Source: Halomarina pelagica | Lineage (GTDB): Archaea > Halobacteriota > Halobacteria > Halobacteriales > Haloarculaceae | Length of the DNA: 64,000 bases | Direction: 5' to 3' | Assembly: GCF_024228315.1 (NCBI RefSeq) | Contig: NZ_CP100454.1 | Coordinates: forward strand, 2,418,001-2,482,000 | Part shown: positions 1-64,000 of the stretch, one piece after another | How the letters are laid out: every line of letters begins with the position of its first letter | Position numbering within the stretch: the first letter of the stretch is position 1 | Position numbers and translations under genes: made by a program | Notes under the pieces: generated by a model | What the model was told of the DNA's origin: nothing | What the model saw: the letters and a program-made list of their open reading frames with translations, nothing else | Databases searched by the model: none

Positions 1-633
1 AGCATCGAGGCCAAGGCCGACGCGTTCTCCGACGACGACCTCCTCGTGATCCCCGCCCGCGAGATATTCACGGGGTCGTGGCGCGACCGCAAGCACGTCC
101 TCGCGGTGGGCCTCTCGAAGCCGGTCCCCGACTTCGTCACCCTCGACGGTGCGATGTGCGAACTCGACCGCCAGGGCGCGGCGGCGCTGGCTCCCCACCC
201 CGAGTTCCTGAACGTGAGCCTGAGCGCGGCCGACCTCGAGCGCTACGACGTTCGGGCCGTCGAGGTGTACAACCCGAAGCACTGGGACTTTCACAACGAG
301 CGGGCCCGCGAGATCGCGCGGCACGCGGGGCTTCCGGGGTTCGGTTCCTCGTACGCCCACCTCCGCGGGAGCATCGGCGAGGCGTGGACGACGTTCGAGG
401 AGCCGATCGAGAGCGCGGCCGACCTCGCCGCGAGACTGCGATCGGGAGCGTCGATGCGGGTGTTCCACCGCGACGGGTTCGAACACAACCTCCGGCGGGC
501 GCTCGAGTTCGCGCACCTCGGCTACGAGAACACCTGGGGGAAGGTCGATCGGATCCTCCTCTCGGCGACCGAACCGACCCACCCGGGGCACGTCGCGTAC
601 GAGGGTCGGTTCGACGACGTGCGGGTGTACTGA
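1..633 (+). CDS. PHP-domain metal-dependent phosphoesterase, C-terminal part (5' end outside window)
   Basis: The reading frame is open from base 1, so the true start lies upstream and only about 210 C-terminal residues are present. The visible part carries features of the back half of a PHP-fold hydrolase: an early LLVIPAREIFTGS segment, which resembles the conserved strand with a metal-contact Glu, then GSSYAHLRGSIGEAWTTF, which resembles the SDAH-like strand of PHP-associated domains. PHP proteins bind metals and hydrolyse phosphoesters; the substrate cannot be told here. The next gene is convergent. The PHP assignment is family recognition on a partial protein, and the N-terminal HxH metal motif that would settle it is not in the window. 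Confidence 0.6.
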   Translation, partial: SIEAKADAFSDDDLLVIPAREIFTGSWRDRKHVLAVGLSKPVPDFVTLDGAMCELDRQGAAALAPHPEFLNVSLSAADLERYDVRAVEVYNPKHWDFHNERAREIARHAGLPGFGSSYAHLRGSIGEAWTTFEEPIESAADLAARLRSGASMRVFHRDGFEHNLRRALEFAHLGYENTWGKVDRILLSATEPTHPGHVAYEGRFDDVRVY

Positions 634-673
634 CCGGGGTACGGGACGGTAGATACTCTCGGACGACGGGCGT

Positions 674-1165
674 CTACGGGGCGATCCCCGCGGGGAGCGC
701 CCGAAACGCGCTCGCGACGACGCCGGGCGCGACGCGGACGAGCGCGTAGGCGACGGCGAGTTCGGCGGCGGTGACGGCGAGCGTGACGGCGTTTGCGTAG
801 CGACTGCTCGTGGCGACGCCCGTCGGGAGACCGTACTCCCTCCGCAGCGGGTAGAACAGCGCGATGCCGCGCTTGCTGCCGACGACGTCGAGGACGTAGT
901 GGGTGAGCACCCCCACCCAGACGAAGTGGAGGTTGTCGAAGACGACGGGGAAGGCGACGAACAACCCGAGGACGGGCAGGTTGTGCAGCGTCTTCCTGTG
1001 GACGCCGAACGCGGTGTCCACGTCGGGGAGGAGCGCGCCGAGGACCACGGGCACCGTCACCGCCACGACGGCGTAGAGGGTCCCCGCGTCGCCTCCCGGT
1101 TCGAGGACGAACCCCAGGCCGACGCCCAGCAGGAGGCCGTTGACGACGTGACCTTCTTTGTTCAC
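674..1165 (-). CDS. DUF457/YdjM-type membrane-bound metal-dependent hydrolase-like protein
   Basis: 163-residue integral membrane protein with about four hydrophobic segments. The N-terminal VNKEGHVVNGLLLG resembles the His-containing start of the DUF457/YdjM family, followed by the LLPDVDT segment, FGVHRKTLHNL and LTHYVLD, which supply the conserved Asp and His residues of a putative metal site. A longer open frame reaches 1423, but its extra N-terminus is Arg-rich, out-of-frame-like sequence. The GTG at 1165 directly precedes the conserved family start. The gene lies 23 bp from the end of the cinA-like gene on the same strand, so the two may be co-transcribed. Function in archaea is unknown. 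Confidence 0.7.
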   Translation of the reverse strand: MNKEGHVVNGLLLGVGLGFVLEPGGDAGTLYAVVAVTVPVVLGALLPDVDTAFGVHRKTLHNLPVLGLFVAFPVVFDNLHFVWVGVLTHYVLDVVGSKRGIALFYPLRREYGLPTGVATSSRYANAVTLAVTAAELAVAYALVRVAPGVVASAFRALPAGIAP

Positions 1166-1188
1166 GGGCCGACTCTCGGGAGCGCCCG

Positions 1189-1707
1189 CTAAGGCTCTTG
1201 CACTTCTCGTTCGAGGCGCGCGAGCAGGTCCGACAGCGCGCGCTCGGCGAACCGCCGCTTCAGTTCGGTCCGCGATCCCTCGAAGACGTACCGCTCGACG
1301 GTCGTCCGCGACGCGCCGGTACCCCAGGGCGCGGCGTTCGCGACGCCGACGTAGACCGTCCCGACGGGCTTCCCGTCGCTCCCGCCGGACGGGCCGGCGA
1401 TGCCCGTCGTCGCCAGCCCCCACGTCGTGTCGGCGGTGTCGCAGACGCCGCGGGCCATCTGCCGGGCGACCGCCTCGCTCACCGCGCCGTGGGCGTCGAG
1501 CGCCTCGCGGGAGACGGCCAGCAGGTCCCGCTTCGCGTCGTAGGAGTAGGTGACGACAGACCGGTCGAAGTAGTCACTGGAGCCCGCCACGTCGGTGAGG
1601 AGCGACCCGACGAGGCCGCCGGTGCACGACTCGGCGACGGCGAGGGTGGCGTCCGCCGCGCGCAGCGCCTCGCCGACCCGCTCCGCGATCGGGGTGTCGT
1701 CGGCCAT
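1189..1707 (-). CDS. CinA C-terminal domain protein (nicotinamide-nucleotide amidohydrolase, PncC type)
   Basis: 172-residue single-domain protein matching the CinA C-terminal family. The family motif AESCTGGLVGSLLTDVAGSS lies near residues 20-40, followed by VVTYSYDAKRDLL, HGAVSEAVARQMA and TTGIAGPSGGSDGKPVGTVY. In bacteria this domain deamidates nicotinamide mononucleotide to nicotinic acid mononucleotide in the pyridine nucleotide cycle; that activity is inferred by family. The start at ATG 1707 fits the usual family N-terminus (MADDTPIAERVGEAL). Upstream in-frame sequence to 1983 is low-quality and would run into the divergent ATPase gene. The 275-bp gap to the divergent gene holds both promoters. 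Confidence 0.85.
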   Translation of the reverse strand: MADDTPIAERVGEALRAADATLAVAESCTGGLVGSLLTDVAGSSDYFDRSVVTYSYDAKRDLLAVSREALDAHGAVSEAVARQMARGVCDTADTTWGLATTGIAGPSGGSDGKPVGTVYVGVANAAPWGTGASRTTVERYVFEGSRTELKRRFAERALSDLLARLEREVQEP

Positions 1708-1982
1708 GGCGGGGGGAGGGACCGCGGGGGCAAGTAGCCACCGGCGGAGGATCGGAGAGGTCACTGGCGAGGGGATGGGGGTCGCGGTGCGCAGCCGATC
1801 GCGCGGGGAGCGGCGGATCGGGGAGCGATCGGCTATCCGGACTGACGGTCGTCGGGGCCACGTCGAACGACCGCGCCGCGAGGCGGCGTCCGAGGGATCT
1901 GGTTCCGTTCCGGTACTTGAACCTTCGTCGGGCGTCGCAGGACACCAACGAGTACTCAAGTCGTCGCCGGGTAGCCCCGGCA

Positions 1983-3053
1983 ATGAGCGCGAATCCGGAC
2001 GCGGACGCGGTCGAGCGCGGGAGCGCCGACGAGTTCGAGGTCGAGGTCGAGGCCGTCGAGTCGCTCGACGACGAGGACTTCACGCCGGAGGGCGTCGACG
2101 CCCCGCGGTACGTTCTCTACGGCGGGAAGGGCGGGGTGGGAAAGACGACGATGGCGGCGGCGACGGCGCTCGCGAGCGCGAGCGACGGGACGCCCACGCT
2201 CGTCGTCTCGACGGACCCGGCGCACTCGCTGTCGGACGTGCTGGAGACGGCCATCCCGAGCGAACCGGGACGGATCCGCGACGACGTCCCCCTCTACGCG
2301 GTGGAGATCGACCCCGAGGCGGCGGAGGCGACGCCGTTCGAGCAGGGGTTCGGCGGCATGGACGAACTGTTCGGCGGGGGCGAGGCGAACCCGATGGGCG
2401 GCGCGATGCCCGGGGCCGACGAGACGGCCGCTCTCCAGTTGCTGCTCGAGTACCTCGACGACGAGCGCTTCGAGCGCGTCGTCGTGGACACCGCGCCGAC
2501 GGGCCACACGCTCCGCCTGCTCTCGCTGCCCGAGGCGCTCGACTCGATGGTCGGGCGGATCCTCGCCTTCCGCGAGCGGATGAGCGGGATGCTCGGGGAG
2601 ATGCCCGGCCCGTTCGGCGACCCGGACGCGAGCGAGGGCCTCGACCGACTGCGCGACCTCTCCGATCGCATCCAGCGCCTGCGCGCGGCGCTCTCTGACC
2701 CCGCGCGAACCGACTTCCGGGTGGTGATGGTCCCCGAACGGCTGAGCGTCGTCGAGTCCGAGCGCCTGCTCCGCGAACTGGACGACTTCGGCGTGCCCGC
2801 GCAATCGGTCGTCGTCAACCGCGTCACGGAGGACCTATCGAACGTGGTCGGCTCGGACGCGGACGTCGACTGGTTCGTCAAGCCCGACACGGAGGGCTGT
2901 GAGTTCTGCAAGCGCCGGTGGCAGAGCCAGCAGAAGGCGCTCCACCGCGCGCAGGAGGTGTTCCGCTCCCGCGAGATCAAGCGCGTCCCGATGTTCGCCG
3001 ACGAGGTGAGCGGCGAGGCGATGCTGCGGGTCGTCGCGGCCTGCCTCGACTGA
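1983..3053 (+). CDS. ArsA/Get3-family ATPase
   Basis: 356-residue cytosolic P-loop ATPase of the arsenite-pump/tail-anchored-protein-targeting family. Visible motifs: deviant Walker A GGKGGVGKTT at about residues 47-56, VVSTDPAHSLSD (switch I), VVVDTAPTGHTLRLLSLP (the ArsA/Get3 signature), and a C-terminal GCEFCKRRW with a CxxC like the zinc-binding pair of Get3. One ATPase domain, not two, and the CxxC argue for a Get3-like dimer rather than bacterial ArsA. No arsenic genes are nearby. An Asp/Glu-rich tail of about 40 residues precedes the P-loop. ATG 1983 is preferred: a TATA-like element near 1952-1959 puts it as a leaderless start, whereas the in-frame ATG at 1917 adds an Arg-rich stretch. 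Confidence 0.85.
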   Translation: MSANPDADAVERGSADEFEVEVEAVESLDDEDFTPEGVDAPRYVLYGGKGGVGKTTMAAATALASASDGTPTLVVSTDPAHSLSDVLETAIPSEPGRIRDDVPLYAVEIDPEAAEATPFEQGFGGMDELFGGGEANPMGGAMPGADETAALQLLLEYLDDERFERVVVDTAPTGHTLRLLSLPEALDSMVGRILAFRERMSGMLGEMPGPFGDPDASEGLDRLRDLSDRIQRLRAALSDPARTDFRVVMVPERLSVVESERLLRELDDFGVPAQSVVVNRVTEDLSNVVGSDADVDWFVKPDTEGCEFCKRRWQSQQKALHRAQEVFRSREIKRVPMFADEVSGEAMLRVVAACLD

Positions 3054-3066
3054 GGGCGGGGCGACC

Positions 3067-3133
3067 GTCGATCTGCCGCGTCGATCCGTCGGACCGTCGG
3101 ACCGTCGGTCCGTCGAATCGCTCTGACCGTCGG
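3067..3133. repeat. Short direct-repeat cluster (unit about 9 bp, GACCGTCGG)
   Basis: The gap between the ArsA-like gene and the glycerate kinase gene (convergent ends) is filled with imperfect copies of GACCGTCGG/TCCGTCGGA. It is a low-complexity spacer between two 3' ends. I see no gene here. A similar CCGTCGGTCGAGG repeat occurs at 41128-41175. Confidence 0.6.
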
Positions 3134-3140
3134 CTCGCCC

Positions 3141-4484
3141 TCAGTCCGCCGCGGCGTCGGGCGTATCCTCCGGCGCGTCGAGCACGACGACCCGGAGGTC
3201 GTTCACGTTCGTCGCGCTGTCGACGCGCAGCAGCGCGTCGCGGGCGGCGAGGAAGGGGTAGGCGTCGTTGGCCGCGAGGGCGTCGCGAGCGGCCTCCGCG
3301 TCCTCGGGAGGGACGGTCCCGGCGTCGACGAGCGCCCCCGCCACGTCGGTCCCGCCGTCCCGCCCGTCCGTGTCCACGCTGGCGAACGTCGCGTCCTCGG
3401 GGAGTTCGAGCGCCGCCGCGAGCGCGAACTCGAGGTTCGGCCCGCCGGTGCCGTCGCCGCGAACGGTGACGGTGCACTCGCCCGCCGAGAGGAGGACGGC
3501 GGGCGGGTCGGCAGGCTCGCCGGCGGCGAGACACTCCTCCGCGACGGCGACGTGCGCGAGGGCGATCTCGCGCGCCTCCCCGCGCATCCCCGACGCGAGC
3601 ACGAGCGGATCGTAGCCCGCCTCGCGAGCGACCGCGCCGGCCGCGTCGAGCGCGGTGCGCGCCGTCACGAGCATGTGAGTGTGCACGTGCGAGGCGTCGA
3701 CTTCCTCGTCGGATCGTTCCCGCAGCGCGGCGCGGACCGACTCCGGCACCGTCACGTCGTAGCGGTCGAGGACCGTCTCGGCGTCGAGGTCGGGGAGGGT
3801 CGGACAGAACGGCCCGCTCGCGATCACGGCGGGGTCGTCGCCGACCACGTCGCTCACGAGCAGCGCGACGACGGTCGCCGGGGTCGACGCCGCGGCGAGA
3901 CCGCCGCCCTTGACCCGCGAGAGGCGCTTTCGCACGGCGTTGATCGCCTCGATGGGCGCGCCGCTCTCGACCAGCGCGCGCGTCGTCGCCCGCATCTCGT
4001 CGAGCGGGACGGTCGGCGCGACGAGCAGCGCGCTCCCGCCGCCGGTGACGGGCGCGAGCACGAGCGTCCGCTCGTCGGCCGATTCGAGCAGGGAGACGAC
4101 GCGCCCGGTGGCCGCGACGCCGCGCTCGCTCGGGATCGGGTGGTCGCCGACCGCGACCTCGACGCGGTCGAGGTCCTCCGTCCCGTCTCCGTCCCCGTCC
4201 TCGTCTCCGCCCGGGCGTCCCGGGTCGTCGGTCACGACCACTCCCTCGTCGATCCGCTCGCCGAGGACGGTCTCCAGCCCGCGAGCGACCGCGACGGCGG
4301 CCTTCCCGCCGCCCGCGACGACGACCCGGTCGTAGTCCGCGAGGTCGAACGCGGCGTCCCCGACGCGGAGCGTCTCGCCGTCGAGCGCGACCCGCTCGCG
4401 CACGGCGCGCTCCGGATCGGCGGCGGCGACGCCCGCCTCGACGCACTCGCGGGCGACGGTTCGCGGGGAACGTGTGTCGGTCAT
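3141..4484 (-). CDS. Glycerate 2-kinase (MOFRL/DUF4147 family)
   Basis: 447-residue protein of the class II glycerate kinase family, which phosphorylates D-glycerate to 2-phosphoglycerate using ATP. Seen: VVVAGGGKAAVAVARGLE near residues 50-70, VGDHPIPSERG, APVTGGGSALLVAP, INAVRKRLSRVKGGGL and the C-terminal VLLSAGECTVTVRGDGTGG with the MOFRL-type GGPNLEFALAAALEL. A Gly/Asp-rich insertion sits at about residues 88-105 (GRPGGDEDGDGDGTEDLD). In haloarchaea this enzyme links sugar degradation products to lower glycolysis. It ends 4 bp after the start of an SDR gene on the same strand and is likely co-transcribed with it. ATG 4484 is the first in-frame start. Confidence 0.88.
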   Translation of the reverse strand: MTDTRSPRTVARECVEAGVAAADPERAVRERVALDGETLRVGDAAFDLADYDRVVVAGGGKAAVAVARGLETVLGERIDEGVVVTDDPGRPGGDEDGDGDGTEDLDRVEVAVGDHPIPSERGVAATGRVVSLLESADERTLVLAPVTGGGSALLVAPTVPLDEMRATTRALVESGAPIEAINAVRKRLSRVKGGGLAAASTPATVVALLVSDVVGDDPAVIASGPFCPTLPDLDAETVLDRYDVTVPESVRAALRERSDEEVDASHVHTHMLVTARTALDAAGAVAREAGYDPLVLASGMRGEAREIALAHVAVAEECLAAGEPADPPAVLLSAGECTVTVRGDGTGGPNLEFALAAALELPEDATFASVDTDGRDGGTDVAGALVDAGTVPPEDAEAARDALAANDAYPFLAARDALLRVDSATNVNDLRVVVLDAPEDTPDAAAD

Positions 4485-4488
4485 GGGG

Positions 4489-5310
4489 TCACAGCAGGCG
4501 CTCGAGCAGCGAGAAGGCGGTGTCGCGCGCGCCGTCGGGCAGGTAGCGCGCCTTCAGGCTCAGTTCGGCGAACCCGCCGACCGGGTAGCGCGCCCGGGGG
4601 TCGGGCGTCACGGCGGCCTCGAGGACGGTGCGCGCCACCTGGTCGGGGCGGACGGCGATCGGGCTCTGCCCGCCGAAGACCTCGCCGTCGTCGTAGAGGC
4701 GGTAGACCGTCTCGTAGGCGTCCGACCGGGGGAGTTCCTCCAGTTCGCCGTTGGCGCGCTCGGCGAAGCCGGTCTCGACGGGGCCGGGTTCGACCAGCAC
4801 CGCCCGGACGCCGTGGGGTGCCACTTCGTTGCGCAGCGCGTCGGTGAGCGCCTCCAGGGCGAACTTCGAGGCCGCGTACGCCCCCATCCCGGGCGTCGAG
4901 ATCCGCCCGGCGACGCTGGAGACGTTGACGACGCGCCCCTCGCCGCGTTCGCGCATGTGCGGCAGCACCGCGCGCATCAGCCGGTGGGGGCCGTAGACGT
5001 TCACCTCGAACTGGCGGTGGAGCGCGTCGGTCGTGACGTCCTCGACGGGGCCGAACTGCCCGTAGCCCGCGTTGTTCACGAGGCAGTCGAGACGGCCCTG
5101 CTCCCCGAGGACGGCGTCGACGACGGCGCGAACCTGCTCCTCGTCGGTGACGTCGAGTTCGGCCGTCTCGCAGCCGAGGTCCGCGAGGTCGACGAGGTCG
5201 GCGGCGTCGCGGGCGGTCGCGTAGACGGTCCAGTCGTCGTCGAGGAACGCGCGGGCGGTCGCCCGACCGATGCCGGACGAACAGCCCGTGATGAGCGCGG
5301 TCTTTGCCAT
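4489..5310 (-). CDS. SDR-family oxidoreductase (NAD(P)-dependent)
   Basis: 273-residue classical short-chain dehydrogenase. The N-terminal Rossmann motif TGCSSGIGRATA is at about residues 8-19, NNAGYG follows, and the catalytic Ser and Tyr-x3-Lys lie in VSSVAGRI and YAASKFALEAL. C-terminal features (VLVEPGPVETGFAER) resemble the subfamily often annotated as oxidoreductase/retinol dehydrogenase-like. The substrate is not identifiable. It starts 24 bp downstream of the endonuclease V stop on the same strand and ends just before the glycerate kinase start, so it sits in the middle of a minus-strand run. Confidence 0.85.
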   Translation of the reverse strand: MAKTALITGCSSGIGRATARAFLDDDWTVYATARDAADLVDLADLGCETAELDVTDEEQVRAVVDAVLGEQGRLDCLVNNAGYGQFGPVEDVTTDALHRQFEVNVYGPHRLMRAVLPHMRERGEGRVVNVSSVAGRISTPGMGAYAASKFALEALTDALRNEVAPHGVRAVLVEPGPVETGFAERANGELEELPRSDAYETVYRLYDDGEVFGGQSPIAVRPDQVARTVLEAAVTPDPRARYPVGGFAELSLKARYLPDGARDTAFSLLERLL

Positions 5311-5334
5311 GGTTTCGACACACTCCCCCCGACC

Positions 5335-6090
5335 TTAAGAATCGCCGCCTCGATCGACGCTCCGTTTCACCTCGTCTGCGTACCCATCGGCCAGCCGCGT
5401 CGGTTCGGGGAGCTTGTACCCGCCCCGGCAGGCGAGGACGACGTCGGCCGCCGTCTCGGCGCTCACGCGGTGGCCCGGCGAGACGTAGAGCGGGTTGATG
5501 CGGTAGGAGTCGAACTGCCGGGTCTGGACGGCGTAGCCGACGACGGTCCCGTTCGGCGCGTCCACGCGGCCGTTCGCCTCGATCGCGACGCGCGCTCCCT
5601 CCGCCAGTTCGTCGGTGGGGGAGACGGGCCGGCCGCACAGCAGGCTCTTTGCCACCCCCACGGCGGGCACGTCGAGCGCGACGCCCATGTGGGTCGCCAG
5701 GCCGGCCTGCCGGAAGTGGATGCGGCCGCTGCCGTCGAACAGCACCAGGTCGGGCCGCGCGTCGAGCGCCTCGAAGGCGTCGAGGATGGGGCCGCCCTCG
5801 CGGAAGGAGAGCAGGCCGGGCACGTAGGGGAACTCCGTCGGCGAGACGGAGCGAGCGCGCTCCACGACCGTGTCGCCCCGGAGGACGACCACGACGCTCA
5901 CCACCCGGTCGTCGAGGAAGGCCTGATCGACGCCCGCGACGAGCGGGCCCTCCGGCCGGCCTGCGCGCGCGGGGTCGAACTCGAAGCGGTCCTCGAAGAC
6001 GGCGCTCGCGGCGATCTCGCGCTGGGTCGCCTCCATCTCCTCGCGCGAGGCGGCCGCGTCGGGTCGGAACTCGGGGCGGGCGACCTCCAT
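5335..6090 (-). CDS. nfi: Endonuclease V (deoxyinosine 3' endonuclease)
   Basis: 251-residue endonuclease V, a DNA-repair nuclease that cuts at the second phosphodiester bond 3' of deoxyinosine. Diagnostic segments: VAGVDQAFLDDRVVSVVVVL with the first catalytic Asp near residue 55, EFPYVPGLLSFREG, LVLFDGSGRIHFRQAGLATH, and GVAKSLLCG. The second half ends YVSPGHRVSAETAADVVLAC. All expected acidic catalytic positions are present. It lies 3 bp from the rhomboid gene on the same strand. The association with membrane and oxidoreductase genes looks like co-transcription without an evident pathway link. Confidence 0.92.
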   Translation of the reverse strand: MEVARPEFRPDAAASREEMEATQREIAASAVFEDRFEFDPARAGRPEGPLVAGVDQAFLDDRVVSVVVVLRGDTVVERARSVSPTEFPYVPGLLSFREGGPILDAFEALDARPDLVLFDGSGRIHFRQAGLATHMGVALDVPAVGVAKSLLCGRPVSPTDELAEGARVAIEANGRVDAPNGTVVGYAVQTRQFDSYRINPLYVSPGHRVSAETAADVVLACRGGYKLPEPTRLADGYADEVKRSVDRGGDS

Positions 6091-6093
6091 GGG

Positions 6094-6990
6094 TCAGAAG
6101 GGGCCGCGGCCGCGACCGGGGCCGCCCGGCCCGCCGCCGAACTGGACCTGGCTCGTCGCCCGGACGCCCTGCCGGCGGGCGTACTCGCCGTAGGCGAGGC
6201 CGATCACGAGGCCGATGAGGTGGGCGAAGTGGGCGACGCCGCCGCCGAAGAGGTCGACGCTGAACACGCCGGCCACGGACAGCGCCGCGTACCCGAACGT
6301 GAGCACCCAGATCGGGATGGGGATGAAGAAGTAGAGGTACACCTTGAGGTCCGGGTTCAGGACGGTGAGCACCCCGAGGATCGCCATGATCGCGCCGCTC
6401 GCCCCGAGGACGGCGGTCGGGTCGCCCATCGCGAGGCCGAGGCCGACCTGGGCGAGTCCGGCCGCGATCCCGCTCACCAGGAACAGCGCGGCGAAGGTCC
6501 TCGAGCCGACGTACCGCTCGGTCAGCGGGCCGAAGAAGAACAGCACGATGGCGTTCCCGAGGATGTGGTAGAAGCCGAAGGGAGCGTGGGAGAACACCGA
6601 CGTCACCCACGTCCAGACGTACCAGACGTTCCGCGAGGAGAGGACGAAGATGGAGAGGAACGCGTCCTGCCCGAGCGTCGCGAGCACGATCTGCTCGGCG
6701 ATGAACACCAGGACGATGATCCCGAGAAAGAGGTAGGAGACGTTCCCCCGGAAGTACGAGAGCGGGCCGCCGGCCCTCGCGACGCGCTGGCGGGCCGTCG
6801 CGACCCGCCCCTGGTCGTTCACGCTGTCGTCGAAACCGCTGTCGAACACGCCGCCCGGGTCGCCCCAGTTCTGCAGGCCGGGGCAGTCGTGAGCCTCGGG
6901 AAGCCGGTGGTCGCCACAGTAGGTGCCGCCGCAGTGCCGGCAGCGATACGGCAGGTTCTCCTGCTTCCCACACACGTCGCACGTGGCCAT
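6094..6990 (-). CDS. Rhomboid-family intramembrane serine protease with N-terminal AN1-type zinc finger
   Basis: 298 residues. The first about 40 residues form a Cys/His cluster (CDVCGKQ, CRHCGGTYCGDHRLPEAHDC) typical of AN1-like zinc fingers found on haloarchaeal rhomboids. Six or more hydrophobic helices follow from about residue 85. The catalytic Ser is in VLGASGAIMAILGVL and the catalytic His in FAHLIGLVIGLAYG, so the Ser-His dyad is intact. The LTERYVGSRTF loop resembles the conserved L1 region. The C-terminus is a Gly/Arg-rich tail (FGGGPGGPGRGRG). The protein should cleave transmembrane segments of unknown substrates. Confidence 0.9.
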   Translation of the reverse strand: MATCDVCGKQENLPYRCRHCGGTYCGDHRLPEAHDCPGLQNWGDPGGVFDSGFDDSVNDQGRVATARQRVARAGGPLSYFRGNVSYLFLGIIVLVFIAEQIVLATLGQDAFLSIFVLSSRNVWYVWTWVTSVFSHAPFGFYHILGNAIVLFFFGPLTERYVGSRTFAALFLVSGIAAGLAQVGLGLAMGDPTAVLGASGAIMAILGVLTVLNPDLKVYLYFFIPIPIWVLTFGYAALSVAGVFSVDLFGGGVAHFAHLIGLVIGLAYGEYARRQGVRATSQVQFGGGPGGPGRGRGPF

Positions 6991-7052
6991 TACCCGACGC
7001 TACGAGTCAGGCGACAAAGGGGTTTGGGGTCGCCTCCGGCCCGCACGGGCGT

Positions 7053-8144
7053 TCACGTCGCCGGATCGGGGTCGTAGTCGGGCCCGACCAGCACGGGGAG
7101 GGCGGCCGGGACCGCGGACAGCGAGAGCGACTCGCGCGTCGAGAGTTCGCCGTCGAGGCTCACCGAGACGGGACCGTCGAGGAAGGCGACGTCGGCCGCC
7201 GAGGCGTCGAACCGGGTCACGCCCCCCGTCTCGCGGTCGAACAGTCGATGGACCGCCGCCTCGCGGAGCGCCCGCAGGGGCGCGAGCGACTCGACGACCA
7301 CCACCTCCAGCAGTCCGTCCTCGACGTCCCCCTGTCCGCCCTCGCCGGTGAACCGGCGGCTGTTGCCCACGAGCAGGCAGAGGGCGTCGCCCGACCACGT
7401 CCGCCCGCCGGTCGGCGTCTCCATCGAGAGTTCGACCGGGTGCGGTTCGTACGCGGTGGCCTCGCTGACGGCGCTCACCACGAAGGCGAGCGTCCCGAGG
7501 CGGGCCTTCAGGCCGGAGCCGGCGGCCCCGCTCGCGGCCGCGGGGAACCCCGCGACGCAGGACATGACGAACACCGCCCCCTCGTCGGTCGCTCCCGCGT
7601 CGTTGGGTGCATCCACACGGTCGGATGCTTCCGCGCCGTCGGTCGTTCCGGCGTCGTCCTCGTCCGGCCCGTCGAGGCGGTCGGGCGCGTCCCGCCCGCG
7701 CGCGGAGCGTCGCTCCGCGCCCCGAACTCGACCGACGTCGATGCGGCGACGGCGACCCGCGTCGAGCGCGTCGAAGCCGTCGTCGAGCGTCTCGACGCCG
7801 AGATTTCCGGCGAAGAGGTTCGCCGTCCCCGCCGGGAGGACGCCGAGGGTCACCGCGTCGAGCGCGTCGGCCTCGGCGAGCGCCCCGACGACGGTGTTGA
7901 CCGTACCGTCGCCGCCGCAGGGCGCGAGGACGTCCACGCCGTCGTCGAGGGCACCCCGCGTCGCCCGGCGCGCGTCGGCCGCGGAGTCGGTCTCGACGAC
8001 CTCGTAGCCGCGCTCGTCCGCGACGGCGCGAACCCGTCCGGCGTGGTCGGCGCTCCCGCTCTCGGGGTTGAGCACGATGCGGACTCGAGTACCGGTCTGC
8101 AGATCGGTCGCGCCGGGGGACCTCTCGTCTGGTGCGCGATCCAT
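7053..8144 (-). CDS. Diacylglycerol/lipid kinase family protein (YegS/DgkB type)
   Basis: 363 residues. The N-terminal RIVLNPESGSADHAGRV and the APCGGDGTVNTVVGAL glycine-rich nucleotide motif (about residues 75-92) define the DAGK catalytic domain, followed by VLPAGTANLFAGNLG. The family transfers phosphate from ATP to a lipid diol; in archaea the acceptor is uncertain. A hydrophilic insertion of about 60 residues (near 155-195, rich in Asp, Gly, Ala, Arg) interrupts the domain before the conserved FVMSCVAGFPA strand. The C-terminal beta-sandwich (DGLLEVVVVESL, GPVSVSLDGE) is present. ATG 8144 gives a family-like N-terminus. Confidence 0.85.
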   Translation of the reverse strand: MDRAPDERSPGATDLQTGTRVRIVLNPESGSADHAGRVRAVADERGYEVVETDSAADARRATRGALDDGVDVLAPCGGDGTVNTVVGALAEADALDAVTLGVLPAGTANLFAGNLGVETLDDGFDALDAGRRRRIDVGRVRGAERRSARGRDAPDRLDGPDEDDAGTTDGAEASDRVDAPNDAGATDEGAVFVMSCVAGFPAAASGAAGSGLKARLGTLAFVVSAVSEATAYEPHPVELSMETPTGGRTWSGDALCLLVGNSRRFTGEGGQGDVEDGLLEVVVVESLAPLRALREAAVHRLFDRETGGVTRFDASAADVAFLDGPVSVSLDGELSTRESLSLSAVPAALPVLVGPDYDPDPAT

Positions 8145-8230
8145 GTCACCGGGTAGCCGTCAGAGACTGAATAGCCCCTCGGTCACCCGATCCGCCAGTG
8201 GGAAGGTGGTAGCGATCGAACGCCACACTC

Positions 8231-9664
8231 ATGCGGCTCATCGAGCTGTCGATCCCCGACGATAAGCGGGAGGCGGTCGTCGGGCTACTCGACGATCGGG
8301 ACCTCCGGTTCACGTTGACCGACGAGGTCTCGGGGCGGGAGTACGGTGCGGTCGTCTCCGTGCCGGTCGACGACGACGCGGTCGAGGACCTCCTCGACGC
8401 CTTCCGCGACGTGGGCATCGACCGGGACGGGTACGCGGTCGTCAGCGACGTGCGGGCGGTGCTCTCGGATCGGGTCGACGAGCAGGGCGAGGAGATGGCG
8501 GAGAGCGGCGAGGAGCCGATCCAGCGAAACCGCATCTCGCGCGACGAACTCCGGACGCAGGCCGCCGAGATGGCGGAGATAACGCCCAACTTCGCCGTCT
8601 TCACCGTCATCAGCGCCGTCGTCGCCGCGGCGGGGCTGCTGACCGACAGCGCGGCGGTGGTCGTCGGGAGCATGGTCATCGCGCCGCTGCTCGGCCCGGC
8701 CGTCGGCGCGAGCGTCGGCAGCGTCGTGAACGACGAGGACCTGTTCCGCGAGGGCGTCTCGGCGCAGGCGCTGGGACTCGTCCTCGCCGTCCTGAGCGCG
8801 ACGCTGTTCGGCCTGTTCGCGAAGGCGACGCTCATGCCGAACGTCGAACTCAGGACGCTGAGCGAGGTCGCCTCGCGCGTCAACCCCGGGGCGCTCTCGC
8901 TGGTCGTCGCGCTCGGCTCCGGCGCGGCGGGGGCGCTCTCGGTGAGCGCGGGCGCGAGCGCGCCGCTCGTCGGCGTGATGATCGCGGCGGCGCTCATCCC
9001 GCCCGCGGCGGCCGTCGGCCTCGGCGTCGCGTACGGCGACCCCCTCCTCGTCGTCAGCGCGTCGATCCTGGTGCTCGTGAACGTCCTCTCGATCAACCTC
9101 ACCAGCCTCGGCGTCCTCTGGCTGCGCGGGTACCGCCCCCACCACTGGTTCGAGCAGCAGGTCGTCCGCAGGGCGACGCTCGAGCGCACCGCGGCGCTCG
9201 TCCTGGGGATCGCGCTCCTGTCGTCGTTCCTCGTGATCACGACGGCTGACCTCCAGCGCAACGCCGCCTTCGAGGACACCGTCGAGGAGGTCGCCGCCGA
9301 CAGCGACATGCGGGTGCTGTCGATCCGCATCGACTACGAGACGGGCTACTTCTCCCGGCAACCGAGCGTCGTGACGGTCCGCGCGCTCGGCGCGTCGCCC
9401 GACGCCGCGGCGGAACTCCGCGAGGCGATCCGCGAGCGGACGGCCCTCGACGTGGGCGTGGTGGTCATCCGCGAGAACGCGGTCGCCGCGGGGAACGTGA
9501 GTCACAGCGGGAGCGGCGAGGCGGCGTCGAACGTCACCGGCGCGATCGAGTTCAGTCGACCGACGGATCCGTCCTCACAGCCCCTCCAGGCTCCGCAACC
9601 GCTGTTCGACCTCCGGCGGGGCGGCGCTCGGCCCGTCGCGGACGCGGTGGTCCGGGATCAGTAG
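8231..9664 (+). CDS. DUF389 (TIGR00341-type) multi-pass membrane protein with C-terminal readthrough extension
   Basis: 477 residues. An N-terminal ferredoxin-like soluble region (1-115) leads into about seven hydrophobic segments beginning FAVFTVISAVVAAAGLL and including MVIAPLLGPAVGASVGS, the DUF389 signature. A C-terminal soluble domain (DSDMRVLSIRIDYETGYFS to DVGVVVIRENAV) follows. Function is unknown. The last about 60 residues after VIRENAV are low-complexity and run 90 nt into the 3' end of the convergent alkyltransferase-like gene. The final residues (VVRDQ) are antisense to that protein's active-site motif. This suggests an ancestral stop codon was lost. The starting ATG at 8231 fits the family N-terminus. 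Confidence 0.85.
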   Translation: MRLIELSIPDDKREAVVGLLDDRDLRFTLTDEVSGREYGAVVSVPVDDDAVEDLLDAFRDVGIDRDGYAVVSDVRAVLSDRVDEQGEEMAESGEEPIQRNRISRDELRTQAAEMAEITPNFAVFTVISAVVAAAGLLTDSAAVVVGSMVIAPLLGPAVGASVGSVVNDEDLFREGVSAQALGLVLAVLSATLFGLFAKATLMPNVELRTLSEVASRVNPGALSLVVALGSGAAGALSVSAGASAPLVGVMIAAALIPPAAAVGLGVAYGDPLLVVSASILVLVNVLSINLTSLGVLWLRGYRPHHWFEQQVVRRATLERTAALVLGIALLSSFLVITTADLQRNAAFEDTVEEVAADSDMRVLSIRIDYETGYFSRQPSVVTVRALGASPDAAAELREAIRERTALDVGVVVIRENAVAAGNVSHSGSGEAASNVTGAIEFSRPTDPSSQPLQAPQPLFDLRRGGARPVADAVVRDQ

Positions 9665-10033
9665 CGGCGCGGGGTTCGACGCGAGCGCGTCGCGGACGAC
9701 GTTCCGGTCGTCGTCGCTGTCGGCGTCGAGGCCGGCCGTCCGGGCGAGGCGCTCTACGGACACCTGCTCGCCGTAGGGGATCGCCCGGGTCGCCTCCAGC
9801 ACCGTCCGGTGGGCGGTCGGGACGGTGAGCGCCACGGTCACGTCCTCGAAGTCGTCGCGCTCGCCCTCCAGGTAGGCGACGACGCGTTCGAGCAGCGGGT
9901 GATCCGGTTCCGCGTCGTCCTCCGGCGCGGCGGGGAACGAGACCGAGATGACGCGACCGCTCGCGATCCCGAGCTGTACGTATCGCTCCAGGTACGCGGA
10001 CTCCCGCGCGAAGATACCCGACTCGTCTTCCAT
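9575..10033 (-). CDS. MGMT-fold alkyltransferase-like protein lacking the acceptor cysteine (PDHR)
   Basis: 152 residues with a C-terminal O6-alkylguanine-DNA alkyltransferase DNA-binding domain: ATRAIPYGEQVSVERLARTA (helix-turn-helix region), then NPAPLLIPDHRVRDG. In active MGMT/Ogt enzymes this site reads PCHR. Here Cys is replaced by Asp, so suicide alkyl transfer should be impossible. Cys-less relatives (ATL proteins, usually PWHR or PAHR) bind alkylated guanine and flag it for excision repair. The N-terminal half resembles the MGMT alpha/beta domain only loosely. ATG 10033 was chosen; the frame extends 10 codons further to 10063. The 3' end overlaps the DUF389 gene tail by 90 nt. Confidence 0.75.
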   Translation of the reverse strand: MEDESGIFARESAYLERYVQLGIASGRVISVSFPAAPEDDAEPDHPLLERVVAYLEGERDDFEDVTVALTVPTAHRTVLEATRAIPYGEQVSVERLARTAGLDADSDDDRNVVRDALASNPAPLLIPDHRVRDGPSAAPPEVEQRLRSLEGL

Positions 10034-10078
10034 GACGTGGACGACGGCGACGGGGGGTATCAACGTTCGCCCGGGCGG

Positions 10079-10170
10079 TCCCTCGCGATTCGACCGGTCG
10101 ATCCCTCGCGATTCGACCGGTCGATCCCTCGCGATTCGCCCGGTCGATCCCTCGCGATTCGCCCGGGGAG
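10079..10170. repeat. Tandem repeat, four units of 23 bp
   Basis: Four head-to-tail units start at 10079, 10102, 10125 and 10148, with core TCCCTCGCGATTCGACCGG. Units 1 and 2 are identical; units 3 and 4 carry CCC for ACC, and unit 4 diverges at its end. The array fills the gap between the alkyltransferase-like gene start (10033) and the lipase stop (10175). It contains CGACCGGTCGA, an 11-bp palindromic stretch, in the first two units. No protein is implied. It may be a binding array or simple slippage expansion. Confidence 0.85.
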
Positions 10171-10174
10171 TCCC

Positions 10175-10822
10175 TCACAGCAGCGCGGCGTAGCGTTCGA
10201 ACACGGTTCTGTCGGAGACGAGCGACATGTGGCCGGGACCCGAGACGCGGACGTTGGTGACGTTGGTCGCCTCGAAGGGGAGCGCGGCGCTCCGTCCGGG
10301 GCGGATGAGGCCGTCGTCGTCGCTCCAGACCGCCGTGTAGGAGACCCCGCGGGGCGGCGCGCGCTCGTTGAGCGTCGAGAGCAGATCGCTGTCGGGCATC
10401 ATCGCTCGACCGCCCGGGGTGAACAGGTGCATGTACGCGAGGTCCGTCCCCCGGTGGGGCGTGCCGAGGGTCACGAGGTCGTCGACGTTCGCCGCCCCGC
10501 CCTCGCGCTCGACGTACCAGCGCGCGCCGAGACCGCCCATCGAGTGGGCGACGATGTCGACGCGGCTGTCGTGACGGTCGCGCAACTCCTCGACCCGGCG
10601 GCCGATCAGCCGGGCGTAGTGGCGGGGCGACCAGAGCGTCGTCCCCAGGAGGGGTCCGAAGCTGAGCGTCGAGACGCGCCGCTCGTCGTACCCCAGGCGG
10701 TGAAAGTACCGCTCGAGCGTTCCCCACCACGGGGTCTGTCCCGTGTCGCCGTAGCCGTGAACCAGTAGCACGGGCTCGTCGCCCGGCGTCAGGTCGTCTC
10801 CCCCGCTGTCCAAGGTCGCCAT
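10175..10822 (-). CDS. Triacylglycerol lipase/esterase-like alpha/beta hydrolase
   Basis: 215 residues. EPVLLVHGYGDTGQTPWWGTL at the N-terminus is the oxyanion-side HG motif, and DIVAHSMGGLGARWYV holds the nucleophile elbow GxSxG (here H-S-M-G-G). VTLGTPHRGTDLAY is the following conserved strand, and DGLIRPGRS and GPGHMSLVSD supply plausible Asp and His. This pattern fits class I.4-like lipases (EstA/LipA of Bacillus). No signal peptide is seen, so the enzyme is probably cytosolic. A TATA-like CTTTTTCA about 28 bp upstream favours the ATG at 10822 as a leaderless start. An alternative in-frame ATG at 10873 would overlap the trpC promoter. Confidence 0.78.
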   Translation of the reverse strand: MATLDSGGDDLTPGDEPVLLVHGYGDTGQTPWWGTLERYFHRLGYDERRVSTLSFGPLLGTTLWSPRHYARLIGRRVEELRDRHDSRVDIVAHSMGGLGARWYVEREGGAANVDDLVTLGTPHRGTDLAYMHLFTPGGRAMMPDSDLLSTLNERAPPRGVSYTAVWSDDDGLIRPGRSAALPFEATNVTNVRVSGPGHMSLVSDRTVFERYAALL

Positions 10823-10875
10823 CACCTCCCGGTACGTCACGGGGGTGAAAAAGTCCGCGGCCCCGTGACGCAAGC

Positions 10876-10908
10876 CTTATGTCCAGACTAGTACATCAGT
10901 GATCAACG
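10876..10908 (+). promoter_or_regulatory. trpCBA promoter and possible operator
   Basis: CTTATGT at 10876-10882 is a TATA-like element 27-33 bp before the trpC ATG. Between the box and the ATG lie two short palindromes, ACTAGT and TGATCA. Their position at the expected transcription start makes them candidate repressor contacts; no regulator is named. The divergent lipase promoter lies within 60 bp. Confidence 0.45.
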
Positions 10909-11703
10909 ATGGACACTAACGAGTCGCTCGCGCCCGCCGTCGAGTCGATCCTCGCGGCGGCGCGGGAGCGCCCGGATCCCGGCGGTGCGGTCTCCGTGAC
11001 GCCGCGGGACTTCCCCGGCGCGCTCGCGGCGGCCGAGGCGGACGGCCGGACGCCGCTGATCGCGGAGGTGAAGCCCACGAGCCCGACCACGCGCGGCGAG
11101 AACGACGACGACCCCGTCGAACTCGCGCGGGCGATGGTCGAGGGCGGCGCGGCGGCCCTCTCGGTGCTCACCGAACCCGAGCACTTCGGGGGCTCCCCCG
11201 AGACGCTCCGGCGCGTCCGCGAGGCCGTCGACGTGCCCGTCCTGCGGAAGGACTTCCTGCTCTCGCCCGGGCACCTGGACGCCGTCGAGGCGGACGCGGT
11301 GCTGCTCATCGCCCGCTTCCTCGACGATCTCCCCGGGATGCTGGCGGCGGCGCGCGAGCGCGGGTTCCAGGCGCTCGTGGAGGTACACAGCAGGGGGGAG
11401 CTGCGCGAGGCGCTCGACGCCGGCGCGGCGATCGTCGGCGTCAACAACCGCGACCTCGCGCGCCTGGAGGTCGACCTCGGCACCTTCGAGCGCGTGGCGG
11501 CCGACGCGCCCGCGGACGTGACCCTGATCGCCGAGAGCGGCATCTCGACGCCCGAGGACGCCCGCCGGATGCGCGCGGCGGGCGCGGACGGCCTGCTGGT
11601 CGGGACGGCGATCATGCGCGGCGGGCTAGCGGCGGTCCCCGGGAACGTGCGGCGGCTCGCTTCCGCAGAGGATACGGCCGACGAGGACGACTACGACACA
11701 TGA
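10909..11703 (+). CDS. trpC: Indole-3-glycerol-phosphate synthase
   Basis: 264-residue TIM-barrel enzyme that closes the indole ring of indole-3-glycerol phosphate from CdRP in tryptophan synthesis. Seen: [14 protein letters not shown] (beta-1 Lys), [41 protein letters not shown], and [31 protein letters not shown] with the phosphate-binding loop. All family motifs are intact and the length is typical. It is the first gene of trpCBA; its stop overlaps the trpB start in an ATGA arrangement (11700-11703), implying translational coupling. The other tryptophan genes (trpDEFG) are not in this window, which matches the split trp organisation seen in many haloarchaea. Confidence 0.95.
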
Positions 11704-12941
11704 GTTCAGGCACGTTCGGACGGTACGGCGGGCAGTACGTCCCGGAGGCGCTGATGCCCGCCCTGGAGGAACTGGAGGACGCCTACGAGCGGTACGTCCT
11801 CGACAACGAGGACGGGTTCGTAGACGAGTTCAGGGAGCGCCTCCGCGACTTCGGCGGGCGACCGACGCCGCTCCAGCCCGCAGAGCAGTTGAGCGCGCGC
11901 TACGACGCCGAGGTCTACCTCAAGCGCGAGGACCTGCTCCACGGCGGGGCGCACAAGCTCAACAACGCCCTCGGGCAGGTCCTGCTGGCGAAGTACATGG
12001 GCAAGGAGCGGATCGTCGCGGAGACGGGCGCGGGCCAGCACGGCACCGCGACGGCGATGGCCGCGGCCCACCTCGGGATGCCCTGCGAGGTGTACATGGG
12101 CCGCCGGGACACGAACCGCCAGCGCCCTAACGTCTTCCGGATGCGGCTCAACGGGGCGACCGTGACCCCCGTCGACACCGGACGGGGCACCCTCAAGGAG
12201 GCCATTAGCGAGACGATGCGCGACTGGGCGACGACCGTCGAGACGACCCACTACGTCATCGGGAGCGTCGTCGGCCCCCACCCCTTCCCGGCGATGGTGC
12301 GGGACTTCCAGTCGGTCATCTCCGAGGAGGCCAGAGGACAGGTGCGCGAGCGGGCGGGGCGGCTCCCGTCGAGCGTCGTCGCCTGCGCGGGCGGCGGGTC
12401 GAACACGATGGGCGCGTTCTCGGCGTTCGTCCCCGACGAGGGGGTGTCGCTGTTCGCCGTCGAGGCTGGCGGGGCCTCCCTCCGAGTGGACGAGGAGCGG
12501 GGCGTCGCGCCCAACTCCGCGTCGCTCTCGACCGGCAGCGAGGGCGTCCTCCACGGCGCGCGCACGAAGCTCCTGCAGGACGCGGACGGACAGATCGTCG
12601 AGTCACACAGCGTCTCCTCGGGGCTCGACTACGCGGGCGTCGGGCCGGAGCTGGCCCACCTCGTGGACGAGGGACGGGTCGCGCCGGTCACCGTGGACGA
12701 CGATGCCGCAGTCGAGGGGTTCCACCGCCTCTCCCAGGAGGAGGGGATCATCCCCGCGCTGGAGACCGCCCACGCGATCGCGTGGCTGGAGGACGCGACG
12801 CCCGAACAGCTCGGCGACTGCGTCGTCGTCTGCGTCTCGGGGCGCGGCGACAAGGACCTCGAGTCGGTCGTCGAGGAGACCGCGAAGCGCGACGTGCCGA
12901 ACGCGCCCGACATGGACGTCTTCCGGGGGGACACGCGGTGA
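11700..12941 (+). CDS. trpB: Tryptophan synthase beta chain
   Basis: 413-residue PLP enzyme condensing indole and serine to tryptophan. Starts [18 protein letters not shown], the TrpB1-type N-terminus. The PLP Lys lies in [19 protein letters not shown], the Glu in [13 protein letters not shown], and the phosphate-binding loop in [12 protein letters not shown]. The [12 protein letters not shown] segment and the C-terminal [14 protein letters not shown] are standard. It overlaps trpC at 11700-11703 and trpA at 12938-12941, so all three proteins are translationally coupled and can assemble the alpha2-beta2 complex. Confidence 0.96.
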
Positions 12942-13828
12942 GCCGCATCCCCGAGGCCTTCGCCGACGGGCCGGCGTTCGTCCCCTACCTCGCGGCGGGC
13001 GATCCCGACTTCGAGTCCAGCCTCGAGTACGTCGAGTCGCTCGCCCGCGGCGGCGCGGACCTGATCGAACTCGGCCTCCCCTTCTCGGAACCCATCGCGG
13101 AGGGGCCGACGATCCAGGGGGCGGTCGTCCGCGCGCTGGAGGGCGGCATGACTCCCGAGCGCTTCTTCGAGTTCGTCGAGGCGCTGGACGTGGACGTGCC
13201 GCTCGTCTGCATGACCTACTACAACCTGATCTACCAGTACGGGAGGCGCGCGTCGCGGGGCGACGCAGAGCGCGCCGGTGGCGGGGCCGCGAGCGGCGCA
13301 GTCGGCGAGCCGGGGCCGGAGCCGTTCGTCCGGCGGGCCGCCGAGGTCGGCGTCGACGGGTTCGTCGTCCCGGACCTCCCGGCTGAGGAGGCGGACCCGC
13401 TGCGCGAGGCGTGCGACGAGTACGACCGCGACCTGGTGTTCGTCGTCGCGCCGACGACGCGCGGTGAGCGCCTCGAACGGATCATGGAGCGCGTGTCCGG
13501 CTACGTCTACGTTCAGGCGCGGCTGGGCGTCACCGGCGCGCGCGCCGACGTGAGCGACCAGACGGCGGCCAGCCTCGACCGGCTCTCGGCGTGGGACGTG
13601 CCGAAGGCCGTCGGCTTCGGCATCAGCTCGGGCGAGAACGCCCGCGAGGTGGTGACGGCGGGCGCGGACGGCGTCATCGTCGGGAGCGCGCTGGTCGACA
13701 TCGTAGCCGAGGGCGTCGAGACCGGCGCGCCCGTCGAGGAGACGGCCGCGCGCCTGGAGGCGAAGGCCCGCGAGCTGAAGGAGGGCGCGCTGGCGGGGGA
13801 AGACGTGACGGGATCGGAACGGACTTGA
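12938..13828 (+). CDS. trpA: Tryptophan synthase alpha chain
   Basis: 296-residue TIM barrel that cleaves indole-3-glycerol phosphate to indole and glyceraldehyde-3-phosphate. The GTG at 12938 overlaps the trpB stop as GTGA. The catalytic Glu of the IELG motif is present in [20 protein letters not shown], but the following catalytic Asp of the bacterial LADGP motif is Glu here (IAEGP). A Gly/Ala/Arg-rich loop of about 25 residues near 105-130 ([14 protein letters not shown] and following) is inserted before the [14 protein letters not shown] strand. [14 protein letters not shown] and [14 protein letters not shown] complete the phosphate site. A longer in-frame ORF from 12782 is trpB shadow. 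Confidence 0.93.
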
Positions 13829-13855
13829 ACCGACCTGACAGAGAGTGACATACCA

Positions 13856-14650
13856 ATGAACGCAGGAACACGAGCACGACTCGACCGCATCGGGACCGAC
13901 GGCCGCTACCTCGTCGTCCCGATGGACCACGGGATAACGCTCGGGGCCGTCCGCGGCCTCAAGGACATCGAATCGACCATCGACGCCGTGACCCGCGGCG
14001 GGGCCGACTGCGTCCTCACGCAGAAGGGGATCGCCCCACGCGTCCACCCGAACAAGAACGGGAAGGGGTACGTCGTCCACCTGAACGCCTCGACGGTCAT
14101 CGGACCGGACAGCGACGACAAACGGCTGACCGGCACCGTCGAGGAGGCCGTCCGGGCGGGGGCCGACGCCGTCTCGTTCCACATCAACGTCGGCTCGAAC
14201 TACGAGCCGAAGCAGATCGAGGAACTCGCGCGGGTCGCCGACGACGCCGACCGCCTCGGCATGCCCCTGCTGGCGATGACCTACGCGCGCGGTCCCGGGA
14301 TCGACGAACACGACGCCCAGGCGCTCGGGCACGCCGTCCGCCTCGGCGAGGAACTCGGCGCGGACCTCATCAAGACGGCCTACAGCGGCGACGCCGAGAG
14401 CTTCGCGCACGTCGTCGAGTCGACGCGCCTGCCGGTCGTCATCGCCGGCGGCGCGCCCGAGGGCGACCACGCGACGCTCGCGGCCGTCCGCGGCGCGATG
14501 GACGCGGGCGCGGCCGGGGTGTCGATGGGCCGCTCGATCTTCCAGCACGACGACCCCGAGGCGATCACGCGCGCCGTCTCTGCCGTGATACACGACGACG
14601 CGAGCGCCGACGACGCGCTCGACCGCGCGGGGCTGTCCGTCGAGGCCTGA
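13856..14650 (+). CDS. 2-amino-3,7-dideoxy-D-threo-hept-6-ulosonate (ADH) synthase
   Basis: 264-residue class I aldolase (DhnA/FbaB fold) that, in archaea, makes the seven-carbon precursor ADH for the DHQ-synthase-II shikimate route. Motifs: YLVVPMDHGITLGAVRGL at the N-terminus, QKGIAPRVHPNKNGKG, HINVGSNYEPKQIEEL, ADLIKTAYSGDAESF with the Schiff-base Lys, and VIAGGAPEGDH plus GVSMGRSIFQHDDP. It lies 27 bp after trpA. Its pathway partner, dehydroquinate synthase II, is 1 kb downstream at 15634, separated only by an antisense HAD gene. A role as plain fructose-bisphosphate aldolase is possible, but the context points to aromatic amino-acid synthesis. Confidence 0.88.
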   Translation: MNAGTRARLDRIGTDGRYLVVPMDHGITLGAVRGLKDIESTIDAVTRGGADCVLTQKGIAPRVHPNKNGKGYVVHLNASTVIGPDSDDKRLTGTVEEAVRAGADAVSFHINVGSNYEPKQIEELARVADDADRLGMPLLAMTYARGPGIDEHDAQALGHAVRLGEELGADLIKTAYSGDAESFAHVVESTRLPVVIAGGAPEGDHATLAAVRGAMDAGAAGVSMGRSIFQHDDPEAITRAVSAVIHDDASADDALDRAGLSVEA

Positions 14651-14703
14651 GCAGAGCGACCGCTACCCGATTTCTCTCCCGTTCCGAATAGTCCACGCCC
14701 CGC

Positions 14704-15372
14704 TCAGAGCAGGTCGGGGAGGTCGTGGAGCGTGTCGATCGTGTGGCTGGGCGTCGGCCCCTCCCGGAGCGACTCGGCGTGGGGCACCCAGACCGACCGC
14801 AGGCCGAGGGCGTTCGCGCCGGCCACGTCCGAGCCGAGGGAGTCGCCGACGTGCAGCGCCTCGCCCGGCGCGGCGGAGAGCGCGGAGAGCGCCCGCTCGA
14901 AGGGTTCGGCGTCCGGCTTGACGGGCATCGCGCCGCCGGCGTAGACGGACGTCTCGAAGGCGTCCCCGAAGTCGAGGGCGTCGAGCTTCGCGCGCTGGAC
15001 GGCCCGCCCGCCGTTCGTGACGAGGCCGAGGCGGTACTCCTCGCTCAGCGCGTCGACGGTCTCGCGCGCGCCGGGAAGGAGTCGCACGTCCGCGGGGTCG
15101 GGGTCGACGTAGGCCGCGGCGAGGTCGTCGGCGACCGCGGGATCGCGGTCCAGTTCGCGGGCGATGCCGCCGAAGACCTGCTCGCGGAGGTCGAGCGCGC
15201 TCTCGGCGGAGACGCGGGGGAGCCAGCGGTGGACGTCGGCGGTCTCGAAGAACGGGTCGACGCCGACGCGCTCGAAGGCGGCCGCGAGGCGGTCGGAGAA
15301 GGTCGTCGTGTGTTCGCAGAGGGTGTTGTCCAGATCGAAGAGGACGGTCGTCGGGGTCCGAGTCGTAGTCAC
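14704..15372 (-). CDS. HAD-superfamily phosphatase
   Basis: 222 residues. Motif I VLFDLDNTLCEHT (nucleophile and acid Asp) is at about residues 10-22, motif II LVTNGGRAVQ and the motif III Lys follow (PVKPDAEPFERALSAL), and motif IV is HVGDSLGSDVAGANALG. A helical cap occupies residues 25-90. The enzyme is a small-molecule phosphatase of unknown substrate, similar in layout to phosphoglycolate-phosphatase-like and YjjG-like HADs. It is antisense between the ADH synthase and DHQ synthase II genes. Confidence 0.87.
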   Translation of the reverse strand: MTTTRTPTTVLFDLDNTLCEHTTTFSDRLAAAFERVGVDPFFETADVHRWLPRVSAESALDLREQVFGGIARELDRDPAVADDLAAAYVDPDPADVRLLPGARETVDALSEEYRLGLVTNGGRAVQRAKLDALDFGDAFETSVYAGGAMPVKPDAEPFERALSALSAAPGEALHVGDSLGSDVAGANALGLRSVWVPHAESLREGPTPSHTIDTLHDLPDLL

Positions 15373-15438
15373 TTATCTACGGTAGTCCGGCGCGGCGCAT
15401 AAGCGTTCGCTCCGGGTGGGAAATCGAACGGGGGCGAC

Positions 15439-15506
15439 CGCTCGACGGCTGCGAACCACGCTGCGCGCGCCTCCGGCGTGCTTGCGGGTTCTCGCTCGCC
15501 GAGCGG
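15439..15506. repeat. 68-bp dispersed repeat, copy 1
   Basis: This segment matches 41989-42056 at 64 of 68 positions (same orientation), including the core CTGCGCGCGCCTCCGGCGTG. It sits in the 5' region of DHQ synthase II, between two divergent genes. In the reverse frame both copies read a similar KHAGGAR peptide, but no start signal or codon bias supports a gene. It is probably a dispersed intergenic repeat. Confidence 0.75.
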
Positions 15507-15633
15507 GAGGGGGCGTTCGGAGGCGTCGTCGGTGACGGCCCCACCGGCAGAACCCTCTCATCCGACCGCTACTCCAGTGTCGGCGCGTGGAACATCCACC
15601 ACGTTCAATAGCACCCCCACCCACGCCCCGGTC

Positions 15634-16815
15634 ATGACACGTGCCGTCTGGCTGAAAGCGGACGACGAGGTGGGCGACTGGGACGCGCGACGACGACGCA
15701 TCACCGCCGGGCTGGAAGCGGGGGTCGACTGGGTGCTGGTCGACCGCGACGACGTCGACCGCGTGCGGGAACTCGGGCAGGTGAACGTCGCGGCCTTCGC
15801 GGGCGACGACGTGCACGTCCTCGACGCCGAGCCGAAGGCGCGGGCGGAGCCGGACGCGCTCATCGTCGGCAAGGGCACCGAGGGCGACGGGACGGTCGAC
15901 CTGCCCGGGGACTTCTCCGGCTCCGCCGACCTCACTACCCTCCGGCGGGGCAACGGGGCAGCCGACGGCGCGTACGTCCGCATCCTGAACGAGGGGTACG
16001 AGGCGTTCGCGGAGGCGGCCGCGGGAGACGCGGACTACACCATCGTCGTCGGCGAGGACTGGAAGATCATCCCCCTCGAGAACCTCATCGCGCGGATCGG
16101 CGAGGAGACGACGCTCGTCGCGGGCGTCACGAGCGCGGAGGAGGCGAAGACCGCCTTCGAGACGCTCGAACACGGCGCGGACGCCGTCCTGCTCGACGCC
16201 GACGATCCCGACGAGATCCGCCGCACGGTCGACCTGCGCGACGCGTCCGACCGCGAGCGACTCGACCTGCGCTGGGCGACCGTGACGGCGGTGGAGCAGA
16301 CCGGCAGTGCCGACCGCGTCTGCGTCGACACCGGGAGCCTCTTCGACCACGACGAGGGGCTGCTCGTCGGGAGCATGTCCCGGGGTCTGTTCTTCGTCCA
16401 CGCCGAGACGGCGGAGTCGCCCTACGTCGCCTCCCGCCCGTTCCGCGTCAACGCGGGCGCGGTCCACGCCTACGTCCGCACGCCCGACGGGAAGACGAAG
16501 TACCTCGCCGAACTCAAGAGCGGCGACGAGGTGCAGGTCGTCGACACCGAGGGAAACACCCGCGAGGCGATCGTCGGGCGGTCGAAGATCGAGCGCCGCC
16601 CCATGTTCCGCGTGCAGGCCGAACTCGGCGGCGACGGCGAGACCGCCGACGTGGTCGAGACGCTGCTCCAGAACGCAGAGACCATCAAGGTCGCCACCCG
16701 CGAGGGCCGGAAGGCCGTCACCGACCTCGCGGAGGGCGACGAAGTGCTCGTCTACTACGAGACGACCGCCCGCCACTTCGGCGAGGAGGTCGAGGAGACG
16801 ATCATCGAGCAGTAG
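15634..16815 (+). CDS. 3-dehydroquinate synthase II (archaeal type)
   Basis: 393 residues. This is the archaeal enzyme that oxidatively deaminates and cyclises ADH to 3-dehydroquinate using NAD+, replacing bacterial AroB. Typical start MTRAVWLKADDEVGDWDARR. VVGEDWKIIPLENLIA, SMSRGLFFVHAETAESPYV, RPFRVNAGAVHAYVRTPDGKTKYLAEL and the C-terminal repeat-like VYYETTARHFGEEVEETI are hallmark segments. ATG 15634 was taken; the frame is open to 15478 but that part lies in a dispersed repeat. Works with the ADH synthase at 13856. A hairpin-repeat element begins about 25 nt after its stop and may terminate transcription. Confidence 0.93.
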   Translation: MTRAVWLKADDEVGDWDARRRRITAGLEAGVDWVLVDRDDVDRVRELGQVNVAAFAGDDVHVLDAEPKARAEPDALIVGKGTEGDGTVDLPGDFSGSADLTTLRRGNGAADGAYVRILNEGYEAFAEAAAGDADYTIVVGEDWKIIPLENLIARIGEETTLVAGVTSAEEAKTAFETLEHGADAVLLDADDPDEIRRTVDLRDASDRERLDLRWATVTAVEQTGSADRVCVDTGSLFDHDEGLLVGSMSRGLFFVHAETAESPYVASRPFRVNAGAVHAYVRTPDGKTKYLAELKSGDEVQVVDTEGNTREAIVGRSKIERRPMFRVQAELGGDGETADVVETLLQNAETIKVATREGRKAVTDLAEGDEVLVYYETTARHFGEEVEETIIEQ

Positions 16816-16835
16816 GCGACCACCACCTCTTGCTC

Positions 16836-17050
16836 CGCCACCTTTTGCTGCGCCACCTTTTGCTGCGGTCGCTCGCTTCGCTCGCTCCCTGGCAAAAGCT
16901 GGAGCAAAACCCTCCTCACCCTCTCAGTCGCTTCGCTCCGTCGAGGGATTCGTCGGTCCGCTCGCTCGGCGCTTCGCGCCTCGCTCACGGCCGGCACTGC
17001 CGGCCGTTCGCGTCGTCCGCGGGACTCTCTGAGTCCCGCGCTCCTCGCGG
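16836..17050 (+). repeat. Hairpin-rich dispersed element, left half of composite copy A
   Basis: Starts with two stuttered ACCTTTTGCTGCG blocks, then CCCTGGCAAAAGCTGG and GCAAAACCCTCCTCACC, the frame shared with 27355-27482 and 32748-32960. Downstream are two perfect hairpins: ACGGCCGGCA/TGCCGGCCGT (16987-17007) and GCGGGACT/AGTCCCGC (17019-17039). The TTTTGC run lies just after the DHQ synthase II stop, so the start of the element may serve as its transcription terminator. No coding potential. Confidence 0.75.
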
Positions 17051-17111
17051 GTGTCGCGCTGGTGCTATCGGTGGTAGTCGGGCCGGTCGAATCGCTCGCC
17101 CGTTCCGTACC

Positions 17112-17142
17112 TTTATAACGGAAGACGGGGCCAGAACCCCCC
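17112..17142 (+). promoter_or_regulatory. Promoter and inverted repeat of structured-RNA copy A
   Basis: TATA box TTTATAA at 17112-17118, about 28 bp before the conserved GTG at 17143, which is the expected transcription start. The spacer holds GGGGCCAGAACC, conserved in the other two copies as GGGRCCAG, and an inverted repeat ACGGGG/CCCCGT (17126-17144) nested inside ACGGAAG/CTTCCGT. This could be an operator overlapping the start site. Confidence 0.6.
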
Positions 17143-17238
17143 GTGAGCTAACTTCCGTCGCGGGGCGCTCGCGGGTGCGCGACGCCACGCCCCGCGAACT
17201 GATCCCGCCGCGGCGTCGCCTGCTCGCCAGGACGGTTT
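17143..17238 (+). ncRNA. Candidate structured ncRNA (pseudoknot family), copy A
   Basis: Predicted transcript of about 95 nt. Stem 1 is TCGCGGGGCG (17158-17167) with CGCCCCGCGA (17188-17197), 10 perfect pairs. Within its loop GCGACGCC (17179-17186) pairs with GGCGTCGC (17212-17219), giving an H-type pseudoknot. The 5' end GTGAGCTAACTTCCGTC and the tail CCTGCTCGCC are conserved in the other copies, and a T-run (17236-17238) follows. Copies B (27177-27271, minus) and C (53619-53718) keep both stems with compensatory changes. I do not recognise it as a known RNA family. It lies 240 bp before the DsbA-like gene, so it could be a stand-alone sRNA or a leader. Confidence 0.65.
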
Positions 17239-17395
17239 GCTGTACTCGCTCGGCACTGCGCGCCTCGCCCGCTGGCAAACCCTCCACCAGAACCGCGCCT
17301 CATCTCCTCAGTCGCTCCGCTCCGCTCCGTCGAGGAGTCGGCGCGTCCGCTCGCTCCCGCTGGTCGCTCGCGGGACGGCGCGCTCGGCTACGGAA
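17235..17395 (+). repeat. Hairpin-rich dispersed element, right half of composite copy A
   Basis: Begins with a GGTTTGCTG run and continues with CCGCTGGCAAACCCTCCACCAG and CTCAGTCGCTCCGC-like sequence, a degenerate version of the element at 27040-27185 (opposite strand). Together with 16836-17050 it brackets the structured RNA. No gene is supported. Confidence 0.65.
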
Positions 17396-17479
17396 CTCGG
17401 TCGTCGCCGCTCGGCCGATTCGCCGTGCGAATTCGCGCCGACCACAAACTTGATTCGCGTTACCCCGGTAACAGGATCA

Positions 17480-18175
17480 ATGACCCTCTCCCGACGGCGG
17501 TTCCTCGCCGCGGCCGGTGCGACTGGCGTGGTCGGACTCGCCGGCTGTCTCGGCTCGAGCGAGACGATGCCCGACGGTCCCGTGACGAAGGCCCCCGTTC
17601 CGAAGTCGCCCGGCGACTACACCTACGCGACGATGGGCGACGGCGGGAAGCCCGTCGTGACGTACATCGGGAACTGGAAGTGCGTCTACTGCGCGGCGTT
17701 CAGCACGAACTACCTGAAGGACATCGTGACGAAGTACGTCGAGCCGGGAAAGCTCAGCCTGGAGTTCCGCTCGTGGCCGAACCTCATCGGTCCCGACGAC
17801 GTTCGGGCCGCGCGCGCCGGACTCGCCGTCTGGAACGTCGACCCGAAGACGTACTGGACGTACCACGAGTACGTGATGGCGAACCAGCCACCCGAGAGCC
17901 AGGAGTGGGCGACGACGGACAAGCTGGTGAGCTTCGCGGAGAGCGCGGGCGTCTCCAACCCCGAGGCCGTCAGGCGGGCGCTCGAGGACGGGACGTACCA
18001 GCAGCCGGTGCAGGCGAACCGGCAGTACATCGAGAAGCTACGCCGGCGATACCCCGAACTGCGCGGGACGCCCGCGCTCATCGTCGACGGGACGTTCGTC
18101 CCCCCGATCAGGGACCGGGAGGGGAACCCGACCGAGGAGGTCAAGCAGGCGCTCCAGCGGGTCGCCGAGAACTGA
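17480..18175 (+). CDS. DsbA-like thioredoxin-fold lipoprotein (Tat-exported)
   Basis: 231 residues. The N-terminus has a Tat motif SRRRFLAAAGA followed by a lipobox LAGC (Cys about residue 24), so the mature protein is likely a lipid-anchored, outward-facing protein. The thioredoxin-fold active site is NWKCVYCAAF (CxxC, about residues 70-79), followed by a helical DsbA insertion and the cis-Pro strand GTPALIVDGTFV. It ends 1 nt before the dsbB start, forming an oxidising disulfide pair: DsbA makes disulfides in exported proteins and DsbB re-oxidises it. ATG 17480 was chosen because the Tat motif starts there; a longer ORF to 17237 lies in repeat sequence. Confidence 0.88.
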   Translation: MTLSRRRFLAAAGATGVVGLAGCLGSSETMPDGPVTKAPVPKSPGDYTYATMGDGGKPVVTYIGNWKCVYCAAFSTNYLKDIVTKYVEPGKLSLEFRSWPNLIGPDDVRAARAGLAVWNVDPKTYWTYHEYVMANQPPESQEWATTDKLVSFAESAGVSNPEAVRRALEDGTYQQPVQANRQYIEKLRRRYPELRGTPALIVDGTFVPPIRDREGNPTEEVKQALQRVAEN

Positions 18176-18176
18176 G

Positions 18177-18623
18177 ATGCGCGTGCGCCCGAGACGCTGG
18201 CTCGCCGCCGCGACCGCCTTCGCCCTCGTCTCGACCGCCGGGAGCCTCTACTTTAGCCTCGGCCTCGGGCTGGTCCCCTGTGACCTCTGCTGGTACCAGC
18301 GCATCCTGATGTACCCGCTCGTGCTCGTCCTCGGCGTGGCGGCGATCGAGGAGCGCGTCGGCGTCTACCGCACCGCCCTTCCGCTCGCGGTCGGCGGGAT
18401 CGCCATCGCCGCCTACCACTCCTATATCCAGTTCGCCCAGGCGTCCGGCCCCGCGATCTGTTCGGTCGGGAGCTGTTCGGCCGTCCAGTGGACCGCGCCC
18501 GTCCTCGGGCTGACGATCCCGAACCTCTCGCTGATCGGGTTCACGCTGATCACGCTCTCGCTCGTCGGGATGGTCCGTCAGGCGGCGTCCGCTGGATCCT
18601 CGACCTCGCCCGTCTCGGGGTAG
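18177..18623 (+). CDS. dsbB: Disulfide bond formation protein B
   Basis: 148 residues, four transmembrane helices. The periplasmic-side motif PCDLCWYQRILMYPL (CxxC near residues 37-40) and the second pair CSVGSCSAVQW (about residues 96-101) are both present, matching the four-cysteine DsbB/BdbC family that passes electrons from DsbA to quinones. The ATG follows the dsbA-like stop by 1 nt (TGAGATG), indicating translational coupling. Its 3' end overlaps the convergent endonuclease III gene by 46 nt, a tail-to-tail antisense overlap. Confidence 0.93.
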   Translation: MRVRPRRWLAAATAFALVSTAGSLYFSLGLGLVPCDLCWYQRILMYPLVLVLGVAAIEERVGVYRTALPLAVGGIAIAAYHSYIQFAQASGPAICSVGSCSAVQWTAPVLGLTIPNLSLIGFTLITLSLVGMVRQAASAGSSTSPVSG

Positions 18624-19381
18624 ACGCCCACCTGATCGCAGAGGTCCGACAGGGGGCACGCCTCGGGGTCGTCCAGGCAGGCGGGTTTCCGCGCCGTGCA
18701 GTACTCCCGCCCGAACTGGATCGTCGCGGTGTGACCGAAGCCGCACTTCTCGGCGGGAACCCGCTCCTCCAGCACCGCCCTGACGCCCTCGTGGTCGGCG
18801 TCCGGCGGCGCGACCCCGAGCCGTCGGTAGATCCGGTGGACGTGGGTGTCCACGGGGAAGACGCCGTCGCGACCGGCGGCGAACAGGAGGACGCAGTCGG
18901 CCGTCTTGGGACCGACGCCGTTCATCCCGAGCAGCGTCTCCCGGACTGCGTCGTAGTCGGCGGTGCGGACGTACTCGTCGAAGCCCGACGCCCCGCCGTA
19001 CTCCTCGACGACGCGCTCGGCGACCGCGAGGAGCACCTTCGACTTCTGGTTGTACAGGCCAGCGGAGGAGATGGTCTCGGCGAGTTCGTTCCGATCCGCG
19101 TCGGCGAGCGACGCGGCCAGATCGCCGCCCGACTCGCCGCCGTATCTCGCCATCAGGTCGTCGTGGGCGGGTTGGCTCGCCTTGTCGCTCGTGTTCTGGC
19201 TGAGGATCGTGCGGACGAGGCACTCGAAGGCGTCCTGCCCGCCGTAGGTCTTCTGCCAGTACAGCGCGCCGAGGCGGTCCACGACGGCCTCCGCGCGGGA
19301 GGTGCCGTCCCCCGGCCGGAACTCGGAGAACCGACCGCCGCCCGCCGACCCGCCGCTTATGTTCTCCGCGGGTTCGTCCAT
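18578..19381 (-). CDS. nth: Endonuclease III (HhH-GPD DNA glycosylase/AP lyase)
   Basis: 267 residues. ECLVRTILSQNTSDK, then the helix-hairpin-helix LLGMNGVGPKTADCVLLF with the catalytic Lys, and FPVDTHVHRIYRRLG with the catalytic Asp. The C-terminal iron-sulfur cluster ligands run C-x6-C-x6-C-x5-C (CTARKPAC to CPLSDLC), with a longer middle spacer than the bacterial C-x2-C. The enzyme removes oxidised pyrimidines. A Gly/Ser-rich leader of about 25 residues precedes the fold. It overlaps dsbB by 46 nt at the 3' end. Confidence 0.93.
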   Translation of the reverse strand: MDEPAENISGGSAGGGRFSEFRPGDGTSRAEAVVDRLGALYWQKTYGGQDAFECLVRTILSQNTSDKASQPAHDDLMARYGGESGGDLAASLADADRNELAETISSAGLYNQKSKVLLAVAERVVEEYGGASGFDEYVRTADYDAVRETLLGMNGVGPKTADCVLLFAAGRDGVFPVDTHVHRIYRRLGVAPPDADHEGVRAVLEERVPAEKCGFGHTATIQFGREYCTARKPACLDDPEACPLSDLCDQVGVYPETGEVEDPADAA

Positions 19382-19456
19382 GCGCGGCGTAGGTCCGGCG
19401 ACGTGATAGGTTCGGCGGTGAGCGACGATACAGCGGTACCGTCCTCCGGCCGGGGA

Positions 19457-19909
19457 TCACTCGACGCTGAGCGCCACCGTCAGTTCCGCCCCCTCGGCGA
19501 GCGCGGCCACGAGGTCCCGATCGAGGTCGGCGGCGGCCGCGTCGGCTGCCACCATGGCCGTCCGGTCGTCCACGTAGTCGCTCGTCCTGAACACCATGCT
19601 CCGGTCGCCGGCGAAGGTGAGATCCGGGTGGCCTCGCCCCGTCACCGTCTGCTCGCGCCCGCCCGCGGCGAGCGTGACCGCGATCGTCGCGTCCGCGTCG
19701 CGGCAGGCCTCGACGAACGCCGGCTCGAGGTCGCTCGGGACGCGGTCGGCCTCGACGCCGACGATGCAGTCGCCCGCCGGCGTCAGCCAGTCGTCGCTGG
19801 TCACCTCGAACGTGCTCTCGTGGGTCGCGCGGACGTGTTCGTGGCCGCGGGCGCGGACGATCTGTCGGTCGCCTCCGCCCGTGTCGTCCGTGCCGTCCGT
19901 GTCGTCCAT
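19457..19909 (-). CDS. DUF371 family protein
   Basis: 150 residues. IVRARGHEHVRATHESTFEVTSDDWLTPAGDCIVGVEAD is the characteristic N-terminal half of archaeal DUF371, followed by a long strand-rich C-terminus (GHPDLTFAGDRSMVFRTSDYVDDRTAMVAADAAA). The first 12 residues are Asp/Thr/Gly rich. The family is widespread in archaea and has no assigned function. It stands alone, 75 bp from nth on the same strand. Confidence 0.8.
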   Translation of the reverse strand: MDDTDGTDDTGGGDRQIVRARGHEHVRATHESTFEVTSDDWLTPAGDCIVGVEADRVPSDLEPAFVEACRDADATIAVTLAAGGREQTVTGRGHPDLTFAGDRSMVFRTSDYVDDRTAMVAADAAAADLDRDLVAALAEGAELTVALSVE

Positions 19910-20083
19910 GGTACTCGATCGACGCGGCGCGCACTTGAGCGGGTCGTTCCGTGCGAGGGCGTTCGGGTCAACCGTTCGACGGGTCGACGGTTCATTTATG
20001 CGAGCGAGCGCGACCGTGCGAACGCGTCACGAGCCGCGTAAGGGCGTGCGTGGACGTTTCAGTGCCCGAGAATTGGAAAAGGC

Positions 20084-20224
20084 TTAAGTAGTGTCTACTG
20101 GTAAGACCAGGTACCAGAACGCCTCTGGCGTTGCGGGTGTATCGAACGGCGACCAGAATGATAGGAGACCCTGATTATCGACCGGTTGCTATCTCCGAGA
20201 GATACTCCGCCGTCGGAGCCGGTA
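20084..20224 (+). promoter_or_regulatory. Promoter and long hairpin-containing 5' leader of the coiled-coil gene
   Basis: The 315-bp gap after DUF371 holds a TATA-like TTAAGTA at 20084-20090. A start near 20113 would give a leader of about 110 nt, long for a haloarchaeon. It contains short perfect hairpins CTGGT/ACCAG (20098-20110), ACGCC/GGCGT (20119-20131) and CTCCG/CGGAG (20205-20218), the last overlapping a Shine-Dalgarno-like GGAG 6 nt before ATG 20225. If the SD-containing hairpin forms it would hide the ribosome site. Confidence 0.4.
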
Positions 20225-21136
20225 ATGGACAGTAGCGAGCTAACCATGGCAGAGACTATCGACGAATCCAAGAACGTAGAACTCACCGAAGAGGACCTCG
20301 AAACCAAATCCAAGGGCCAGCTGATCAAACGCGCGGGCCAGCTCCGAGATCGACGGAACGAGCTCAACCAGATGGCCTCGGATCGCGCGTCCAAGCGCGA
20401 CGAACTGAACGCGAAGACGCGGGAGAAGGTGGACGAGGCCCAGGAACACCGCGAGAAGCGCGACGAACTGAACGAGCAGGTTCAGGAACACAAGCAGAAG
20501 CGCAACGAGCTGAACGCGAAGGCGAACGAACTCTTCTCGAAGGTCGACGAGGCGAAGTCGGACCTCGATCTCGACGACGGAAAGAGCCTCGAACAGCTCA
20601 AGGAGGAGATCGAACAGCTCGAGTTCCGCCAGCAGACCGAGGTCCTGAGCACGGAGGACGAGCGCGAACTCATCGAGAAGATCGAGCGCAAGCGCGACCA
20701 GTACCAGGAGCGAAAGCAGAAGCTCGATCAGACCGACGGCATCGACGGCCTCAAGGAGGAGGCCCAGGAGGTCCGCGCCGAGGCGTCGAAGCACCACCAG
20801 AAGGTGACGGAACTCGCCGACAAGGCCCAGGAGCACCACAACAAGATGATCGAGGCCTACCGCGAGGCCGACGACATCCGCGACGAGGCGGACGCCGCCC
20901 ACGAGCGCTTCGTCGAGGCTCAGGAGGCCGCAGACCGCCACCACGAGGACTTCGTCCGCGTCCAGAAGCGCCTGCGCGAACTCGACAAGGCCGAGGAGCG
21001 CGAGCGCAAGGACGAACGCGCCCAGAAGCGCGCCGAGGCCAAGAAGGAGGCCGAGGAGATCTACCAGAAGTTCAAGGAAGGCGAGACCCTCGACACCGAG
21101 GACCTGATGAAGCTCCAGAAGTCCGGACTGCTCTAA
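20225..21136 (+). CDS. Coiled-coil protein (haloarchaeal, conserved)
   Basis: 303 residues, almost entirely heptad-rich coiled coil (charged Glu/Lys/Arg/Gln, few hydrophobics) with no globular domain, signal peptide or membrane segment. It begins ETIDESKNVELTEEDLETKS and ends EEIYQKFKEGETLDTEDLMK, a short non-coil cap. Proteins of this kind are conserved in haloarchaea and are sometimes annotated as phosphoserine phosphatase without motif support; I see none of the HAD motifs. ATG 20225 has an SD-like GGAG upstream; ATG 20246 is an alternative. Lysine is unusually frequent for this organism. Confidence 0.8.
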   Translation: MDSSELTMAETIDESKNVELTEEDLETKSKGQLIKRAGQLRDRRNELNQMASDRASKRDELNAKTREKVDEAQEHREKRDELNEQVQEHKQKRNELNAKANELFSKVDEAKSDLDLDDGKSLEQLKEEIEQLEFRQQTEVLSTEDERELIEKIERKRDQYQERKQKLDQTDGIDGLKEEAQEVRAEASKHHQKVTELADKAQEHHNKMIEAYREADDIRDEADAAHERFVEAQEAADRHHEDFVRVQKRLRELDKAEERERKDERAQKRAEAKKEAEEIYQKFKEGETLDTEDLMKLQKSGLL

Positions 21137-21270
21137 CTACCGCCGTTCTCTCGGGGTCCTCTCCCCTACGTTCGTTCTGACACGCGATCCGCCGGAGCGG
21201 AGCGGACGCCAGGTCGCTCGATCGACCCGTCCGACGAGCGTCGCCCGTACTCGGACGCGACGGGCGACGC

Positions 21271-22545
21271 CTACGGTCGCTGGTCTGCGAGCCGCAGGAT
21301 CGCGCTCGTGAGCAACTCGACGCCGATCGGCAGCGAGTCCTCGTCCACGTCGAACGTCGCCGTGTGGTGGCCGCCGGGGTGGTCGGTGCCGACGCAGAGG
21401 TAGGCGGCCTTCCCGCCGCGGTCCTGCACGCGCTGCATCAGGAACGTCGCGTCCTCGCTGCCGCCGAGGTCGTCGCTCCGGACGACGGAGTCGACGCCCG
21501 GCACGTCCGCGGCGACGGTCTCCACCACGTCCACGACGGCGTCGTCGCTCCGGGCGCTCGGGGCCTCGCGGTCGCTCTCGACCCGCACCTCGCAGTCGTG
21601 CATCGCCGCCGCGGATTCGAGGACGGCGCGCGCGCGCTCGACCATGTAGTCCTTCAGTTCGGTCGTCGCGCCGCGCACCTCGCCCTCGATGCGGGCGTGC
21701 TCGGGGACGATGTTCGTCGCGCTCCCGCCCTCGACGATGCCGGCGTTGACGCGCGTCGCGCCGTCCTGGTGGCGCGGGATGGCGTAGAGGTTCTGCACGG
21801 CCGTCGCGAGCGCCTGGACGGCGTTGCGTCCGTCTCCGGGGTTCGCGCCCGCGTGGGCGGACTCGCCCGTGAACGTCGCCTCGAAGTGCTGGACGGCGAG
21901 GAAGCCGTCGATGCCGGCGACGACCTCGCCCGTCGGGTGGTCGAGACCGACGTGCGCCGCGAGGAGGTAGTCGCAGTCGTCGAGGAGTCCGGACTCGGCG
22001 ATCGCCTTCGCGCCGCCGACGACCTCCTCGGCGGGCTGGAAGACGACCTTCAGCGTCCCGTCGAAGTCGCTCTCCGCGATGGCTTCGACGACGCCCACCC
22101 CGAAGGCGGCGTGCGCGTCGTGGCCGCAGGCGTGCATCGCGTCGGACTCGGCGCGGAAGCCCTCCGCGGTCGGGAGGTGGTCCTCGCTCGTGGACTCCGT
22201 CCGCGGGAGCGCGTCGATGTCCACCCGCAGGCCGACCGTCGGCCCGTCGCCGCGCCGCAGGACGGCGAGCGCGCCCGTGAACCCGCCCTCAGTCTTCTCG
22301 AGGACGTCCTCGCGGACGCCGCGTTCGCGGGCGAGCCGATACCAGCGGGCGATCTCGTCGTCGTCGGGGACGCCCATGCGTTCGCCCTCGACGAGGAGTT
22401 CGCGACCGACGAGCAGTTCGTCCACCCCGATCGATTCGAGTTCCTCGACGATCCGCGCGGTCGTTCGGAACTCGCGCCAGGCGGGTTCCGGGTAGCGGTG
22501 CAGGTCGCGTCGCAGGGCGACGAGTCGGTCGCGCGTGACAGACAT
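21271..22545 (-). CDS. M20-family amidohydrolase (AbgA/carboxypeptidase-like)
   Basis: 424 residues, zinc-dependent peptidase/amidase of the M20D group. Metal-site segments: GLRVDIDALPRTESTSEDHLP, DAMHACGHDAHAAFG, VFQPAEEVVGGA, and the late HHTATFDVDE. The dimerisation domain begins near residue 185 (EATFTGESAHAGANP). The long RxxxESTSEDH segment resembles AbgA (p-aminobenzoyl-glutamate hydrolase) more than hippurate hydrolases. It is divergent from an NhaC-type antiporter gene; M20 amidohydrolases next to such transporters suggest a shared substrate, but none is identifiable. Confidence 0.85.
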   Translation of the reverse strand: MSVTRDRLVALRRDLHRYPEPAWREFRTTARIVEELESIGVDELLVGRELLVEGERMGVPDDDEIARWYRLARERGVREDVLEKTEGGFTGALAVLRRGDGPTVGLRVDIDALPRTESTSEDHLPTAEGFRAESDAMHACGHDAHAAFGVGVVEAIAESDFDGTLKVVFQPAEEVVGGAKAIAESGLLDDCDYLLAAHVGLDHPTGEVVAGIDGFLAVQHFEATFTGESAHAGANPGDGRNAVQALATAVQNLYAIPRHQDGATRVNAGIVEGGSATNIVPEHARIEGEVRGATTELKDYMVERARAVLESAAAMHDCEVRVESDREAPSARSDDAVVDVVETVAADVPGVDSVVRSDDLGGSEDATFLMQRVQDRGGKAAYLCVGTDHPGGHHTATFDVDEDSLPIGVELLTSAILRLADQRP

Positions 22546-22656
22546 GACCGCACGTGGGGCGGGAGGGGTTAAGTGCGTGCCCTTCCCCGCCGGATTCGGG
22601 ATCGGTCTAGCGGGCTTTATCTACCCGGGGGGCACGATATCCGAGCGTGAGATAGC

Positions 22657-24222
22657 ATGGCATCAGACCCTGAAACAGTCGACATCGGCGAGGAACTCCG
22701 CGCCGAGGAGGACGCGCGCGAGGGCCTCCGCATCGAGTTCTACGGCGGTCCGATGATGAGCGCGCTTCCGATCGCGTTCTTCATCGTCTGGGCGGTGTTC
22801 CAGAGCGGGCTGCTGGGTATCGGCGACACGACCGGCCTCGTCATCGGGATGCTCGTCGGCCTCATCGTCGGGATGCTCTTCGTGCGCGGGGCCTGGCGAC
22901 ACTACGCGAACACGATCTTCGAGGGCATGACCCGTCGCGTCGCCGCCACCGCGATCGTGGCGTGGCTCTGGGCGGGCATGTTCGCGCAGGTCCTCCAGGA
23001 CGGCGGGTTCGTCGACGGTCTCGTCTGGGCCGCCGACGCGGCCAGCATCGGCGCGGCGCTGTTCCCGGCCGTCACGTTCGTGCTGGCGGCGCTGCTCGCC
23101 ACCGGCATCGGCACCGGGTACGGGACGACGGTCGCCTTCGCGGGGCTGTTCTTCCCCGCGGGCGTCCTCATCGGTGCGAACCCCGTACTCCTGTTCGGCG
23201 CGATCCTCTCGGGGGCGGTCTTCGGGGACAACCTCGCGCCCGTGAGCGACACCACCATCGTCAGCGCCGTGACGCAGGACTCCGACATCGGGGGCGTCGT
23301 CGCCTCGCGGTTCAAGTACGCCATCGCGGCGGCCGTGCTCGCGTTCGTCGCGTACCTGATCGCCGGGAGCGTCATGACGGGCGTCGAGGTCGGCGGCGGG
23401 GAGAACCTCCTCGACCAGCGCAGCAACCCCCTCGGTCTCGTCCACCTGCTCTCGATCGGCGTCGTCCTCGCGACGGCCATCGCGGGACGGCACATCGTGG
23501 AGGCCATCTCGTGGGGCATCATCGTCGCGGTGGCGCTCAACCTGCTGTTCGGCCTCTCCTCGGTGTCCGACATCCTCGTGTTCAACGCGTCGGAGAACGG
23601 AGCCTTCGCGTCGGAACTGGCGTGGCTCCCGTTCGTCCGACTCACCAGCGACCCCGAGATCGTCAACACCGTCGGCGGGAGCCTCTACGCGGGCGCGCTG
23701 GGCTTCTTCCCGTTGATCGTCCTCACGCTGCTCATCGTCGCCGGGGCGCAGATCATGATCCGCGGGGGCGGCTTCCAGGCGATTCAGGACTGGCTCCTGA
23801 ACAGCGTCGCGACGTCCGTCCGCCGGACCGAACTCACGATGGTCATGGGGACGGCGATGGTCAACGCGATGATCACGATCAACACCGCCGCCGAGATCGC
23901 CATCGCGCCGTACGTCGCGCGCCTCGGCGAGCGGTTCAACATCAACGGGTACCGCCGGGCGAACATCCTCGACGCGAACACCTCGGCGCTCGGGTACATC
24001 TTCCCGTGGGCGGGCGGCGTGCTCGTCGGGTACGTCACCATCAGCCAGTTGCCGGAGCAGTACGCGTGGTTCACCCAGGAGATGGTCGTCAACCCCGTCC
24101 AGGTGTGGCCGTTCGTCTTCCACGGCTGGCTGCTCGTCGGCGTCTTCGTCTTCGCCGCGCTGACCGGCTACGGCCGCGAGTACATCACCGACCGCGAGAG
24201 CGGGGAGGTGGCGCGGGTATGA
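22657..24222 (+). CDS. NhaC-family Na+/H+ antiporter-like membrane protein
   Basis: 521 residues with about eleven hydrophobic segments. The middle region LLFGAILSGAVFGDNLAPVSDTTIVSA is the NhaC-family signature with acidic residues in the membrane. Another conserved acidic/polar stretch is MVNAMITINTAAEIAIAP. The family exchanges sodium and protons, and some members carry amino-acid-like solutes. A TATA-like TTTATCT lies at 22615-22621, 40 nt before the ATG. The stop overlaps the next gene's ATG (ATGA at 24219-24222), so the two are coupled. Confidence 0.85.
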   Translation: MASDPETVDIGEELRAEEDAREGLRIEFYGGPMMSALPIAFFIVWAVFQSGLLGIGDTTGLVIGMLVGLIVGMLFVRGAWRHYANTIFEGMTRRVAATAIVAWLWAGMFAQVLQDGGFVDGLVWAADAASIGAALFPAVTFVLAALLATGIGTGYGTTVAFAGLFFPAGVLIGANPVLLFGAILSGAVFGDNLAPVSDTTIVSAVTQDSDIGGVVASRFKYAIAAAVLAFVAYLIAGSVMTGVEVGGGENLLDQRSNPLGLVHLLSIGVVLATAIAGRHIVEAISWGIIVAVALNLLFGLSSVSDILVFNASENGAFASELAWLPFVRLTSDPEIVNTVGGSLYAGALGFFPLIVLTLLIVAGAQIMIRGGGFQAIQDWLLNSVATSVRRTELTMVMGTAMVNAMITINTAAEIAIAPYVARLGERFNINGYRRANILDANTSALGYIFPWAGGVLVGYVTISQLPEQYAWFTQEMVVNPVQVWPFVFHGWLLVGVFVFAALTGYGREYITDRESGEVARV

Positions 24223-24479
24223 GCCTCGGTTCGTACCTCCGCGGCCTCTTTCGCACCACGACGCCCACCTTCCGGGAGGGCCAGGAACTGACGGTGTTCG
24301 TCACCGGCTACCGGGCCGGGACGGCGGTCGCCCGCGTCGGCGACACGGAGTTACGCGTCACGGACGCCCCCGAGGGACTCCTCGATTCGCGCGTGCGGAT
24401 CCGGGTGACCTCCTTCGACGCCAGCAGCCACTCTGGGGAGGCGGAGTACCTGGAGCGCGTCGGCGAGAGCGCGTTCTAA
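24219..24479 (+). CDS. Small TRAM/OB-fold-like protein
   Basis: 86 residues, five-strand pattern TFREGQELTVFVTGYRAGTAVARVGDTELRVTDA..SRVRIRVTSFDAS..GEAEYLE, which looks like a TRAM or OB-type small beta barrel (nucleic-acid binding in other proteins). ATG 24219 overlaps the antiporter stop and has GGAGGTG 9 nt upstream. The fold call rests on pattern only; no motif fixes a function. Coupling to a transporter may reflect operon economy rather than a joint job. Confidence 0.6.
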   Translation: MSLGSYLRGLFRTTTPTFREGQELTVFVTGYRAGTAVARVGDTELRVTDAPEGLLDSRVRIRVTSFDASSHSGEAEYLERVGESAF

Positions 24480-24533
24480 CCGCGCGTCGGTCCCGTCCCC
24501 GCTTCGCTCTCGAGGGCGACTCGACGCTCGGCG

Positions 24534-24857
24534 TCAGCGGCCGACGCCGGTGACCTGTTCGATCTCGACTTCGACGTGGACCTGATCGGGGAACTCCCGG
24601 TGGGCGGTCCGCCTGGCGACCTCGTCGTGGCCGACGATCCGCATCGTCCGCTTGTAGACGGTGTAGTCCCACGGCTCGAACGTCTCGCCGTCGTCGAGTC
24701 GCTTCGACTGCGGGACGCGGTAGTCCGTCGGCGGTGCCGGATGTGGCCCCTTCAGCTCCGCGCCCTTTCGCTCCGCGGTGGCCTTGATGTCCTCGACCAC
24801 GTCCTCGAGCGTGTGGCGGTCCCCGCTGGTGAGGGTGAGGGTCGTAACGAAGGTCAT
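24534..24857 (-). CDS. Ribosomal protein uS10-like protein
   Basis: 107 residues. Features of the uS10 fold: an N-terminal strand MTFVTTLTLTSGDRHTLEDVV, helix VEDIKATAERKGAELKGPHPAPPTDYRVPQS, and later strands DYTVYKRTMRIVGHDEVARRTAHREFPDQVHVEVEIEQV. Haloarchaea carry a second S10-like paralogue outside the ribosomal operons, and this fits it. It is convergent with the preceding operon and alone. A longer frame to 24995 has no start support and would overlap the NUDIX promoter. Confidence 0.78.
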   Translation of the reverse strand: MTFVTTLTLTSGDRHTLEDVVEDIKATAERKGAELKGPHPAPPTDYRVPQSKRLDDGETFEPWDYTVYKRTMRIVGHDEVARRTAHREFPDQVHVEVEIEQVTGVGR

Positions 24858-24967
24858 GTGGCGGTTCAGGGACGCGAGCGGCAAAAGCGCACCCATCCGC
24901 CCACGGATACGGTTACGGGGCGACGCATGGCGATATTCTCTTATCCTATGATACAGTAGGGAGATGC

Positions 24968-25396
24968 ATGATAGAGGCCACGAGCGCCGGAGCAATCCTG
25001 TTCCGCGATACGCGTGGCCGTCGTGAGTACCTCCTGCTCAAGAGCCGCACGGGGGACTGGGAGTTCCCCAAGGGCGGCGTTGAGGGGGAAGAAGAGTTGC
25101 AGCAGACGGCCATCCGCGAGATCGCAGAGGAGGCCGGCATCGACGACATCCGACTCATCGACGGCTTCAGAGAGGACTACGACTACATCTTCGAGGCGAA
25201 CGGGAACACCATCCACAAGACGGTGCACCTGTTCATCGCGAAGTCCTTCGAGGCGAGCGCCGAACTCTCCTCGGAGCACCGCGACCTGCAGTGGCGCGAC
25301 TACGAGCAGGCGATCAACACCATCACGCAGGACGGCCCGCGCGACATCCTGCGTGAGGCCCACCGCTTCCTCGACAACGGCGGCCTGAAGGGCTGA
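24968..25396 (+). CDS. NUDIX hydrolase (bis(5'-nucleosyl)-tetraphosphatase-like)
   Basis: 142 residues. EFPKGGVEGEEELQQTAIRE-IAEEAGI is a full Nudix box (Gly, Arg-Glu, Glu-Glu) at about residues 34-59. The N-terminal MIEATSAGAILFRDTRGRREYLLLKSRTGDW and the KTVHLFIA strand match Ap4A-hydrolase-type Nudix proteins. The TATA-like TCTTATCC near 24940 is 27 nt upstream, so it is probably leaderless. It ends 4 nt before the DUF5787 start. Confidence 0.87.
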   Translation: MIEATSAGAILFRDTRGRREYLLLKSRTGDWEFPKGGVEGEEELQQTAIREIAEEAGIDDIRLIDGFREDYDYIFEANGNTIHKTVHLFIAKSFEASAELSSEHRDLQWRDYEQAINTITQDGPRDILREAHRFLDNGGLKG

Positions 25397-25400
25397 CGGC

Positions 25401-26432
25401 ATGCGGGAGCCGGAGTTCACGTTCGAACTCCGCGTCTGCCAGTGGGCCGAGCGCGAGTGGCCGCCAGAGGGATCGCTCGACGACGAGACGGCCGTCCTCG
25501 TCGCCCGACAGCTCGGCACGCGGAGCCGCCGCTGGGACACGCTCGTGCTGGAGTGCGACCGCGAGGCGCTCGCGGCCCGCGCGGTCTTCGGGCCCGACCG
25601 GCTGACGGGCGACCTCCTGCACGTCGTCCGCCACGCGCCGCGCGGGTGGGCGTACTACCGCGAGGCCCTCCCCGATCCGGGCTACCCCTGGCGCTACGTC
25701 CGCGAGACGATCCACGAGGCCGCCGATCGGGGGATCGTCGACACCAGACGGCGAGGGGGGCGCATCGAACTCAGACGGAAGTGGCACTACCCCGACTGGT
25801 GTCGGCGGATCGTCGCGATCGAGAACAAGCCGGACCTCGACGCGAGCGCGGCGCGCCGCCTCGGCGATCAACTGGAGCGGGACGTGGCGCTCGCGCTGGC
25901 CGACGAGGTGTGGGTCGCGACCCGCGCGACTGACGACGGCGTCGAACCGGCGCTGCTCGAGCGGCTCCCCGTCGAGGCGGGCATCCTCACGTTCGACGGC
26001 GGCGGCGCGTCGGTGGCCTGGCACCCCGCGTCCCTCGCGGTCGACGAGCCGGGGACGCGGATCGCAGAGCGACCGAGCGGGGGCGACGACGCCTCAGCCG
26101 CGCGGTTCGAGTACGCCGACCCCGACTGGAAGCGGGCGAAGCGCCGCGAACTCGCCGAACGCGCCTACGAGCGCGGGTGGCGCGCCTACGTCGGGACGAT
26201 GCGGCCGGACTGTCGGCACTTCGAGTTGCGACGCGAGGGGGACGCGCTGCTCCCCTGGTGTGCGGCGAAGGGGCGGACCCAGACCGCCCGGGAGTGTTCC
26301 GGCCGGTGCGAACGGTTCTCGCCGGAGCCGCCCGCCTGGCGCACCCGTGGCTGGCCCATCGAGGGCGGTCCGGGGAAGGGGATACGGCGGTTGCTCGACC
26401 GCCAGCGCGAGCGCGCGCGGCGACCCGACTGA
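25401..26432 (+). CDS. DUF5787-type protein: PD-(D/E)XK-like nuclease with C-terminal Cys cluster
   Basis: 343 residues. A central RRIVAIENKPDLDAS (Glu-x-Lys) followed by GDQLERDVALALADEVWVAT resembles the core of PD-(D/E)XK nucleases, preceded by a helical N-terminal half rich in Trp. Near the C-terminus four cysteines (MRPDCRHF, LLPWCAAKG, ECSGRCERF) could bind a metal or Fe-S cluster. No catalytic Asp is obvious upstream of the ENK. The haloarchaeal family name is recalled, its function is not established. It lies 4 nt after a NUDIX gene. Confidence 0.7.
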   Translation: MREPEFTFELRVCQWAEREWPPEGSLDDETAVLVARQLGTRSRRWDTLVLECDREALAARAVFGPDRLTGDLLHVVRHAPRGWAYYREALPDPGYPWRYVRETIHEAADRGIVDTRRRGGRIELRRKWHYPDWCRRIVAIENKPDLDASAARRLGDQLERDVALALADEVWVATRATDDGVEPALLERLPVEAGILTFDGGGASVAWHPASLAVDEPGTRIAERPSGGDDASAARFEYADPDWKRAKRRELAERAYERGWRAYVGTMRPDCRHFELRREGDALLPWCAAKGRTQTARECSGRCERFSPEPPAWRTRGWPIEGGPGKGIRRLLDRQRERARRPD

Positions 26433-26437
26433 CCTGC

Positions 26438-26908
26438 TTAATCGAGCGCCTCGACCGCGAGTTCGTCACGAGGGACGGCGAGTCGGAACGTCGGAACGGT
26501 CTGCTGTACGACCTCGACGACGCCCTTGTCCTGGAGGCTCCGGAGGCCCGAGCGTACCTCGTCCACGTCGGCGTCCTCGCCGGCTTCCCGGAGTTTGTGG
26601 AGGACGGAGACGACGCTCTCGGGGTCCTCGTCGGGCCCGGCGACGACCTCGGCGATCCGGACCTGTAGCTCGGGGACGCGGATGGCCTCGTCGCCGGGGT
26701 CGACGCCGACGAGTTCGGCCCCCTCGGCGGTCGCCCGGATGAGGCTGTTCTCGTCGCGGAAGTAGTAGTCCTTCAGTTCGGATTCGAGGTACCGGTGGAC
26801 CTCGCTACCGCTGTCGAGGTCCCAGCGGTCCAGCAGTTCGGCGTTCTTCGTCGGCTGCAACTCGACGACGTCGCGCAGCCGTTCTTTCGCTTCCTCGGAG
26901 AGCGGCAC
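26438..26908 (-). CDS. DUF5797-type haloarchaeal protein (wHTH-like)
   Basis: 156 residues. PLSEEAKERLRDVVELQPTKNAELLDRWDLDSGSEVHRYLESELKDYYFRDENSLIRATAEGAELV resembles a winged-helix DNA-binding unit, followed by a second domain (DEDPESVVSVLHKLREAGEDADVDEVRSGLRSLQDKGVVEVVQQ) with another wHTH-like pattern. It could be a regulator. GTG at 26908 is preferred because the in-frame extension to 26995 is Arg/Cys-rich. It is convergent with DUF5787, 6 nt between stops, and lies downstream of structured-RNA copy B on the same strand. Confidence 0.7.
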   Translation of the reverse strand: MPLSEEAKERLRDVVELQPTKNAELLDRWDLDSGSEVHRYLESELKDYYFRDENSLIRATAEGAELVGVDPGDEAIRVPELQVRIAEVVAGPDEDPESVVSVLHKLREAGEDADVDEVRSGLRSLQDKGVVEVVQQTVPTFRLAVPRDELAVEALD

Positions 26909-27039
26909 TGTCGGGGATACGCCCGGACCCCTACATGCGCGTTCCGACTTTCGGAGGACCGAGGAACGAACCCGACCGACCGACGGCCCCAGCACGACGA
27001 CGTGGATGCGACCCGCGACCGCCCCCGTGACGCCGTGCG

Positions 27040-27185
27040 TCGGACCGCGAGCGAGCCAGCGACGCTGGCGAGCGAGCGGACGCGCCGAACCCCCGAAGGA
27101 GCGAAGCGACTGAGGGGGTGAGGTGCGGTTTTAGTCCAGGTTTTGCCAGGGAGCGAGCGCAGCGAGCGACCGCAGCAAAACGTGG
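27040..27185 (-). repeat. Hairpin-rich dispersed element, right half of composite copy B
   Basis: Read on the minus strand: a GTTTTGCTGCGG start, CCCTGGCAAAACCTGG, then CTCACCCCCTCAGTCGCTTCG and GTCCGCTCGCTCGCC. It is the counterpart of 17235-17395. The A-tract at 27177-27180 (T-run on the minus strand) directly follows the structured RNA and is its likely terminator. Confidence 0.65.
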
Positions 27186-27271
27186 GCGTGCAGGCGACGC
27201 CACGGCGGGATCCGGTTCGCGGGGCGTGGCGTCGCGCAATCGCAGACGCCCCACGGCGACTCTCACGTCAC
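27177..27271 (-). ncRNA. Candidate structured ncRNA (pseudoknot family), copy B
   Basis: Minus strand, about 95 nt from GTG (27271-27269). Stem 1 CGTGGGGCG (27255-27247) pairs with CGCCCCGCG (27226-27218) with one G-U; stem 2 GCGACGCCA (27235-27227) pairs with TGGCGTCGC (27202-27194), 9 perfect pairs. The tail CCTGCACGCC matches the other copies. Spacing between stems matches copy A within 1-2 nt. It is flanked on both sides by the same repeat halves as copy A, so A and B are paralogous composite elements of roughly 430-560 bp. The downstream gene on this strand is DUF5797 (start 26908). Confidence 0.65.
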
Positions 27272-27302
27272 GGGAGGCACTGGCCCCGCTCTCCGATATA
27301 AA
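27272..27302 (-). promoter_or_regulatory. Promoter of structured-RNA copy B
   Basis: TATA box TTTATAT (27302-27296, minus strand), about 28 bp before the conserved GTG. The spacer GCGGGGCCAGTGCC retains the CCAG core. The 60 bp upstream of the box also matches copy A (for example GCGCTGGTGC), showing that the promoter was duplicated with the RNA. Confidence 0.6.
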
Positions 27303-27354
27303 CGTACGGCCCGAACGACGGGCCCGATCGCCACCGCCGGCACCAGCGCGGCAC

Positions 27355-27482
27355 CCGTGAGCGAGGCCGAAGGCCGAGCGAACGGACCGACGGAACCCCC
27401 GAGCGAAGCGAGGGGGTGAGGAGGGTTTTGCTCCAGCTTTTGCCAGGGAGCGGCCTCCGGCCGCTCCCGCAGCAAAAGGTGG
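27355..27482 (-). repeat. Hairpin-rich dispersed element, left half of composite copy B
   Basis: On the minus strand: ACCTTTTGCTGCGG, the perfect 10-bp hairpin GGGAGCGGCC/GGCCGCTCCC (27446-27468), CTGGCAAAAGCTGG, GCAAAACCCTCCTCACC, then GGCCTTCGGCC. It begins 5 nt after the geranylgeranyl reductase stop. The same frame at 16836 and 32748 carries different inner sequence, so the pairing rather than the bases is kept. Confidence 0.75.
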
Positions 27483-27487
27483 TGGTC

Positions 27488-28858
27488 CTAGTACTTCGGC
27501 TCCGCGCCGACCGTCTCGTAGATGTCGTCCATGATGCGGTCGCGCTTGATCCGCCAGCGGGGGAAGTCGGCCGGCGAGTCGGGGTAGGCCTCGTAGTGGC
27601 GCAGGAGGCGGTCCGCGAGGCGCTTCGTCCGGTAGAGGGCGACGAGCGTCTCCCAGTGACCGCGGGACTTCCAGAGGGTGCGGGCGGCGAGCCCCGGACT
27701 GACGCCGGTCGAGCCGGAGTAGAGCGCCTCGGAGAGCTGCTCGCCGGGGAGCGCCGCCAGGAGGCTCATCAGATCGTCGAGGTCGTAGGCGGTGGAGAAG
27801 ACGTTGTAGACGTCGAGCGCGGCGTAGCGGCCGCCGTAGTGGTCCATGACGCGCTCGTTGTACCGCCAGAGCGCCCCCTCGCTCACGTCGGCCGTCTCGA
27901 TCGCCTCGACGACCTGCTCGCCGGCGTACTTGCCGGCGTAGGCCGCGCCGGCGATCCCGCCGCCGGTGGTGGGGTTGACGTGGGCGGCGGCGTCCCCGAC
28001 GGCCACGAACCCCGGCGCGACCGCCGAGTCGTACGTGCGGCGGGTCGGGAGCGCCGCGCCCAGCTTGTCGATCACGCGGGCGTTCCGGAACTCGGGGCGG
28101 TTTCGCAGGTCCTCGCGGAGGTCCTGCACGAGCTTCATGGGCCGCTCGTTCATCTGGAAGCCGAGGCCGACGTTGATCTCGGTGGGCGTCCGCGGGAAGT
28201 ACCACAGGTAGCCCGCCGAGCGCTTCGTGGGCTTGAACACGAGCGCGTCGTACCACTCGACGGGCTCCTCGACCTCGACGATCTCGCGGTAGGCTGAGGA
28301 GAACTGCGAGTACCGGACGTTCGTGTCGAACGTCGACCCGGAGAGGTCGGCCTTGTCCTGGAGGATGGAGAGCGATCCGGCGGCGTCGATCACCACCTCC
28401 CCCTCGTAGGTGACGGGTTCGCCCCTCCGGACGCCCGCGACGCCCGTCACGCGGCCGCCGTCGGCCTGGAGCACGTCGCGGACGACCGTGTCGTAGTGGA
28501 ACTCGACGCCGGCCCGGTCCGCCCCCTCGATGATGCGCCGGCCGTACTCCCAGCGGTCGATGACCGCGAGTTCGCCGGGGACGGGGATGTCGAGGACGGC
28601 GTCCTCGGAGGGGATCTCGAACCGCCCGTGGTCAACGTCCGTGTTGGTGAAGGCGGGTTCGATCTGGGACTTCGGGATGGCGTCGGGGAAGTTCGCCGCC
28701 CCCTTGAGCGCGTCGCCGCAGGCGATGTGTCCCGCCTCCTCGGCGCTCTTGCGCTCGACGACGACGACGTCGTACCCCGCCCGGGCGACCGTGGCCGCGG
28801 CGTAGCACCCGCCGGTCCCGGCCCCGACGACGACGACGTCGTATTCGTGCGTGGTCAT
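27488..28858 (-). CDS. Geranylgeranyl reductase family flavoprotein
   Basis: 456 residues. N-terminal FAD Rossmann motif VVVVGAGTGGCYAAATVARAG, VVVERKSAEEAGHIACGDALKG with the family's conserved Cys-Gly-Asp, an FAD-binding GFVAVGDAAAHVNPTTGGGI near residue 300, and LWYFPRTPTEINVGLGF. This family saturates the isoprenoid chains of archaeal membrane lipids (digeranylgeranyl glycerophospholipid). ATG 28858 gives the standard MTTHEYDVVVVG start; the extra frame to 29062 has no family match. It is divergent from a 2Fe-2S ferredoxin, a plausible electron donor. Confidence 0.9.
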   Translation of the reverse strand: MTTHEYDVVVVGAGTGGCYAAATVARAGYDVVVVERKSAEEAGHIACGDALKGAANFPDAIPKSQIEPAFTNTDVDHGRFEIPSEDAVLDIPVPGELAVIDRWEYGRRIIEGADRAGVEFHYDTVVRDVLQADGGRVTGVAGVRRGEPVTYEGEVVIDAAGSLSILQDKADLSGSTFDTNVRYSQFSSAYREIVEVEEPVEWYDALVFKPTKRSAGYLWYFPRTPTEINVGLGFQMNERPMKLVQDLREDLRNRPEFRNARVIDKLGAALPTRRTYDSAVAPGFVAVGDAAAHVNPTTGGGIAGAAYAGKYAGEQVVEAIETADVSEGALWRYNERVMDHYGGRYAALDVYNVFSTAYDLDDLMSLLAALPGEQLSEALYSGSTGVSPGLAARTLWKSRGHWETLVALYRTKRLADRLLRHYEAYPDSPADFPRWRIKRDRIMDDIYETVGAEPKY

Positions 28859-28967
28859 GCCTGTTCGTGGCCTGCGCGCGTGAAAACCTTTGTCGAATCG
28901 TCCGTTACGTCGACGACGACAGGAGCTACCAACAAGAGTTTTGTCCCGCATCGTCCAATCGCCGTCC

Positions 28968-29303
28968 ATGACCGAGTACACCGTCGAGTTCGTCGGAACG
29001 GGTGAGACAATATCAGTCTCGGACAAGCAGACCGTCCTCAGCCGCTGCATCGAGGAGGGCATCGCCCAGGAGTACTCCTGCCGCGTCGGGATGTGCCTGG
29101 CCTGCTCGGCCGAGATCGTGGAGGGGGAGGTCGAACAACCCGTCGCCGTCGCCCGCGGGCTGACCGAGGAGGAGGCCGAGCGCTACGCGCTGACGTGCAT
29201 GGCCCGGCCCGCCTCCGACCTGAAACTCGACCGGGGGAAGTACCCCCCGAGCATCGAGGGGGACGCGGAGGGCGGGCCTGAGACGGCGTCGGCGGACGAC
29301 TGA
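28968..29303 (+). CDS. 2Fe-2S ferredoxin (plant-type)
   Basis: 111 residues. The cluster ligands are EYSCRVGMCLACSAEI (C-x4-C-x2-C) and a distal Cys in YALTCMARPAS, matching the plant-type [2Fe-2S] fold. The first strand pair TEYTVEFVGTGETISVSDKQTVL is typical. It is small and soluble with an acidic C-terminal tail. It is divergent from the geranylgeranyl reductase (110 bp between starts), so it may supply electrons to that enzyme; this is inference from location. ATG 28968 matches the family start. Confidence 0.92.
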   Translation: MTEYTVEFVGTGETISVSDKQTVLSRCIEEGIAQEYSCRVGMCLACSAEIVEGEVEQPVAVARGLTEEEAERYALTCMARPASDLKLDRGKYPPSIEGDAEGGPETASADD

Positions 29304-29349
29304 GGCGATCGTCGCGGATCGGCGGCCGCCGATCTCGAGTCCCGTCCGC

Positions 29350-30393
29350 TCAGTCGTCGTCCGCGGTCGCTTCCTCGGGCGCGTCCGCCCCCTCGCCGTG
29401 TTCGCGGGCGCGCTCGCGCAGGCGATCCGAGACGGCGGGCACCTCCTCTGCGGCGACGGGACCGCGCTCCTCGATCTCCTCGAGCGACCGGGGGAACTCG
29501 CGCAGGTCGTAGTGGAGCGCGATGCCCGCCTTCGCCCCCTCGCCCATGGCGACGGGGATCTGGTTGTGGCCGGGCGTGAGGTCGCCGACGGCGAAGACGC
29601 CGTCCGCGCTGGTGCGACCGTGGTCGTCCACGACCACGGTGCCGTCGTCGTTCAGTTCGCAGCCGAGCGACGCCGCGAGGTCGTTGTTGTACTCCGAACC
29701 GTACATCGGGAAGCCGCCCCGGTACTCCCGTCGGGTGCCGTCCTCGAACTCGAACGCCTCGAGCCAGCCGTCCTCGCCCTTCTCCATGCCGACGACCTCC
29801 TCCTCGATCACGTCGATCGGGTGGGCGCGCAGGCGCTCGTCGGTCTCCTCGCCCCACTCCGGTTCGCGCCCGCGGGTCAGCAGGTCCACCTCGGGCGTGA
29901 AGTTGAGCATGATCATGGCGACGACGGCGGCGCTGTCGCCGTGGCCCATCACGAACACCGGCTCGTCGACGAACATGTAGGCGTCGCAGTGCAGGCAGTA
30001 GTGCAGCCCGCGGCCCGTGCGGGGCAGCGGCGGATCGGGTCGCACGTCCGAGAAACCGGTGGCGAGGACGACGCGCTCCGCGAGCACCTCCGCGTCGTTG
30101 CCGATCACGCGGAACCGGCCGTCGTCGGTGCGCTCGACGTCCGCGACGAAGTCGCGGCGGACGTCCGCGCCGTAGCCCTCGATCTGTTCGGTGGCGGTCC
30201 GCAGGAACTCGTTGCCCGAGACGGACTCGGGGACGCCGATGACGTTGTGCGTGTCGAGCATCATCGCGGCGCGGCCGCCGCCGCGGTTTATCACTACCGT
30301 GTCGTGGCCCAGTCGGGTGGCGTACAGCGCGGCGGTGAGTCCGGCCGGGCCGCCGCCGACGACCGCGACCTGATACTCGGGGGTGTCTGCCAT
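29350..30393 (-). CDS. Thioredoxin-reductase-like FAD/NAD(P) oxidoreductase
   Basis: 347 residues. FAD motif VAVVGGGPAGLTAALYATRLG, second nucleotide motif HGDSAAVVAM (modified from GGGxSA), the redox pair LHYCLHCDAYMF (CxxC) and the FAD motif GVFAVGDLTPGHNQIP. All elements of low-molecular-weight thioredoxin reductases are present except that the second Rossmann motif is degenerate (GHGDS), so NAD(P) specificity is unclear. The C-terminal 50 residues are acidic and disordered. It is convergent with the ferredoxin gene and divergent from glutaredoxin at 30588. Confidence 0.86.
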   Translation of the reverse strand: MADTPEYQVAVVGGGPAGLTAALYATRLGHDTVVINRGGGRAAMMLDTHNVIGVPESVSGNEFLRTATEQIEGYGADVRRDFVADVERTDDGRFRVIGNDAEVLAERVVLATGFSDVRPDPPLPRTGRGLHYCLHCDAYMFVDEPVFVMGHGDSAAVVAMIMLNFTPEVDLLTRGREPEWGEETDERLRAHPIDVIEEEVVGMEKGEDGWLEAFEFEDGTRREYRGGFPMYGSEYNNDLAASLGCELNDDGTVVVDDHGRTSADGVFAVGDLTPGHNQIPVAMGEGAKAGIALHYDLREFPRSLEEIEERGPVAAEEVPAVSDRLRERAREHGEGADAPEEATADDD

Positions 30394-30587
30394 GTCGCGT
30401 CGTTGGGTGGGCGGTTACATAACGCCCCGGTCGCATGTGCGGCGCGCGCGCCCGGCCGAGCGACGGTGAAGCCGATGGTTCCGCCGAAGACGCTCCGACG
30501 ACTCGTCGGGGAGCCCGCACGCGGGAGGCGACCGGAGCGGTTCCGGGCGACGAAACACGTTTGTCCGACGCGACGACTATCCCTGGT

Positions 30588-30932
30588 ATGACGTTCGAAC
30601 CGCAGTCCGACCTGAGCGAGGAGGAGGTCCGCGAGCGCGTCGACAGCGCCATAGAGGAGAACGAGGTCGTGCTGTTCATGAAGGGGACGCCGCTGATGCC
30701 CCAGTGTGGCTACTCCCGGCGGGCGCTCGGGCTCATCGGCCAGCACCGCGACGACGTGGCGACCGTGGACGTGCTGGAGGCGCTCGACGCCTACCGCGCC
30801 GCGCTGAAGGAACACAGCGGGTGGGAGACCATCCCGCAGACGTACGTGAACGGCGAGTTCGTCGGCGGAAGTGACGTCCTGGCTGAACTCGACGAACGCG
30901 GACAGCTCGCGGCGACCCTGGACGGAGAATAA
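30588..30932 (+). CDS. Monothiol glutaredoxin-like protein (Grx4-type)
   Basis: 114 residues. NEVVLFMKGTPLMPQCGYSRRALGLI carries a single active-site Cys in CGYS (CGFS in Grx4 proteins), and IPQTYVNGEFVGGSDVLAEL holds the Gly-rich GSH/Fe-S contact region. CGFS glutaredoxins carry [2Fe-2S] clusters in Fe-S delivery. Haloarchaea lack classical glutathione, so the thiol partner is uncertain. ATG 30588 gives the typical helical start. It is divergent from the thioredoxin-reductase-like gene. Confidence 0.87.
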   Translation: MTFEPQSDLSEEEVRERVDSAIEENEVVLFMKGTPLMPQCGYSRRALGLIGQHRDDVATVDVLEALDAYRAALKEHSGWETIPQTYVNGEFVGGSDVLAELDERGQLAATLDGE

Positions 30933-31048
30933 CCACCCCTGCTGAAGAGTGACAAAAAGGGTAGAAAATATAAGCAACAAGTCCCTATAATAGGGTGACC
31001 AGTTCCGGTCGCGGGGACGCAGCCGCCCCGGTTAGCGTACGCTACACC

Positions 31049-31654
31049 ATGACCAGCCACGTATACACTCTTCACTCGACGCTCGAACTGCCACTCGAAG
31101 ACGTATTTGAGTACTTCGAGGACGCTGACCTCCCCGTCGAAATAGACGACGTCGAGATCACACGACGGAACAACACGCTCATCGTGAGCGCAGTCGCCGC
31201 CGAGGACAACATCAGCAAGTACACGCCGACAGCGCAGTTGAAGGCGAGCGTCACGGAGAACAGGATCTACCTCGACGAAGAGGAAGAAGACGAGAGCGGG
31301 CCGTTCGGCGGCGGGCCGTCCGGTGCCCCCCAGTGGACCGCGTTCGGACAGCAGGAAGAAGAGCAGGTCGAACGGCCGTCGGAACTCGTCGAGTACGCCT
31401 GCTTCAAGGGCGATCGAGAGACCGTCCTGCAGAACACCGCGCTCCAGTATCCGATGTTCGAGGTCCTCTGTGACCTCGCGCTCGAGTGCGAGAAGGGAAC
31501 GCTCACCGCCATCACCGCGCGCGACGGGGAACTCCAGGCGACGCGCATCGTCAACGGCGAGGAGCGCGCCGCGACGCTGAAGGTCGTCGAGGACCCGCGC
31601 GACGCGCCGAACGGCAACGGGATCAACTGGCGAGACAACAAGTTCATCAGCTAG
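31049..31654 (+). CDS. Conserved haloarchaeal protein, unknown function
   Basis: 201 residues, not recognised beyond a haloarchaeal hypothetical. The N-terminal part YTLHSTLELPLEDVFEYFEDADLPVEIDDVEITRRNNTLIVSAVAAEDNIS looks like a small alpha/beta unit. An acidic Glu-rich and Gly/Pro linker follows (near 80-100), then a second alpha/beta region with FKGDRETVLQNTALQYPMFEVLCDLALECEKGTLTAITARDGELQATR. No catalytic motif, signal peptide or membrane segment. An AT-rich promoter (AAATATAA and CTATAATAGG at 30965-30994) precedes it. Confidence 0.65.
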   Translation: MTSHVYTLHSTLELPLEDVFEYFEDADLPVEIDDVEITRRNNTLIVSAVAAEDNISKYTPTAQLKASVTENRIYLDEEEEDESGPFGGGPSGAPQWTAFGQQEEEQVERPSELVEYACFKGDRETVLQNTALQYPMFEVLCDLALECEKGTLTAITARDGELQATRIVNGEERAATLKVVEDPRDAPNGNGINWRDNKFIS

Positions 31655-31781
31655 ACGACGACGCGAGCCCTCCTGCGGAGCCCCCTTCGCGAGTGCCGAG
31701 TGCGGCCGCGACCGCGCTCCCAGCGAACGCTTCCGAGGCCACAAGCGGTAAGTGGCTGGTAATAATATCTAATTACCACGC

Positions 31782-32735
31782 ATGGCAGACTTCCCGCAGT
31801 ACCTCGACGTGGACTACACGGATGGCGAGGGAGAATCCCCCGAGGATTATCCGGCGCTCGAGGACAAGATCGAGAAGGCCATCGAGGTCACGAAGACGGG
31901 CCTCCAGGAGTACGAGAATCCGGCGGTCATGTGGACCGGCGGCAAGGACTCGACGCTCACCCTCTACTTCGTCAAGGAGGTCGCAGAGCAGTACGACCTC
32001 GAACTGCCGCCGACCATCTTCATCGACCACTTCCAGCACTTCGACGAACTCATCGACTTCGTCGAGCACTGGGCCGACGAGTGGGATCTCGAAGTGGTCT
32101 ACGCCCGCAACGACGACGTCGGGTCGCTCGCCGACGACCCCGGCGACGAGATCCGCGTCGAGGACCTGAACGAGCAGAACCAGCACCACGTGCGGAACAT
32201 CCTCGAGTACGAGGATGACACCTTCCCGTTCCTGCTCGACACCTACGTCGGCAACCACCTCCTCAAGACCGTCGCGCTCAACAACGCGCTCGAGGAGTAC
32301 GACATCGACGGCATCATCTCCGGCATCCGCTGGGACGAGCAGGAGGCGCGCGCCGACGAGACCTTCTTCAGCCCCCGCCACGACCCGGACATCTACCCGC
32401 CCCACGACCGAATTCAGCCGATCCTCCAGTTCGAGGAGCGCGACGTCTGGGACGCCTTCTGGAACTTCGTCGTCCCGGAGACGGTCGAGGACTACCCGGC
32501 CGGGCACGTCCCGCAGGACTACGACGACCTGCCGAACGACCTCACCCACGAGGACATCCCCGTCTCGCCCAAGTACTTCGCCGGGTTCCGCTCGCTCGGC
32601 AGCGAGGTCAGCACCGACAAGAGCGCCGAGGAACCCGCCTGGCTGCAGGACCTGGAGGGCACCACCGAGCGCGCCGGCCGCGCCCAGGACAAGGAGGACC
32701 TGATGGCCCGGCTGCGCGACCTCGGCTACATGTAA
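31782..32735 (+). CDS. PAPS-reductase/CysD-like ATP pyrophosphatase family protein
   Basis: 317 residues. AVMWTGGKDSTLTLYFVKEV is the PP-motif (SGGKDS-like, here TGGKDS) near residues 49-68; PTIFIDHFQHFDELIDFVEHW and DGIISGIRWDEQEARADETFFSPRHD follow the pattern of CysD and PAPS reductase. The C-terminal TTERAGRAQDKEDLMARLRDLGYM resembles the CysD tail. No CysN GTPase or sulfite reductase gene is adjacent. Function could be sulfate adenylation, thiolation or an unrelated AMP-forming step. A hairpin-rich repeat begins 13 nt after the stop. Confidence 0.8.
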   Translation: MADFPQYLDVDYTDGEGESPEDYPALEDKIEKAIEVTKTGLQEYENPAVMWTGGKDSTLTLYFVKEVAEQYDLELPPTIFIDHFQHFDELIDFVEHWADEWDLEVVYARNDDVGSLADDPGDEIRVEDLNEQNQHHVRNILEYEDDTFPFLLDTYVGNHLLKTVALNNALEEYDIDGIISGIRWDEQEARADETFFSPRHDPDIYPPHDRIQPILQFEERDVWDAFWNFVVPETVEDYPAGHVPQDYDDLPNDLTHEDIPVSPKYFAGFRSLGSEVSTDKSAEEPAWLQDLEGTTERAGRAQDKEDLMARLRDLGYM

Positions 32736-32747
32736 CCCTATCTGCTG

Positions 32748-32960
32748 CCCGCCACCTTTTGCTGCGGTCGGGCGGTGGCGACCGCGGAGCGTGTCGCCAC
32801 CGCCTCCCTGGCAAACGCTGCATTGTGAGACGCCTCGCGTCTCGCAGGCTTCCAGAACCGCGGGTGGTTCTGGAAGGAGCAAACCCCTCCTCACCCCCCC
32901 GCTTCGCTCGCGGGTTCGTCACCGGAACGCACCGCGTTCCGGTTGGCTCACGGGGGTGAA
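32748..32960 (+). repeat. Hairpin-rich dispersed element, copy D
   Basis: It carries the common frame CACCTTTTGCTGCGG, CTCCCTGGCAAACGCTG and GAGCAAACCCCTCCTCACC, plus four perfect hairpins: GGCGGTGGCGA/TCGCCACCGCC (32771-32804), GAGACGC/GCGTCTC (32827-32843), CTTCCAGAACC/GGTTCTGGAAG (32849-32876) and ACCGGAACGC/GCGTTCCGGT (32921-32943). No pseudoknot RNA is present here, so this is a repeat half without the RNA cassette. A TTTT run 20 nt after the stop of the upstream gene suggests a terminator role. Confidence 0.75.
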
Positions 32961-33072
32961 ACGCTCGTGAACGTCGGGCCGCTCGCTCCCTTCGGTCGCT
33001 CGCGGCGCAGTACAGTCTAACGCGACGCGACTCGACGGAACCACCGCGAGGAATCGTTCCCGGTGAGCCGTC

Positions 33073-33570
33073 CTACAGCAGGAACCTGTCCGTCTGCTCG
33101 CTCAGGTCGACGAACGAGTCCGCGGCCTCGATGAGTTCCGTCGCCGTGGACTGGCGAAAGCCCATCACCTCGACGCGGGTGCCCTCGTGGCGGAGGTGCG
33201 AGCAGAGCCGCGAGAAGTCGCCGTCGCCCGTGCAGAGGACGACGGCGTCGACGTGGCGGCCGAGCGTCACAGCGTCGAGGCTCAGCCCCACGTCCCAGTC
33301 GGCCTTCTTCGTCCCGTCGCTGTAGGTCTTCAGCTCTTTGATCTTCGTCTCGAAGCCGATGTCCTCGAGCGCCTCGAAGAACGACTCCTCCTCCGGCGCG
33401 TGCGCCCGGACGACGTACGCGATGGCGCGGACGAGCTTGCGGTCGTACACCGCCGCCTCGAGCAGGCTGGCGTAGTCGACGTTGCGCGAGTAGACGCTGT
33501 GCGACGAGTGATAGAGGTTGCGCGCGTCGGCGAGTACGGCGACGCGTTGATCCGGGTGAATCGGAGGCAT
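33073..33570 (-). CDS. NYN-domain (LabA-like PIN-fold) putative ribonuclease
   Basis: 165 residues. Conserved acidic sites of the NYN fold: VAVLADARNLYHSSHS (first Asp and Asn), KADWDVGLSLDAVTLG (catalytic Asp pair) and VVLCTGDGDFSRLCSHLR (GDGDF). The GDGDF and KADWDV segments are the family hallmark. These proteins are metal-dependent RNases or RNA-binding; the role in haloarchaea is unknown. The preceding 110 bp (32961-33072) holds only repeat remnants. It is divergent from the small gene at 33711. Confidence 0.88.
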   Translation of the reverse strand: MPPIHPDQRVAVLADARNLYHSSHSVYSRNVDYASLLEAAVYDRKLVRAIAYVVRAHAPEEESFFEALEDIGFETKIKELKTYSDGTKKADWDVGLSLDAVTLGRHVDAVVLCTGDGDFSRLCSHLRHEGTRVEVMGFRQSTATELIEAADSFVDLSEQTDRFLL

Positions 33571-33710
33571 GTTCCGGACTCGTCCGCGCTCCGGGATAGA
33601 CTTTCGTATCGACGCGACGCTCGTATCGACCGACGCCGCGACCGCCCCCCGCCGATCACGTTCGACGCGCTAACGCAGGCTTAATGGGCCGAACTATCCG
33701 ACTGGTGGGT

Positions 33711-33971
33711 ATGCCCGGTGACTTCCAGCTTCCGGCCAAGGGCGACGTGCTGGTCGAGTTGTACAACCAGTTCAACGAGGACCAGCAGGAGATGACGTAC
33801 GCGACGGTCACCATCCTCCACAACGGATGGGTCCGGTGCGTGCGGCGACCCGAAGACATGGAGACGGAGGCCGCGGCCGAGGGGGAGGCGGAGGTGGACT
33901 ACTACCCCCCCAGCACCGTCGGCGGCGTCTACACCATCGAGGACGAGAACGTCGTTCCCCTCTCTCAGTAG
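33711..33971 (+). CDS. Small conserved haloarchaeal protein, unknown
   Basis: 86 residues. PGDFQLPAKGDVLVELYNQFNEDQQEMTYATVTILHNGWVRCVRRPEDMETEAA then a strand-rich acidic tail. No family recognised and no motif suggesting a role. A TATA-like CTTAATG 31 nt upstream supports leaderless initiation at ATG 33711; the in-frame ATG at 33684 would sit on the promoter. Stand-alone gene between NYN and the dap operon leader. Confidence 0.65.
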   Translation: MPGDFQLPAKGDVLVELYNQFNEDQQEMTYATVTILHNGWVRCVRRPEDMETEAAAEGEAEVDYYPPSTVGGVYTIEDENVVPLSQ

Positions 33972-34118
33972 GGGGAGGGGGTCCGACCGACCGGTCCGTC
34001 GCCGGTAGCGTCGCGAGGGCGACTCGCCGCGCCCGTCGGGGTCTCGACGGACGCGTTCGCGCCGCGCGGTCTGACGCCGGCGTCTCCCGTCGGCAGAAAT
34101 TGGCGCGCGGCACAACCG

Positions 34119-34252
34119 ATAAATAGGTGGCGTCCCCTCGGACGAACATGCACCTCACGTCCCGCGAGAGCGGGAGTGCGGCCGACCCCCGTCGCAAACG
34201 CGCGTAGAGCGACGGGTTCACGGCGGGCTGGCACCCCGTCGCGGGCTGTTTT
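34119..34252 (+). promoter_or_regulatory. dap operon promoter with attenuator-like leader
   Basis: TATA-like ATAAATA (34119-34125) predicts a transcript starting at about 34148, leaving a 173-nt leader before dapA. In it, GCGACGGG (34209-34216) can pair with either of two identical arms: CCCCGTCGC upstream (34187-34195) or downstream (34234-34242). The downstream hairpin is followed by TTTT at 34249-34252. A GNRA-capped hairpin TCCCGC-GAGA-GCGGGA (34160-34175) precedes both. The upstream arm lies inside a 19-codon reading frame. This is the layout of a transcription or translation attenuator; which state is ON cannot be told from sequence. Confidence 0.55.
34148..34207 (+). CDS. Putative 19-aa leader peptide of the dap operon
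   Basis: ATG at 34148 lies 29 bp after the start of the TATA box, exactly where a leaderless start is expected, and the frame closes at TAG 34205-34207. The predicted peptide is MHLTSRESGSAADPRRKRA. The Lys codon is AAA (34196-34198), the less used lysine codon in this GC-rich sequence. It lies just after the upstream pairing arm (34187-34195), and the stop is 1 nt before the shared arm (34209). Such a position could make ribosome progress decide between the alternative hairpins. Translation is not demonstrated. Confidence 0.4.
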   Translation: MHLTSRESGSAADPRRKRA

Positions 34253-34320
34253 CGACGCGTATCGAACGATAGCCGCGCATCCAGCGCACTGACACATCAC
34301 ACCACACCAGACCACAGCAC

Positions 34321-35244
34321 ATGACGCACGAACCGTACACCGGAGTCTTCCCCGCACTCACCACGCCGTTCACCGAGGACGACCGCATCGACCACGAGAC
34401 GCTCGCCGCGAACGCCCGCCGACTGGAGGAGGCGGGCGTGGACGGCATCGTCCCCGTCGGGACGACCGGCGAGAGCGCCACGATGACCCACGACGAGCAC
34501 ATCGAGGTCATCGAGACGGTCGCCGGGGCCGTGAGCGAGGTGCCCGTCGTCGCCGGCGCGGGGAGCAACGCCACCCACGAGGCCGTCGCGCTCGCCGGGC
34601 GCGCCGCCGACGCGGGGGCCGACGGCCTGCTCCTCATCTCGCCGTACTACAACAAGCCCGAACCGGCGGGTATGGAGTACCACTTCCGGGCCGTCGCCGA
34701 CGCCGTCGACCTCCCGCAGATCGTCTACAACGTCCCCGGCCGCACCGGGCGCAACATCGCCGTCGAGACGGCCGTCTCGCTCGCGCGCCACGAGAACGTC
34801 GTGGGATACAAGGCGGCGAGCGGCGACCTCACCCGCGTCACGCGAGTCATCGAGGGGACGCGCGAGGAGTCGTTCACCGTCCTCTCGGGCGACGACGCGC
34901 TCACCCTCCCGATGCTCGCCATCGGCGCGACGGGGTGCATCAGCGTCACCGCCAACGTCGAACCCGAGCGCGTCTGCGCGATGGTCGGCGCGGCGCTGGA
35001 CGGCGACTTCGAGCGGGCGCGCGCGCTCCACCACGAACTCGGCCCGCTCAACCGCGCGCTGTTCGCCGAGACGAACCCGATCCCGGTGAAGGCGGCGATG
35101 GCGATGCGGGGGTACATGCCCGAGCGCATGCGCCCGCCGCTCTCGCCGCTGACCGACGGCAACCGCGAGGAACTCTCCGCAATCCTCGCCGCTCTCGATA
35201 GGAATACCCCTCACGAAGTACAAGCGCGACAGACGGAACCATGA
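34321..35244 (+). CDS. dapA: 4-hydroxy-tetrahydrodipicolinate synthase
   Basis: 307 residues, TIM-barrel Schiff-base aldolase that condenses pyruvate and aspartate semialdehyde, first step of the diaminopimelate/lysine branch. Motifs: GIVPVGTTGESATMT (Thr-Thr), YNVPGRTGRNIA with the catalytic Tyr, VVGYKAASGDL with the Schiff-base Lys, and LSGDDALTLPMLAIGATGCIS. ATG 34321 follows a 173-nt leader. It heads the six-gene dapA-dapB-dapD-lysA-dapF-dapE operon; its stop overlaps dapB by 4 nt. Confidence 0.95.
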   Translation: MTHEPYTGVFPALTTPFTEDDRIDHETLAANARRLEEAGVDGIVPVGTTGESATMTHDEHIEVIETVAGAVSEVPVVAGAGSNATHEAVALAGRAADAGADGLLLISPYYNKPEPAGMEYHFRAVADAVDLPQIVYNVPGRTGRNIAVETAVSLARHENVVGYKAASGDLTRVTRVIEGTREESFTVLSGDDALTLPMLAIGATGCISVTANVEPERVCAMVGAALDGDFERARALHHELGPLNRALFAETNPIPVKAAMAMRGYMPERMRPPLSPLTDGNREELSAILAALDRNTPHEVQARQTEP

Positions 35245-35984
35245 GAGTAGTCGTCACGGGCGCGACCGGGCGGATGGGACGGATCGTCCGCGAGGTAGCG
35301 GGGGAACGCGGGTGGGAGGTGCTTCCCGTCTCCCGCTCTGAGGGGACCAAGTACGAGCCCTCGAGCCTCGCGTCCGCCCTCGCCGAGGAGCGCCCCGACG
35401 CGCTCGTCGACTTCACCGTCCCGGCGGCGAGCGTCGAGACCGTCGCCACCTGCGCCGACGCGGGCATTCCGGCGGTCGTCGGGACGACCGGGTTCGACGA
35501 CGAGCAGTTGGACGCGCTCTGGGAGGCGAGCCAGTCGACTCCCGTATTGCACGCCCCGAACTTCGCCCGCGGCGTCGCGGCCCTGATCGGCCTCGTCCGC
35601 GAGGCCGTCGCCGCCCTCCCGGGCTACGACGTGGAACTCACGGAGACCCACCACCGCGGCAAGCGCGACGCGCCGAGCGGTACCGCGAACCGCCTGCTCG
35701 ACGCCGTCGACGAGGCGCGCGGGGCGTCCGCAGAGCGCGTCCACGGGCGACAGGGCGCGCACCTGCGCGGCGACCGCGAGGTGGGCGTCCACGTCCGGCG
35801 CGCGGGCGACGTCCGCGGCGAGCACGAGGTGCTGCTCGCGGGCAACGACGAGGTGCTGACGCTCACCCACCGCGCCGAGAGCCGGCGGGTGTTCGCCGCG
35901 GGGGCGCTCGACGCCGCCGCGTGGCTCGCCGGGCGCGAGGCGGGCTGGTACGACTTCTCGGAGGTGCTGAATGACGACGCTTGA
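35241..35984 (+). CDS. dapB: 4-hydroxy-tetrahydrodipicolinate reductase
   Basis: 247 residues. NAD(P)-binding motif VTGATGRMGRIV at residues 4-15, VDFTVPAASVE, VVGTTGF, and the catalytic signature ELTETHHRGKRDAPSGTAN with the His-His and Lys. It reduces the DapA product to tetrahydrodipicolinate. ATG overlaps the dapA stop (ATGA). Its stop lies 14 nt inside the dapD start, so translation is coupled. Confidence 0.95.
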   Translation: MRVVVTGATGRMGRIVREVAGERGWEVLPVSRSEGTKYEPSSLASALAEERPDALVDFTVPAASVETVATCADAGIPAVVGTTGFDDEQLDALWEASQSTPVLHAPNFARGVAALIGLVREAVAALPGYDVELTETHHRGKRDAPSGTANRLLDAVDEARGASAERVHGRQGAHLRGDREVGVHVRRAGDVRGEHEVLLAGNDEVLTLTHRAESRRVFAAGALDAAAWLAGREAGWYDFSEVLNDDA

Positions 35985-36807
35985 AACCGACGTAGGCGAG
36001 CTGTGGGATCGATACGAGGACGGCCTGACCGCGGGCGACGCGGGAGTGGACGAGCTGGCGACGCTCGACGCGTTCCTCGACGCGCTCGAGGCCGGCGAGG
36101 TGCGCGCCGCGGAGCGCGAGTCGCGCGCGGAGTGGCGCGCCGTCCCGTGGGTCAAGCGGGGCATCCTGCTCAACTTCGCCCTGCGCGAGACGCGCCCGCG
36201 ACAGTACGGCGACGTCACCTACCACGACGTGCTCCCGCTGCGCGAGACGCGCGACCTCGCCGTCCGCGGCACGCGAAACACGCCGGACGGGACCGTGATC
36301 CGCCGCGGCGCGTACGTCGGAAGCGACGCGATCCTCATGTCGCCGTCGTTCGTCAACGTCGGCGCGCACGTCGGCGACGGCACGCTGGTCGACTCCTGCG
36401 ACACGGTCGGCTCCTGCGCGCAGGTCGGCCGCGACGTGAAGCTCGGCGCGAACACGCTGCTCGGCGGCGTCCTCGAACCCGTCGAGGACGCGCCCGTGAT
36501 CGTCGAGGACGGCGTCTCGCTCGGAGCGGGCTGCCGGGTCACCTCCGGGTTCGTCGTAGGCGAGGGGAGCGTCGTGGGCGAGAACACGCTCCTCACGCCG
36601 CGCATCCCCGTCTACGACCTCGTCGAGGAGGAGGTCGTGTACGGCCACCTCCCGCCGGAGCGCCGCGCCTTCACGCGGTTCGTGGAGTCGAGCGTCGGCG
36701 ACCACGACCTGTTCGACGGCGGGGCGTACAAGCCCGCCGTCGTCGCGACGCACATCGAGGACCGCACGCTCGAGGCGAGCGAGCGGGAGGGGGCGCTGCG
36801 CGAATGA
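35971..36807 (+). CDS. dapD: Tetrahydrodipicolinate N-succinyltransferase
   Basis: 278 residues. The helical N-terminal domain is followed by a left-handed beta helix of hexapeptide repeats beginning VIRRGAYVGSDAILMSPSFVNVGAHVGDGTLVDSCDTVGSCAQVG and ending LGAGCRVTSGFVVGEGSVVGEN. It succinylates tetrahydrodipicolinate with succinyl-CoA, which means this organism uses the succinylase branch of the DAP pathway together with dapE. It overlaps dapB by 14 nt and lysA by 4 nt. Confidence 0.94.
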   Translation: MTTLETDVGELWDRYEDGLTAGDAGVDELATLDAFLDALEAGEVRAAERESRAEWRAVPWVKRGILLNFALRETRPRQYGDVTYHDVLPLRETRDLAVRGTRNTPDGTVIRRGAYVGSDAILMSPSFVNVGAHVGDGTLVDSCDTVGSCAQVGRDVKLGANTLLGGVLEPVEDAPVIVEDGVSLGAGCRVTSGFVVGEGSVVGENTLLTPRIPVYDLVEEEVVYGHLPPERRAFTRFVESSVGDHDLFDGGAYKPAVVATHIEDRTLEASEREGALRE

Positions 36808-38036
36808 CGGGGACGGGGGCGGCGGTGCGTCGGCTCGCGGACTGGGACGCCGCCCGACTCCGGGCGCTCGCCGACGAGTTCGAGACGCCGCTCTACGTCC
36901 TCGACCCCGACCGCGTCCGCGAGAACGCGGCGCGCCTCCTGGCCGCCTTCCCCGACGCGGACGTGAGCTACGCCGTGAAGGCGAACGCGACCCGAGCGGT
37001 CCTCGAGACGGTGCGCGACGCCGGCCTCGGCGCGGAGTGCGCCTCCGCGGGCGAGGTGCGGCGCGCGCTCGAGGCGGGGGTCCCCGGCCATCGGGTGCGC
37101 TACACCGCCGTCAACCCGCCCGCCAGCGACCTGGATTACGTGGTCGAGGCGTCCCGCGAGCACGACCTCGTGCTCACGGTGGACTCGGCGGACACCCTCG
37201 ACCGCGTGGCGGAGCGCGGCTACGACGGCCGCCTCTGCGTGCGCCTCAACCCCGGCGTCGGCGCGGGCCACCACGAGAAGGTCGTCACGGGCGACGCCCC
37301 GCAGTTCGGCGTCCCCTACGACCGCGCCGCCGCGCTCTGCGTCGACGCCAGGCGTCGAGGGTTCGACCTCGTCGGCCTCCACGCCCACGCCGGGAGCGGC
37401 ATCTCCGGCGAGGGGCTCGAGGCGCACCGCGAACTCGTCCGTCGGACGAGCGCGCTCGCGGAGGAGGTGGGCGACCTCGACTTCGCGGCGGTCGGGGGCG
37501 GCTTCGGCGTCCCCTACCGCCCCGCGGAACCGCCGCTCGACCTCGGCGCGGTCGCGGACGCGACCCGCGAGGCGTTCGGCGACCCCGGCGCGCGCCTCGC
37601 CGTCGAACCCGGCCGCTACGTCGTCGCGGACGCGGGCGTCCTCCTGATGCGCGTCACCGCGGTCACCGAGACGCCCGAGACGACCGTCGTCGGCTGTGAC
37701 GCCGGCATGACGACGCTGCTCCGCCCCGCGCTGTACGACGCGTACCACCACGTCCGCAGCCTCGCGCCCGACGCCGCCGAGCGCGAGTCGGTCCGCTGTC
37801 TCGTCGCGGGGCCGATCTGCGAGACGGCGGACGTGCTCGCCCGCGACCGACCCCTCCCCGCGCCCGCCCGCGGCGACCTCCTCGCCGTCGGGAACGCCGG
37901 CGCGTACGCCTACGAGATGGCGAGCCAGTACAACTCGCGTCCCCGCCCCGCCGTCGTCTCCGCGACGGGCGACCCCCTCGTCCGCCGCGAGACGCTCTCC
38001 GACCTCACCAGGCTCGAAGTACGACCAGAACAATGA
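36804..38036 (+). CDS. lysA: Diaminopimelate decarboxylase
   Basis: 410 residues, PLP-dependent fold type III. DVSYAVKANATRAVLE has the PLP Lys, HAHAGSGISGEG binds the phosphate, AVEPGRYVVADAGVL and GCDAGMTTLLRPALYDAYH supply the substrate site, and VAGPICETADVLARD plus NAGAYAYEMASQYN hold the second-subunit Cys and Tyr. It converts meso-DAP to lysine. ATG 36804 overlaps the dapD stop. It is placed before dapF and dapE although it acts last. Confidence 0.94.
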   Translation: MTGTGAAVRRLADWDAARLRALADEFETPLYVLDPDRVRENAARLLAAFPDADVSYAVKANATRAVLETVRDAGLGAECASAGEVRRALEAGVPGHRVRYTAVNPPASDLDYVVEASREHDLVLTVDSADTLDRVAERGYDGRLCVRLNPGVGAGHHEKVVTGDAPQFGVPYDRAAALCVDARRRGFDLVGLHAHAGSGISGEGLEAHRELVRRTSALAEEVGDLDFAAVGGGFGVPYRPAEPPLDLGAVADATREAFGDPGARLAVEPGRYVVADAGVLLMRVTAVTETPETTVVGCDAGMTTLLRPALYDAYHHVRSLAPDAAERESVRCLVAGPICETADVLARDRPLPAPARGDLLAVGNAGAYAYEMASQYNSRPRPAVVSATGDPLVRRETLSDLTRLEVRPEQ

Positions 38037-38878
38037 TCCCTGTAGCGAAGTACCACGGAACCGGCAACGACTTCATCGTCGTCGACGCGGACCTCTCGGT
38101 CCCGAACCGACGGCGATTCGCGACTGACCACTGCGACCGAACCTCCGGCATCGAGGGCCCGGACGGCCCCTCGGGCGCGGACGGCGTGCTCTTTCTCGCG
38201 CTCGAACCCGCCTTCGACCCGCCGCGGGTCATCATGACGCTCGTCCAGCCCGACGGCTCGGTCGCCTCGATGTGCGGCAACGGCGCGCGCGTCGCCGCCG
38301 CCTGGGCCGCGGACCGCACCGGCCGGGACGAGGTGATGATCGACACCCCGGCCGGGACGCGTCACGCCGTCGTCGGCGACGACGAGGTGACCATCGAGAT
38401 GGGCCGCCCGACGTTCGACCCGGGGTACGTCCCCGTCGCGCGCGACGAACCGATGGTGGGAGAACCGCTCGCCGGGCTCACGGTCACGGCGGTCAACACG
38501 GGCGTCCCCCACGCCGTCGCGTTCGTGGGCGACGTGGACGCGGTCGACCTCGAGGCGGTCGCGCCGGACGTCCGCCACCACGACGTCTTCCCGAAGGGCG
38601 CGAACGTCACCGTCGCGTCGGAGCACCCGGACGGCGGCGTCAGTCAGCGCACCTTCGAGCGCGGCGTCGAGCGCGAGACGCGCTCCTGTGGCACCGGCGC
38701 GGTGGCCGTCGCGGCCGTCGCGCGCCGCCTGGGCCGCGTCGGCGACGGCCCCCTCACGGTCCGCCCGCCGGGGGGCGACCTCACCGTCTCCTTCGAGGAC
38801 GGCCGGGCGTACCTCACCGGGCCGGTCGTCCACGAGTTCGACGCGGAACTCTCCGCCGCCCGACCGCGACGCGCCTGA
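38033..38878 (+). CDS. dapF: Diaminopimelate epimerase
   Basis: 281 residues, two-lobed racemase without cofactor. Both catalytic cysteines are present: VASMCGNGARVAAAWA (first lobe) and TRSCGTGAVAVAAVARR (second lobe). The N-terminal KYHGTGNDFIVVDAD is the family signature. It converts LL-DAP to meso-DAP, the lysA substrate. ATGA overlap with lysA; the dapE ATG follows 5 nt after the stop. Confidence 0.95.
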   Translation: MIPVAKYHGTGNDFIVVDADLSVPNRRRFATDHCDRTSGIEGPDGPSGADGVLFLALEPAFDPPRVIMTLVQPDGSVASMCGNGARVAAAWAADRTGRDEVMIDTPAGTRHAVVGDDEVTIEMGRPTFDPGYVPVARDEPMVGEPLAGLTVTAVNTGVPHAVAFVGDVDAVDLEAVAPDVRHHDVFPKGANVTVASEHPDGGVSQRTFERGVERETRSCGTGAVAVAAVARRLGRVGDGPLTVRPPGGDLTVSFEDGRAYLTGPVVHEFDAELSAARPRRA

Positions 38879-38883
38879 GATCG

Positions 38884-40062
38884 ATGGGCGAGATCGATCC
38901 GCTCTCCTTCCACGAGCGCGCCGTCCGGACGCCCTCCCACGAGTCCGTCGACGACATGCGCGACCTGCTGGTCGAGGCGCTCCGCGAGGCGGGGGAGGCA
39001 CCTCGCGTCGACGCGGCGGGCAACGTGCTCGCGGCGAAGGGCGAGGGGCGTCCGCACCTCGTGCTCAACACGCACCTCGATACCGTCCCGCCGCACGTCC
39101 CCTTCGGGCGGAGCGCGGCCGTTCCGGGAGCCGACGCAGGTGGGTCGGGCGAGCGAGGAGCGGGCGGCGACGGCGACGATGGCGGTAGTGGCGATGGTGC
39201 GCGTGCGTCGAGCGGGGCGGGCGCGGCGGGCGACGTGGTCCTGGGTCGCGGCGCGTGCGACGCGAAGGGGCCCCTCGCCGCGATGGTCGCCGCGTTCGCG
39301 GCCGCGCCACCGGACGGTCCCCGCCTCACGCTCGCGGTGACGCCGGACGAGGAGACCACCTCGGCGGGGGCGGCCGCCCTCGCGCCGACGCTCGACGGCG
39401 ACCTGTACGTGGTGGGCGAGCCGACCGGCCTCGACGTCTGCACCGCCGCGCGCGGCCGGTTCGAGGGATCGATCTCGATCCGCGGGGTCGCGGCCCACGC
39501 CGCCGAACCCGAGACGGGCGTGAACGCGGTGGCGGCCGCCGAGGCGGTCCTCGGCGCGCTCCGGACGTTCGACGGCGCGCGCGGTCCCGACCCGCACCCG
39601 GAACTCGGCGCGCCGACGCTCACGCCGACGCGGATCCGGGGCGGCGAGGCGATCAACCAGGTCCCCGATTCGTGTCGCGTGGACGTCGACCGCCGGAGCG
39701 TCCCGCCCGAGACCGCGGCGGGGTTCGAGCGCGCGCTGAACGACCACCTCGCGCCCCTCGACGCCGACTGCGAGTTCTCCCTCACCGAGCGGGAGACGCC
39801 GTTCCTGGAGGCGTTCGCCACCGACCCGGGGCACCCGCTCGTCGCGGCGCTGCGGGGGGCGGGCGCGGGGGAGGCGCGCCCGTTCGGCGCGGCGACGGAG
39901 GCGTCCTACTTCGCGCCGGAGCCGACGGTCGTCTTCGGGCCGGGCGCGCTCGCGGACGAGGAGGGACCGGTGGCCCACGCCCGGCGGGAGTACGTCAGGC
40001 GGAGCGAGGTCGAGCGCGCGGGCGAGATCCTCCGGGAGGCGGTGACGACGCTGCGGGGATGA
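38884..40062 (+). CDS. dapE: Succinyl-diaminopimelate desuccinylase (M20 family)
   Basis: 392 residues. Metal ligands: VLNTHLDTVPPH, GRGACDAKGPLAAM, TPDEETTSAGA, VVGEPTGLDVC, and the distal His in GPVAHARREY. A Gly/Ser/Ala/Asp insertion of about 40 residues (near 78-118, low complexity) separates the first and second metal segments; it is not found in bacterial DapE and probably forms a disordered loop. The gene context (dapD present) identifies the substrate as N-succinyl-LL-DAP, though haloarchaeal M20 enzymes are broad. It closes the operon. Confidence 0.88.
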   Translation: MGEIDPLSFHERAVRTPSHESVDDMRDLLVEALREAGEAPRVDAAGNVLAAKGEGRPHLVLNTHLDTVPPHVPFGRSAAVPGADAGGSGERGAGGDGDDGGSGDGARASSGAGAAGDVVLGRGACDAKGPLAAMVAAFAAAPPDGPRLTLAVTPDEETTSAGAAALAPTLDGDLYVVGEPTGLDVCTAARGRFEGSISIRGVAAHAAEPETGVNAVAAAEAVLGALRTFDGARGPDPHPELGAPTLTPTRIRGGEAINQVPDSCRVDVDRRSVPPETAAGFERALNDHLAPLDADCEFSLTERETPFLEAFATDPGHPLVAALRGAGAGEARPFGAATEASYFAPEPTVVFGPGALADEEGPVAHARREYVRRSEVERAGEILREAVTTLRG

Positions 40063-40098
40063 GCGGCGAGTACCCGACTCCGACCTCGATTTCCAGAC

Positions 40099-40479
40099 CT
40101 ACGACGCCCCGACGCGGGTCTCCTGTCGAACGTAGACGCCGATGAACCCGCCGAGCGCGCCGAGGAGGGCGGCGACGAGCGCGACGGCGAGGAACGCGCC
40201 GACGACGAGCGCGACGCCGACGGTCCCGACGAGCGGCGTGAGGGTGTCGATCACCGGGACGAACGTGAGGACGCCGCCGAGAAACAGCAGCGCGCCGACG
40301 AGCGGGAGGGAGGCGAACACGCCCGACAGCGCCCCGACGCTCGCGCCGGCGCGGCGGTCCCCGCGCTGGAGGTACCCCGCCACGGCCCCCCCGATGACGG
40401 GCGACAGCGGAACGAACGACAACACGACGGTCACGATCGCGCCGATAACGGCGTTAAGCAACGTCTCACCCTCTGCCAT
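40099..40479 (-). CDS. DUF5518-type small membrane protein
   Basis: 126 residues. Four hydrophobic segments: LLNAVIGAIVTVVLSFVPLSP, a Gly-rich VIGGAVAGYLQRGDRRAGASVGALSGVFASLPLVGALLF, and two C-terminal. The GAVAGYLQRGDRRAGASVGA segment is the DUF5518 hallmark. Start ATG 40479 is supported by TATA-like TTTATGT 27 bp upstream (40509-40503, minus strand), giving a leaderless mRNA. The frame extends 7 codons to a GTG at 40500. Function unknown. Confidence 0.8.
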   Translation of the reverse strand: MAEGETLLNAVIGAIVTVVLSFVPLSPVIGGAVAGYLQRGDRRAGASVGALSGVFASLPLVGALLFLGGVLTFVPVIDTLTPLVGTVGVALVVGAFLAVALVAALLGALGGFIGVYVRQETRVGAS

Positions 40480-41226
40480 CGTCTCGCAATTGACGTCCAC
40501 CTACATAAACGTCCGTCGGACGCGACGGTCCGGACCGACGTTCGCTCCGGCGCTGCGCTTCGACGTGATCGGTGAAGGCACAGAAACGAACGAAGAGGGA
40601 GGACGGTCAGAGGCGTCCCCACGATCCTGAGTATCGGCCCACGCACTCGCATCCGTCCGCATCCCTCGGTTTCCCCCACCTGTGGGGCCTCGTCCGGGCG
40701 TCGGAGCGAGGCTCGGACGGTCGATGCGACCGGCGTACCGTGCCGATACCCGTTCGTAACGCCTCGGGGGCGGCGGGTACTTCTTTGGGTTGTCCTGTAA
40801 AGGTGATTTAAGTAGCGATTCGGACGATACTGCCGCGAGCGTGCGCTCCGGCCGTCCGCGCACCTCCCCAAGAAAGGTCGTGACCCCCGGAGTCGGTGAA
40901 CCCCGGCGTCCGACGGCTCGAACGTCCCCACGATGCGACGTGAGGGCGGTCCGCCCGTGCGCCTCCCGTTTCGTACCCGTGCTCGGCCGAGGACGGCCGT
41001 TCCATCGCCGACCGCCGGTCGGGGGCTCCCGGCGGCGTCACCCTCGTGTGACACTGGTGACCGACCACCGTGGTCCTTGTGGTGTCGACGGACGCGGGTG
41101 CACCCTCGATTCGCGAGCGTCGACGCTCCGTCGGTCGAGGGATCCGTCGGTCGAGGTGTCCGTCGGTCGAGGGGTACCGTCGATGGAGGAGTTCGCCCGA
41201 GAGAGCGAGCGCCGATTGGGTCGCGC
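40480..41226. other. 747-bp gap without a recognisable gene
   Basis: Open frames here (40501-40863 minus, 40933-42249 plus and others) are Arg/Pro-rich with no domain and look like GC shadows. There is an AT-rich spot at 40785-40815 with a divergent-looking TATA pair (TTTAAGTAG on plus, CTTAAATC on minus) and CTTTACAGGACAACCC-like sequence on the minus strand, which could start a short transcript. A CCGTCGGTCGAGG repeat of three 16-bp units occupies 41128-41175. Confidence 0.6.
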
Positions 41227-41862
41227 TCACCGCCCTCGTTCGCGATCGAGATACTGCACCGCCTCCTCGTCGGGCACCTGTCCGAACTCCCGGTAGAACC
41301 GGCCGACCGCGCCGAAGTAGGCGGGCGTCTCGACGCAGATCACGTCGTCGGCCTCGCGTTCGAGCATCTCGACGGAGTCCGGCGGGGCGACCGGCGCGGC
41401 GACGATCACCCGATCCGCGCCGGCGGCGTACGTGGTCCTGACGCAGGCGAGCGTCGTCGCGCCCGTCGCGATGCCGTCGTCGACGACGAGCGCGGTCTTG
41501 CCCCGGAGGTCGAGCGGCGGCCGGTCGCCGCGGTAGCGCGCCGCCTTCTCTCGCGCCGCCTCGGCCTGCCGCTCGCGCTCGTCGTCGAGATAGCCCTCGG
41601 TGACGCCGAGGCTGGCGACGAGGTCGTCGTTGATCCACGTCGCGCCGTCGGCCCCGACGGCCCCGACGGCGAGTTCCGGGTTACCCGGCGCGCCGAGCTT
41701 GCGCGCGACGACCACGTCGAGGGGCAGGTCGAGGGCGTCCGCGACGGCCCGACCCACCGGGAGGCCGCCGCGCGGTATCGCGAGGACGATGTCGGCCTCG
41801 ACGCCGCGCGATTCGAGCACCTCGGCGAGCTGTCGTCCCCCTTCCGTGCGGTCCGTGAACAC
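41227..41862 (-). CDS. Phosphoribosyltransferase (PRTase, type I)
   Basis: 211 residues. PRPP-binding motif ALVVDDGIATGATTLACV near residues 118-135, and IVLAIPRGGLPVGRAVADALDLPLDVVVARKLGAPGNPELAVGAVG at the N-terminus match the widespread haloarchaeal PRTase-like hydrolase family often annotated as PRTase regulator. The base substrate is unknown; it could act on purines or as a sensor. No pyr or pur operon is directly linked, though purB is 290 bp away in the same direction. Confidence 0.85.
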   Translation of the reverse strand: MFTDRTEGGRQLAEVLESRGVEADIVLAIPRGGLPVGRAVADALDLPLDVVVARKLGAPGNPELAVGAVGADGATWINDDLVASLGVTEGYLDDERERQAEAAREKAARYRGDRPPLDLRGKTALVVDDGIATGATTLACVRTTYAAGADRVIVAAPVAPPDSVEMLEREADDVICVETPAYFGAVGRFYREFGQVPDEEAVQYLDRERGR

Positions 41863-41988
41863 GAGTCGTTCACCCGGACGAACTACGGGACTGCGGCGTA
41901 TGACCCTTTTGCCGGCTCGAACGGGTACCGTTCAGATACGAGTCGTCGAGTCGAACGCGCCGACGTGACGGCCTCGAACGCCCCCTCC

Positions 41989-42056
41989 CGCTCGACGGCT
42001 GCGAACCGCACTGCGCGCGCCTCCGGCGTGCTTATGGGTTCTCGCTCGCCGAGCGG
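41989..42056. repeat. 68-bp dispersed repeat, copy 2
   Basis: 64 of 68 bases match 15439-15506, same orientation. It fills the middle of the 286-bp gap between the phosphoribosyltransferase and the 3' end of purB. No gene is supported in the gap. Confidence 0.75.
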
Positions 42057-42148
42057 TCGGCCCGTTCACTCCCACCCCCCGTGGGTGCTCGTCCGGCGGC
42101 CGCGTACGGAACACTGCCCCCTCGAACGCGCTCGCGGGCGCGTCCCGG

Positions 42149-43558
42149 TCAGTCGTCGGGATCGTCGGGGGCGTCCGACGCCGGGGCGTCGGTCCCGTCC
42201 AGTTCGTCCACGAGGTCGCTCGCGAGGCCCGTGTACCCGGCCGGGGTGAGCGCGCGCAGTTCGTCGCGGACGGACTCGTCCACGTCGAGGTCGTCGAACA
42301 GCGCCCGGAAGTCGTCGAGGGTGACCTCCCGCCCCCGCGTGAGCGCCTTCACCCGCTCGTAGGCGTCCTCGTGGCCCTCCCGGCGGAGGATCGTCTGGAC
42401 CGCCTCGCCGACGACGGCGGGCGTGGCCTCGAGTTCCTCGCGCATGACGCGCTCGTTGGGAACGACCTTCCCCAGCCCGGTCCGGAGCTTCGTATAACCG
42501 ATGAGGCAGTGGGCGAACGCCGCGCCGATATTACGCTTCACGGTGGAGTCGGAGAGGTCGCGCTGGAGGCGCGAGGTCGTCACGTAGTCGGCGAGAAAGA
42601 CGAGGTCGGCGTTCGCCTTCGAGAGGTTCCCCTCGCTGTTCTCGAAGTCGATGGGGTTGACCTTGTGGGGCATCGTCGAACTCCCCGTCTCGCCCGCGGC
42701 GGCCTCCTGGCCGAGGTAGCGGTCGCTGACGTAGAGCCACACGTCGCGATCCAGGTCGAGTAGCACGTCGTTGACCCGGCGGAACGCGTCGAACAGTTCG
42801 GCGAGGTCGTCGCAGGGGTTCACCTGGGTCGCGAGCGGGAGGTGGGCGAACCCGAGCGACTCGACGAACGCCCGCGAGAACGCCCGCCAGTCCACCTCCG
42901 GGTAGGCGACGCGGTGGGCGGCGTAGGTGCCCGAGGCACCGGCGAGCTTCCCGGCCAGTTCGACGCCCTCGATCGCGGCGACCGCCCGCCCGACGCGGGC
43001 GGCGTAGACGGCCATCTCCTTGCCGAACGTGGTCGGCGTGGCGGGCTGGCCGTGCGTGCGCGCCAGCATGGGGAGGTCGCGGTGCGCCCGCGCGAGGTCG
43101 GCGAGGTCGTCGCGGACCGCGCGCAGTTCGGGCAGCAGCGCCGCCTCGACCGCGCCGCGGACGAGCAGCCGCTGGGCGAGGTTGTTCACGTCCTCGCTCG
43201 TCAGCCCGAAGTGGATCCACGGGCCGTACTCCGGGAACGAGTCGCGGACGAAGTACTCGACGGCCTTCACGTCGTGGTTGGTCGCCGGGAACTCGCCGTG
43301 GCCCTCGGTCTCGATCTCCTTGACGAGTTCCGCGTCGTCCGCGTCGAACTCCCCGTACAGCGCCCGGAGCGCCGCGCGGTCGTCCGCGTCGATCGAGAGC
43401 GGCGTGGCGTCGAGGTCGGCCAGCGCGATCAGGTACTCCACCTCGACCCGCACGCGGGCGCGCATCAGGCCCGACTCGCTCGCGTAGGGGACGAGCGGGG
43501 CCGTCTTCGAGGCGTAGCGCCCGTCGAGCGGCGAGACGGCGTCGAGTGACGTTCGCAT
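42149..43558 (-). CDS. purB: Adenylosuccinate lyase
   Basis: 469 residues. The fumarase/aspartase-superfamily signature GETGSSTMPHKVNPIDFEN is at about residues 280-300, with HFGLTSEDVNNLAQ and MLARTHGQPATPTTFGKE as the other two conserved regions. It splits SAICAR to AICAR and adenylosuccinate to AMP. The normal start is MRTSLDAVSPLDGRYASKT at 43558. The AICAR made here is the substrate of the PurH domain encoded at 48653. The C-terminal 15 residues are acidic. Confidence 0.95.
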   Translation of the reverse strand: MRTSLDAVSPLDGRYASKTAPLVPYASESGLMRARVRVEVEYLIALADLDATPLSIDADDRAALRALYGEFDADDAELVKEIETEGHGEFPATNHDVKAVEYFVRDSFPEYGPWIHFGLTSEDVNNLAQRLLVRGAVEAALLPELRAVRDDLADLARAHRDLPMLARTHGQPATPTTFGKEMAVYAARVGRAVAAIEGVELAGKLAGASGTYAAHRVAYPEVDWRAFSRAFVESLGFAHLPLATQVNPCDDLAELFDAFRRVNDVLLDLDRDVWLYVSDRYLGQEAAAGETGSSTMPHKVNPIDFENSEGNLSKANADLVFLADYVTTSRLQRDLSDSTVKRNIGAAFAHCLIGYTKLRTGLGKVVPNERVMREELEATPAVVGEAVQTILRREGHEDAYERVKALTRGREVTLDDFRALFDDLDVDESVRDELRALTPAGYTGLASDLVDELDGTDAPASDAPDDPDD

Positions 43559-43663
43559 ACCGGGGGGTGTGCGCACCGGGCGAAAAAGGGTGTCGAAGCG
43601 ACGAGCGCGTGGAGACGAGGTCGGCGACCGAAAGTATTCACCGCCGCCGGCGACAGTTCGGCC

Positions 43664-44032
43664 ATGTCGGCCGCCCTCCGCTCGCCGGTCGAGTCGCGCC
43701 GAATCGCGCTCGCCGTTGCCGCACTCGCCGCCGTCGCGATGCCGCTCTTCCTCGCGGCGTACGAGGCGACGAACGGGACGGCGTCGGCACTACTGTGGGC
43801 GTTCCTGGCACTCGCCGCGCTCGGGAGCGCCGCAATCGGTTACGCGACGCGGACCGTCACGGGGGCGATACTCCCCCTGTCGCCCGCGGTCGCGTACGTC
43901 GTCGGTCCCGGTCGGACGGCGTTTTTCCCCGCCGCCGCGTTCGTCCCGCTCGGTGTCCTGCTCCCGCTCGCGTTCGGGTTCGTCGCGGCGAGCGCCGGCG
44001 TCTCGCTCCGCCGGACGCTCGCCGCTCGCTGA
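43664..44032 (+). CDS. Small hydrophobic membrane protein, unknown
   Basis: 122 residues with about four transmembrane segments (IALAVAALAAVAMPLFLAAY, LLWAFLALAALGSAAIGY, GAILPLSPAVAYVVG, LGVLLPLAFGFVAASAG). No family recognised. ATG 43664 has a TATA-like AAGTATTC 28-30 nt upstream, supporting leaderless expression. It is divergent from purB. Confidence 0.6.
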   Translation: MSAALRSPVESRRIALAVAALAAVAMPLFLAAYEATNGTASALLWAFLALAALGSAAIGYATRTVTGAILPLSPAVAYVVGPGRTAFFPAAAFVPLGVLLPLAFGFVAASAGVSLRRTLAAR

Positions 44033-44107
44033 CCCGCTCCGGATCGGCCGCGGAGACGGCGACGGATCGCGCCGGTCGCCGTTAGACGAGCGGGCAGAGC
44101 GTTCGAT

Positions 44108-44455
44108 TCACCGGCCGGGCGCGCCTCCGGCGCTCCCGTTCGTCGGTCCGCCCGCGTTCACCGGCGCGCTCGACGTCGACGCGTTTTCCGACGAGCGTCG
44201 GGACTCCGGGAGGGGCGCGGCGCTCTCGCTCGTCACGTTCGTCGTACTTCCGCTCGTCGCGCTTTCGTTCGCCGCGCTCGCGTTCTCCGCGCTCCCGTTC
44301 GTCGCGTTCGACGGCGACAGGTCGTCCGCCGCCGCGAACGACACGGTCGCTACCTCCTCGTCCGCGAGGTACGCGACGGTGCCGTAGCCGCCGGCGAAGG
44401 CGACGACGCAGATCACGAGCGCGAGCGCACCGACGGTCGCGTCCCGGAGGATCAC
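44108..44455 (-). CDS. SipW-type-signal-peptide low-complexity secreted protein
   Basis: 115 residues. The N-terminal MILRDATVGALALVICVVAFAGGYGTVAYLADEE is a single hydrophobic segment of the kind cleaved by SipW-type peptidases (xxxYLxDEE after the helix resembles YFSDxE). The rest is a Ser/Asn/Ala/Thr/Gly-rich tail, probably a surface-exposed stalk with several potential glycosylation-type NxS/T sequons. ATG overlaps the sipW-like stop (ATGA at 44452-44455), so it is co-translated with the peptidase likely to process it. The overlapping plus-strand frames are shadows. Confidence 0.6.
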   Translation of the reverse strand: MILRDATVGALALVICVVAFAGGYGTVAYLADEEVATVSFAAADDLSPSNATNGSAENASAANESATSGSTTNVTSESAAPLPESRRSSENASTSSAPVNAGGPTNGSAGGAPGR

Positions 44456-45354
44456 TCCGGCTCACCCCCGTCGGGTATCGCCGCGGGGTCCGACGGCCCG
44501 TCGTCGGTCGTCGCGTCCGGCTCCGCCGACGGCGCGGCGTACCACACCGCCCCGAGGAACAGGGCCGTCCCCCCGGCGGCGACGGCCACGCCCACCGACC
44601 AGAAGCTCCGGTGCAGGACCGCGACCGCCGCGCTGTACGCCGCGAGGGCGACCAGGACGACGAGCGTCGCCCGGAGGTCGAACCGCGTGACGGCGATCGC
44701 GTCGTCCCCCGACTCGACCGCCGCACCGTCCGCGTTCGAGGGCCCGGCGTCCGGTTCGTCCCCGGCGTCCGGGGTCGCGGACCCGTCCGTCCGTCCCGCC
44801 CGGTTCGCCCGACCCGATCGGAGTACGCTCCGCACCTCCCCGCCGACGAGCAGCGCCACGGGCGCACCGACGAGCAGCGCCAGCCCGAGGGGCGTCCCGC
44901 CGTACCAGAGGACGTAGCCGATCAGCGGGAGGACGTGGACGACCTTCCCGCGGATCTCCGACGGGGTGACGAGTTCGCCGTCGGGCGCGGCGTTCGCGTC
45001 GCCCTGCGTACGGAACGCCGGTCCCCCGTCGGTCTCGACGACCTCGATCACGCGGTGGGTCGTCGGCTCGCCGGGAGGCTCCCCGAAGGTGACGACGTCG
45101 CCCTCCTCGATCGCGCCGGGATCGACGCGACGGACGAGGACGGAGTCGCCCGTGCCGATGGCGGGTTCCATGCTCCCCGAGAGGACGACGTAACTCTCGT
45201 CCGCCCCGACGAGCGCGGGGACCGCGTGGACGACGAACGGCGCGACGGCGGCGACGAGGACGAGCGCGCCGAGCGCGCGGCCGATCCGTCGGCGGCCGGG
45301 GAGGTCGGGGCGGTCGCCGAGTTCGTCGCGGACCGCCCGCAGCCTACGCCTCAC
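44452..45354 (-). CDS. Signal peptidase I, SipW/archaeal type
   Basis: 300 residues. ESYVVLSGSMEPAIGTGDSVLVRRV carries the catalytic Ser of the SGSMEP box. EPTTHRVIEVVET has a His where bacterial enzymes have the general-base Lys, as in archaeal and ER-type peptidases. Hydrophobic segments lie at the N-terminus and around LALLVGAPVALLVG; a disordered acidic linker and two C-terminal helices follow. It starts with GTG at 45354, overlapping the upstream TasA-like gene by 11 nt. It probably cleaves the SipW-type substrates encoded on either side. Confidence 0.87.
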   Translation of the reverse strand: MRRRLRAVRDELGDRPDLPGRRRIGRALGALVLVAAVAPFVVHAVPALVGADESYVVLSGSMEPAIGTGDSVLVRRVDPGAIEEGDVVTFGEPPGEPTTHRVIEVVETDGGPAFRTQGDANAAPDGELVTPSEIRGKVVHVLPLIGYVLWYGGTPLGLALLVGAPVALLVGGEVRSVLRSGRANRAGRTDGSATPDAGDEPDAGPSNADGAAVESGDDAIAVTRFDLRATLVVLVALAAYSAAVAVLHRSFWSVGVAVAAGGTALFLGAVWYAAPSAEPDATTDDGPSDPAAIPDGGEPE

Positions 45355-46417
45355 GCTCGAACACCTCCTCGCTCGCGTTCCACTCGTACTTGACGCACGC
45401 CAGATCGCCCGGGCAGGGGTCCGCGGGCGTCTGGTCCGCCGCCGGCGCGGTGCCGCCGCCGACGGTCGCCGTCCCGTCGGTCGCGCCGCCGACCGCGAAG
45501 TTCTCCAGGGCGTCGGGACCGCGCCCGAACCGATCGAACCCCTCCTTGAGGACCACGACCTCGATCGGCGCGTCCGCCGCCCACCGGATCGAGAGCGGTT
45601 CCCGCGTCCCCCCCTCGACCTTCGATTCGGTCACCTCCAGCGCGGTGATCGTCGGCTCCTCGCCCTCGTAGCAGAAGGCGACGAAGCTGATGCCCGACCG
45701 CGGGCCGCCGGGATCGCCGCCACCGTCGTCCGCACACGGCGACTCGGCGGGCGACGCGTGGCGCGCCTGCCGGGCGGCGAAGCGGAACTCGACGTCGACG
45801 CCGTCGCCCTCGACCCCCGGCCCCGCGTCGGCCGGGAGTTCCCACTCGAACCGGAGCGCGACCGATCCCCGCTCCCCGGGGGCGGTCGGCCGGAGCGCCG
45901 CCTGCGTCCCGGGGGGTCGCGGGCGTCCGGTTCCGTCGACGGGGAGTCCGCCCACGAGCGCGCGCTCGACCGCCGCCAGCGTTCCGGACGCGACGACGGT
46001 CGCCCGATCGTTCTCGTCGACGAGCGAGAGCGCGACCCACAGGGCGTCCCACAGATCCGCTCCCTCGTCGGCTCCTCCGCCGCCGTCCGTCCTCGACGCG
46101 AACGTGCAGAGCCAGAGCCAGACGGGGTTGCTCGTCACGCCGAACTCGAACAGCACCTCGCCGCTCGAACCGGGCCGGAGGTCGGGAAACGACAGGGTGA
46201 TCGGCTCGCCGTCGGCGACGGTCCCGCTCCCGACCGTCGCGCCGCCGACCGTCCCCGTGTAGCGGACCGCGAGATCGACCGCCCCGGCGGTGAGCCGAGC
46301 GCGGGTGGCCGCCCGATCCGAGAGGGCGGCGTAGGTCCCCGCCCCGAAGCTCGCGGCACCGATCCCGCCCACCGCGGAGAGGACGGCGCGTCGGTCGAGG
46401 GTGAGCCGATCGCTCAC
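45344..46417 (-). CDS. SipW-dependent TasA/camelysin-like secreted protein
   Basis: 357 residues. N-terminus LTLDRRAVLSAVGGIGAASFGAGTYAALSDRAAT is a Tat-like/SipW-type signal with the SDRA cleavage region; then TAGAVDLAVRYTG and SFPDLRPGSSGEVLFEFGVTSNPVWLWLCT match the TasA/camelysin pattern (DLxPG, alternating strands). The second half is beta-rich with several Cys. It would be cut by the adjacent SipW-like peptidase and form an extracellular matrix or surface protein. GTG 46417 was chosen; the open frame continues to 47293 out of register with the upstream gene. Confidence 0.72.
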   Translation of the reverse strand: MSDRLTLDRRAVLSAVGGIGAASFGAGTYAALSDRAATRARLTAGAVDLAVRYTGTVGGATVGSGTVADGEPITLSFPDLRPGSSGEVLFEFGVTSNPVWLWLCTFASRTDGGGGADEGADLWDALWVALSLVDENDRATVVASGTLAAVERALVGGLPVDGTGRPRPPGTQAALRPTAPGERGSVALRFEWELPADAGPGVEGDGVDVEFRFAARQARHASPAESPCADDGGGDPGGPRSGISFVAFCYEGEEPTITALEVTESKVEGGTREPLSIRWAADAPIEVVVLKEGFDRFGRGPDALENFAVGGATDGTATVGGGTAPAADQTPADPCPGDLACVKYEWNASEEVFEREA

Positions 46418-46520
46418 GGCCCACCTCGGGTGAGTGCCGGCGAGGGGGTGGACCGACGGGAATGCGGTCGCGACGCCGTCGCGGGGACGGCGGGGTGGGA
46501 TAACCGCCTGGTCATCCCCG

Positions 46521-47639
46521 TTACTCCAGGTCGTCGCCTTCGTGCTCGCCGCTGGACGCGCCGGTTCCCGGCGTGAACATGCTGGGCGCGAGCGGGTTCC
46601 GGTTGTGGCGGTACTGCTGGAAGTGGAACCCGAACAGTACGTCGAGCTGGTCCGTCTGGACCTCGTTCCCGACGGTGTACGGGAGGTGCCAGTCGTAGCC
46701 GAAGCGAACGACGTTCTCGGGGTGCTCCTCGCCCGCCGAGTCGACGACCGGCATGAGCGGCTGGACGAGGTCCTCCGGGACCTGGGTGTTGTCGGTGTTC
46801 CCGCGCTGCGCGCCGTTGAGCAGGGTGCAGCCCCGCCCGTACTCGCCGTCGTAGGGCACGCCGAGCACCTTCGCGATGAACTGCGTCGCCCCCGGGTAGT
46901 TCCAGAGGACGGTCCCGCCCTTGAGTGGGTGTTTCGCGACCTCCGCGACGGTCTGGGGGAGGAAGGTGCACTCCTCCGCGTTGTCCCAGAACTCCGCGGT
47001 CGTGCCGTCGGCGTAGTCCCTGACGTACTCCGGATTGCACTCGTAGCGCCCCGCGTCCACGCGGTAGACGCCGGGGTTGTCGCCGTCGAAGAACGACGAC
47101 CGAACGTCGGCGTCGTAGAACGGGAGGACCAGCAGGGCGTCGGCGAGTTCGCCCTCCCCCTCGCCGCGGTCGTCGGTGACGTGACCGGGTCGAGCCTGCG
47201 GGTCGTCGCTGTACGACTCGGGGTTGTTGATGCCGTTGTCGTCGTCGTTCTCGTAGCCGATACAGGACGTGACCCACGCGGGGTTCGTCTCAACGCTCAA
47301 CTCGAAGACGATCGAGCCGAAGTCACCGGGCTTCAGGTCCTGTACGCTCAGCCCGACCAGCCCCTCCTCGGGCCGCGCCTGGATGCGGACGGGGTGGCCG
47401 TCGGCGAGGTCGTTGTGATCGCCCTCGTCCCCCTGGGACTGGTCTACGATCTCCCCGTTGTAGCTCGCGGACCACCGCACCGTACCGTCGAGGTCGCCCG
47501 CCGTGAACGTCGCCTTCGCCTGGGCGTCGTCGCTGAACGCCGCGTAGCTTCCGAGCCCCGCGACGGTCGACGCGACGCCGATCGTGCCGAGTCCCGCGAG
47601 CATCTTGCGCCGGGACAGTCGAATCGGTTTGTCTGACAT
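46521..47639 (-). CDS. SipW-dependent TasA/camelysin-like secreted protein
   Basis: 372 residues. SRRKMLAGLGTIGVASTVAGLGSYAAFSDDAQAKATFTAGDLDGTVRW is a typical SipW-type signal plus first strand (YAAFSDDA). VQDLKPGDFGSIVFELSVETNPAWVTSCIG is the DLxPG-containing TasA-like sandwich. The later part (CNPEYVRD, EECTFLPQTV, YGRGCTLLNG) has three Cys and may be lineage-specific. It heads the four-gene minus-strand cluster and is probably a surface or matrix protein. Two 14-bp direct repeats lie 80-115 bp upstream of its ATG. Confidence 0.75.
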   Translation of the reverse strand: MSDKPIRLSRRKMLAGLGTIGVASTVAGLGSYAAFSDDAQAKATFTAGDLDGTVRWSASYNGEIVDQSQGDEGDHNDLADGHPVRIQARPEEGLVGLSVQDLKPGDFGSIVFELSVETNPAWVTSCIGYENDDDNGINNPESYSDDPQARPGHVTDDRGEGEGELADALLVLPFYDADVRSSFFDGDNPGVYRVDAGRYECNPEYVRDYADGTTAEFWDNAEECTFLPQTVAEVAKHPLKGGTVLWNYPGATQFIAKVLGVPYDGEYGRGCTLLNGAQRGNTDNTQVPEDLVQPLMPVVDSAGEEHPENVVRFGYDWHLPYTVGNEVQTDQLDVLFGFHFQQYRHNRNPLAPSMFTPGTGASSGEHEGDDLE

Positions 47640-47718
47640 GATGTGTCTCCGCCCGGACCTGCCGGGCTGGCAGTCCGCTCTCTCACCACCACCTTCAGCA
47701 ATTACCGCTTCGCCGACC

Positions 47719-47753
47719 AAACGGACGGTTCGAGGCGGTAAACGGACGGTTCG
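47719..47753 (-). promoter_or_regulatory. Pair of 14-bp direct repeats upstream of the TasA-like gene
   Basis: AAACGGACGGTTCG occurs at 47719-47732 and again at 47740-47753, spaced exactly 21 bp (two helical turns). They lie 80-115 bp upstream of the TasA-like ATG (minus strand) and upstream of the divergent regulator. This is the layout expected of an activator or repressor binding on one face of the DNA. No regulator is proven. The rest of the 315-bp gap holds the two promoters. Confidence 0.5.
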
Positions 47754-47953
47754 GAGGGCTAATGGCTCGTTACTCTGCTCCGGAAGACGCCCCGAAACCG
47801 CAGAGAACGGCGGTTAAGCACCGTTTTAGTCGATCCGGGGGGCTCCGTGTATCAAACACCTGTCGCCCGCCGTCCGACTAATTCGACGTTCGTCGCGCTC
47901 GGCGCTGCAACGGTCGACCACGCTTACTATCCCCCGTTCTCGACACTCTCACG

Positions 47954-47992
47954 ATGGCGGAGAACACCACGGTCGGGGAGGAGCGTCCGTGA
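47954..47992 (+). CDS. Possible 12-codon upstream ORF before the wHTH gene
   Basis: ATGGCGGAGAACACCACGG begins a 12-codon frame MAENTTVGEERP ending TGA at 47990-47992. A TATA-like CTTACTA about 30 bp upstream (47924-47930) would make ATG 47954 the leaderless start of the transcript. The next gene starts with GTG at 47989, overlapping as GTGA, and the GGAGG of the small frame acts as its Shine-Dalgarno. So this may be a translationally coupled leader peptide; a chance frame is possible. Confidence 0.35.
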   Translation: MAENTTVGEERP

Positions 47993-48528
47993 GTCGGCGA
48001 GTCCTCGCTTCGCCGCCGCGGCTGGCGGAGACCGACATCCACGACGTGCTGCGCAACGACCGCCGCCGACACGTGATCCGCGAACTGCGCTCGCGCGTGG
48101 GGATCGTGACGCTGCGCGGGCTGGCCGAGTCCATCGCGGAGCGAGAGGCGGGCGAGTCGCCCGCGCCGCGAAACGTCCGGGACAGCGTCTACAACTCCCT
48201 CCACCAGACTCACCTGCCGAAGCTCGACGACATGGGGATCATCAGGTACGACCGGGACCGAAAGACGATCGAACTCGACGATAGCGCCCGCCGCGTCTGC
48301 CTCTACATGGAGGTCGCGACGCCCTACGGCGTCACGTGGGCACAGTACTACCGGACGCTCGCGCTCCTCGCGCTGGTCGCCGTCGTCCTCGTCGAGGTCG
48401 GCCTCGTCGCGCTCGGCGAGTCCGGCGTGCTCCTCCTCGCCTGCGGCTCTCTGCTGATCGTCGCTCTCTCCACGGCGTACCAGCTGTGGTCGAACCGGTG
48501 GATCATCCTCGGCACCCTCGTCGACTGA
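47989..48528 (+). CDS. wHTH regulator with C-terminal membrane segments (DUF7344-like)
   Basis: 179 residues. ETDIHDVLRNDRRRHVIRELRSRVGIVTLRGLAESIAERE is a winged-helix start of the DUF7344/ArsR-like haloarchaeal type, with LHQTHLPKLDDMGIIRYDRDRKTIELDD as the wing. Two transmembrane helices (LALLALVAVVLVEVGLVAL, VLLLACGSLLIVALSTAY) follow. Family members adjoin SipW-type surface clusters in haloarchaea, so a role controlling the divergent TasA/SipW cluster is inferred. GTG 47989 has GGAGG 7 nt upstream. Confidence 0.75.
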   Translation: MSRRVLASPPRLAETDIHDVLRNDRRRHVIRELRSRVGIVTLRGLAESIAEREAGESPAPRNVRDSVYNSLHQTHLPKLDDMGIIRYDRDRKTIELDDSARRVCLYMEVATPYGVTWAQYYRTLALLALVAVVLVEVGLVALGESGVLLLACGSLLIVALSTAYQLWSNRWIILGTLVD

Positions 48529-48553
48529 CGCGCCCGACCGCGGACGCGACGAT

Positions 48554-48607
48554 ACACGATCGTGTGTACCTATGATGAGGGCGGAGTTCGATAATACACG
48601 TCCGTGC
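48554..48607 (+). promoter_or_regulatory. Two palindromic boxes upstream of purNH
   Basis: ACACGATCGTGT (48554-48565) is a perfect 12-bp palindrome. ACACGTCCGTGC (48596-48607) is a close imperfect copy. Their centres are 42 bp apart, four helical turns, 51-93 bp before the purNH ATG at 48653. Such a pair fits cooperative binding of a purine regulator or activator. No regulator gene is known from the window. Confidence 0.45.
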
Positions 48608-48652
48608 ACTCGAACCGACACCGCTTTGAGCCTCCCCCCGGGCCTGACACAC

Positions 48653-50263
48653 ATGAAGATCGCGGGCATGGCGAGCAATCGCGGGCGCAACCTGTTGAAC
48701 GTAGACGACCGAGCGCCGGGCGGCGCGTCGCTGTCGGTCGTCCTCTCGAACCGCGCCGACGCCCCCGTCCTCTCGGCGGCCGCCGAGCGCGGCGTCCCGA
48801 CGGAGAGCGTCGAGCGCGAGGAGGGCGAGTCGCGCGAGTCCCACGAGCGGCGGATCCTCGACGCCCTCGCCGACTACGACGTCGACGTCGTCTGCCTCGA
48901 CGGGTACATGCGCGTGCTGACGAGCGAGTTCCTCGACGCCGCGCCGCTGACGCTCAACGTCCACCCCTCCCTGCTCCCCTCGTTTCCCGGCACGAACGCC
49001 CACGAGGAGGTGCTCTCGGCGGGTGTCCGCGTCACCGGCTGCACCGTCCACGTCGTCACCGAGGAGGTCGACGCCGGCCCCGTCGTCGCCCAGGAGCCGG
49101 TCCCCGTCTACGAGGACGACACGGTCGAGACGCTCACGGAGCGCGTGCTCTACGAGGCCGAGTTCCGCGCCTACCCGCGGGCCGTGCGGGCGGTCGCGGA
49201 GGGGCGCGTCGAGGTGACCGACGACGGCGTCCGCGTCGAGGGCGACGAGGCCGGGGCGCTCCCCCGGCGACGGATCGTCGGGGACGACCGCCTCGCGTCG
49301 CTCCGCTACGGCGAGAACCCCCACCAGGACGCCGCGCTGTACGCCGACCTCACCTGCGAGGAGGCGACGGTCGTCGGCGCGCCGCAGCTGAACGAGGGCG
49401 CGAAGGCGCTGTCGTACAACAACTACAACGACGCCGACGGCGCGCTGAACCTGATCAAGGAGTTCGACGAGCCGGCCGCCGCGGTCATCAAGCACACGAA
49501 CCCCGCCGGCTGCGCCACCGCCGACTCGCTCGCGGACGCCTACGAGCGGGCGCTCTCGACCGATCCGATGAGCGCCTTCGGCGGCATCGTCGCGCTCAAC
49601 CGCGAGTGCGACGCCGCCACCGCCGAGCGGATCGTCGACTCGTTCAAGGAGGTCGTCGTCGCACCCGGCTACGCGGACGACGCGCTCTCCGTGCTCCGGG
49701 GGAAGAAGAACCTCCGCGTGCTCGCGGTGGGCGACCTCGACGGTCCGTCCGCCGCCGGGCGCGCGAGCGAGCGCGACCGCCGGTCCGAGCGATTCGTCGA
49801 GAAGCACGTCACCGGCGGGCGACTCGTCCAGGAGCGCGACCTGCGGACCGTCACCGCGGCCGACCTCGAGTTCGTCACCGAGCGCGAGCCGACCGAGGAG
49901 GAGGTGGCGGGGATGCTGTTCGGCTGGCGGGTGATAAAGCACGTCAAGTCGAACGCCGTCGTCTTCGCGAGGGGCACGGAGACGGTCGGCGTCGGGATGG
50001 GACAGGTCTCGCGCGTGGACGCGGTCCGCCTCGCCGGGATGAAGAGCGAGGAGCACGCCGAGGGCAAGGACGCGCGGGGTGCCGTGATGGCCTCCGACGC
50101 CTTCTTCCCGTTCCCCGACGGGATCGAGACGGCCGCCGAGTACGGGATCGAGGCGGTGATCCAGCCCGGCGGGTCGGTCAACGACGAGGACGTGATCGCC
50201 GCCTGCGACGACCTCGGCATCGCGATGGCGTTCACCGGGGTTCGGTCGTTCCGCCACGACTGA
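48653..50263 (+). CDS. PurN-PurH fusion: GAR formyltransferase plus AICAR formyltransferase
   Basis: 536 residues. The N-terminal PurN domain has MKIAGMASNRGRNL and LTLNVHPSLLPSFPG-TNAHEEVL (catalytic Asn-His), with VTEEVDAGPVVAQEPV carrying the Asp. The C-terminal PurH AICAR transformylase domain starts near residue 215 (LRYGENPHQDAALYA) and has AVIKHTNPAGCATADSL. The N-terminal MGS-like IMP cyclohydrolase domain of bacterial PurH is absent, as expected where PurO makes IMP. It thus supplies steps 3 and 9 of purine synthesis, with 10-formyl-folate. Two palindromic boxes lie upstream. Confidence 0.92.
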   Translation: MKIAGMASNRGRNLLNVDDRAPGGASLSVVLSNRADAPVLSAAAERGVPTESVEREEGESRESHERRILDALADYDVDVVCLDGYMRVLTSEFLDAAPLTLNVHPSLLPSFPGTNAHEEVLSAGVRVTGCTVHVVTEEVDAGPVVAQEPVPVYEDDTVETLTERVLYEAEFRAYPRAVRAVAEGRVEVTDDGVRVEGDEAGALPRRRIVGDDRLASLRYGENPHQDAALYADLTCEEATVVGAPQLNEGAKALSYNNYNDADGALNLIKEFDEPAAAVIKHTNPAGCATADSLADAYERALSTDPMSAFGGIVALNRECDAATAERIVDSFKEVVVAPGYADDALSVLRGKKNLRVLAVGDLDGPSAAGRASERDRRSERFVEKHVTGGRLVQERDLRTVTAADLEFVTEREPTEEEVAGMLFGWRVIKHVKSNAVVFARGTETVGVGMGQVSRVDAVRLAGMKSEEHAEGKDARGAVMASDAFFPFPDGIETAAEYGIEAVIQPGGSVNDEDVIAACDDLGIAMAFTGVRSFRHD

Positions 50264-50353
50264 CCCTCACCGCCGTCTGTAAGTCTCCGACGACACTCCC
50301 TCTCCTCCGCGAGAACAGCGTATACAACGGCGCGGACACAATTTTCGGAGACG

Positions 50354-51430
50354 ATGCCCCGGGAATCTATCGCCGAGTTCGACGTCGAGCGCGTGCAGGT
50401 GCTGGCGGCGGACGGAACGGTGGACGAGGACCTCGAACCGGACCTCTCGGACGAACAACTCCTCGCGCTGTACGAGTCGATGAAGCGCTCGCGGGCGCTC
50501 GACGAGAAGGGCGTGGCGCTGCAGCGGCGCGGCGAGATCGGGACGTTCGCCCCGGCGGTCGGCCAGGAGGCGGCGCAGGTGGGGAGCGCGTTCGCGCTCC
50601 GGGAGGACGACTGGATGGTCCCGAGTTTCAGGGAACACCCCGCGTACCTCACCCGGGGGACGCCGATCGCGGCGATCCTCGCCTACACCGCGGGGATGGA
50701 GGAGGGGGCGATGATCCCGGAGGGGGAGCACAACATGCCCCCGTCGATCGCGGTCGGGGCGCAGGTCCCGCACGCGGCGGGGATCGGTTGGGCCCAGGAG
50801 ATCACGGACGACCCCGCGGCGACGCTGGTCTACTTCGGCGACGGGGCGAGTTCCGAGGGCGACAGCTACGAGGGGATGAACTTCGCGGGGGTGTTCGACG
50901 CCCACGTAGTCTTCTTCTGTCAGAACAACCAGTACGCCATCTCGGTACCGAGAGCGCGCCAGACTGACGCCGAGACGCTGGCGCAGAAGGCCATCGCCGC
51001 CGGGATCGAGACGGTGCAGGTGGACGGAAACGACGTGCTCGGGGTCTATTCGGTCACCGCCGACGCGCTCGAGCGGGCGCGGGCGGGCGACCCGGGGATG
51101 ATCGAGGCGGTCACCTACCGGCGGTCGATGCACACGACGGCGGACGACCCCTCCGTCTACCGGGACGAGACGGAGGAGGAGGCGTGGGTCGAGCGGGACC
51201 CCATCGATCGGTTCGAGCGGTACCTGACGGAGCGGGGGGTCCTCGACGACGAGCGGATCGCGGAACTGGAGAGCGAGATCGCGAGCGACACCGACGAGGC
51301 CTTCGCCGAGACGCGGGAGCTGATGGACGCCCTCGACGCGGCGGACATGTTCGAGCACGTGTACGAGGAGCTGACGCCGGACCTGGAGGCGCAGCTCGCG
51401 GCGTTCAGGAGGGCGAACGATGGCGAATAA
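50354..51430 (+). CDS. 2-oxoacid dehydrogenase E1 component, alpha subunit
   Basis: 358 residues, ThDP-dependent. VYFGDGASSEGDSYEGMNFAGVF with the following VVFFCQNNQYAISVPR is the ThDP motif (GDG...NN), preceded by GTFAPAVGQEAAQVGSAFAL and PSFREHPAYLTRG. It decarboxylates a 2-oxoacid (pyruvate or branched-chain) together with the beta subunit. Its stop overlaps the beta start by 11 nt. The E2 and E3 subunits are not in the window. Several paralogous E1 pairs occur in haloarchaea; the substrate of this one cannot be told. Confidence 0.9.
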   Translation: MPRESIAEFDVERVQVLAADGTVDEDLEPDLSDEQLLALYESMKRSRALDEKGVALQRRGEIGTFAPAVGQEAAQVGSAFALREDDWMVPSFREHPAYLTRGTPIAAILAYTAGMEEGAMIPEGEHNMPPSIAVGAQVPHAAGIGWAQEITDDPAATLVYFGDGASSEGDSYEGMNFAGVFDAHVVFFCQNNQYAISVPRARQTDAETLAQKAIAAGIETVQVDGNDVLGVYSVTADALERARAGDPGMIEAVTYRRSMHTTADDPSVYRDETEEEAWVERDPIDRFERYLTERGVLDDERIAELESEIASDTDEAFAETRELMDALDAADMFEHVYEELTPDLEAQLAAFRRANDGE

Positions 51431-52388
51431 CCTGAACGTCGTCGAGGCGGTTCGACAGGGCCTCGACGAGGAGCTGGCGCGCGACGAGGGCGTGATCGTC
51501 TACGGGGAGGACGTCGGCGTGAACGGGGGCGTCTTCCGCGCGACCCAGGGGTTGCTCGAGAAGTACCCCGATCAGGTCTACGACTCGCCGCTCGCCGAGG
51601 CCGGGATCATCGGGACGGGCGTCGGACTCGCCACGTACGGACTGACGCCGGTTCCGGAGATCCAGTTCGCCGGCTTCATCGATCAGGGGTTCCACCAGCT
51701 GAAGCAGCACGTCTCCCGGCTCCGGAGCCGGTCGCGGGGGCGGTTCAACTGCCAGATGACCGTGCGCGCGCCGTACGGGGGCGGCATCCACGCGCTGGAG
51801 CACCACTCCGAGAGCTTCGAGGCGGGCTACGCCCACGTCCAGGGGATAAAGGTCGTCGTCCCCTCCACGCCCGCCGATACGAAGGGGTTGCTGACCGCCT
51901 CGATACGGGACCCCGACCCCGTCGTCTTCCTCGAACCGATGCGGATCTACCGGCGGTTCAGGGAGGACGTTCCGGAGGGGGACCACACCGTCCCCCTCGG
52001 GGAGGCGACCGTCCGTCGGGAGGGCGACGACGTCACGGTGATCAGCTGGGGGGCGATGATGTGGGAGACGCTCCGCGCGGTCGAGGACGCGGAGGCGAGC
52101 GTCGAGGCGATCGACCTCCGGACGATCTCGCCGCTCGACACCGAGACCGTCGTCGAGTCGGTCCGGAAGACCGGGCGCTGTGTCGTGGTTCACGAAGCGC
52201 CGCGGACCGCGGGCATGGCGGCGGAGGTGATCGCGCGGCTCAACGAGGAGGCGTTCCTCTACCTCGAAGCCCCGGTCGAACGCGTGACCGGGTACGACCT
52301 CCCCTTCCCGCTGTTCGCCCGCGAGGAGCGGTACATCCCCGACCGGGAACGTATACTCGGCGGCATCGAGATGGTGGTCGACTTCTGA
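51420..52388 (+). CDS. 2-oxoacid dehydrogenase E1 component, beta subunit
   Basis: 322 residues. NVVEAVRQGLDEELARDEGVIVYGEDVGVNGGVFRATQGL is the standard start, then PEIQFAGFIDQGFHQL, CQMTVRAPYGGG and a transketolase C-terminal domain (IDLRTISPLDTETVVESVRKTGRCVVVHEAPR). It forms the alpha2-beta2 E1 with the upstream gene, with which it overlaps. The gene ends before a convergent hypothetical. Confidence 0.92.
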   Translation: MANNLNVVEAVRQGLDEELARDEGVIVYGEDVGVNGGVFRATQGLLEKYPDQVYDSPLAEAGIIGTGVGLATYGLTPVPEIQFAGFIDQGFHQLKQHVSRLRSRSRGRFNCQMTVRAPYGGGIHALEHHSESFEAGYAHVQGIKVVVPSTPADTKGLLTASIRDPDPVVFLEPMRIYRRFREDVPEGDHTVPLGEATVRREGDDVTVISWGAMMWETLRAVEDAEASVEAIDLRTISPLDTETVVESVRKTGRCVVVHEAPRTAGMAAEVIARLNEEAFLYLEAPVERVTGYDLPFPLFAREERYIPDRERILGGIEMVVDF

Positions 52389-52410
52389 CCGTCTCGCGCC
52401 CGTCGCGCCG

Positions 52411-52761
52411 TCACGGGCGCTTCCGATCCGACGCCCGGGCACCGGGGCCCGCGATCCCCTCCAACCAGTGGGACAACTCGACGAACACGTCGTCGACCTC
52501 GGCACACCGTCGCTCCGCTTCGCCCAGGGGTACCTCCTCCCCGGGCTCGAAGCGGTCGGTGAACGCTCGTCGCCGGGTCGAGATCGGATGCGACGGCGAA
52601 CAGCCGTCGTCGACGTGCTGACGGAAGCGGTCGTACACCCGGTACCGCTCGTCGGGGAGCAACTCGACCGCGAAGTTCGGCGCGAAGCCGTACGCCTCCC
52701 GGGACCCCCCGGGGCCAGTACCGACCCGCTCTACGGTGAACGTGTATCGTTCGCGTGCCAT
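52411..52761 (-). CDS. Small haloarchaeal protein, unknown
   Basis: 116 residues. RERYTFTVERVGTGPGGSREAYGFAPNFAVELLPDERYRVYDRFRQHVDDG... looks like a short beta-rich protein with a Tyr/Arg-rich core, then a basic tail. No motif recognised. ATG 52761 was taken as the first ATG; the frame to 52794 adds an unlikely start. It is convergent with the E1 beta gene (22 nt between the stops) and otherwise isolated. Confidence 0.55.
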   Translation of the reverse strand: MARERYTFTVERVGTGPGGSREAYGFAPNFAVELLPDERYRVYDRFRQHVDDGCSPSHPISTRRRAFTDRFEPGEEVPLGEAERRCAEVDDVFVELSHWLEGIAGPGARASDRKRP

Positions 52762-52905
52762 CCTCGCCGTAGCCACGGCCGCCCCCCGAGTCAAAGGTTC
52801 CGATACGGGTCGCCGAGTACGCGAGGGACTCTCACCGGTCGAAAAAAGCGCGATCTCGCCCCGATCGAGTCGGGAAACGCCGTGACGCCGTGACGCCGTA
52901 CGCCC

Positions 52906-53412
52906 TTACGAGGTATTGTTGCCGCTGGTGTCGTTCCCGCTCGTCTGGTTACTGCCGCCACCGCCACCGCTGATCGGCTGTTCCTGTGCGGGGCTGTAGG
53001 TGACGTTGATGACGCCGTCCTCGTTGTTCTCGAACAGCGCGAAGCTGTCGCTCAGGCTGTACACCGTGTCCAGTTCCACCTCGGCGGACTGCGCCGGGAA
53101 GAACGGCACCGTGTCGCCCGTGCTCACGTACTCGATGAGCCGCGTGTTGAAGTCGCTGAACAGCGCGATGTCGACCTCCTCGGGGCGGTAGTCGATGACG
53201 TCCGAGACGAACCGGAACCGCTGGTTCGGATGGAAGTCGTTGGCGTACATCAGCGCCTTGAACTGGTCGCCCGACTCGTCGGGCTGGGCCGCCACGGACC
53301 CCGTTCCGGAGAGTCCGACCATCGCGGCACCGGTGGCGAGCGCGCCCTTCTTCATGAACGATCGGCGGGACGATTCGTCGAATCCGTTCTCGACAGGTTT
53401 GTCGTCACTCAT
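52906..53412 (-). CDS. Tat-exported secreted protein, unknown
   Basis: 168 residues. SRRSFMKKGALATGAAMVGLSG is a Tat signal (twin Arg) at about residues 14-35. The mature part (DQFKALMYANDFHPNQRFRFVSDVIDYRPEEVDIALFSDFNTRLIEYVSTGD...) is beta-rich and ends in a Ser/Asn/Gly/Thr low-complexity tail (GGGGGSNQTSGNDTSGNNTS), with NxT sequons. Not assigned to a family; such proteins recur in haloarchaea. ATG 53412 precedes the twin-Arg motif. Confidence 0.7.
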   Translation of the reverse strand: MSDDKPVENGFDESSRRSFMKKGALATGAAMVGLSGTGSVAAQPDESGDQFKALMYANDFHPNQRFRFVSDVIDYRPEEVDIALFSDFNTRLIEYVSTGDTVPFFPAQSAEVELDTVYSLSDSFALFENNEDGVINVTYSPAQEQPISGGGGGSNQTSGNDTSGNNTS

Positions 53413-53588
53413 TGTGATCTCTCCCACGTGCCGTGGGCGTTCGTTACGACGGCTCCCAGCCACTTAATTAGTCTTGATGTGCTGACACGAAATTGCCGGG
53501 GCTATACCAGTATCGCGACGTAGTTCGACGGAGGATACCGGTATCGATCGTCGAGTGATGTTTCATTCTACCACTACATTACCGAACC

Positions 53589-53618
53589 TTTTTATCAGAG
53601 GCCGGGACCAGCGTCCCC
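53589..53618 (+). promoter_or_regulatory. Promoter of structured-RNA copy C
   Basis: TATA-like CTTTTTATC (53588-53596), with the box about 27 bp before the conserved GTG at 53619. The spacer CCGGGACCAGCGTCCCC keeps the CCAG core and forms an inverted repeat GGGAC/GTCCC. It parallels the copies at 17112 and 27302. Confidence 0.6.
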
Positions 53619-53718
53619 GTGCGCTGACTTCCGTCACGGGTCGTCCTGCGGTTGTGCGGCACAGCGGCCCGTGGAGCGACCGTGCCGCCTGTTCGCCCCC
53701 GGTAGCGCCTACGCTTTT
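53619..53718 (+). ncRNA. Candidate structured ncRNA (pseudoknot family), copy C
   Basis: GTGCGCTGACTTCCGTC at the 5' end, then stem 1 CACGGGTCG (53635-53643) with CGGCCCGTG (53665-53673), and stem 2 GCGGCAC (53656-53662) with GTGCCGC (53682-53688). Against copy A, both stems changed sequence on both strands while staying paired (for example G-C to A-T), which is strong for a structure under selection. The tail CCTGTTCGCC is conserved and TTTT follows at 53715-53718. Unlike A and B it has no flanking hairpin repeats. It lies 28 bp before the ATG at 53746, so it could be a leader. Confidence 0.65.
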
Positions 53719-53745
53719 GCGCCCCGGCATCGTCGTCTCCGTCGA

Positions 53746-54330
53746 ATGCGTGCCCCGCTCGCCGTCGCCATCGGCGCGATCGCGCTCCCCTACGCGACGC
53801 TCTGGCTCAGCCGCAGCGCCCGCGTGCGGTCCGTCGCCCGCCGCCTCGATCGCACCGGCTGGCCGTCGCGGTTCGCCCTCGTAGCCGCCGCGCTGGCGAT
53901 CGCCGCGCTCGGCCTCGCGGGGAGCGCGCTCGTGACGTTCCCGGTCGCGCCGGCGTGGGCGTTCGTCACGCTCGCGCTGTTCGGCTACGCGCACGTCGAA
54001 CTGTTCGTCGCCGCCTGCGAACTCCGCCGCTACCCCGACGAGCGCACGCTCCACTTCGCGCTCGACGCCCCGGCGTCGTGGCCGCACACGGCGCTGCGGA
54101 TCTACGCGACGTGGACGTACGTCCTGCGGACGCGCCACCCCTGGCTGGCACCGGCGTTTCTCGCCTGCGCGGTCCTGTGGGGGATAGCCCCGTACGTCGG
54201 GATTCCGACGGTGCCCGCCGTCGCGCTCGCGAGCGATAGCCTCGTGCTCTCGCTCGCCTGCACGCACGGTGCGTTCGCCGATCACCGCGAGCCCCGCGCC
54301 CGACTGGAGCCGCGCCTCGACGACGCGTGA
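53746..54330 (+). CDS. Membrane protein, unknown
   Basis: 194 residues with about four hydrophobic segments, including LAVAIGAIALPYATLWL and FALVAAALAIAALGLAGSALVTFPVAPAWAFVTLALFGYAHV, and later WLAPAFLACAVLWGIAPYVG. The middle is Arg/His rich (RRLDRTGW, YPDERTLHFALD). No family recognised. ATG 53746 is preferred over the in-frame ATG at 53671, which would lie inside the structured RNA. It could be controlled by copy C. Confidence 0.6.
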   Translation: MRAPLAVAIGAIALPYATLWLSRSARVRSVARRLDRTGWPSRFALVAAALAIAALGLAGSALVTFPVAPAWAFVTLALFGYAHVELFVAACELRRYPDERTLHFALDAPASWPHTALRIYATWTYVLRTRHPWLAPAFLACAVLWGIAPYVGIPTVPAVALASDSLVLSLACTHGAFADHREPRARLEPRLDDA

Positions 54331-54396
54331 GCGGAGCGGTCGATCGGCAGGGGACGCTTCGACAGGCTAAAGCGGCCCGCTCGGAAGCATCCGAGT

Positions 54397-56826
54397 ATGG
54401 AGTTCTACGAGGCGGCGTCGTTCCTCTTCGACCTTCGCCGGTATCCCTCGCGGAGGGGACTCGACGCCACCCGCTCGTTGCTCTCGACGCTCGGAGATCC
54501 CCACGAGACCCTCGAGTTCGTCCAGATCGCTGGATCGAACGGAAAGGGGAGCACCGCACGCATGGTCGAGCGCGTCCTCCGCGAGGCGGGTCTCGACGTC
54601 GGTCTCTACACCTCGCCGCACCTCTCTGACGTGCGCGAGCGCGTCCGCGTGAACGGTCGAAAGGTGACGAAGGCGGCCGTCGTCGAGTTCGTCGAGGAGA
54701 CGCGCGAGTCGATCCTCGACGCCGCGGGCCGCGGCGACTGCCCCACCTTCTTCGAGACGATGACGGTCCTCGCGCTCTGGGAGTTCGCCCGGCAGGACGT
54801 GGACGTGGCCGTGCTGGAGGTCGGCATCGGCGGACGGTACGACGCGACGAGCGTCGTCTCCCCCGCGGCGAGCGCGGTGACGAGCGTCGCGCTCGAACAC
54901 ACCGACCTGCTCGGCGAGTCGGTCGACGAGATCGCCCGCGACAAGGCACAGGTCGCCGGCGAGGGCCCGCTCGTCACCGGGACGACGGGCCGCGCGCTCG
55001 CCGCGGTGCGCGAGGCCGCGGCGGACACCGACGTGGTCACCGTCGGTGACGACGAGGCGGACGTGGTCGTCCGGTACGACGGCCGCGAGGCGCTCGAGGG
55101 ACGCGTCTCGCTGACCGGCGAGGACTGGTCGGTCGACGTGCGCCTCCCGCAACTCGGCGCACACCAGGCGACGAACGCCGGCGTCGCGGCCGCCCTCGCG
55201 CGCGCGGTCGCCGACGTGGACGAGCCGACCCTCGCCCGCGGGTTGCAGAACGCCCACTGGCCGGGGCGGTTCGAGGTGATGTCCCGCGCGCCGCTGACGG
55301 TGCTCGACGGAGCGCACAACCCCGGCGGCTGTGCGAGCGTCGCCGACACGCTCGCGGAGTTCGACTACGACGACCTCCACCTCGTCTTCGGCGCGATGAG
55401 CGACAAGGACCACCCGGGGATGGCCGAGGCGCTCCCCCGGGCGGACCGCGTCTACACGTGTCGACCGGATCTCGACCGCGCGGAGACGCCCTCGGCGCTG
55501 GCGCGGGTCTTCGCGGACGAGGCGGGCGAGGTGATCGAGTCGGGCGACGTCGCGGGTGCGCTCGACGCGGCGCTCGACGCGGCCGCGATCGACGATTGCG
55601 TGCTCGTCACGGGATCGCTCTACACGGTCGCGGAGGCGCGCGAGCGGTGGACGCGCGTCGAGATCCCGAAGAGCGTGCGGAACCTCGAGCAGGCGCGGGC
55701 GATGCTCGAGGACGCCGACGTGACCGCTTCCGGCGTCTGGCGGATGCGGGGGAAGGGCGTCCACCGCGTCCTCAAGACGCGCGTCCAGCCCCGACAGGCG
55801 CGGTACCTCAGGGAGGAGATGCTGAGCCTCGGCGGCGAGTGCGCCGTCTCGGGGCTCTCCTCGCAGGACCGCGAGCCGGTCGACGTGGTGCTGATGGGCA
55901 CGCTCGCCCAGCACGAGCGCCTCCGCGAGAGGCTCGACGGTCAGCCGTACGGCCTGGCGGAACTCGGCGACTCGCTCGCGGACGCGCTCGCCGTGGACGC
56001 GGACCCGAACCGCCACGGCTACCCGTGGGAGGAGCGCCCCTGCGTGATGGGCATCGTCAACGTCACCCCGGACTCGTTCCACGACGGCGGCGAGTACGAC
56101 TCCGTCGAGGCGGCGGTCGCGCGGGCCGAGGCGATGGTCGAGGCGGGCGTCGACGTCCTCGACGTGGGCGGCGAGTCGACGCGCCCCGGCGCGACGCCGG
56201 TCCCTGCGGACGAGGAGATCGACCGCGTGGTTCCCGTGATCGAGCGCCTCGCGGACCTCGACGCGCTCGTCTCCGTGGACACCCGGAAGGCGTCAGTCGC
56301 CCGCGCCGCTCTGGAGGCGGGCGCGGACGTGCTCAACGACGTCTCCGGGCTGGAGGACCCCGATATGCGCCACGTCGCCGCCGAGTACGACGTCCCGATC
56401 GTCGTCATGCACAGCATCGAGGCACCGGTGGATCCCGACACGACCGTCGAGTACGACGACGTGGTGGAGGACGTCATCGACGCGCTCACCGAGCGCGTCC
56501 TCCTGGCGGAGAAGGCGGGCCTCGACCGCTCGAAGATCATCGTCGACCCCGGCATCGGCTTCGGGAAGTCCCGGCGCGAGAACTTCGAACTGCTCGGGCG
56601 CGTCGACGAGTTCCACGCCCTCGGCTGTCCGGTGCTCGTCGGCCACTCCCACAAGTCGATGTTCGACCTCGTCGGCTACGACTCGGAGGACCGACTCGCC
56701 CCGACGGTCGCGGCGACGGCGATCGCCGCCGAGCGCGGCGCGGACATCATCCGCGTCCACGACGCGCCGGAGAACGTCGCCGCCGTCCGCACGCAACTGG
56801 CGGCGACCGACCCCGATCGGTTCTGA
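54397..56826 (+). CDS. FolC-FolP fusion: folylpolyglutamate/dihydrofolate synthase plus dihydropteroate synthase
   Basis: 809 residues. The N-terminal FolC domain (about 1-415) has EFVQIAGSNGKGSTARMVERVL (ATP loop), VGLYTSPHLSDVRERV and VLDGAHNPGGCAS. The C-terminal FolP domain (about 540-809) has VMGIVNVTPDSFHDGG, DVLDVGGESTRPGA, VSVDTRKASVARAALEAGADVLNDVSGL and DPGIGFGKSRRENFELL. A linker near 415-540 is family-specific. This fusion is known from haloarchaea; it makes dihydropteroate and dihydrofolate. The folate it makes feeds purNH. Confidence 0.93.
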   Translation: MEFYEAASFLFDLRRYPSRRGLDATRSLLSTLGDPHETLEFVQIAGSNGKGSTARMVERVLREAGLDVGLYTSPHLSDVRERVRVNGRKVTKAAVVEFVEETRESILDAAGRGDCPTFFETMTVLALWEFARQDVDVAVLEVGIGGRYDATSVVSPAASAVTSVALEHTDLLGESVDEIARDKAQVAGEGPLVTGTTGRALAAVREAAADTDVVTVGDDEADVVVRYDGREALEGRVSLTGEDWSVDVRLPQLGAHQATNAGVAAALARAVADVDEPTLARGLQNAHWPGRFEVMSRAPLTVLDGAHNPGGCASVADTLAEFDYDDLHLVFGAMSDKDHPGMAEALPRADRVYTCRPDLDRAETPSALARVFADEAGEVIESGDVAGALDAALDAAAIDDCVLVTGSLYTVAEARERWTRVEIPKSVRNLEQARAMLEDADVTASGVWRMRGKGVHRVLKTRVQPRQARYLREEMLSLGGECAVSGLSSQDREPVDVVLMGTLAQHERLRERLDGQPYGLAELGDSLADALAVDADPNRHGYPWEERPCVMGIVNVTPDSFHDGGEYDSVEAAVARAEAMVEAGVDVLDVGGESTRPGATPVPADEEIDRVVPVIERLADLDALVSVDTRKASVARAALEAGADVLNDVSGLEDPDMRHVAAEYDVPIVVMHSIEAPVDPDTTVEYDDVVEDVIDALTERVLLAEKAGLDRSKIIVDPGIGFGKSRRENFELLGRVDEFHALGCPVLVGHSHKSMFDLVGYDSEDRLAPTVAATAIAAERGADIIRVHDAPENVAAVRTQLAATDPDRF

Positions 56827-56846
56827 GCCCAACTGCAACGTTTATG

Positions 56847-56862
56847 TTTAGGCCGCCCTAAA
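56847..56862 (+). promoter_or_regulatory. 16-bp palindrome overlapping the promoter of the 53-aa gene
   Basis: TTTAGGCCGCCCTAAA: half-sites TTTAGG and CCTAAA around CCGC. It overlaps the TATA (TTTATGT, 56841-56847) and lies 8 bp before the GTG at 56870. The TTAGG...CCTAA pattern resembles iron boxes of DtxR/IdeR-type regulators, which have haloarchaeal members. A repressor bound here would block the start site. Confidence 0.5.
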
Positions 56863-56869
56863 TCGGGGC

Positions 56870-57031
56870 GTGAGCACTTCACGGCCCGAACGGACCGACG
56901 CCGCATCCGACCGCGAGGTCAGGGCGGTCGCCTGTCGAACGCGTCCGGAGCGGACGGTCATCATCGAGGAGGGGAACGTCGACGGGTGGCTCTCGTCGGA
57001 CCGCTTCGTCGACCTCTCGCGGTACCGGTAG
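56870..57031 (+). CDS. 53-aa haloarchaeal small protein
   Basis: GTG at 56870 opens a 53-residue frame to TAG at 57029-57031. It is 29 bp after a TATA box, so leaderless expression is likely. The C-terminal ERTVIIEEGNVDGWLSSDRFVDL resembles the short haloarchaeal proteins that end with a Trp-containing segment after a charged strand. No function is assigned. It lies under a palindromic operator-like site and just upstream of the MacB-type ABC genes, which start 88 nt later. Confidence 0.6.
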   Translation: MSTSRPERTDAASDREVRAVACRTRPERTVIIEEGNVDGWLSSDRFVDLSRYR

Positions 57032-57118
57032 GGCTCTCTGGCCGTCCCCGCGGCGCGCGACGCCCCCGGTCGCCCGTACCGACGGAACCCTTATCGACGG
57101 CGCGCCCGATCCTCCGGC

Positions 57119-57838
57119 ATGCCTACGGCGCAGGAAGCGACCGCCGAGGCCGCCGTCTCGCTCGCGGGAGTGCGGAAGGTGTACGACCGGGGGCGGCCGG
57201 TCTACGCGCTCGACGGCGTCTCGCTCGACGTTCCCCGCGGCTCCCACGTCGCCGTGATGGGGCCGAGCGGGTCCGGCAAGAGCACGCTGATGAACCTCGT
57301 CGGCTGTCTCGACACGGCGACCGAGGGGACCGTCCGCGTCGACGGTGCCGTCGTCGCCGACCTCTCGGAGCGCGGGCGGACGGCACTGCGCGGGCGGGAG
57401 ATCGGGTTCGTCTTCCAGACGTTCAACCTCATGCCGAAGCTCACCGCGATCGAGAACGTCGCGCTGCCGATGATCTTCCGGGGCGTCTCCAGCGACGAGC
57501 GGGACGCCCGCGCCCACGATCTGCTCGCTCGCGTCGGCCTCGCGGACCGCACCGACCACCGCCCGAGCGAACTCTCCGGCGGCCAACGCCAGCGCGTCGC
57601 CGTCGCCCGGGCGCTCGCGAACGACCCCTCGATCCTCCTCGCCGACGAACCGACCGGGAACCTCGATTCGACGACCGGCGGGCGGATCCTCGACCTCTTC
57701 GACGACCTCCACGCCGAGGGTAACACCGTGCTGGTGGTCACCCACGAGCGGTCCGTCGCGGAGCGCGCCGAGCGCGTCGTCCACCTCCTCGACGGTCGCA
57801 TAGAGCGGATCGAGGAACTCGCCGACGGGGGGACCTGA
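57119..57838 (+). CDS. ABC transporter ATP-binding protein (MacB/LolD type)
   Basis: 239 residues. Walker A MGPSGSGKSTLMNLV, Q-loop region GFVFQTFNLMPKLTAIENV, signature LSGGQRQRVAVARAL, Walker B ILLADEPTGNLDS, and the H-loop in VVTHERSVA. The LMPKLTAIENVALP stretch and length are of the LolD/MacB subfamily, which works with FtsX-like permeases. It may export peptides or lipoproteins, or act as a mechanotransducer. The permease GTG follows directly after its stop. Confidence 0.92.
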   Translation: MPTAQEATAEAAVSLAGVRKVYDRGRPVYALDGVSLDVPRGSHVAVMGPSGSGKSTLMNLVGCLDTATEGTVRVDGAVVADLSERGRTALRGREIGFVFQTFNLMPKLTAIENVALPMIFRGVSSDERDARAHDLLARVGLADRTDHRPSELSGGQRQRVAVARALANDPSILLADEPTGNLDSTTGGRILDLFDDLHAEGNTVLVVTHERSVAERAERVVHLLDGRIERIEELADGGT

Positions 57839-59077
57839 GTGGATTCCAGGGAGGCGGTCCGCATCAGCTGGCGGGCCATCCGCGGGCACGCGCTCCGCTC
57901 GTCGCTCACCACGCTCGGCGTCGTCATCGGCGTCGCCGCCGTCGTCACGTTCGTCACGCTCGGCGGCGGGCTCGAGGAGAGCATCATCGGCGACGTCGGC
58001 GGGGGCGGCGCGTCGACGATCAACGTCTGGGCGGCCGAGAGCGAGGACGGGCCGCCCGGCGCGGGCGCACAGCCGGTGTTCACCGAGCGCGACGTTCGAC
58101 AGCTGCGAGGGGTGACGGGCGTCGAGGCGGTCGTCCCGCGCGGCGTCGTCCCGCTCTCGGCGATCGAGTTCCGCGGACGGACGGTCGCCCAGAGCGGCGC
58201 GGTCACCGTGACGCCCGCCTACTTCGAGGCGGAGGACTTCGAGGAGGGCCGGGCGTTCAGGAGCGGCGAGCGCGAGGTGGTGCTCAACCCCGCGGCGGCC
58301 GCGCTGTTCGAGACCAACGCCACCGTCGGCGACCGCGTGACGCTCTCGCTGGCCGACGGTCGAACGGTGAACGCGACGGTTGTCGGGATCCTCTCCACCT
58401 CACAGGGGCAGGGCGCGTTCGACGGGTTCGACGCCTCGCCGCGCGTCTACGTCCCGCCGGACCCGTTCTACTCCACGACGGTGACGAGCCCGAGGACCGG
58501 GGAACGCGAGCGCGTCTACCCGCTGCTCGTCGTCGAGGCGGCGGACCCGAAGCGAGTCGAGTCGGTTCGGCGGGGCGTCCTCGACTATCTCCGGGAGGAC
58601 TCGGACGCGAGGGCGCTCGCCCCGTCCGGGTACTCCTTCAGCGCGCAGACCAACGAGCAACTGCTCGATCAACTGCGGGACATCCTCGACACGCTCACGA
58701 ACTTCGTCGTCGGGGTGGCGGTCATCTCGCTCGTCGTCGGCTCGATCGGGATCGCCAACATCATGCTCGTGAGCGTCACCGAGCGGACCCGCGAGATCGG
58801 CATCATGAAGGCCGTCGGCGCGCAGAACCGCGACGTCCTCCAGCTGTTCCTCTTCGAGGCGGTCATCCTCGGGGTCGTCGGCGCGGTCCTCGGGACGGTC
58901 CTCGGCGTGCTCGCGGGGTACGTCGCGACCGTCTTCGTCGACGTCCCCTTCGTCTTCCCGTGGACGTGGACCGCGATCGCGGTCGTCGTCGGCGTGCTCG
59001 TCGGCGTGCTCGCGGGCCTCTACCCGGCGTGGAACGCCTCTCGAACCGACCCGATCGACGCCCTCCGGTACGAGTAG
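57839..59077 (+). CDS. MacB/FtsX-family ABC permease
   Basis: 412 residues. The N-terminal helix after SWRAIRGHALRSSLTTLGVVIGVAAVVTFVTLGGGLEE is the MacB signature. A large extracellular (MacB_PCD-like) domain (about 50-270) and a C-terminal FtsX block with three helices (ISLVVGSIGIANIMLVSVTERTREIGIMKAVGAQNRDV) follow. GTG 57839 abuts the ATPase stop. It works with that ATPase; the substrate is unknown. Confidence 0.9.
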   Translation: MDSREAVRISWRAIRGHALRSSLTTLGVVIGVAAVVTFVTLGGGLEESIIGDVGGGGASTINVWAAESEDGPPGAGAQPVFTERDVRQLRGVTGVEAVVPRGVVPLSAIEFRGRTVAQSGAVTVTPAYFEAEDFEEGRAFRSGEREVVLNPAAAALFETNATVGDRVTLSLADGRTVNATVVGILSTSQGQGAFDGFDASPRVYVPPDPFYSTTVTSPRTGERERVYPLLVVEAADPKRVESVRRGVLDYLREDSDARALAPSGYSFSAQTNEQLLDQLRDILDTLTNFVVGVAVISLVVGSIGIANIMLVSVTERTREIGIMKAVGAQNRDVLQLFLFEAVILGVVGAVLGTVLGVLAGYVATVFVDVPFVFPWTWTAIAVVVGVLVGVLAGLYPAWNASRTDPIDALRYE

Positions 59078-59078
59078 C

Positions 59079-59426
59079 GTGTCCGACGACCGTCCGCTCC
59101 TCGAACGGCTGCACGCCCACCTCGAAGCGACCGCCGACCTCCCCCTCGACCGGACGGCGAACCGCTGGCTGGGCGAGGCGGAGGCCGTCGCGGCGGACGT
59201 CGCCCGCGGGGACGCGCCGGAGGCGGCGGTCGAGCGGCGACTCGACCAGGTACGGACGCTGCTCTCGCACGTCGAGGGGACCGGCCACCCCGAGGGCGAC
59301 GCGCACGTCGAGGCGGCGCGGGCGCTGCTCGACGAGCGCGACGAGCGCGACGGATCAGACGAGTCCGATGGACCCGGCGGGTCCGACGATCCCGACGACT
59401 CGGGCCGGGACGGCCGGGGGAGTTAG
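59079..59426 (+). CDS. Small alpha-helical haloarchaeal protein, unknown
   Basis: 115 residues. PLLERLHAHLEATADLPLDRTANRWLGEAEAVAADVARGDAPEAAVERRLDQVRTLLSHVEGTGHPEGDAHVEAARALLDE is helical throughout; the last 30 residues are Asp/Gly/Ser low complexity. GTG 59079 lies one nt after the permease stop, so it is part of the ABC operon. Its 3' end overlaps the convergent SDR stop by 4 nt. No family is recalled with confidence. Confidence 0.6.
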   Translation: MSDDRPLLERLHAHLEATADLPLDRTANRWLGEAEAVAADVARGDAPEAAVERRLDQVRTLLSHVEGTGHPEGDAHVEAARALLDERDERDGSDESDGPGGSDDPDDSGRDGRGS

Positions 59427-60400
59427 CGCGCCGCCCGCTCCGCCTCCTTCGCCCCCTCGAAGTCGTAGCGCACCCCGGTGAGGTTCTCGGAGGCGATCCA
59501 GAGCTGCCGGGCGGCGGTCCGGTCGTGTGACTTCGCGTTCGACTCCACCCGGTCGGGCGGCCCCCGGTACTGGAGCGGTCCCGGGCCGCGCGGCCCGTAG
59601 AACGCGCCGCCCTCGACCGGCGAGCCGGCGGCGGCGTACAGGATCGGGAGCGCCCCGCGCGCCGCCGACTGGGCGAAGAGGGCGTTCCCGAGGTCCATCA
59701 GCCGCGCCTTCAGACGACTCCCCTCCATCTCGGGGCCGGCGCGCTGGAGGCCGGTGGCGGCCCAGCCGGGGTGGGCCGCGAGGCTCAGCGCGTCGAGGTC
59801 GGCCGCCTCGAAGCGGCGCTGTAACTCGTAGGCGAACAGTAGGTTCGCGAGTTTGCTCCCGGCGTAGGCCTCGTAGCGGTCGTACGACGCCTCGTCGGGC
59901 GTATCGAGCCGCAACGTGCCGCGTCGGTGGAGGAGGCTGCTCACGGTGACGACCCGGGACGTCCCGTCGGTCGCCGCGAGGCGGTCGAGCAGCAGGCCGG
60001 TGAGCGCGAAGTGCCCGAGGTGGTTGACGCCGAACTGAAGTTCGAAGCCGTCGGCCGTCCGGCGGTACGGCGTGTGCATCACGCCCGCGTTGTCGACGAG
60101 GACGTGGAGGTCGTCGTGGGCCTCCCGGAAGGCCCGCGCGAACCCGTGCACCGAGTCGAGGTCGGCGAGGTCGAGCGTCAGGAGGTCGAGATCGAGGTCG
60201 GCGTCGGGGAACGCGGCGCGGATGCGCCGCCGCGCGCGCTCGCCGCGTTCCTCGCTCCGGCAGGCCATCGCGACGGTCGCGCCGCGACCGGCGAGTTCGC
60301 GCGTCACCTGATAACCGAGTCCGCCGTTCGCGCCCGTGACGACGACCGTCCTCCCGCTCTGGTCGGGCAGCCGATCCGCCGTCCAGCCCTTCGTAGCCAT
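59423..60400 (-). CDS. SDR-family NAD(P)-dependent oxidoreductase (retinol-dehydrogenase-like)
   Basis: 325 residues. TVVVTGANGGLGYQVTRELA (Rossmann), VDNAGVMHTPYRRTADGFELQFGVNHLGHFALTGLL, VVTVSSLLHRRG and YEAYAGSKLANLLFAYEL (catalytic Tyr and Lys) make an intact SDR of the WWOX/retinol-dehydrogenase-like group. The C-terminal region has the usual GGAFYGPRGPGPLQYRGPPD. The substrate is unknown. It is convergent with the operon ending at 59426. Confidence 0.88.
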   Translation of the reverse strand: MATKGWTADRLPDQSGRTVVVTGANGGLGYQVTRELAGRGATVAMACRSEERGERARRRIRAAFPDADLDLDLLTLDLADLDSVHGFARAFREAHDDLHVLVDNAGVMHTPYRRTADGFELQFGVNHLGHFALTGLLLDRLAATDGTSRVVTVSSLLHRRGTLRLDTPDEASYDRYEAYAGSKLANLLFAYELQRRFEAADLDALSLAAHPGWAATGLQRAGPEMEGSRLKARLMDLGNALFAQSAARGALPILYAAAGSPVEGGAFYGPRGPGPLQYRGPPDRVESNAKSHDRTAARQLWIASENLTGVRYDFEGAKEAERAAR

Positions 60401-60515
60401 CTCGTCGGCCCTTGGCGCGGCGCGCGGATAACGCTGACCGCGTCGTCCGCGAGCGGAGGCACGGACCTCCTGTCACTCCCGAAGGGCTATCTCGCCCCCC
60501 GCCCACACTCCTCCC

Positions 60516-62372
60516 ATGCGCGACATCGAGCGCTATCTCAACATCCGGAGCGCCTACGGCGGGTCGCTCTCCCCGTCGGGCACGCTCGCCTTCCTCATGG
60601 ACACGACCGGCGTCCCGCAGGTGTGGACGCTCTCGGAACCCGAGGCGTGGCCCGAACAGCGCACCTTCTACGACGAGGCCGTCTCGTTCGTCTCCTGCTC
60701 CCCGACCCGCGAGGAGGCCGTCTTCGGCATGGACGAGGGCGGCGACGAGCGGATGCAACTGTACCTGCTCGACCTCGATCCCGATCCGACCGCCGACCCG
60801 ATCGCCGGGCTGACCCTCCCGTCCGATCCGTCGTCGAACGAGTCCCGCCCGAACGACGCTCGCGCGAAGCACCGCTGGGGCGGCTGGAGTCACGACGGCG
60901 ATCGGTTCGCGTTCGCCTCGAACCGCCGGGACGAGGCCGCCTTCGACGTGTACGTCCAGGGTCGCGACGAGCGCGGCGACGGGGCCGACCTCGTCCACGA
61001 GGGCGACGGCTGGCTCACCGTCGAGGGGTTCTCGCCGGACGACTCGGCGCTGATCGTCACCGAGGCCTACTCCTCGTTCGACCAGGACGTCTACGCGCTC
61101 GATCTCCCCTCGGGCGACTTCACCCACCTCACGCCTCACGAGGGGACCGTCCGCTTCCTGAGCGCGACGTGGGCACCCGACGGGGAGGGGATCTACGTCG
61201 TCACCGACCGCGACTCGGACCTGCTGTACCTCGCGCGCCTCGACCTCGACGGCACGCTCACGCCGGTCGTCGAGGACGACGAGTGGAACGTCGACGGCGT
61301 CGCCCTCGATCACGACACGGGGCGGGCCGTCTACTCGCGCAACGTCGACGGCTACACCGAGTTGACGGTCGGCGACCTCGACGGGGCGGTCTTCCGGGGC
61401 GGACGGACGCTCGACCTCCCGCCGGGCGTCGCGGGCGGGGTCAGCTTCGACGAGGGCGCGCGCTCGTTCTCGCTCACCGTCACCGGGAGCGCGGAGAACG
61501 CGAACGTCCACGTGGTCGACGTCGCCTCCGGCGAGCGCGAGCGGTGGACGCGCGCCTCGACCGCGGGGGTCCCCCGCGAGTCGTTCGTCGAACCCGAACT
61601 CGTCCGCTACGAGAGCTTCGACGGTCGCGAGATCCCGGCGTTCTTCTCCGTCCCGCGGGCGGCCAACGAGCGCGACGGCGCGGTGGGCGACGGCGTGCCC
61701 GTCGTCGTGGACGTCCACGGCGGCCCCGAGAGCCAGCGCCGCCCGTCGTTCTACGCGCTGAAGCAGTACTTCCTCCGCCGGAGCTACGCCGTCTTCGAGC
61801 CGAACGTCCGCGGATCGACCGGCTACGGGACGGCCTACACGCACCTCGACGACGTGGAGCGGCGCATGGACAGCGTCGCCGACGTCCGCGCGGGCGTCGA
61901 GTGGCTCTCGGGTCAGCCGGTCGTGGACCCCGACCGGATCGTCGCCTTCGGCGGCTCCTACGGCGGGTTCATGGTGCTCGCCGCGCTCACCGAGTACCCC
62001 GACCTCTGGGCGGCGGGCGTTGACGTCGTCGGGATCGCCAACTTCGTCACGTTCCTCGAGAACACCGGCTCCTGGCGGCGGGAACTCCGCGAGGCCGAGT
62101 ACGGGTCGCTCGAGGACGACCGCGAGTTCCTCGAGTCGATCAGCCCCGTCAACACCGTCGACGCGATCCGCGCGCCGCTGTTCGTCCTCCACGGCGCGAA
62201 CGATCCCCGCGTGCCCGTCGGCGAGGCCGAACAGATCGCCGAGGCAGCGCGCGAGCAGGGCGTTCCGGTCGAGACGCTGATCTTCGAGGACGAGGGCCAC
62301 GGCGTCTCCAAACTCGAGAACCGGATCGAGGCCTACTCGCGCATCGTCACGTTCCTCGACGAACACGTCTGA
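60516..62372 (+). CDS. S9-family peptidase (prolyl oligopeptidase / acylaminoacyl-peptidase-like)
   Basis: 618 residues. The N-terminal half is a beta-propeller with repeated strands (about 1-350), and the C-terminal alpha/beta hydrolase domain has VAFGGSYGGFMVLAAL (Ser near 480), LFVLHGANDPRVPVGEAEQI (Asp near 562) and FEDEGHGVSKLENRIE (His near 594). VVVDVHGGPESQRRPSFYALKQYFLRRSYAVFEPNVRGSTGYG is the oxyanion region. It cleaves oligopeptides in the cytosol. No signal peptide. Confidence 0.93.
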   Translation: MRDIERYLNIRSAYGGSLSPSGTLAFLMDTTGVPQVWTLSEPEAWPEQRTFYDEAVSFVSCSPTREEAVFGMDEGGDERMQLYLLDLDPDPTADPIAGLTLPSDPSSNESRPNDARAKHRWGGWSHDGDRFAFASNRRDEAAFDVYVQGRDERGDGADLVHEGDGWLTVEGFSPDDSALIVTEAYSSFDQDVYALDLPSGDFTHLTPHEGTVRFLSATWAPDGEGIYVVTDRDSDLLYLARLDLDGTLTPVVEDDEWNVDGVALDHDTGRAVYSRNVDGYTELTVGDLDGAVFRGGRTLDLPPGVAGGVSFDEGARSFSLTVTGSAENANVHVVDVASGERERWTRASTAGVPRESFVEPELVRYESFDGREIPAFFSVPRAANERDGAVGDGVPVVVDVHGGPESQRRPSFYALKQYFLRRSYAVFEPNVRGSTGYGTAYTHLDDVERRMDSVADVRAGVEWLSGQPVVDPDRIVAFGGSYGGFMVLAALTEYPDLWAAGVDVVGIANFVTFLENTGSWRRELREAEYGSLEDDREFLESISPVNTVDAIRAPLFVLHGANDPRVPVGEAEQIAEAAREQGVPVETLIFEDEGHGVSKLENRIEAYSRIVTFLDEHV

Positions 62373-62571
62373 GCGGCTAACTGTTTCGTCCCTCGTAAGG
62401 CGACCTTTTCGTGCGACCGGGACTCCGTCGGTCTCGATCGCGTCGATTAGTCCAGTGTAACACCGTTAGGATATATTTGGATTCGTCGTCGATTAAACAC
62501 CCATTTGATAGCGTCTGAGGCCCTGGAAGGTCATTTGGGTTTATGTATGGTGACGTGAAAGGATCGGTCGG
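62373..62571. other. 199-bp AT-richer gap with promoter of the NUDIX-like gene
   Basis: After the S9 stop a lower-GC stretch contains AGGATATATTTGG near 62468-62480 and GGTTTATGTATGG near 62537-62549. The second TATA-like element is about 30 bp before ATG 62572, fitting a leaderless start. The first could be a second upstream promoter. I see no gene in the gap. Confidence 0.5.
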
Positions 62572-63051
62572 ATGTATGCGAGTAACACCCACGAGCGCGT
62601 CTCCGAGTGTCTCCGCGCGCTCGACGGTTCGTACAGCGGGTTCGCGGTCCGACAGACGACCGTCAGCGTCCGCTCCGAGGTGTACGATCGGGTGGCCTCG
62701 CTCGCCGACGGGGGCGTCGTCGACGCCGCGATCCGCGTCCGAAACGCCGCCGACGAGGTGCTGGCCGTCCGCGAGGACGAACGGGGGTGGACCGACCCCT
62801 ACGGGGTCGTTCGCCGCGACGAGACCATCGAGTCGGGCGCGCGCCGGTCGCTGCGCGAACGGACCGGCGTCGAGGCCTCGCTCGACGACCTCCTCGGGGT
62901 CACGATCGTCTGTCTGACGGACGCGAGAAGCTCGGGGAAAGAGCCGCTCTACCGGCTCTCGGCGCTCTTCGCCGGCGACCACGTCGACGGCGATCCCGGG
63001 CCGGACTGCGCGTGGCGTCCGGATCCGCCGCGCTCGATTGCCGCGATCTAG
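62572..63051 (+). CDS. NUDIX-like domain protein, degenerate box
   Basis: 159 residues. The central part WTDPYGVVRRDETIESGARRSLRERTGVEASLDDLLGV resembles a Nudix box in place but with replacement of key residues: REUxEExGU is RRSLRERTGV, so the second catalytic Glu pair is missing. The N-terminal 60 residues (HERVSECLRALDGSYSGFAVRQTT) look haloarchaeal-specific. It may be a non-catalytic or altered Nudix fold. ATG 62572 is 30 bp after a TATA. It is convergent with the glycerol-1-phosphate dehydrogenase. Confidence 0.7.
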   Translation: MYASNTHERVSECLRALDGSYSGFAVRQTTVSVRSEVYDRVASLADGGVVDAAIRVRNAADEVLAVREDERGWTDPYGVVRRDETIESGARRSLRERTGVEASLDDLLGVTIVCLTDARSSGKEPLYRLSALFAGDHVDGDPGPDCAWRPDPPRSIAAI

Positions 63052-63052
63052 C

Positions 63053-64000
63053 CTAGACGACGCCCGTCACCGTGGCGGCCTCGACGGCCGCCTCGCGGCT
63101 CACGCCGTCGCCGAGGATCGTGTAGCGGTCGCGGATCTCGTGGGCGGTCGTCATCGCCTCGACGAAGTCCTCGGCGGTGATCCCCAGTTCGTCGGCGGTG
63201 GTCGGCGCGCCGATGCCCGCGAGCGCGTCGCGGACGTTCCGCCAGCGCCCCGCCGACCCCGAGTGGAGGTACTCGGTGACGACGCTCGCGACGCCGACCT
63301 GGTGGCCGTGCAGCGCCGCGCCGGGCGCGATGCGATCGAGTTGATGGGAGATGAGGTGCTCCGCGCCGCTCGCTGGTCGGGAGGAGCCGGCGATCGACAT
63401 GGCGACGCCGGAGGAGACGAGCGCCTTCACAACGATCCAGGCCGACTCCTCCAGTCCGGGCTTGATGGAGTCGGCGTTGCCGACGAGCATCTCCGCGGTC
63501 ATCTGCGAGAGCGCCCCCGCGTACTCCGAGTACTCGACGTTCTTCAGCCTGTGGGCGAGTTCCCAGTCGCGGACCGCCGTGTAGTTGGAGATGATGTCGG
63601 CGCAGCCCGCCGTGGTGAGCCGCCAGGGCGCGTCCGCGATGATCGCGGTGTCCGCGACGACGGCGAGCGGCGGCTCCGCGGCGACGCTGTGGCGGGTGTC
63701 GCCCTCGGGGACCGACCCCCGGCCGGAGACGATGCCGTCGTGGCTCGCCGCCGTCGGCACGCTGACGAAGCCCATCGCCAGCGTGTCGGAGGCCATCTTC
63801 GCGATGTCGATGGCCTTCCCGCCGCCGACGCCCACGAGGAAGTCGACCTCCTCGGCGCGGGCGGCCTCGATGACGCGCTCGACGGCGGCGAAGCTGGCCG
63901 TCTCGACGGTGACGGTGACGCTCGACTCGAACTGCTCGGCGACGCGCTCGCCGGCGATCCGCCGCGGCGTCGGGCTGGTGACGATCAGCGGCGTCCCGCC
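63053..64000 (-). CDS. egsA: sn-Glycerol-1-phosphate dehydrogenase (5' end outside window)
   Basis: The frame runs off the window end, giving 315 C-terminal residues. Seen: TPLIVTSPTPRRIAGERVAEQ at the start of the visible part, VDFLVGVGGGKAIDIAK (NAD(P) loop), FVSVPTAASHDGIVSGRGSV, SNYTAVRDWELAHRLKNVEYSEY, SSRPASGAEHLISHQLD and ALHGHQVGVASVV with Zn-ligand His. It makes the sn-glycerol-1-phosphate backbone of archaeal lipids. It matches the geranylgeranyl reductase at 27488 as membrane-lipid genes, though they are far apart. Confidence 0.93.
   Translation of the reverse strand, partial: GGTPLIVTSPTPRRIAGERVAEQFESSVTVTVETASFAAVERVIEAARAEEVDFLVGVGGGKAIDIAKMASDTLAMGFVSVPTAASHDGIVSGRGSVPEGDTRHSVAAEPPLAVVADTAIIADAPWRLTTAGCADIISNYTAVRDWELAHRLKNVEYSEYAGALSQMTAEMLVGNADSIKPGLEESAWIVVKALVSSGVAMSIAGSSRPASGAEHLISHQLDRIAPGAALHGHQVGVASVVTEYLHSGSAGRWRNVRDALAGIGAPTTADELGITAEDFVEAMTTAHEIRDRYTILGDGVSREAAVEAATVTGVV

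Follow-up and report, generated by a model that had tools for sequence, protein, structure and literature searches.

Upstream of the dap operon of Halomarina pelagica lies a leader that is probably an attenuator governed by ribosome position and responsive to charged Lys-tRNA. Comparison with the leaders of relatives shows a promoter expected to start transcription at or close to the leader ATG, a Lys(-Arg) reading frame, a near-fixed distance between the Lys codons and a hairpin, covariation within that hairpin, and a U- or pyrimidine-rich tract behind it. From this arrangement we infer that the frame is translated and that transcription terminates, as well as the sign of the switch, which the sequence does not prove.

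The dap operon and its leader

The window, i.e. the whole stretch of 64,000 nucleotides that was analyzed, carries the operon on the plus strand in the order dapA-dapB-dapD-lysA-dapF, with neighboring genes overlapping by a few bases. All five products scored above their NCBIfam cut-offs: dapA, the first gene (34321–35244; TIGR00674, 330.8 bits against a cut-off of 206), dapB (35241–35984; TIGR00036), dapD (35971–36807; NF008808), lysA (36804–38036; TIGR01048), and dapF (38033–38878; TIGR00652). The DapA protein is 97% identical to that of Halomarina halobia, the nearest named genome by dapA.

All leader elements lie on the same strand as the operon. The promoter of the leader transcript is predicted to contain a BRE/TATA-like box, ACAACCGATAAATA, at 34112–34125, judging by its sequence and by a spacing kept across the class; its ATAAA lies 29 nt upstream of the ATG at 34148. 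Inspection of the window sequence revealed no TATA-like box 25–30 nt 5′ of dapA itself. The ATG opens a leaderless frame of 19 codons (34148–34207), which encodes MHLTSRESGSAADPRRKRA and has 134 distinct counterparts elsewhere; the peptide ends in RRKRA, followed by the stop codon TAG at 34205–34207. Its single Lys codon, AAA (34196–34198), is the predicted stall site and starts 19 nt from the base of the hairpin, at the long end of the range seen in the class. The preliminary description had called AAA the rarer lysine codon here, and this was borne out, with no AAA and 27 AAG codons in seven genes of the window.

The hairpin shared across the class occupies 34215–34247, as judged by covariation with controls and by an RNA-model match. 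It is built of an outer stem (34215–34220 with 34242–34247) and an inner stem (34222–34227 with 34235–34240) around the loop CTGGCAC (34228–34234), and a terminator-like U-tract, UUUU (TTTT in the DNA), is found directly 3′ of it at 34249–34252. In addition, the leader contains CCCCGTCGC twice, as an upstream arm at 34187–34195 and as a second copy at 34234–34242, and GCGACGGG at 34209–34216, which is capable of pairing with either copy. The coordinates of these arms, like those of the ATG, frame, stop, Lys codon, and TTTT, were all verified; the 8-bp stem of the preliminary description overlaps the class-wide hairpin without being identical to it. As a single sequence, the leader RNA folded only modestly better than shuffles (z −1.88); the case for the leader rests on comparison.

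Conservation of the leader frame in Halobacteria

Of the 391 Halobacteria genomes searched, 388 were found to encode DapA, and 171 dapA upstream regions were compared, of which 153, from about ten families, are non-redundant. A structure-aware scan of the non-redundant set located the hairpin in 149 of 153 leaders, and 139 additionally had a TATA-spaced frame ending beside it; many of the leaders are related, and these and the following counts are therefore not independent. The frames encode 134 distinct peptides with a median length of 26 amino acids and a Lys/Arg-rich C terminus. Lys accounted for 24.5% of the last eight codons, as against 0.8% elsewhere in the peptides and 1.3% in the genes of the window, although the choice of frame was biased to Lys codons near the end and to a TATA-like box, so that these two features are partly there by construction. 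Box-to-start spacing, scarcity of Lys elsewhere, the distance from Lys to hairpin, the Arg that follows, and synonymous codon use were not selected for.

Box and ATG stood 29 nt apart in 109 of the 128 leaders scored for this spacing. AAA made up 225 of the 283 leader Lys codons (the remaining 58 being AAG), compared with 3 of 65 in the dapA genes of named loci, and the last Lys codon was AAA in 111 leaders and AAG in 23. Arg came directly after the last Lys in 122 of 134 leaders, encoded variously by CGC, CGT, CGG, and CGA. Since synonymous codons vary while Lys-Arg stays, it is the amino acids and not the bases that are conserved. Arg equals Lys in frequency at the ends of the dap peptides, which a lysine-sensing reading does not account for.

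A conserved hairpin and the tract behind it

In an alignment of 42 sequences, 93.4% of the hairpin cells were paired, compared with 37–54% in slid controls. Changes on both sides were seen in 8 of the 12 pairs and involved 40 cells, where shuffles gave 9.4. An RNA model built from this alignment matched the genome of the window at 34213–34255 (E 1.7e-7). For most relatives the strong match of the model was the dapA leader, and second matches in the same genomes were near chance level. When 148 genomes drawn from the phylum were scanned, the model matched 20 of the 24 Halobacteria among them and not one of the 124 non-halobacterial genomes (a 24/124 split derived from the kinship column and the number of unlisted genomes). 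Three lineages within the class (f5, f11, and f12) have dapA without the leader and a fourth (f10) has it, so either the leader originated inside the class or those three lines lost it.

The loop core T[GA]GC is nearly invariant, as is a G-U pair of the inner stem, seen in 144 of 145 leaders; both hint at recognition beyond pairing. The TAG of the loop doubles as the stop codon in some dap leaders. In two Haloarcula-like leaders (L067 and L106) the hairpin occurs in tandem, as two near-identical copies after the leader frame. With regard to the features of an intrinsic terminator, the hairpin is present and the tract behind it is T-rich on average: T stood at 46% at positions +2 to +4 past the hairpin versus about 10% farther downstream (145 leaders), with a run of at least four T in just 26 of the 145.

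The preliminary description had proposed that the two identical arms compete for the single one, and it had named the leaders of relatives, examined for the paired arms and the frame, as a test. The outcome was divided: these leaders keep the frame and a hairpin, whereas conservation does not extend to the competing arms. Across 101 thinned leaders, pairing of the frame with the two hairpin arms was no better than in shuffles (mean z −0.15 and −0.07), compared with −3.2 for the control pairing of the 5′ arm with the 3′ arm, and competing arms were rejected as a class-wide mechanism. Likewise, no mutually exclusive antiterminator fold was detected across the class, in that neither the frame nor the downstream spacer paired with the arms above shuffles. 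The competition between 34187, 34209, and 34234 is limited to the window and close relatives. The shared arm is found in Halomarina and a few neighbors, and the upstream arm is not conserved, being clear by eye only in L003 and L004 among eight leaders of the same genus (L003–L007, L019, L024, and L079). An alternative 3′ stem, a downstream mini-hairpin sharing the outer 3′ arm, showed no covariation and was dropped.

Spacing between Lys codons and hairpin

The last Lys codon of the dap leaders starts 12–24 nt 5′ of the hairpin base, mostly at 13–17 nt and with a mode of 15, and not one of the 283 leader Lys codons lies closer than 12 nt. This distance is tighter (sd 1.9 nt) than that from the last Lys codon to the stop (sd 4.6 nt), and it is unchanged in the few leaders whose stop lies inside the hairpin loop. 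Such tight spacing points to the position of a Lys-paused ribosome relative to the hairpin as the quantity that has been selected.

Leaders of other biosynthetic operons

A hairpin of the GTAGGGG type was found in 61 of 63 ilvB upstream regions. Nearly all of these had a frame ending in I-V-G-A or I-V-G-V (as in IIVGA before the stop), some with one residue more, and the stop lay in or near the hairpin loop. The codon preceding GTA was Ile in 55 of 56 cases (ATT 45, ATC 10). Ile, Leu, and Val together made up 51% of the last eight residues, in frames whose choice favored these three, and Lys 0%. At argG, a GGGCC...GGCCC hairpin lies under a frame that ends in RPRPGR, RPRRPGR, or RVRPGLLA(Q/H) in 9 of the 10 genomes compared, and the remaining genome has a related frame; Arg reached 36% of the last eight residues and Lys again 0%. 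The absence of Lys from both sets of peptide ends indicates that the cognate residue tracks the operon. At ilvB and argG the cognate codons adjoin or overlap the hairpin.

The genome of the window has both leaders itself. Its ilvB leader (L257, C1 about 3146680), like about 60 others, has a leaderless frame ending in IIVGA or IIVGV whose stop falls within a GTAGGGGC hairpin loop, making it a second attenuator-like leader, and its argG leader (L351, C1 about 751908; set L347–L356) has a leaderless RPRPGR frame over a hairpin, a third attenuator-like leader. The upstream regions of hisG yielded no leader frame with conserved features, and those of trpD yielded no leader frame. Conserved TTGTACA-like boxes near the trpD promoter (L273–L285) suggest a transcription factor site rather than an attenuator. 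Upstream of aspartate kinase (L335–L343), a short frame follows a TATA-like box without clear cognate codons, and several of these loci share the upstream sequence GACCGGCAAGGCTTCGG.

Proposed mechanism and alternatives

Lysine sensing by a leader-peptide attenuator, as first proposed for this leader, is strongly supported by the class-wide frame, its Lys codons, their spacing, and the hairpin; the competition of two identical arms is not supported. In the mechanism that we favor, the RNA would start at or near the leader ATG, and a ribosome would load on its 5′ end while the leader is still being transcribed. With charged Lys-tRNA scarce, the ribosome would be held up at the Lys codons, just behind the hairpin; with lysine plentiful, it would reach the stop beside or inside the hairpin and then depart. 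These two positions would decide whether the polymerase reads on through the dap genes or ends transcription at the hairpin and U-tract. As no competing antiterminator is conserved, the role of the switch would fall to the stalled ribosome itself rather than to an alternative RNA fold. The expected physiological sign is more dap mRNA under lysine shortage.

Going by the footprint of the bacterial ribosome, one stalled on Lys at a distance of at least 12 nt would not cover the hairpin, and for a terminator hairpin this is the wrong sign; at ilvB and argG, with the cognate codons at the hairpin, a stalled ribosome would mask it. In Haloferax volcanii, ribosomal proteins and subunits of RNA polymerase co-purify (PMC8576121), and 59% of the transcripts of a reporter ended at a hairpin (PMC7237163). 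Archaeal terminators are U-rich tracts recognized by aCPSF1 (PMC8716108).

The same sensor might work with another sign or target, a possibility that we take seriously while rating it well below the attenuator. The hairpin would then be an ON structure that stays intact under a Lys stall and may protect the transcript or sustain the polymerase, for example against the termination factor aCPSF1/FttA; a ribosome at the stop would melt the outer stem and lead to termination or cleavage. The spacing fits this, as a ribosome stalled at least 12 nt (mode 15) upstream would sit just behind an intact hairpin, and one at the usual stop, a few nucleotides upstream, would cover the outer 5′ arm. The near-invariant loop core and G-U pair are also in its favor, as is the proposal that coupled ribosomes keep aCPSF1 from RNA (PMC8116511). 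Against it, the tract 3′ of the hairpin is terminator-like, and since a stall at ilvB or argG would mask the hairpin, a single rule would not fit all three operons.

Translational control by an upstream open reading frame is an unlikely alternative to attenuation. By stalling or reinitiation, the frame would gate the access of ribosomes to dapA, and transcription would not end prematurely; the leaderless frame upstream of a leadered gene speaks for this. Termination-reinitiation at archaeal gene pairs has been reported, going by a title cited in PMC12186497, although that title concerns overlaps or very short distances, and the spacers between hairpin and dapA are mostly tens to about 200 nt long. 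These spacers are not depleted in ATG (76 observed versus 76.6 expected; 65 of 146 contain one), and the T-tract would be left unexplained. Eukaryote-like scanning was dropped for the same lack of ATG depletion between the upstream frame and dapA.

There is little likelihood that the hairpin is a protein or small-molecule binding site next to an incidental frame. The nearly invariant loop core and single wobble pair would suit such a site; the synonymous variation at the Lys-Arg codons, the conserved promoter-to-ATG spacing, and the cognate leaders at ilvB and argG would not, and no Rfam model matched 33900–34500 to E 5 apart from a chance miRNA match. A chance frame and stem in GC-rich intergenic DNA, for which the weak single-sequence folding might speak, is refuted by the class-wide conservation with covariation and can be set aside.

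Comparison with known systems

The layout in which a leader peptide serves as a gauge of lysine has long been known in bacteria. The dap leaders share with the bacterial trp, his, leu, and ilv attenuators the short frame with clustered cognate codons, the GC-rich hairpin, the U-rich tract, and the position before a biosynthetic operon. They differ in that the frame is leaderless at the 5′ end of an archaeal mRNA, that there is one conserved hairpin with the stop adjoining or inside it and no class-wide antiterminator fold, and that polymerase, ribosome, and termination are archaeal. Also comparable is the Escherichia coli pyrBI attenuator, which senses UTP through polymerase pausing and has one terminator hairpin governed by ribosome position. 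There too the fate of the hairpin is set by the ribosome and not by an alternative fold, whereas the signal at dap would be aminoacyl-tRNA.

T-boxes and lysine riboswitches likewise control amino acid genes through RNA, but no frame belongs to them, and neither of their Rfam models had a match to E 5 in 33900–34500. Pairing of a tRNA 3′ end with the dap loop T[GA]GC would not be consistent, unlike in a T-box. T-box-like binding of the tRNA end by a UGGC loop, an idea prompted by the likeness of the loop to the T-box sequence, was dropped, given that UAGC is common in the loop and that Rfam gave no match.

Upstream frames have been described in haloarchaea. A study of transcription start sites in Haloferax volcanii (Babski et al. 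2016; PMC4983044) lists 16 in very long leaders, of 15–31 amino acids and all with low isoelectric points. Among them are frames of 26 and 23 amino acids before pheS and the gene for tryptophan-tRNA ligase (Table 2). That table does not include dapA, ilvB, or argG; the absence of dapA counts against the attenuator, though the table is confined to leaders of 150–250 nt and to peptides of low isoelectric point. The parts of the study that deal with these frames discuss no cognate codons, hairpins, or attenuation (PMC4983044).

Significance

Leader-peptide attenuation in archaea was not described in any paper found by a search of the openly licensed literature, and to our knowledge no such attenuator has been established in any archaeon. 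We lean, by a small measure, toward the broader view that Halobacteria have a general amino-acid attenuation of their own, separate from that of bacteria, in which a single hairpin is combined with a stalled ribosome as the switch and which would serve Lys (dap), Ile/Val/Leu (ilvB), Arg (argG), and perhaps other amino acids. If this is true, transcription-translation coupling exists in archaea and serves regulation. The dap, ilvB, and argG leaders would be natural and genetically tractable reporters of that coupling, at three operons at once, and such leaders would explain how haloarchaea control the synthesis of lysine, the branched-chain amino acids, and arginine.
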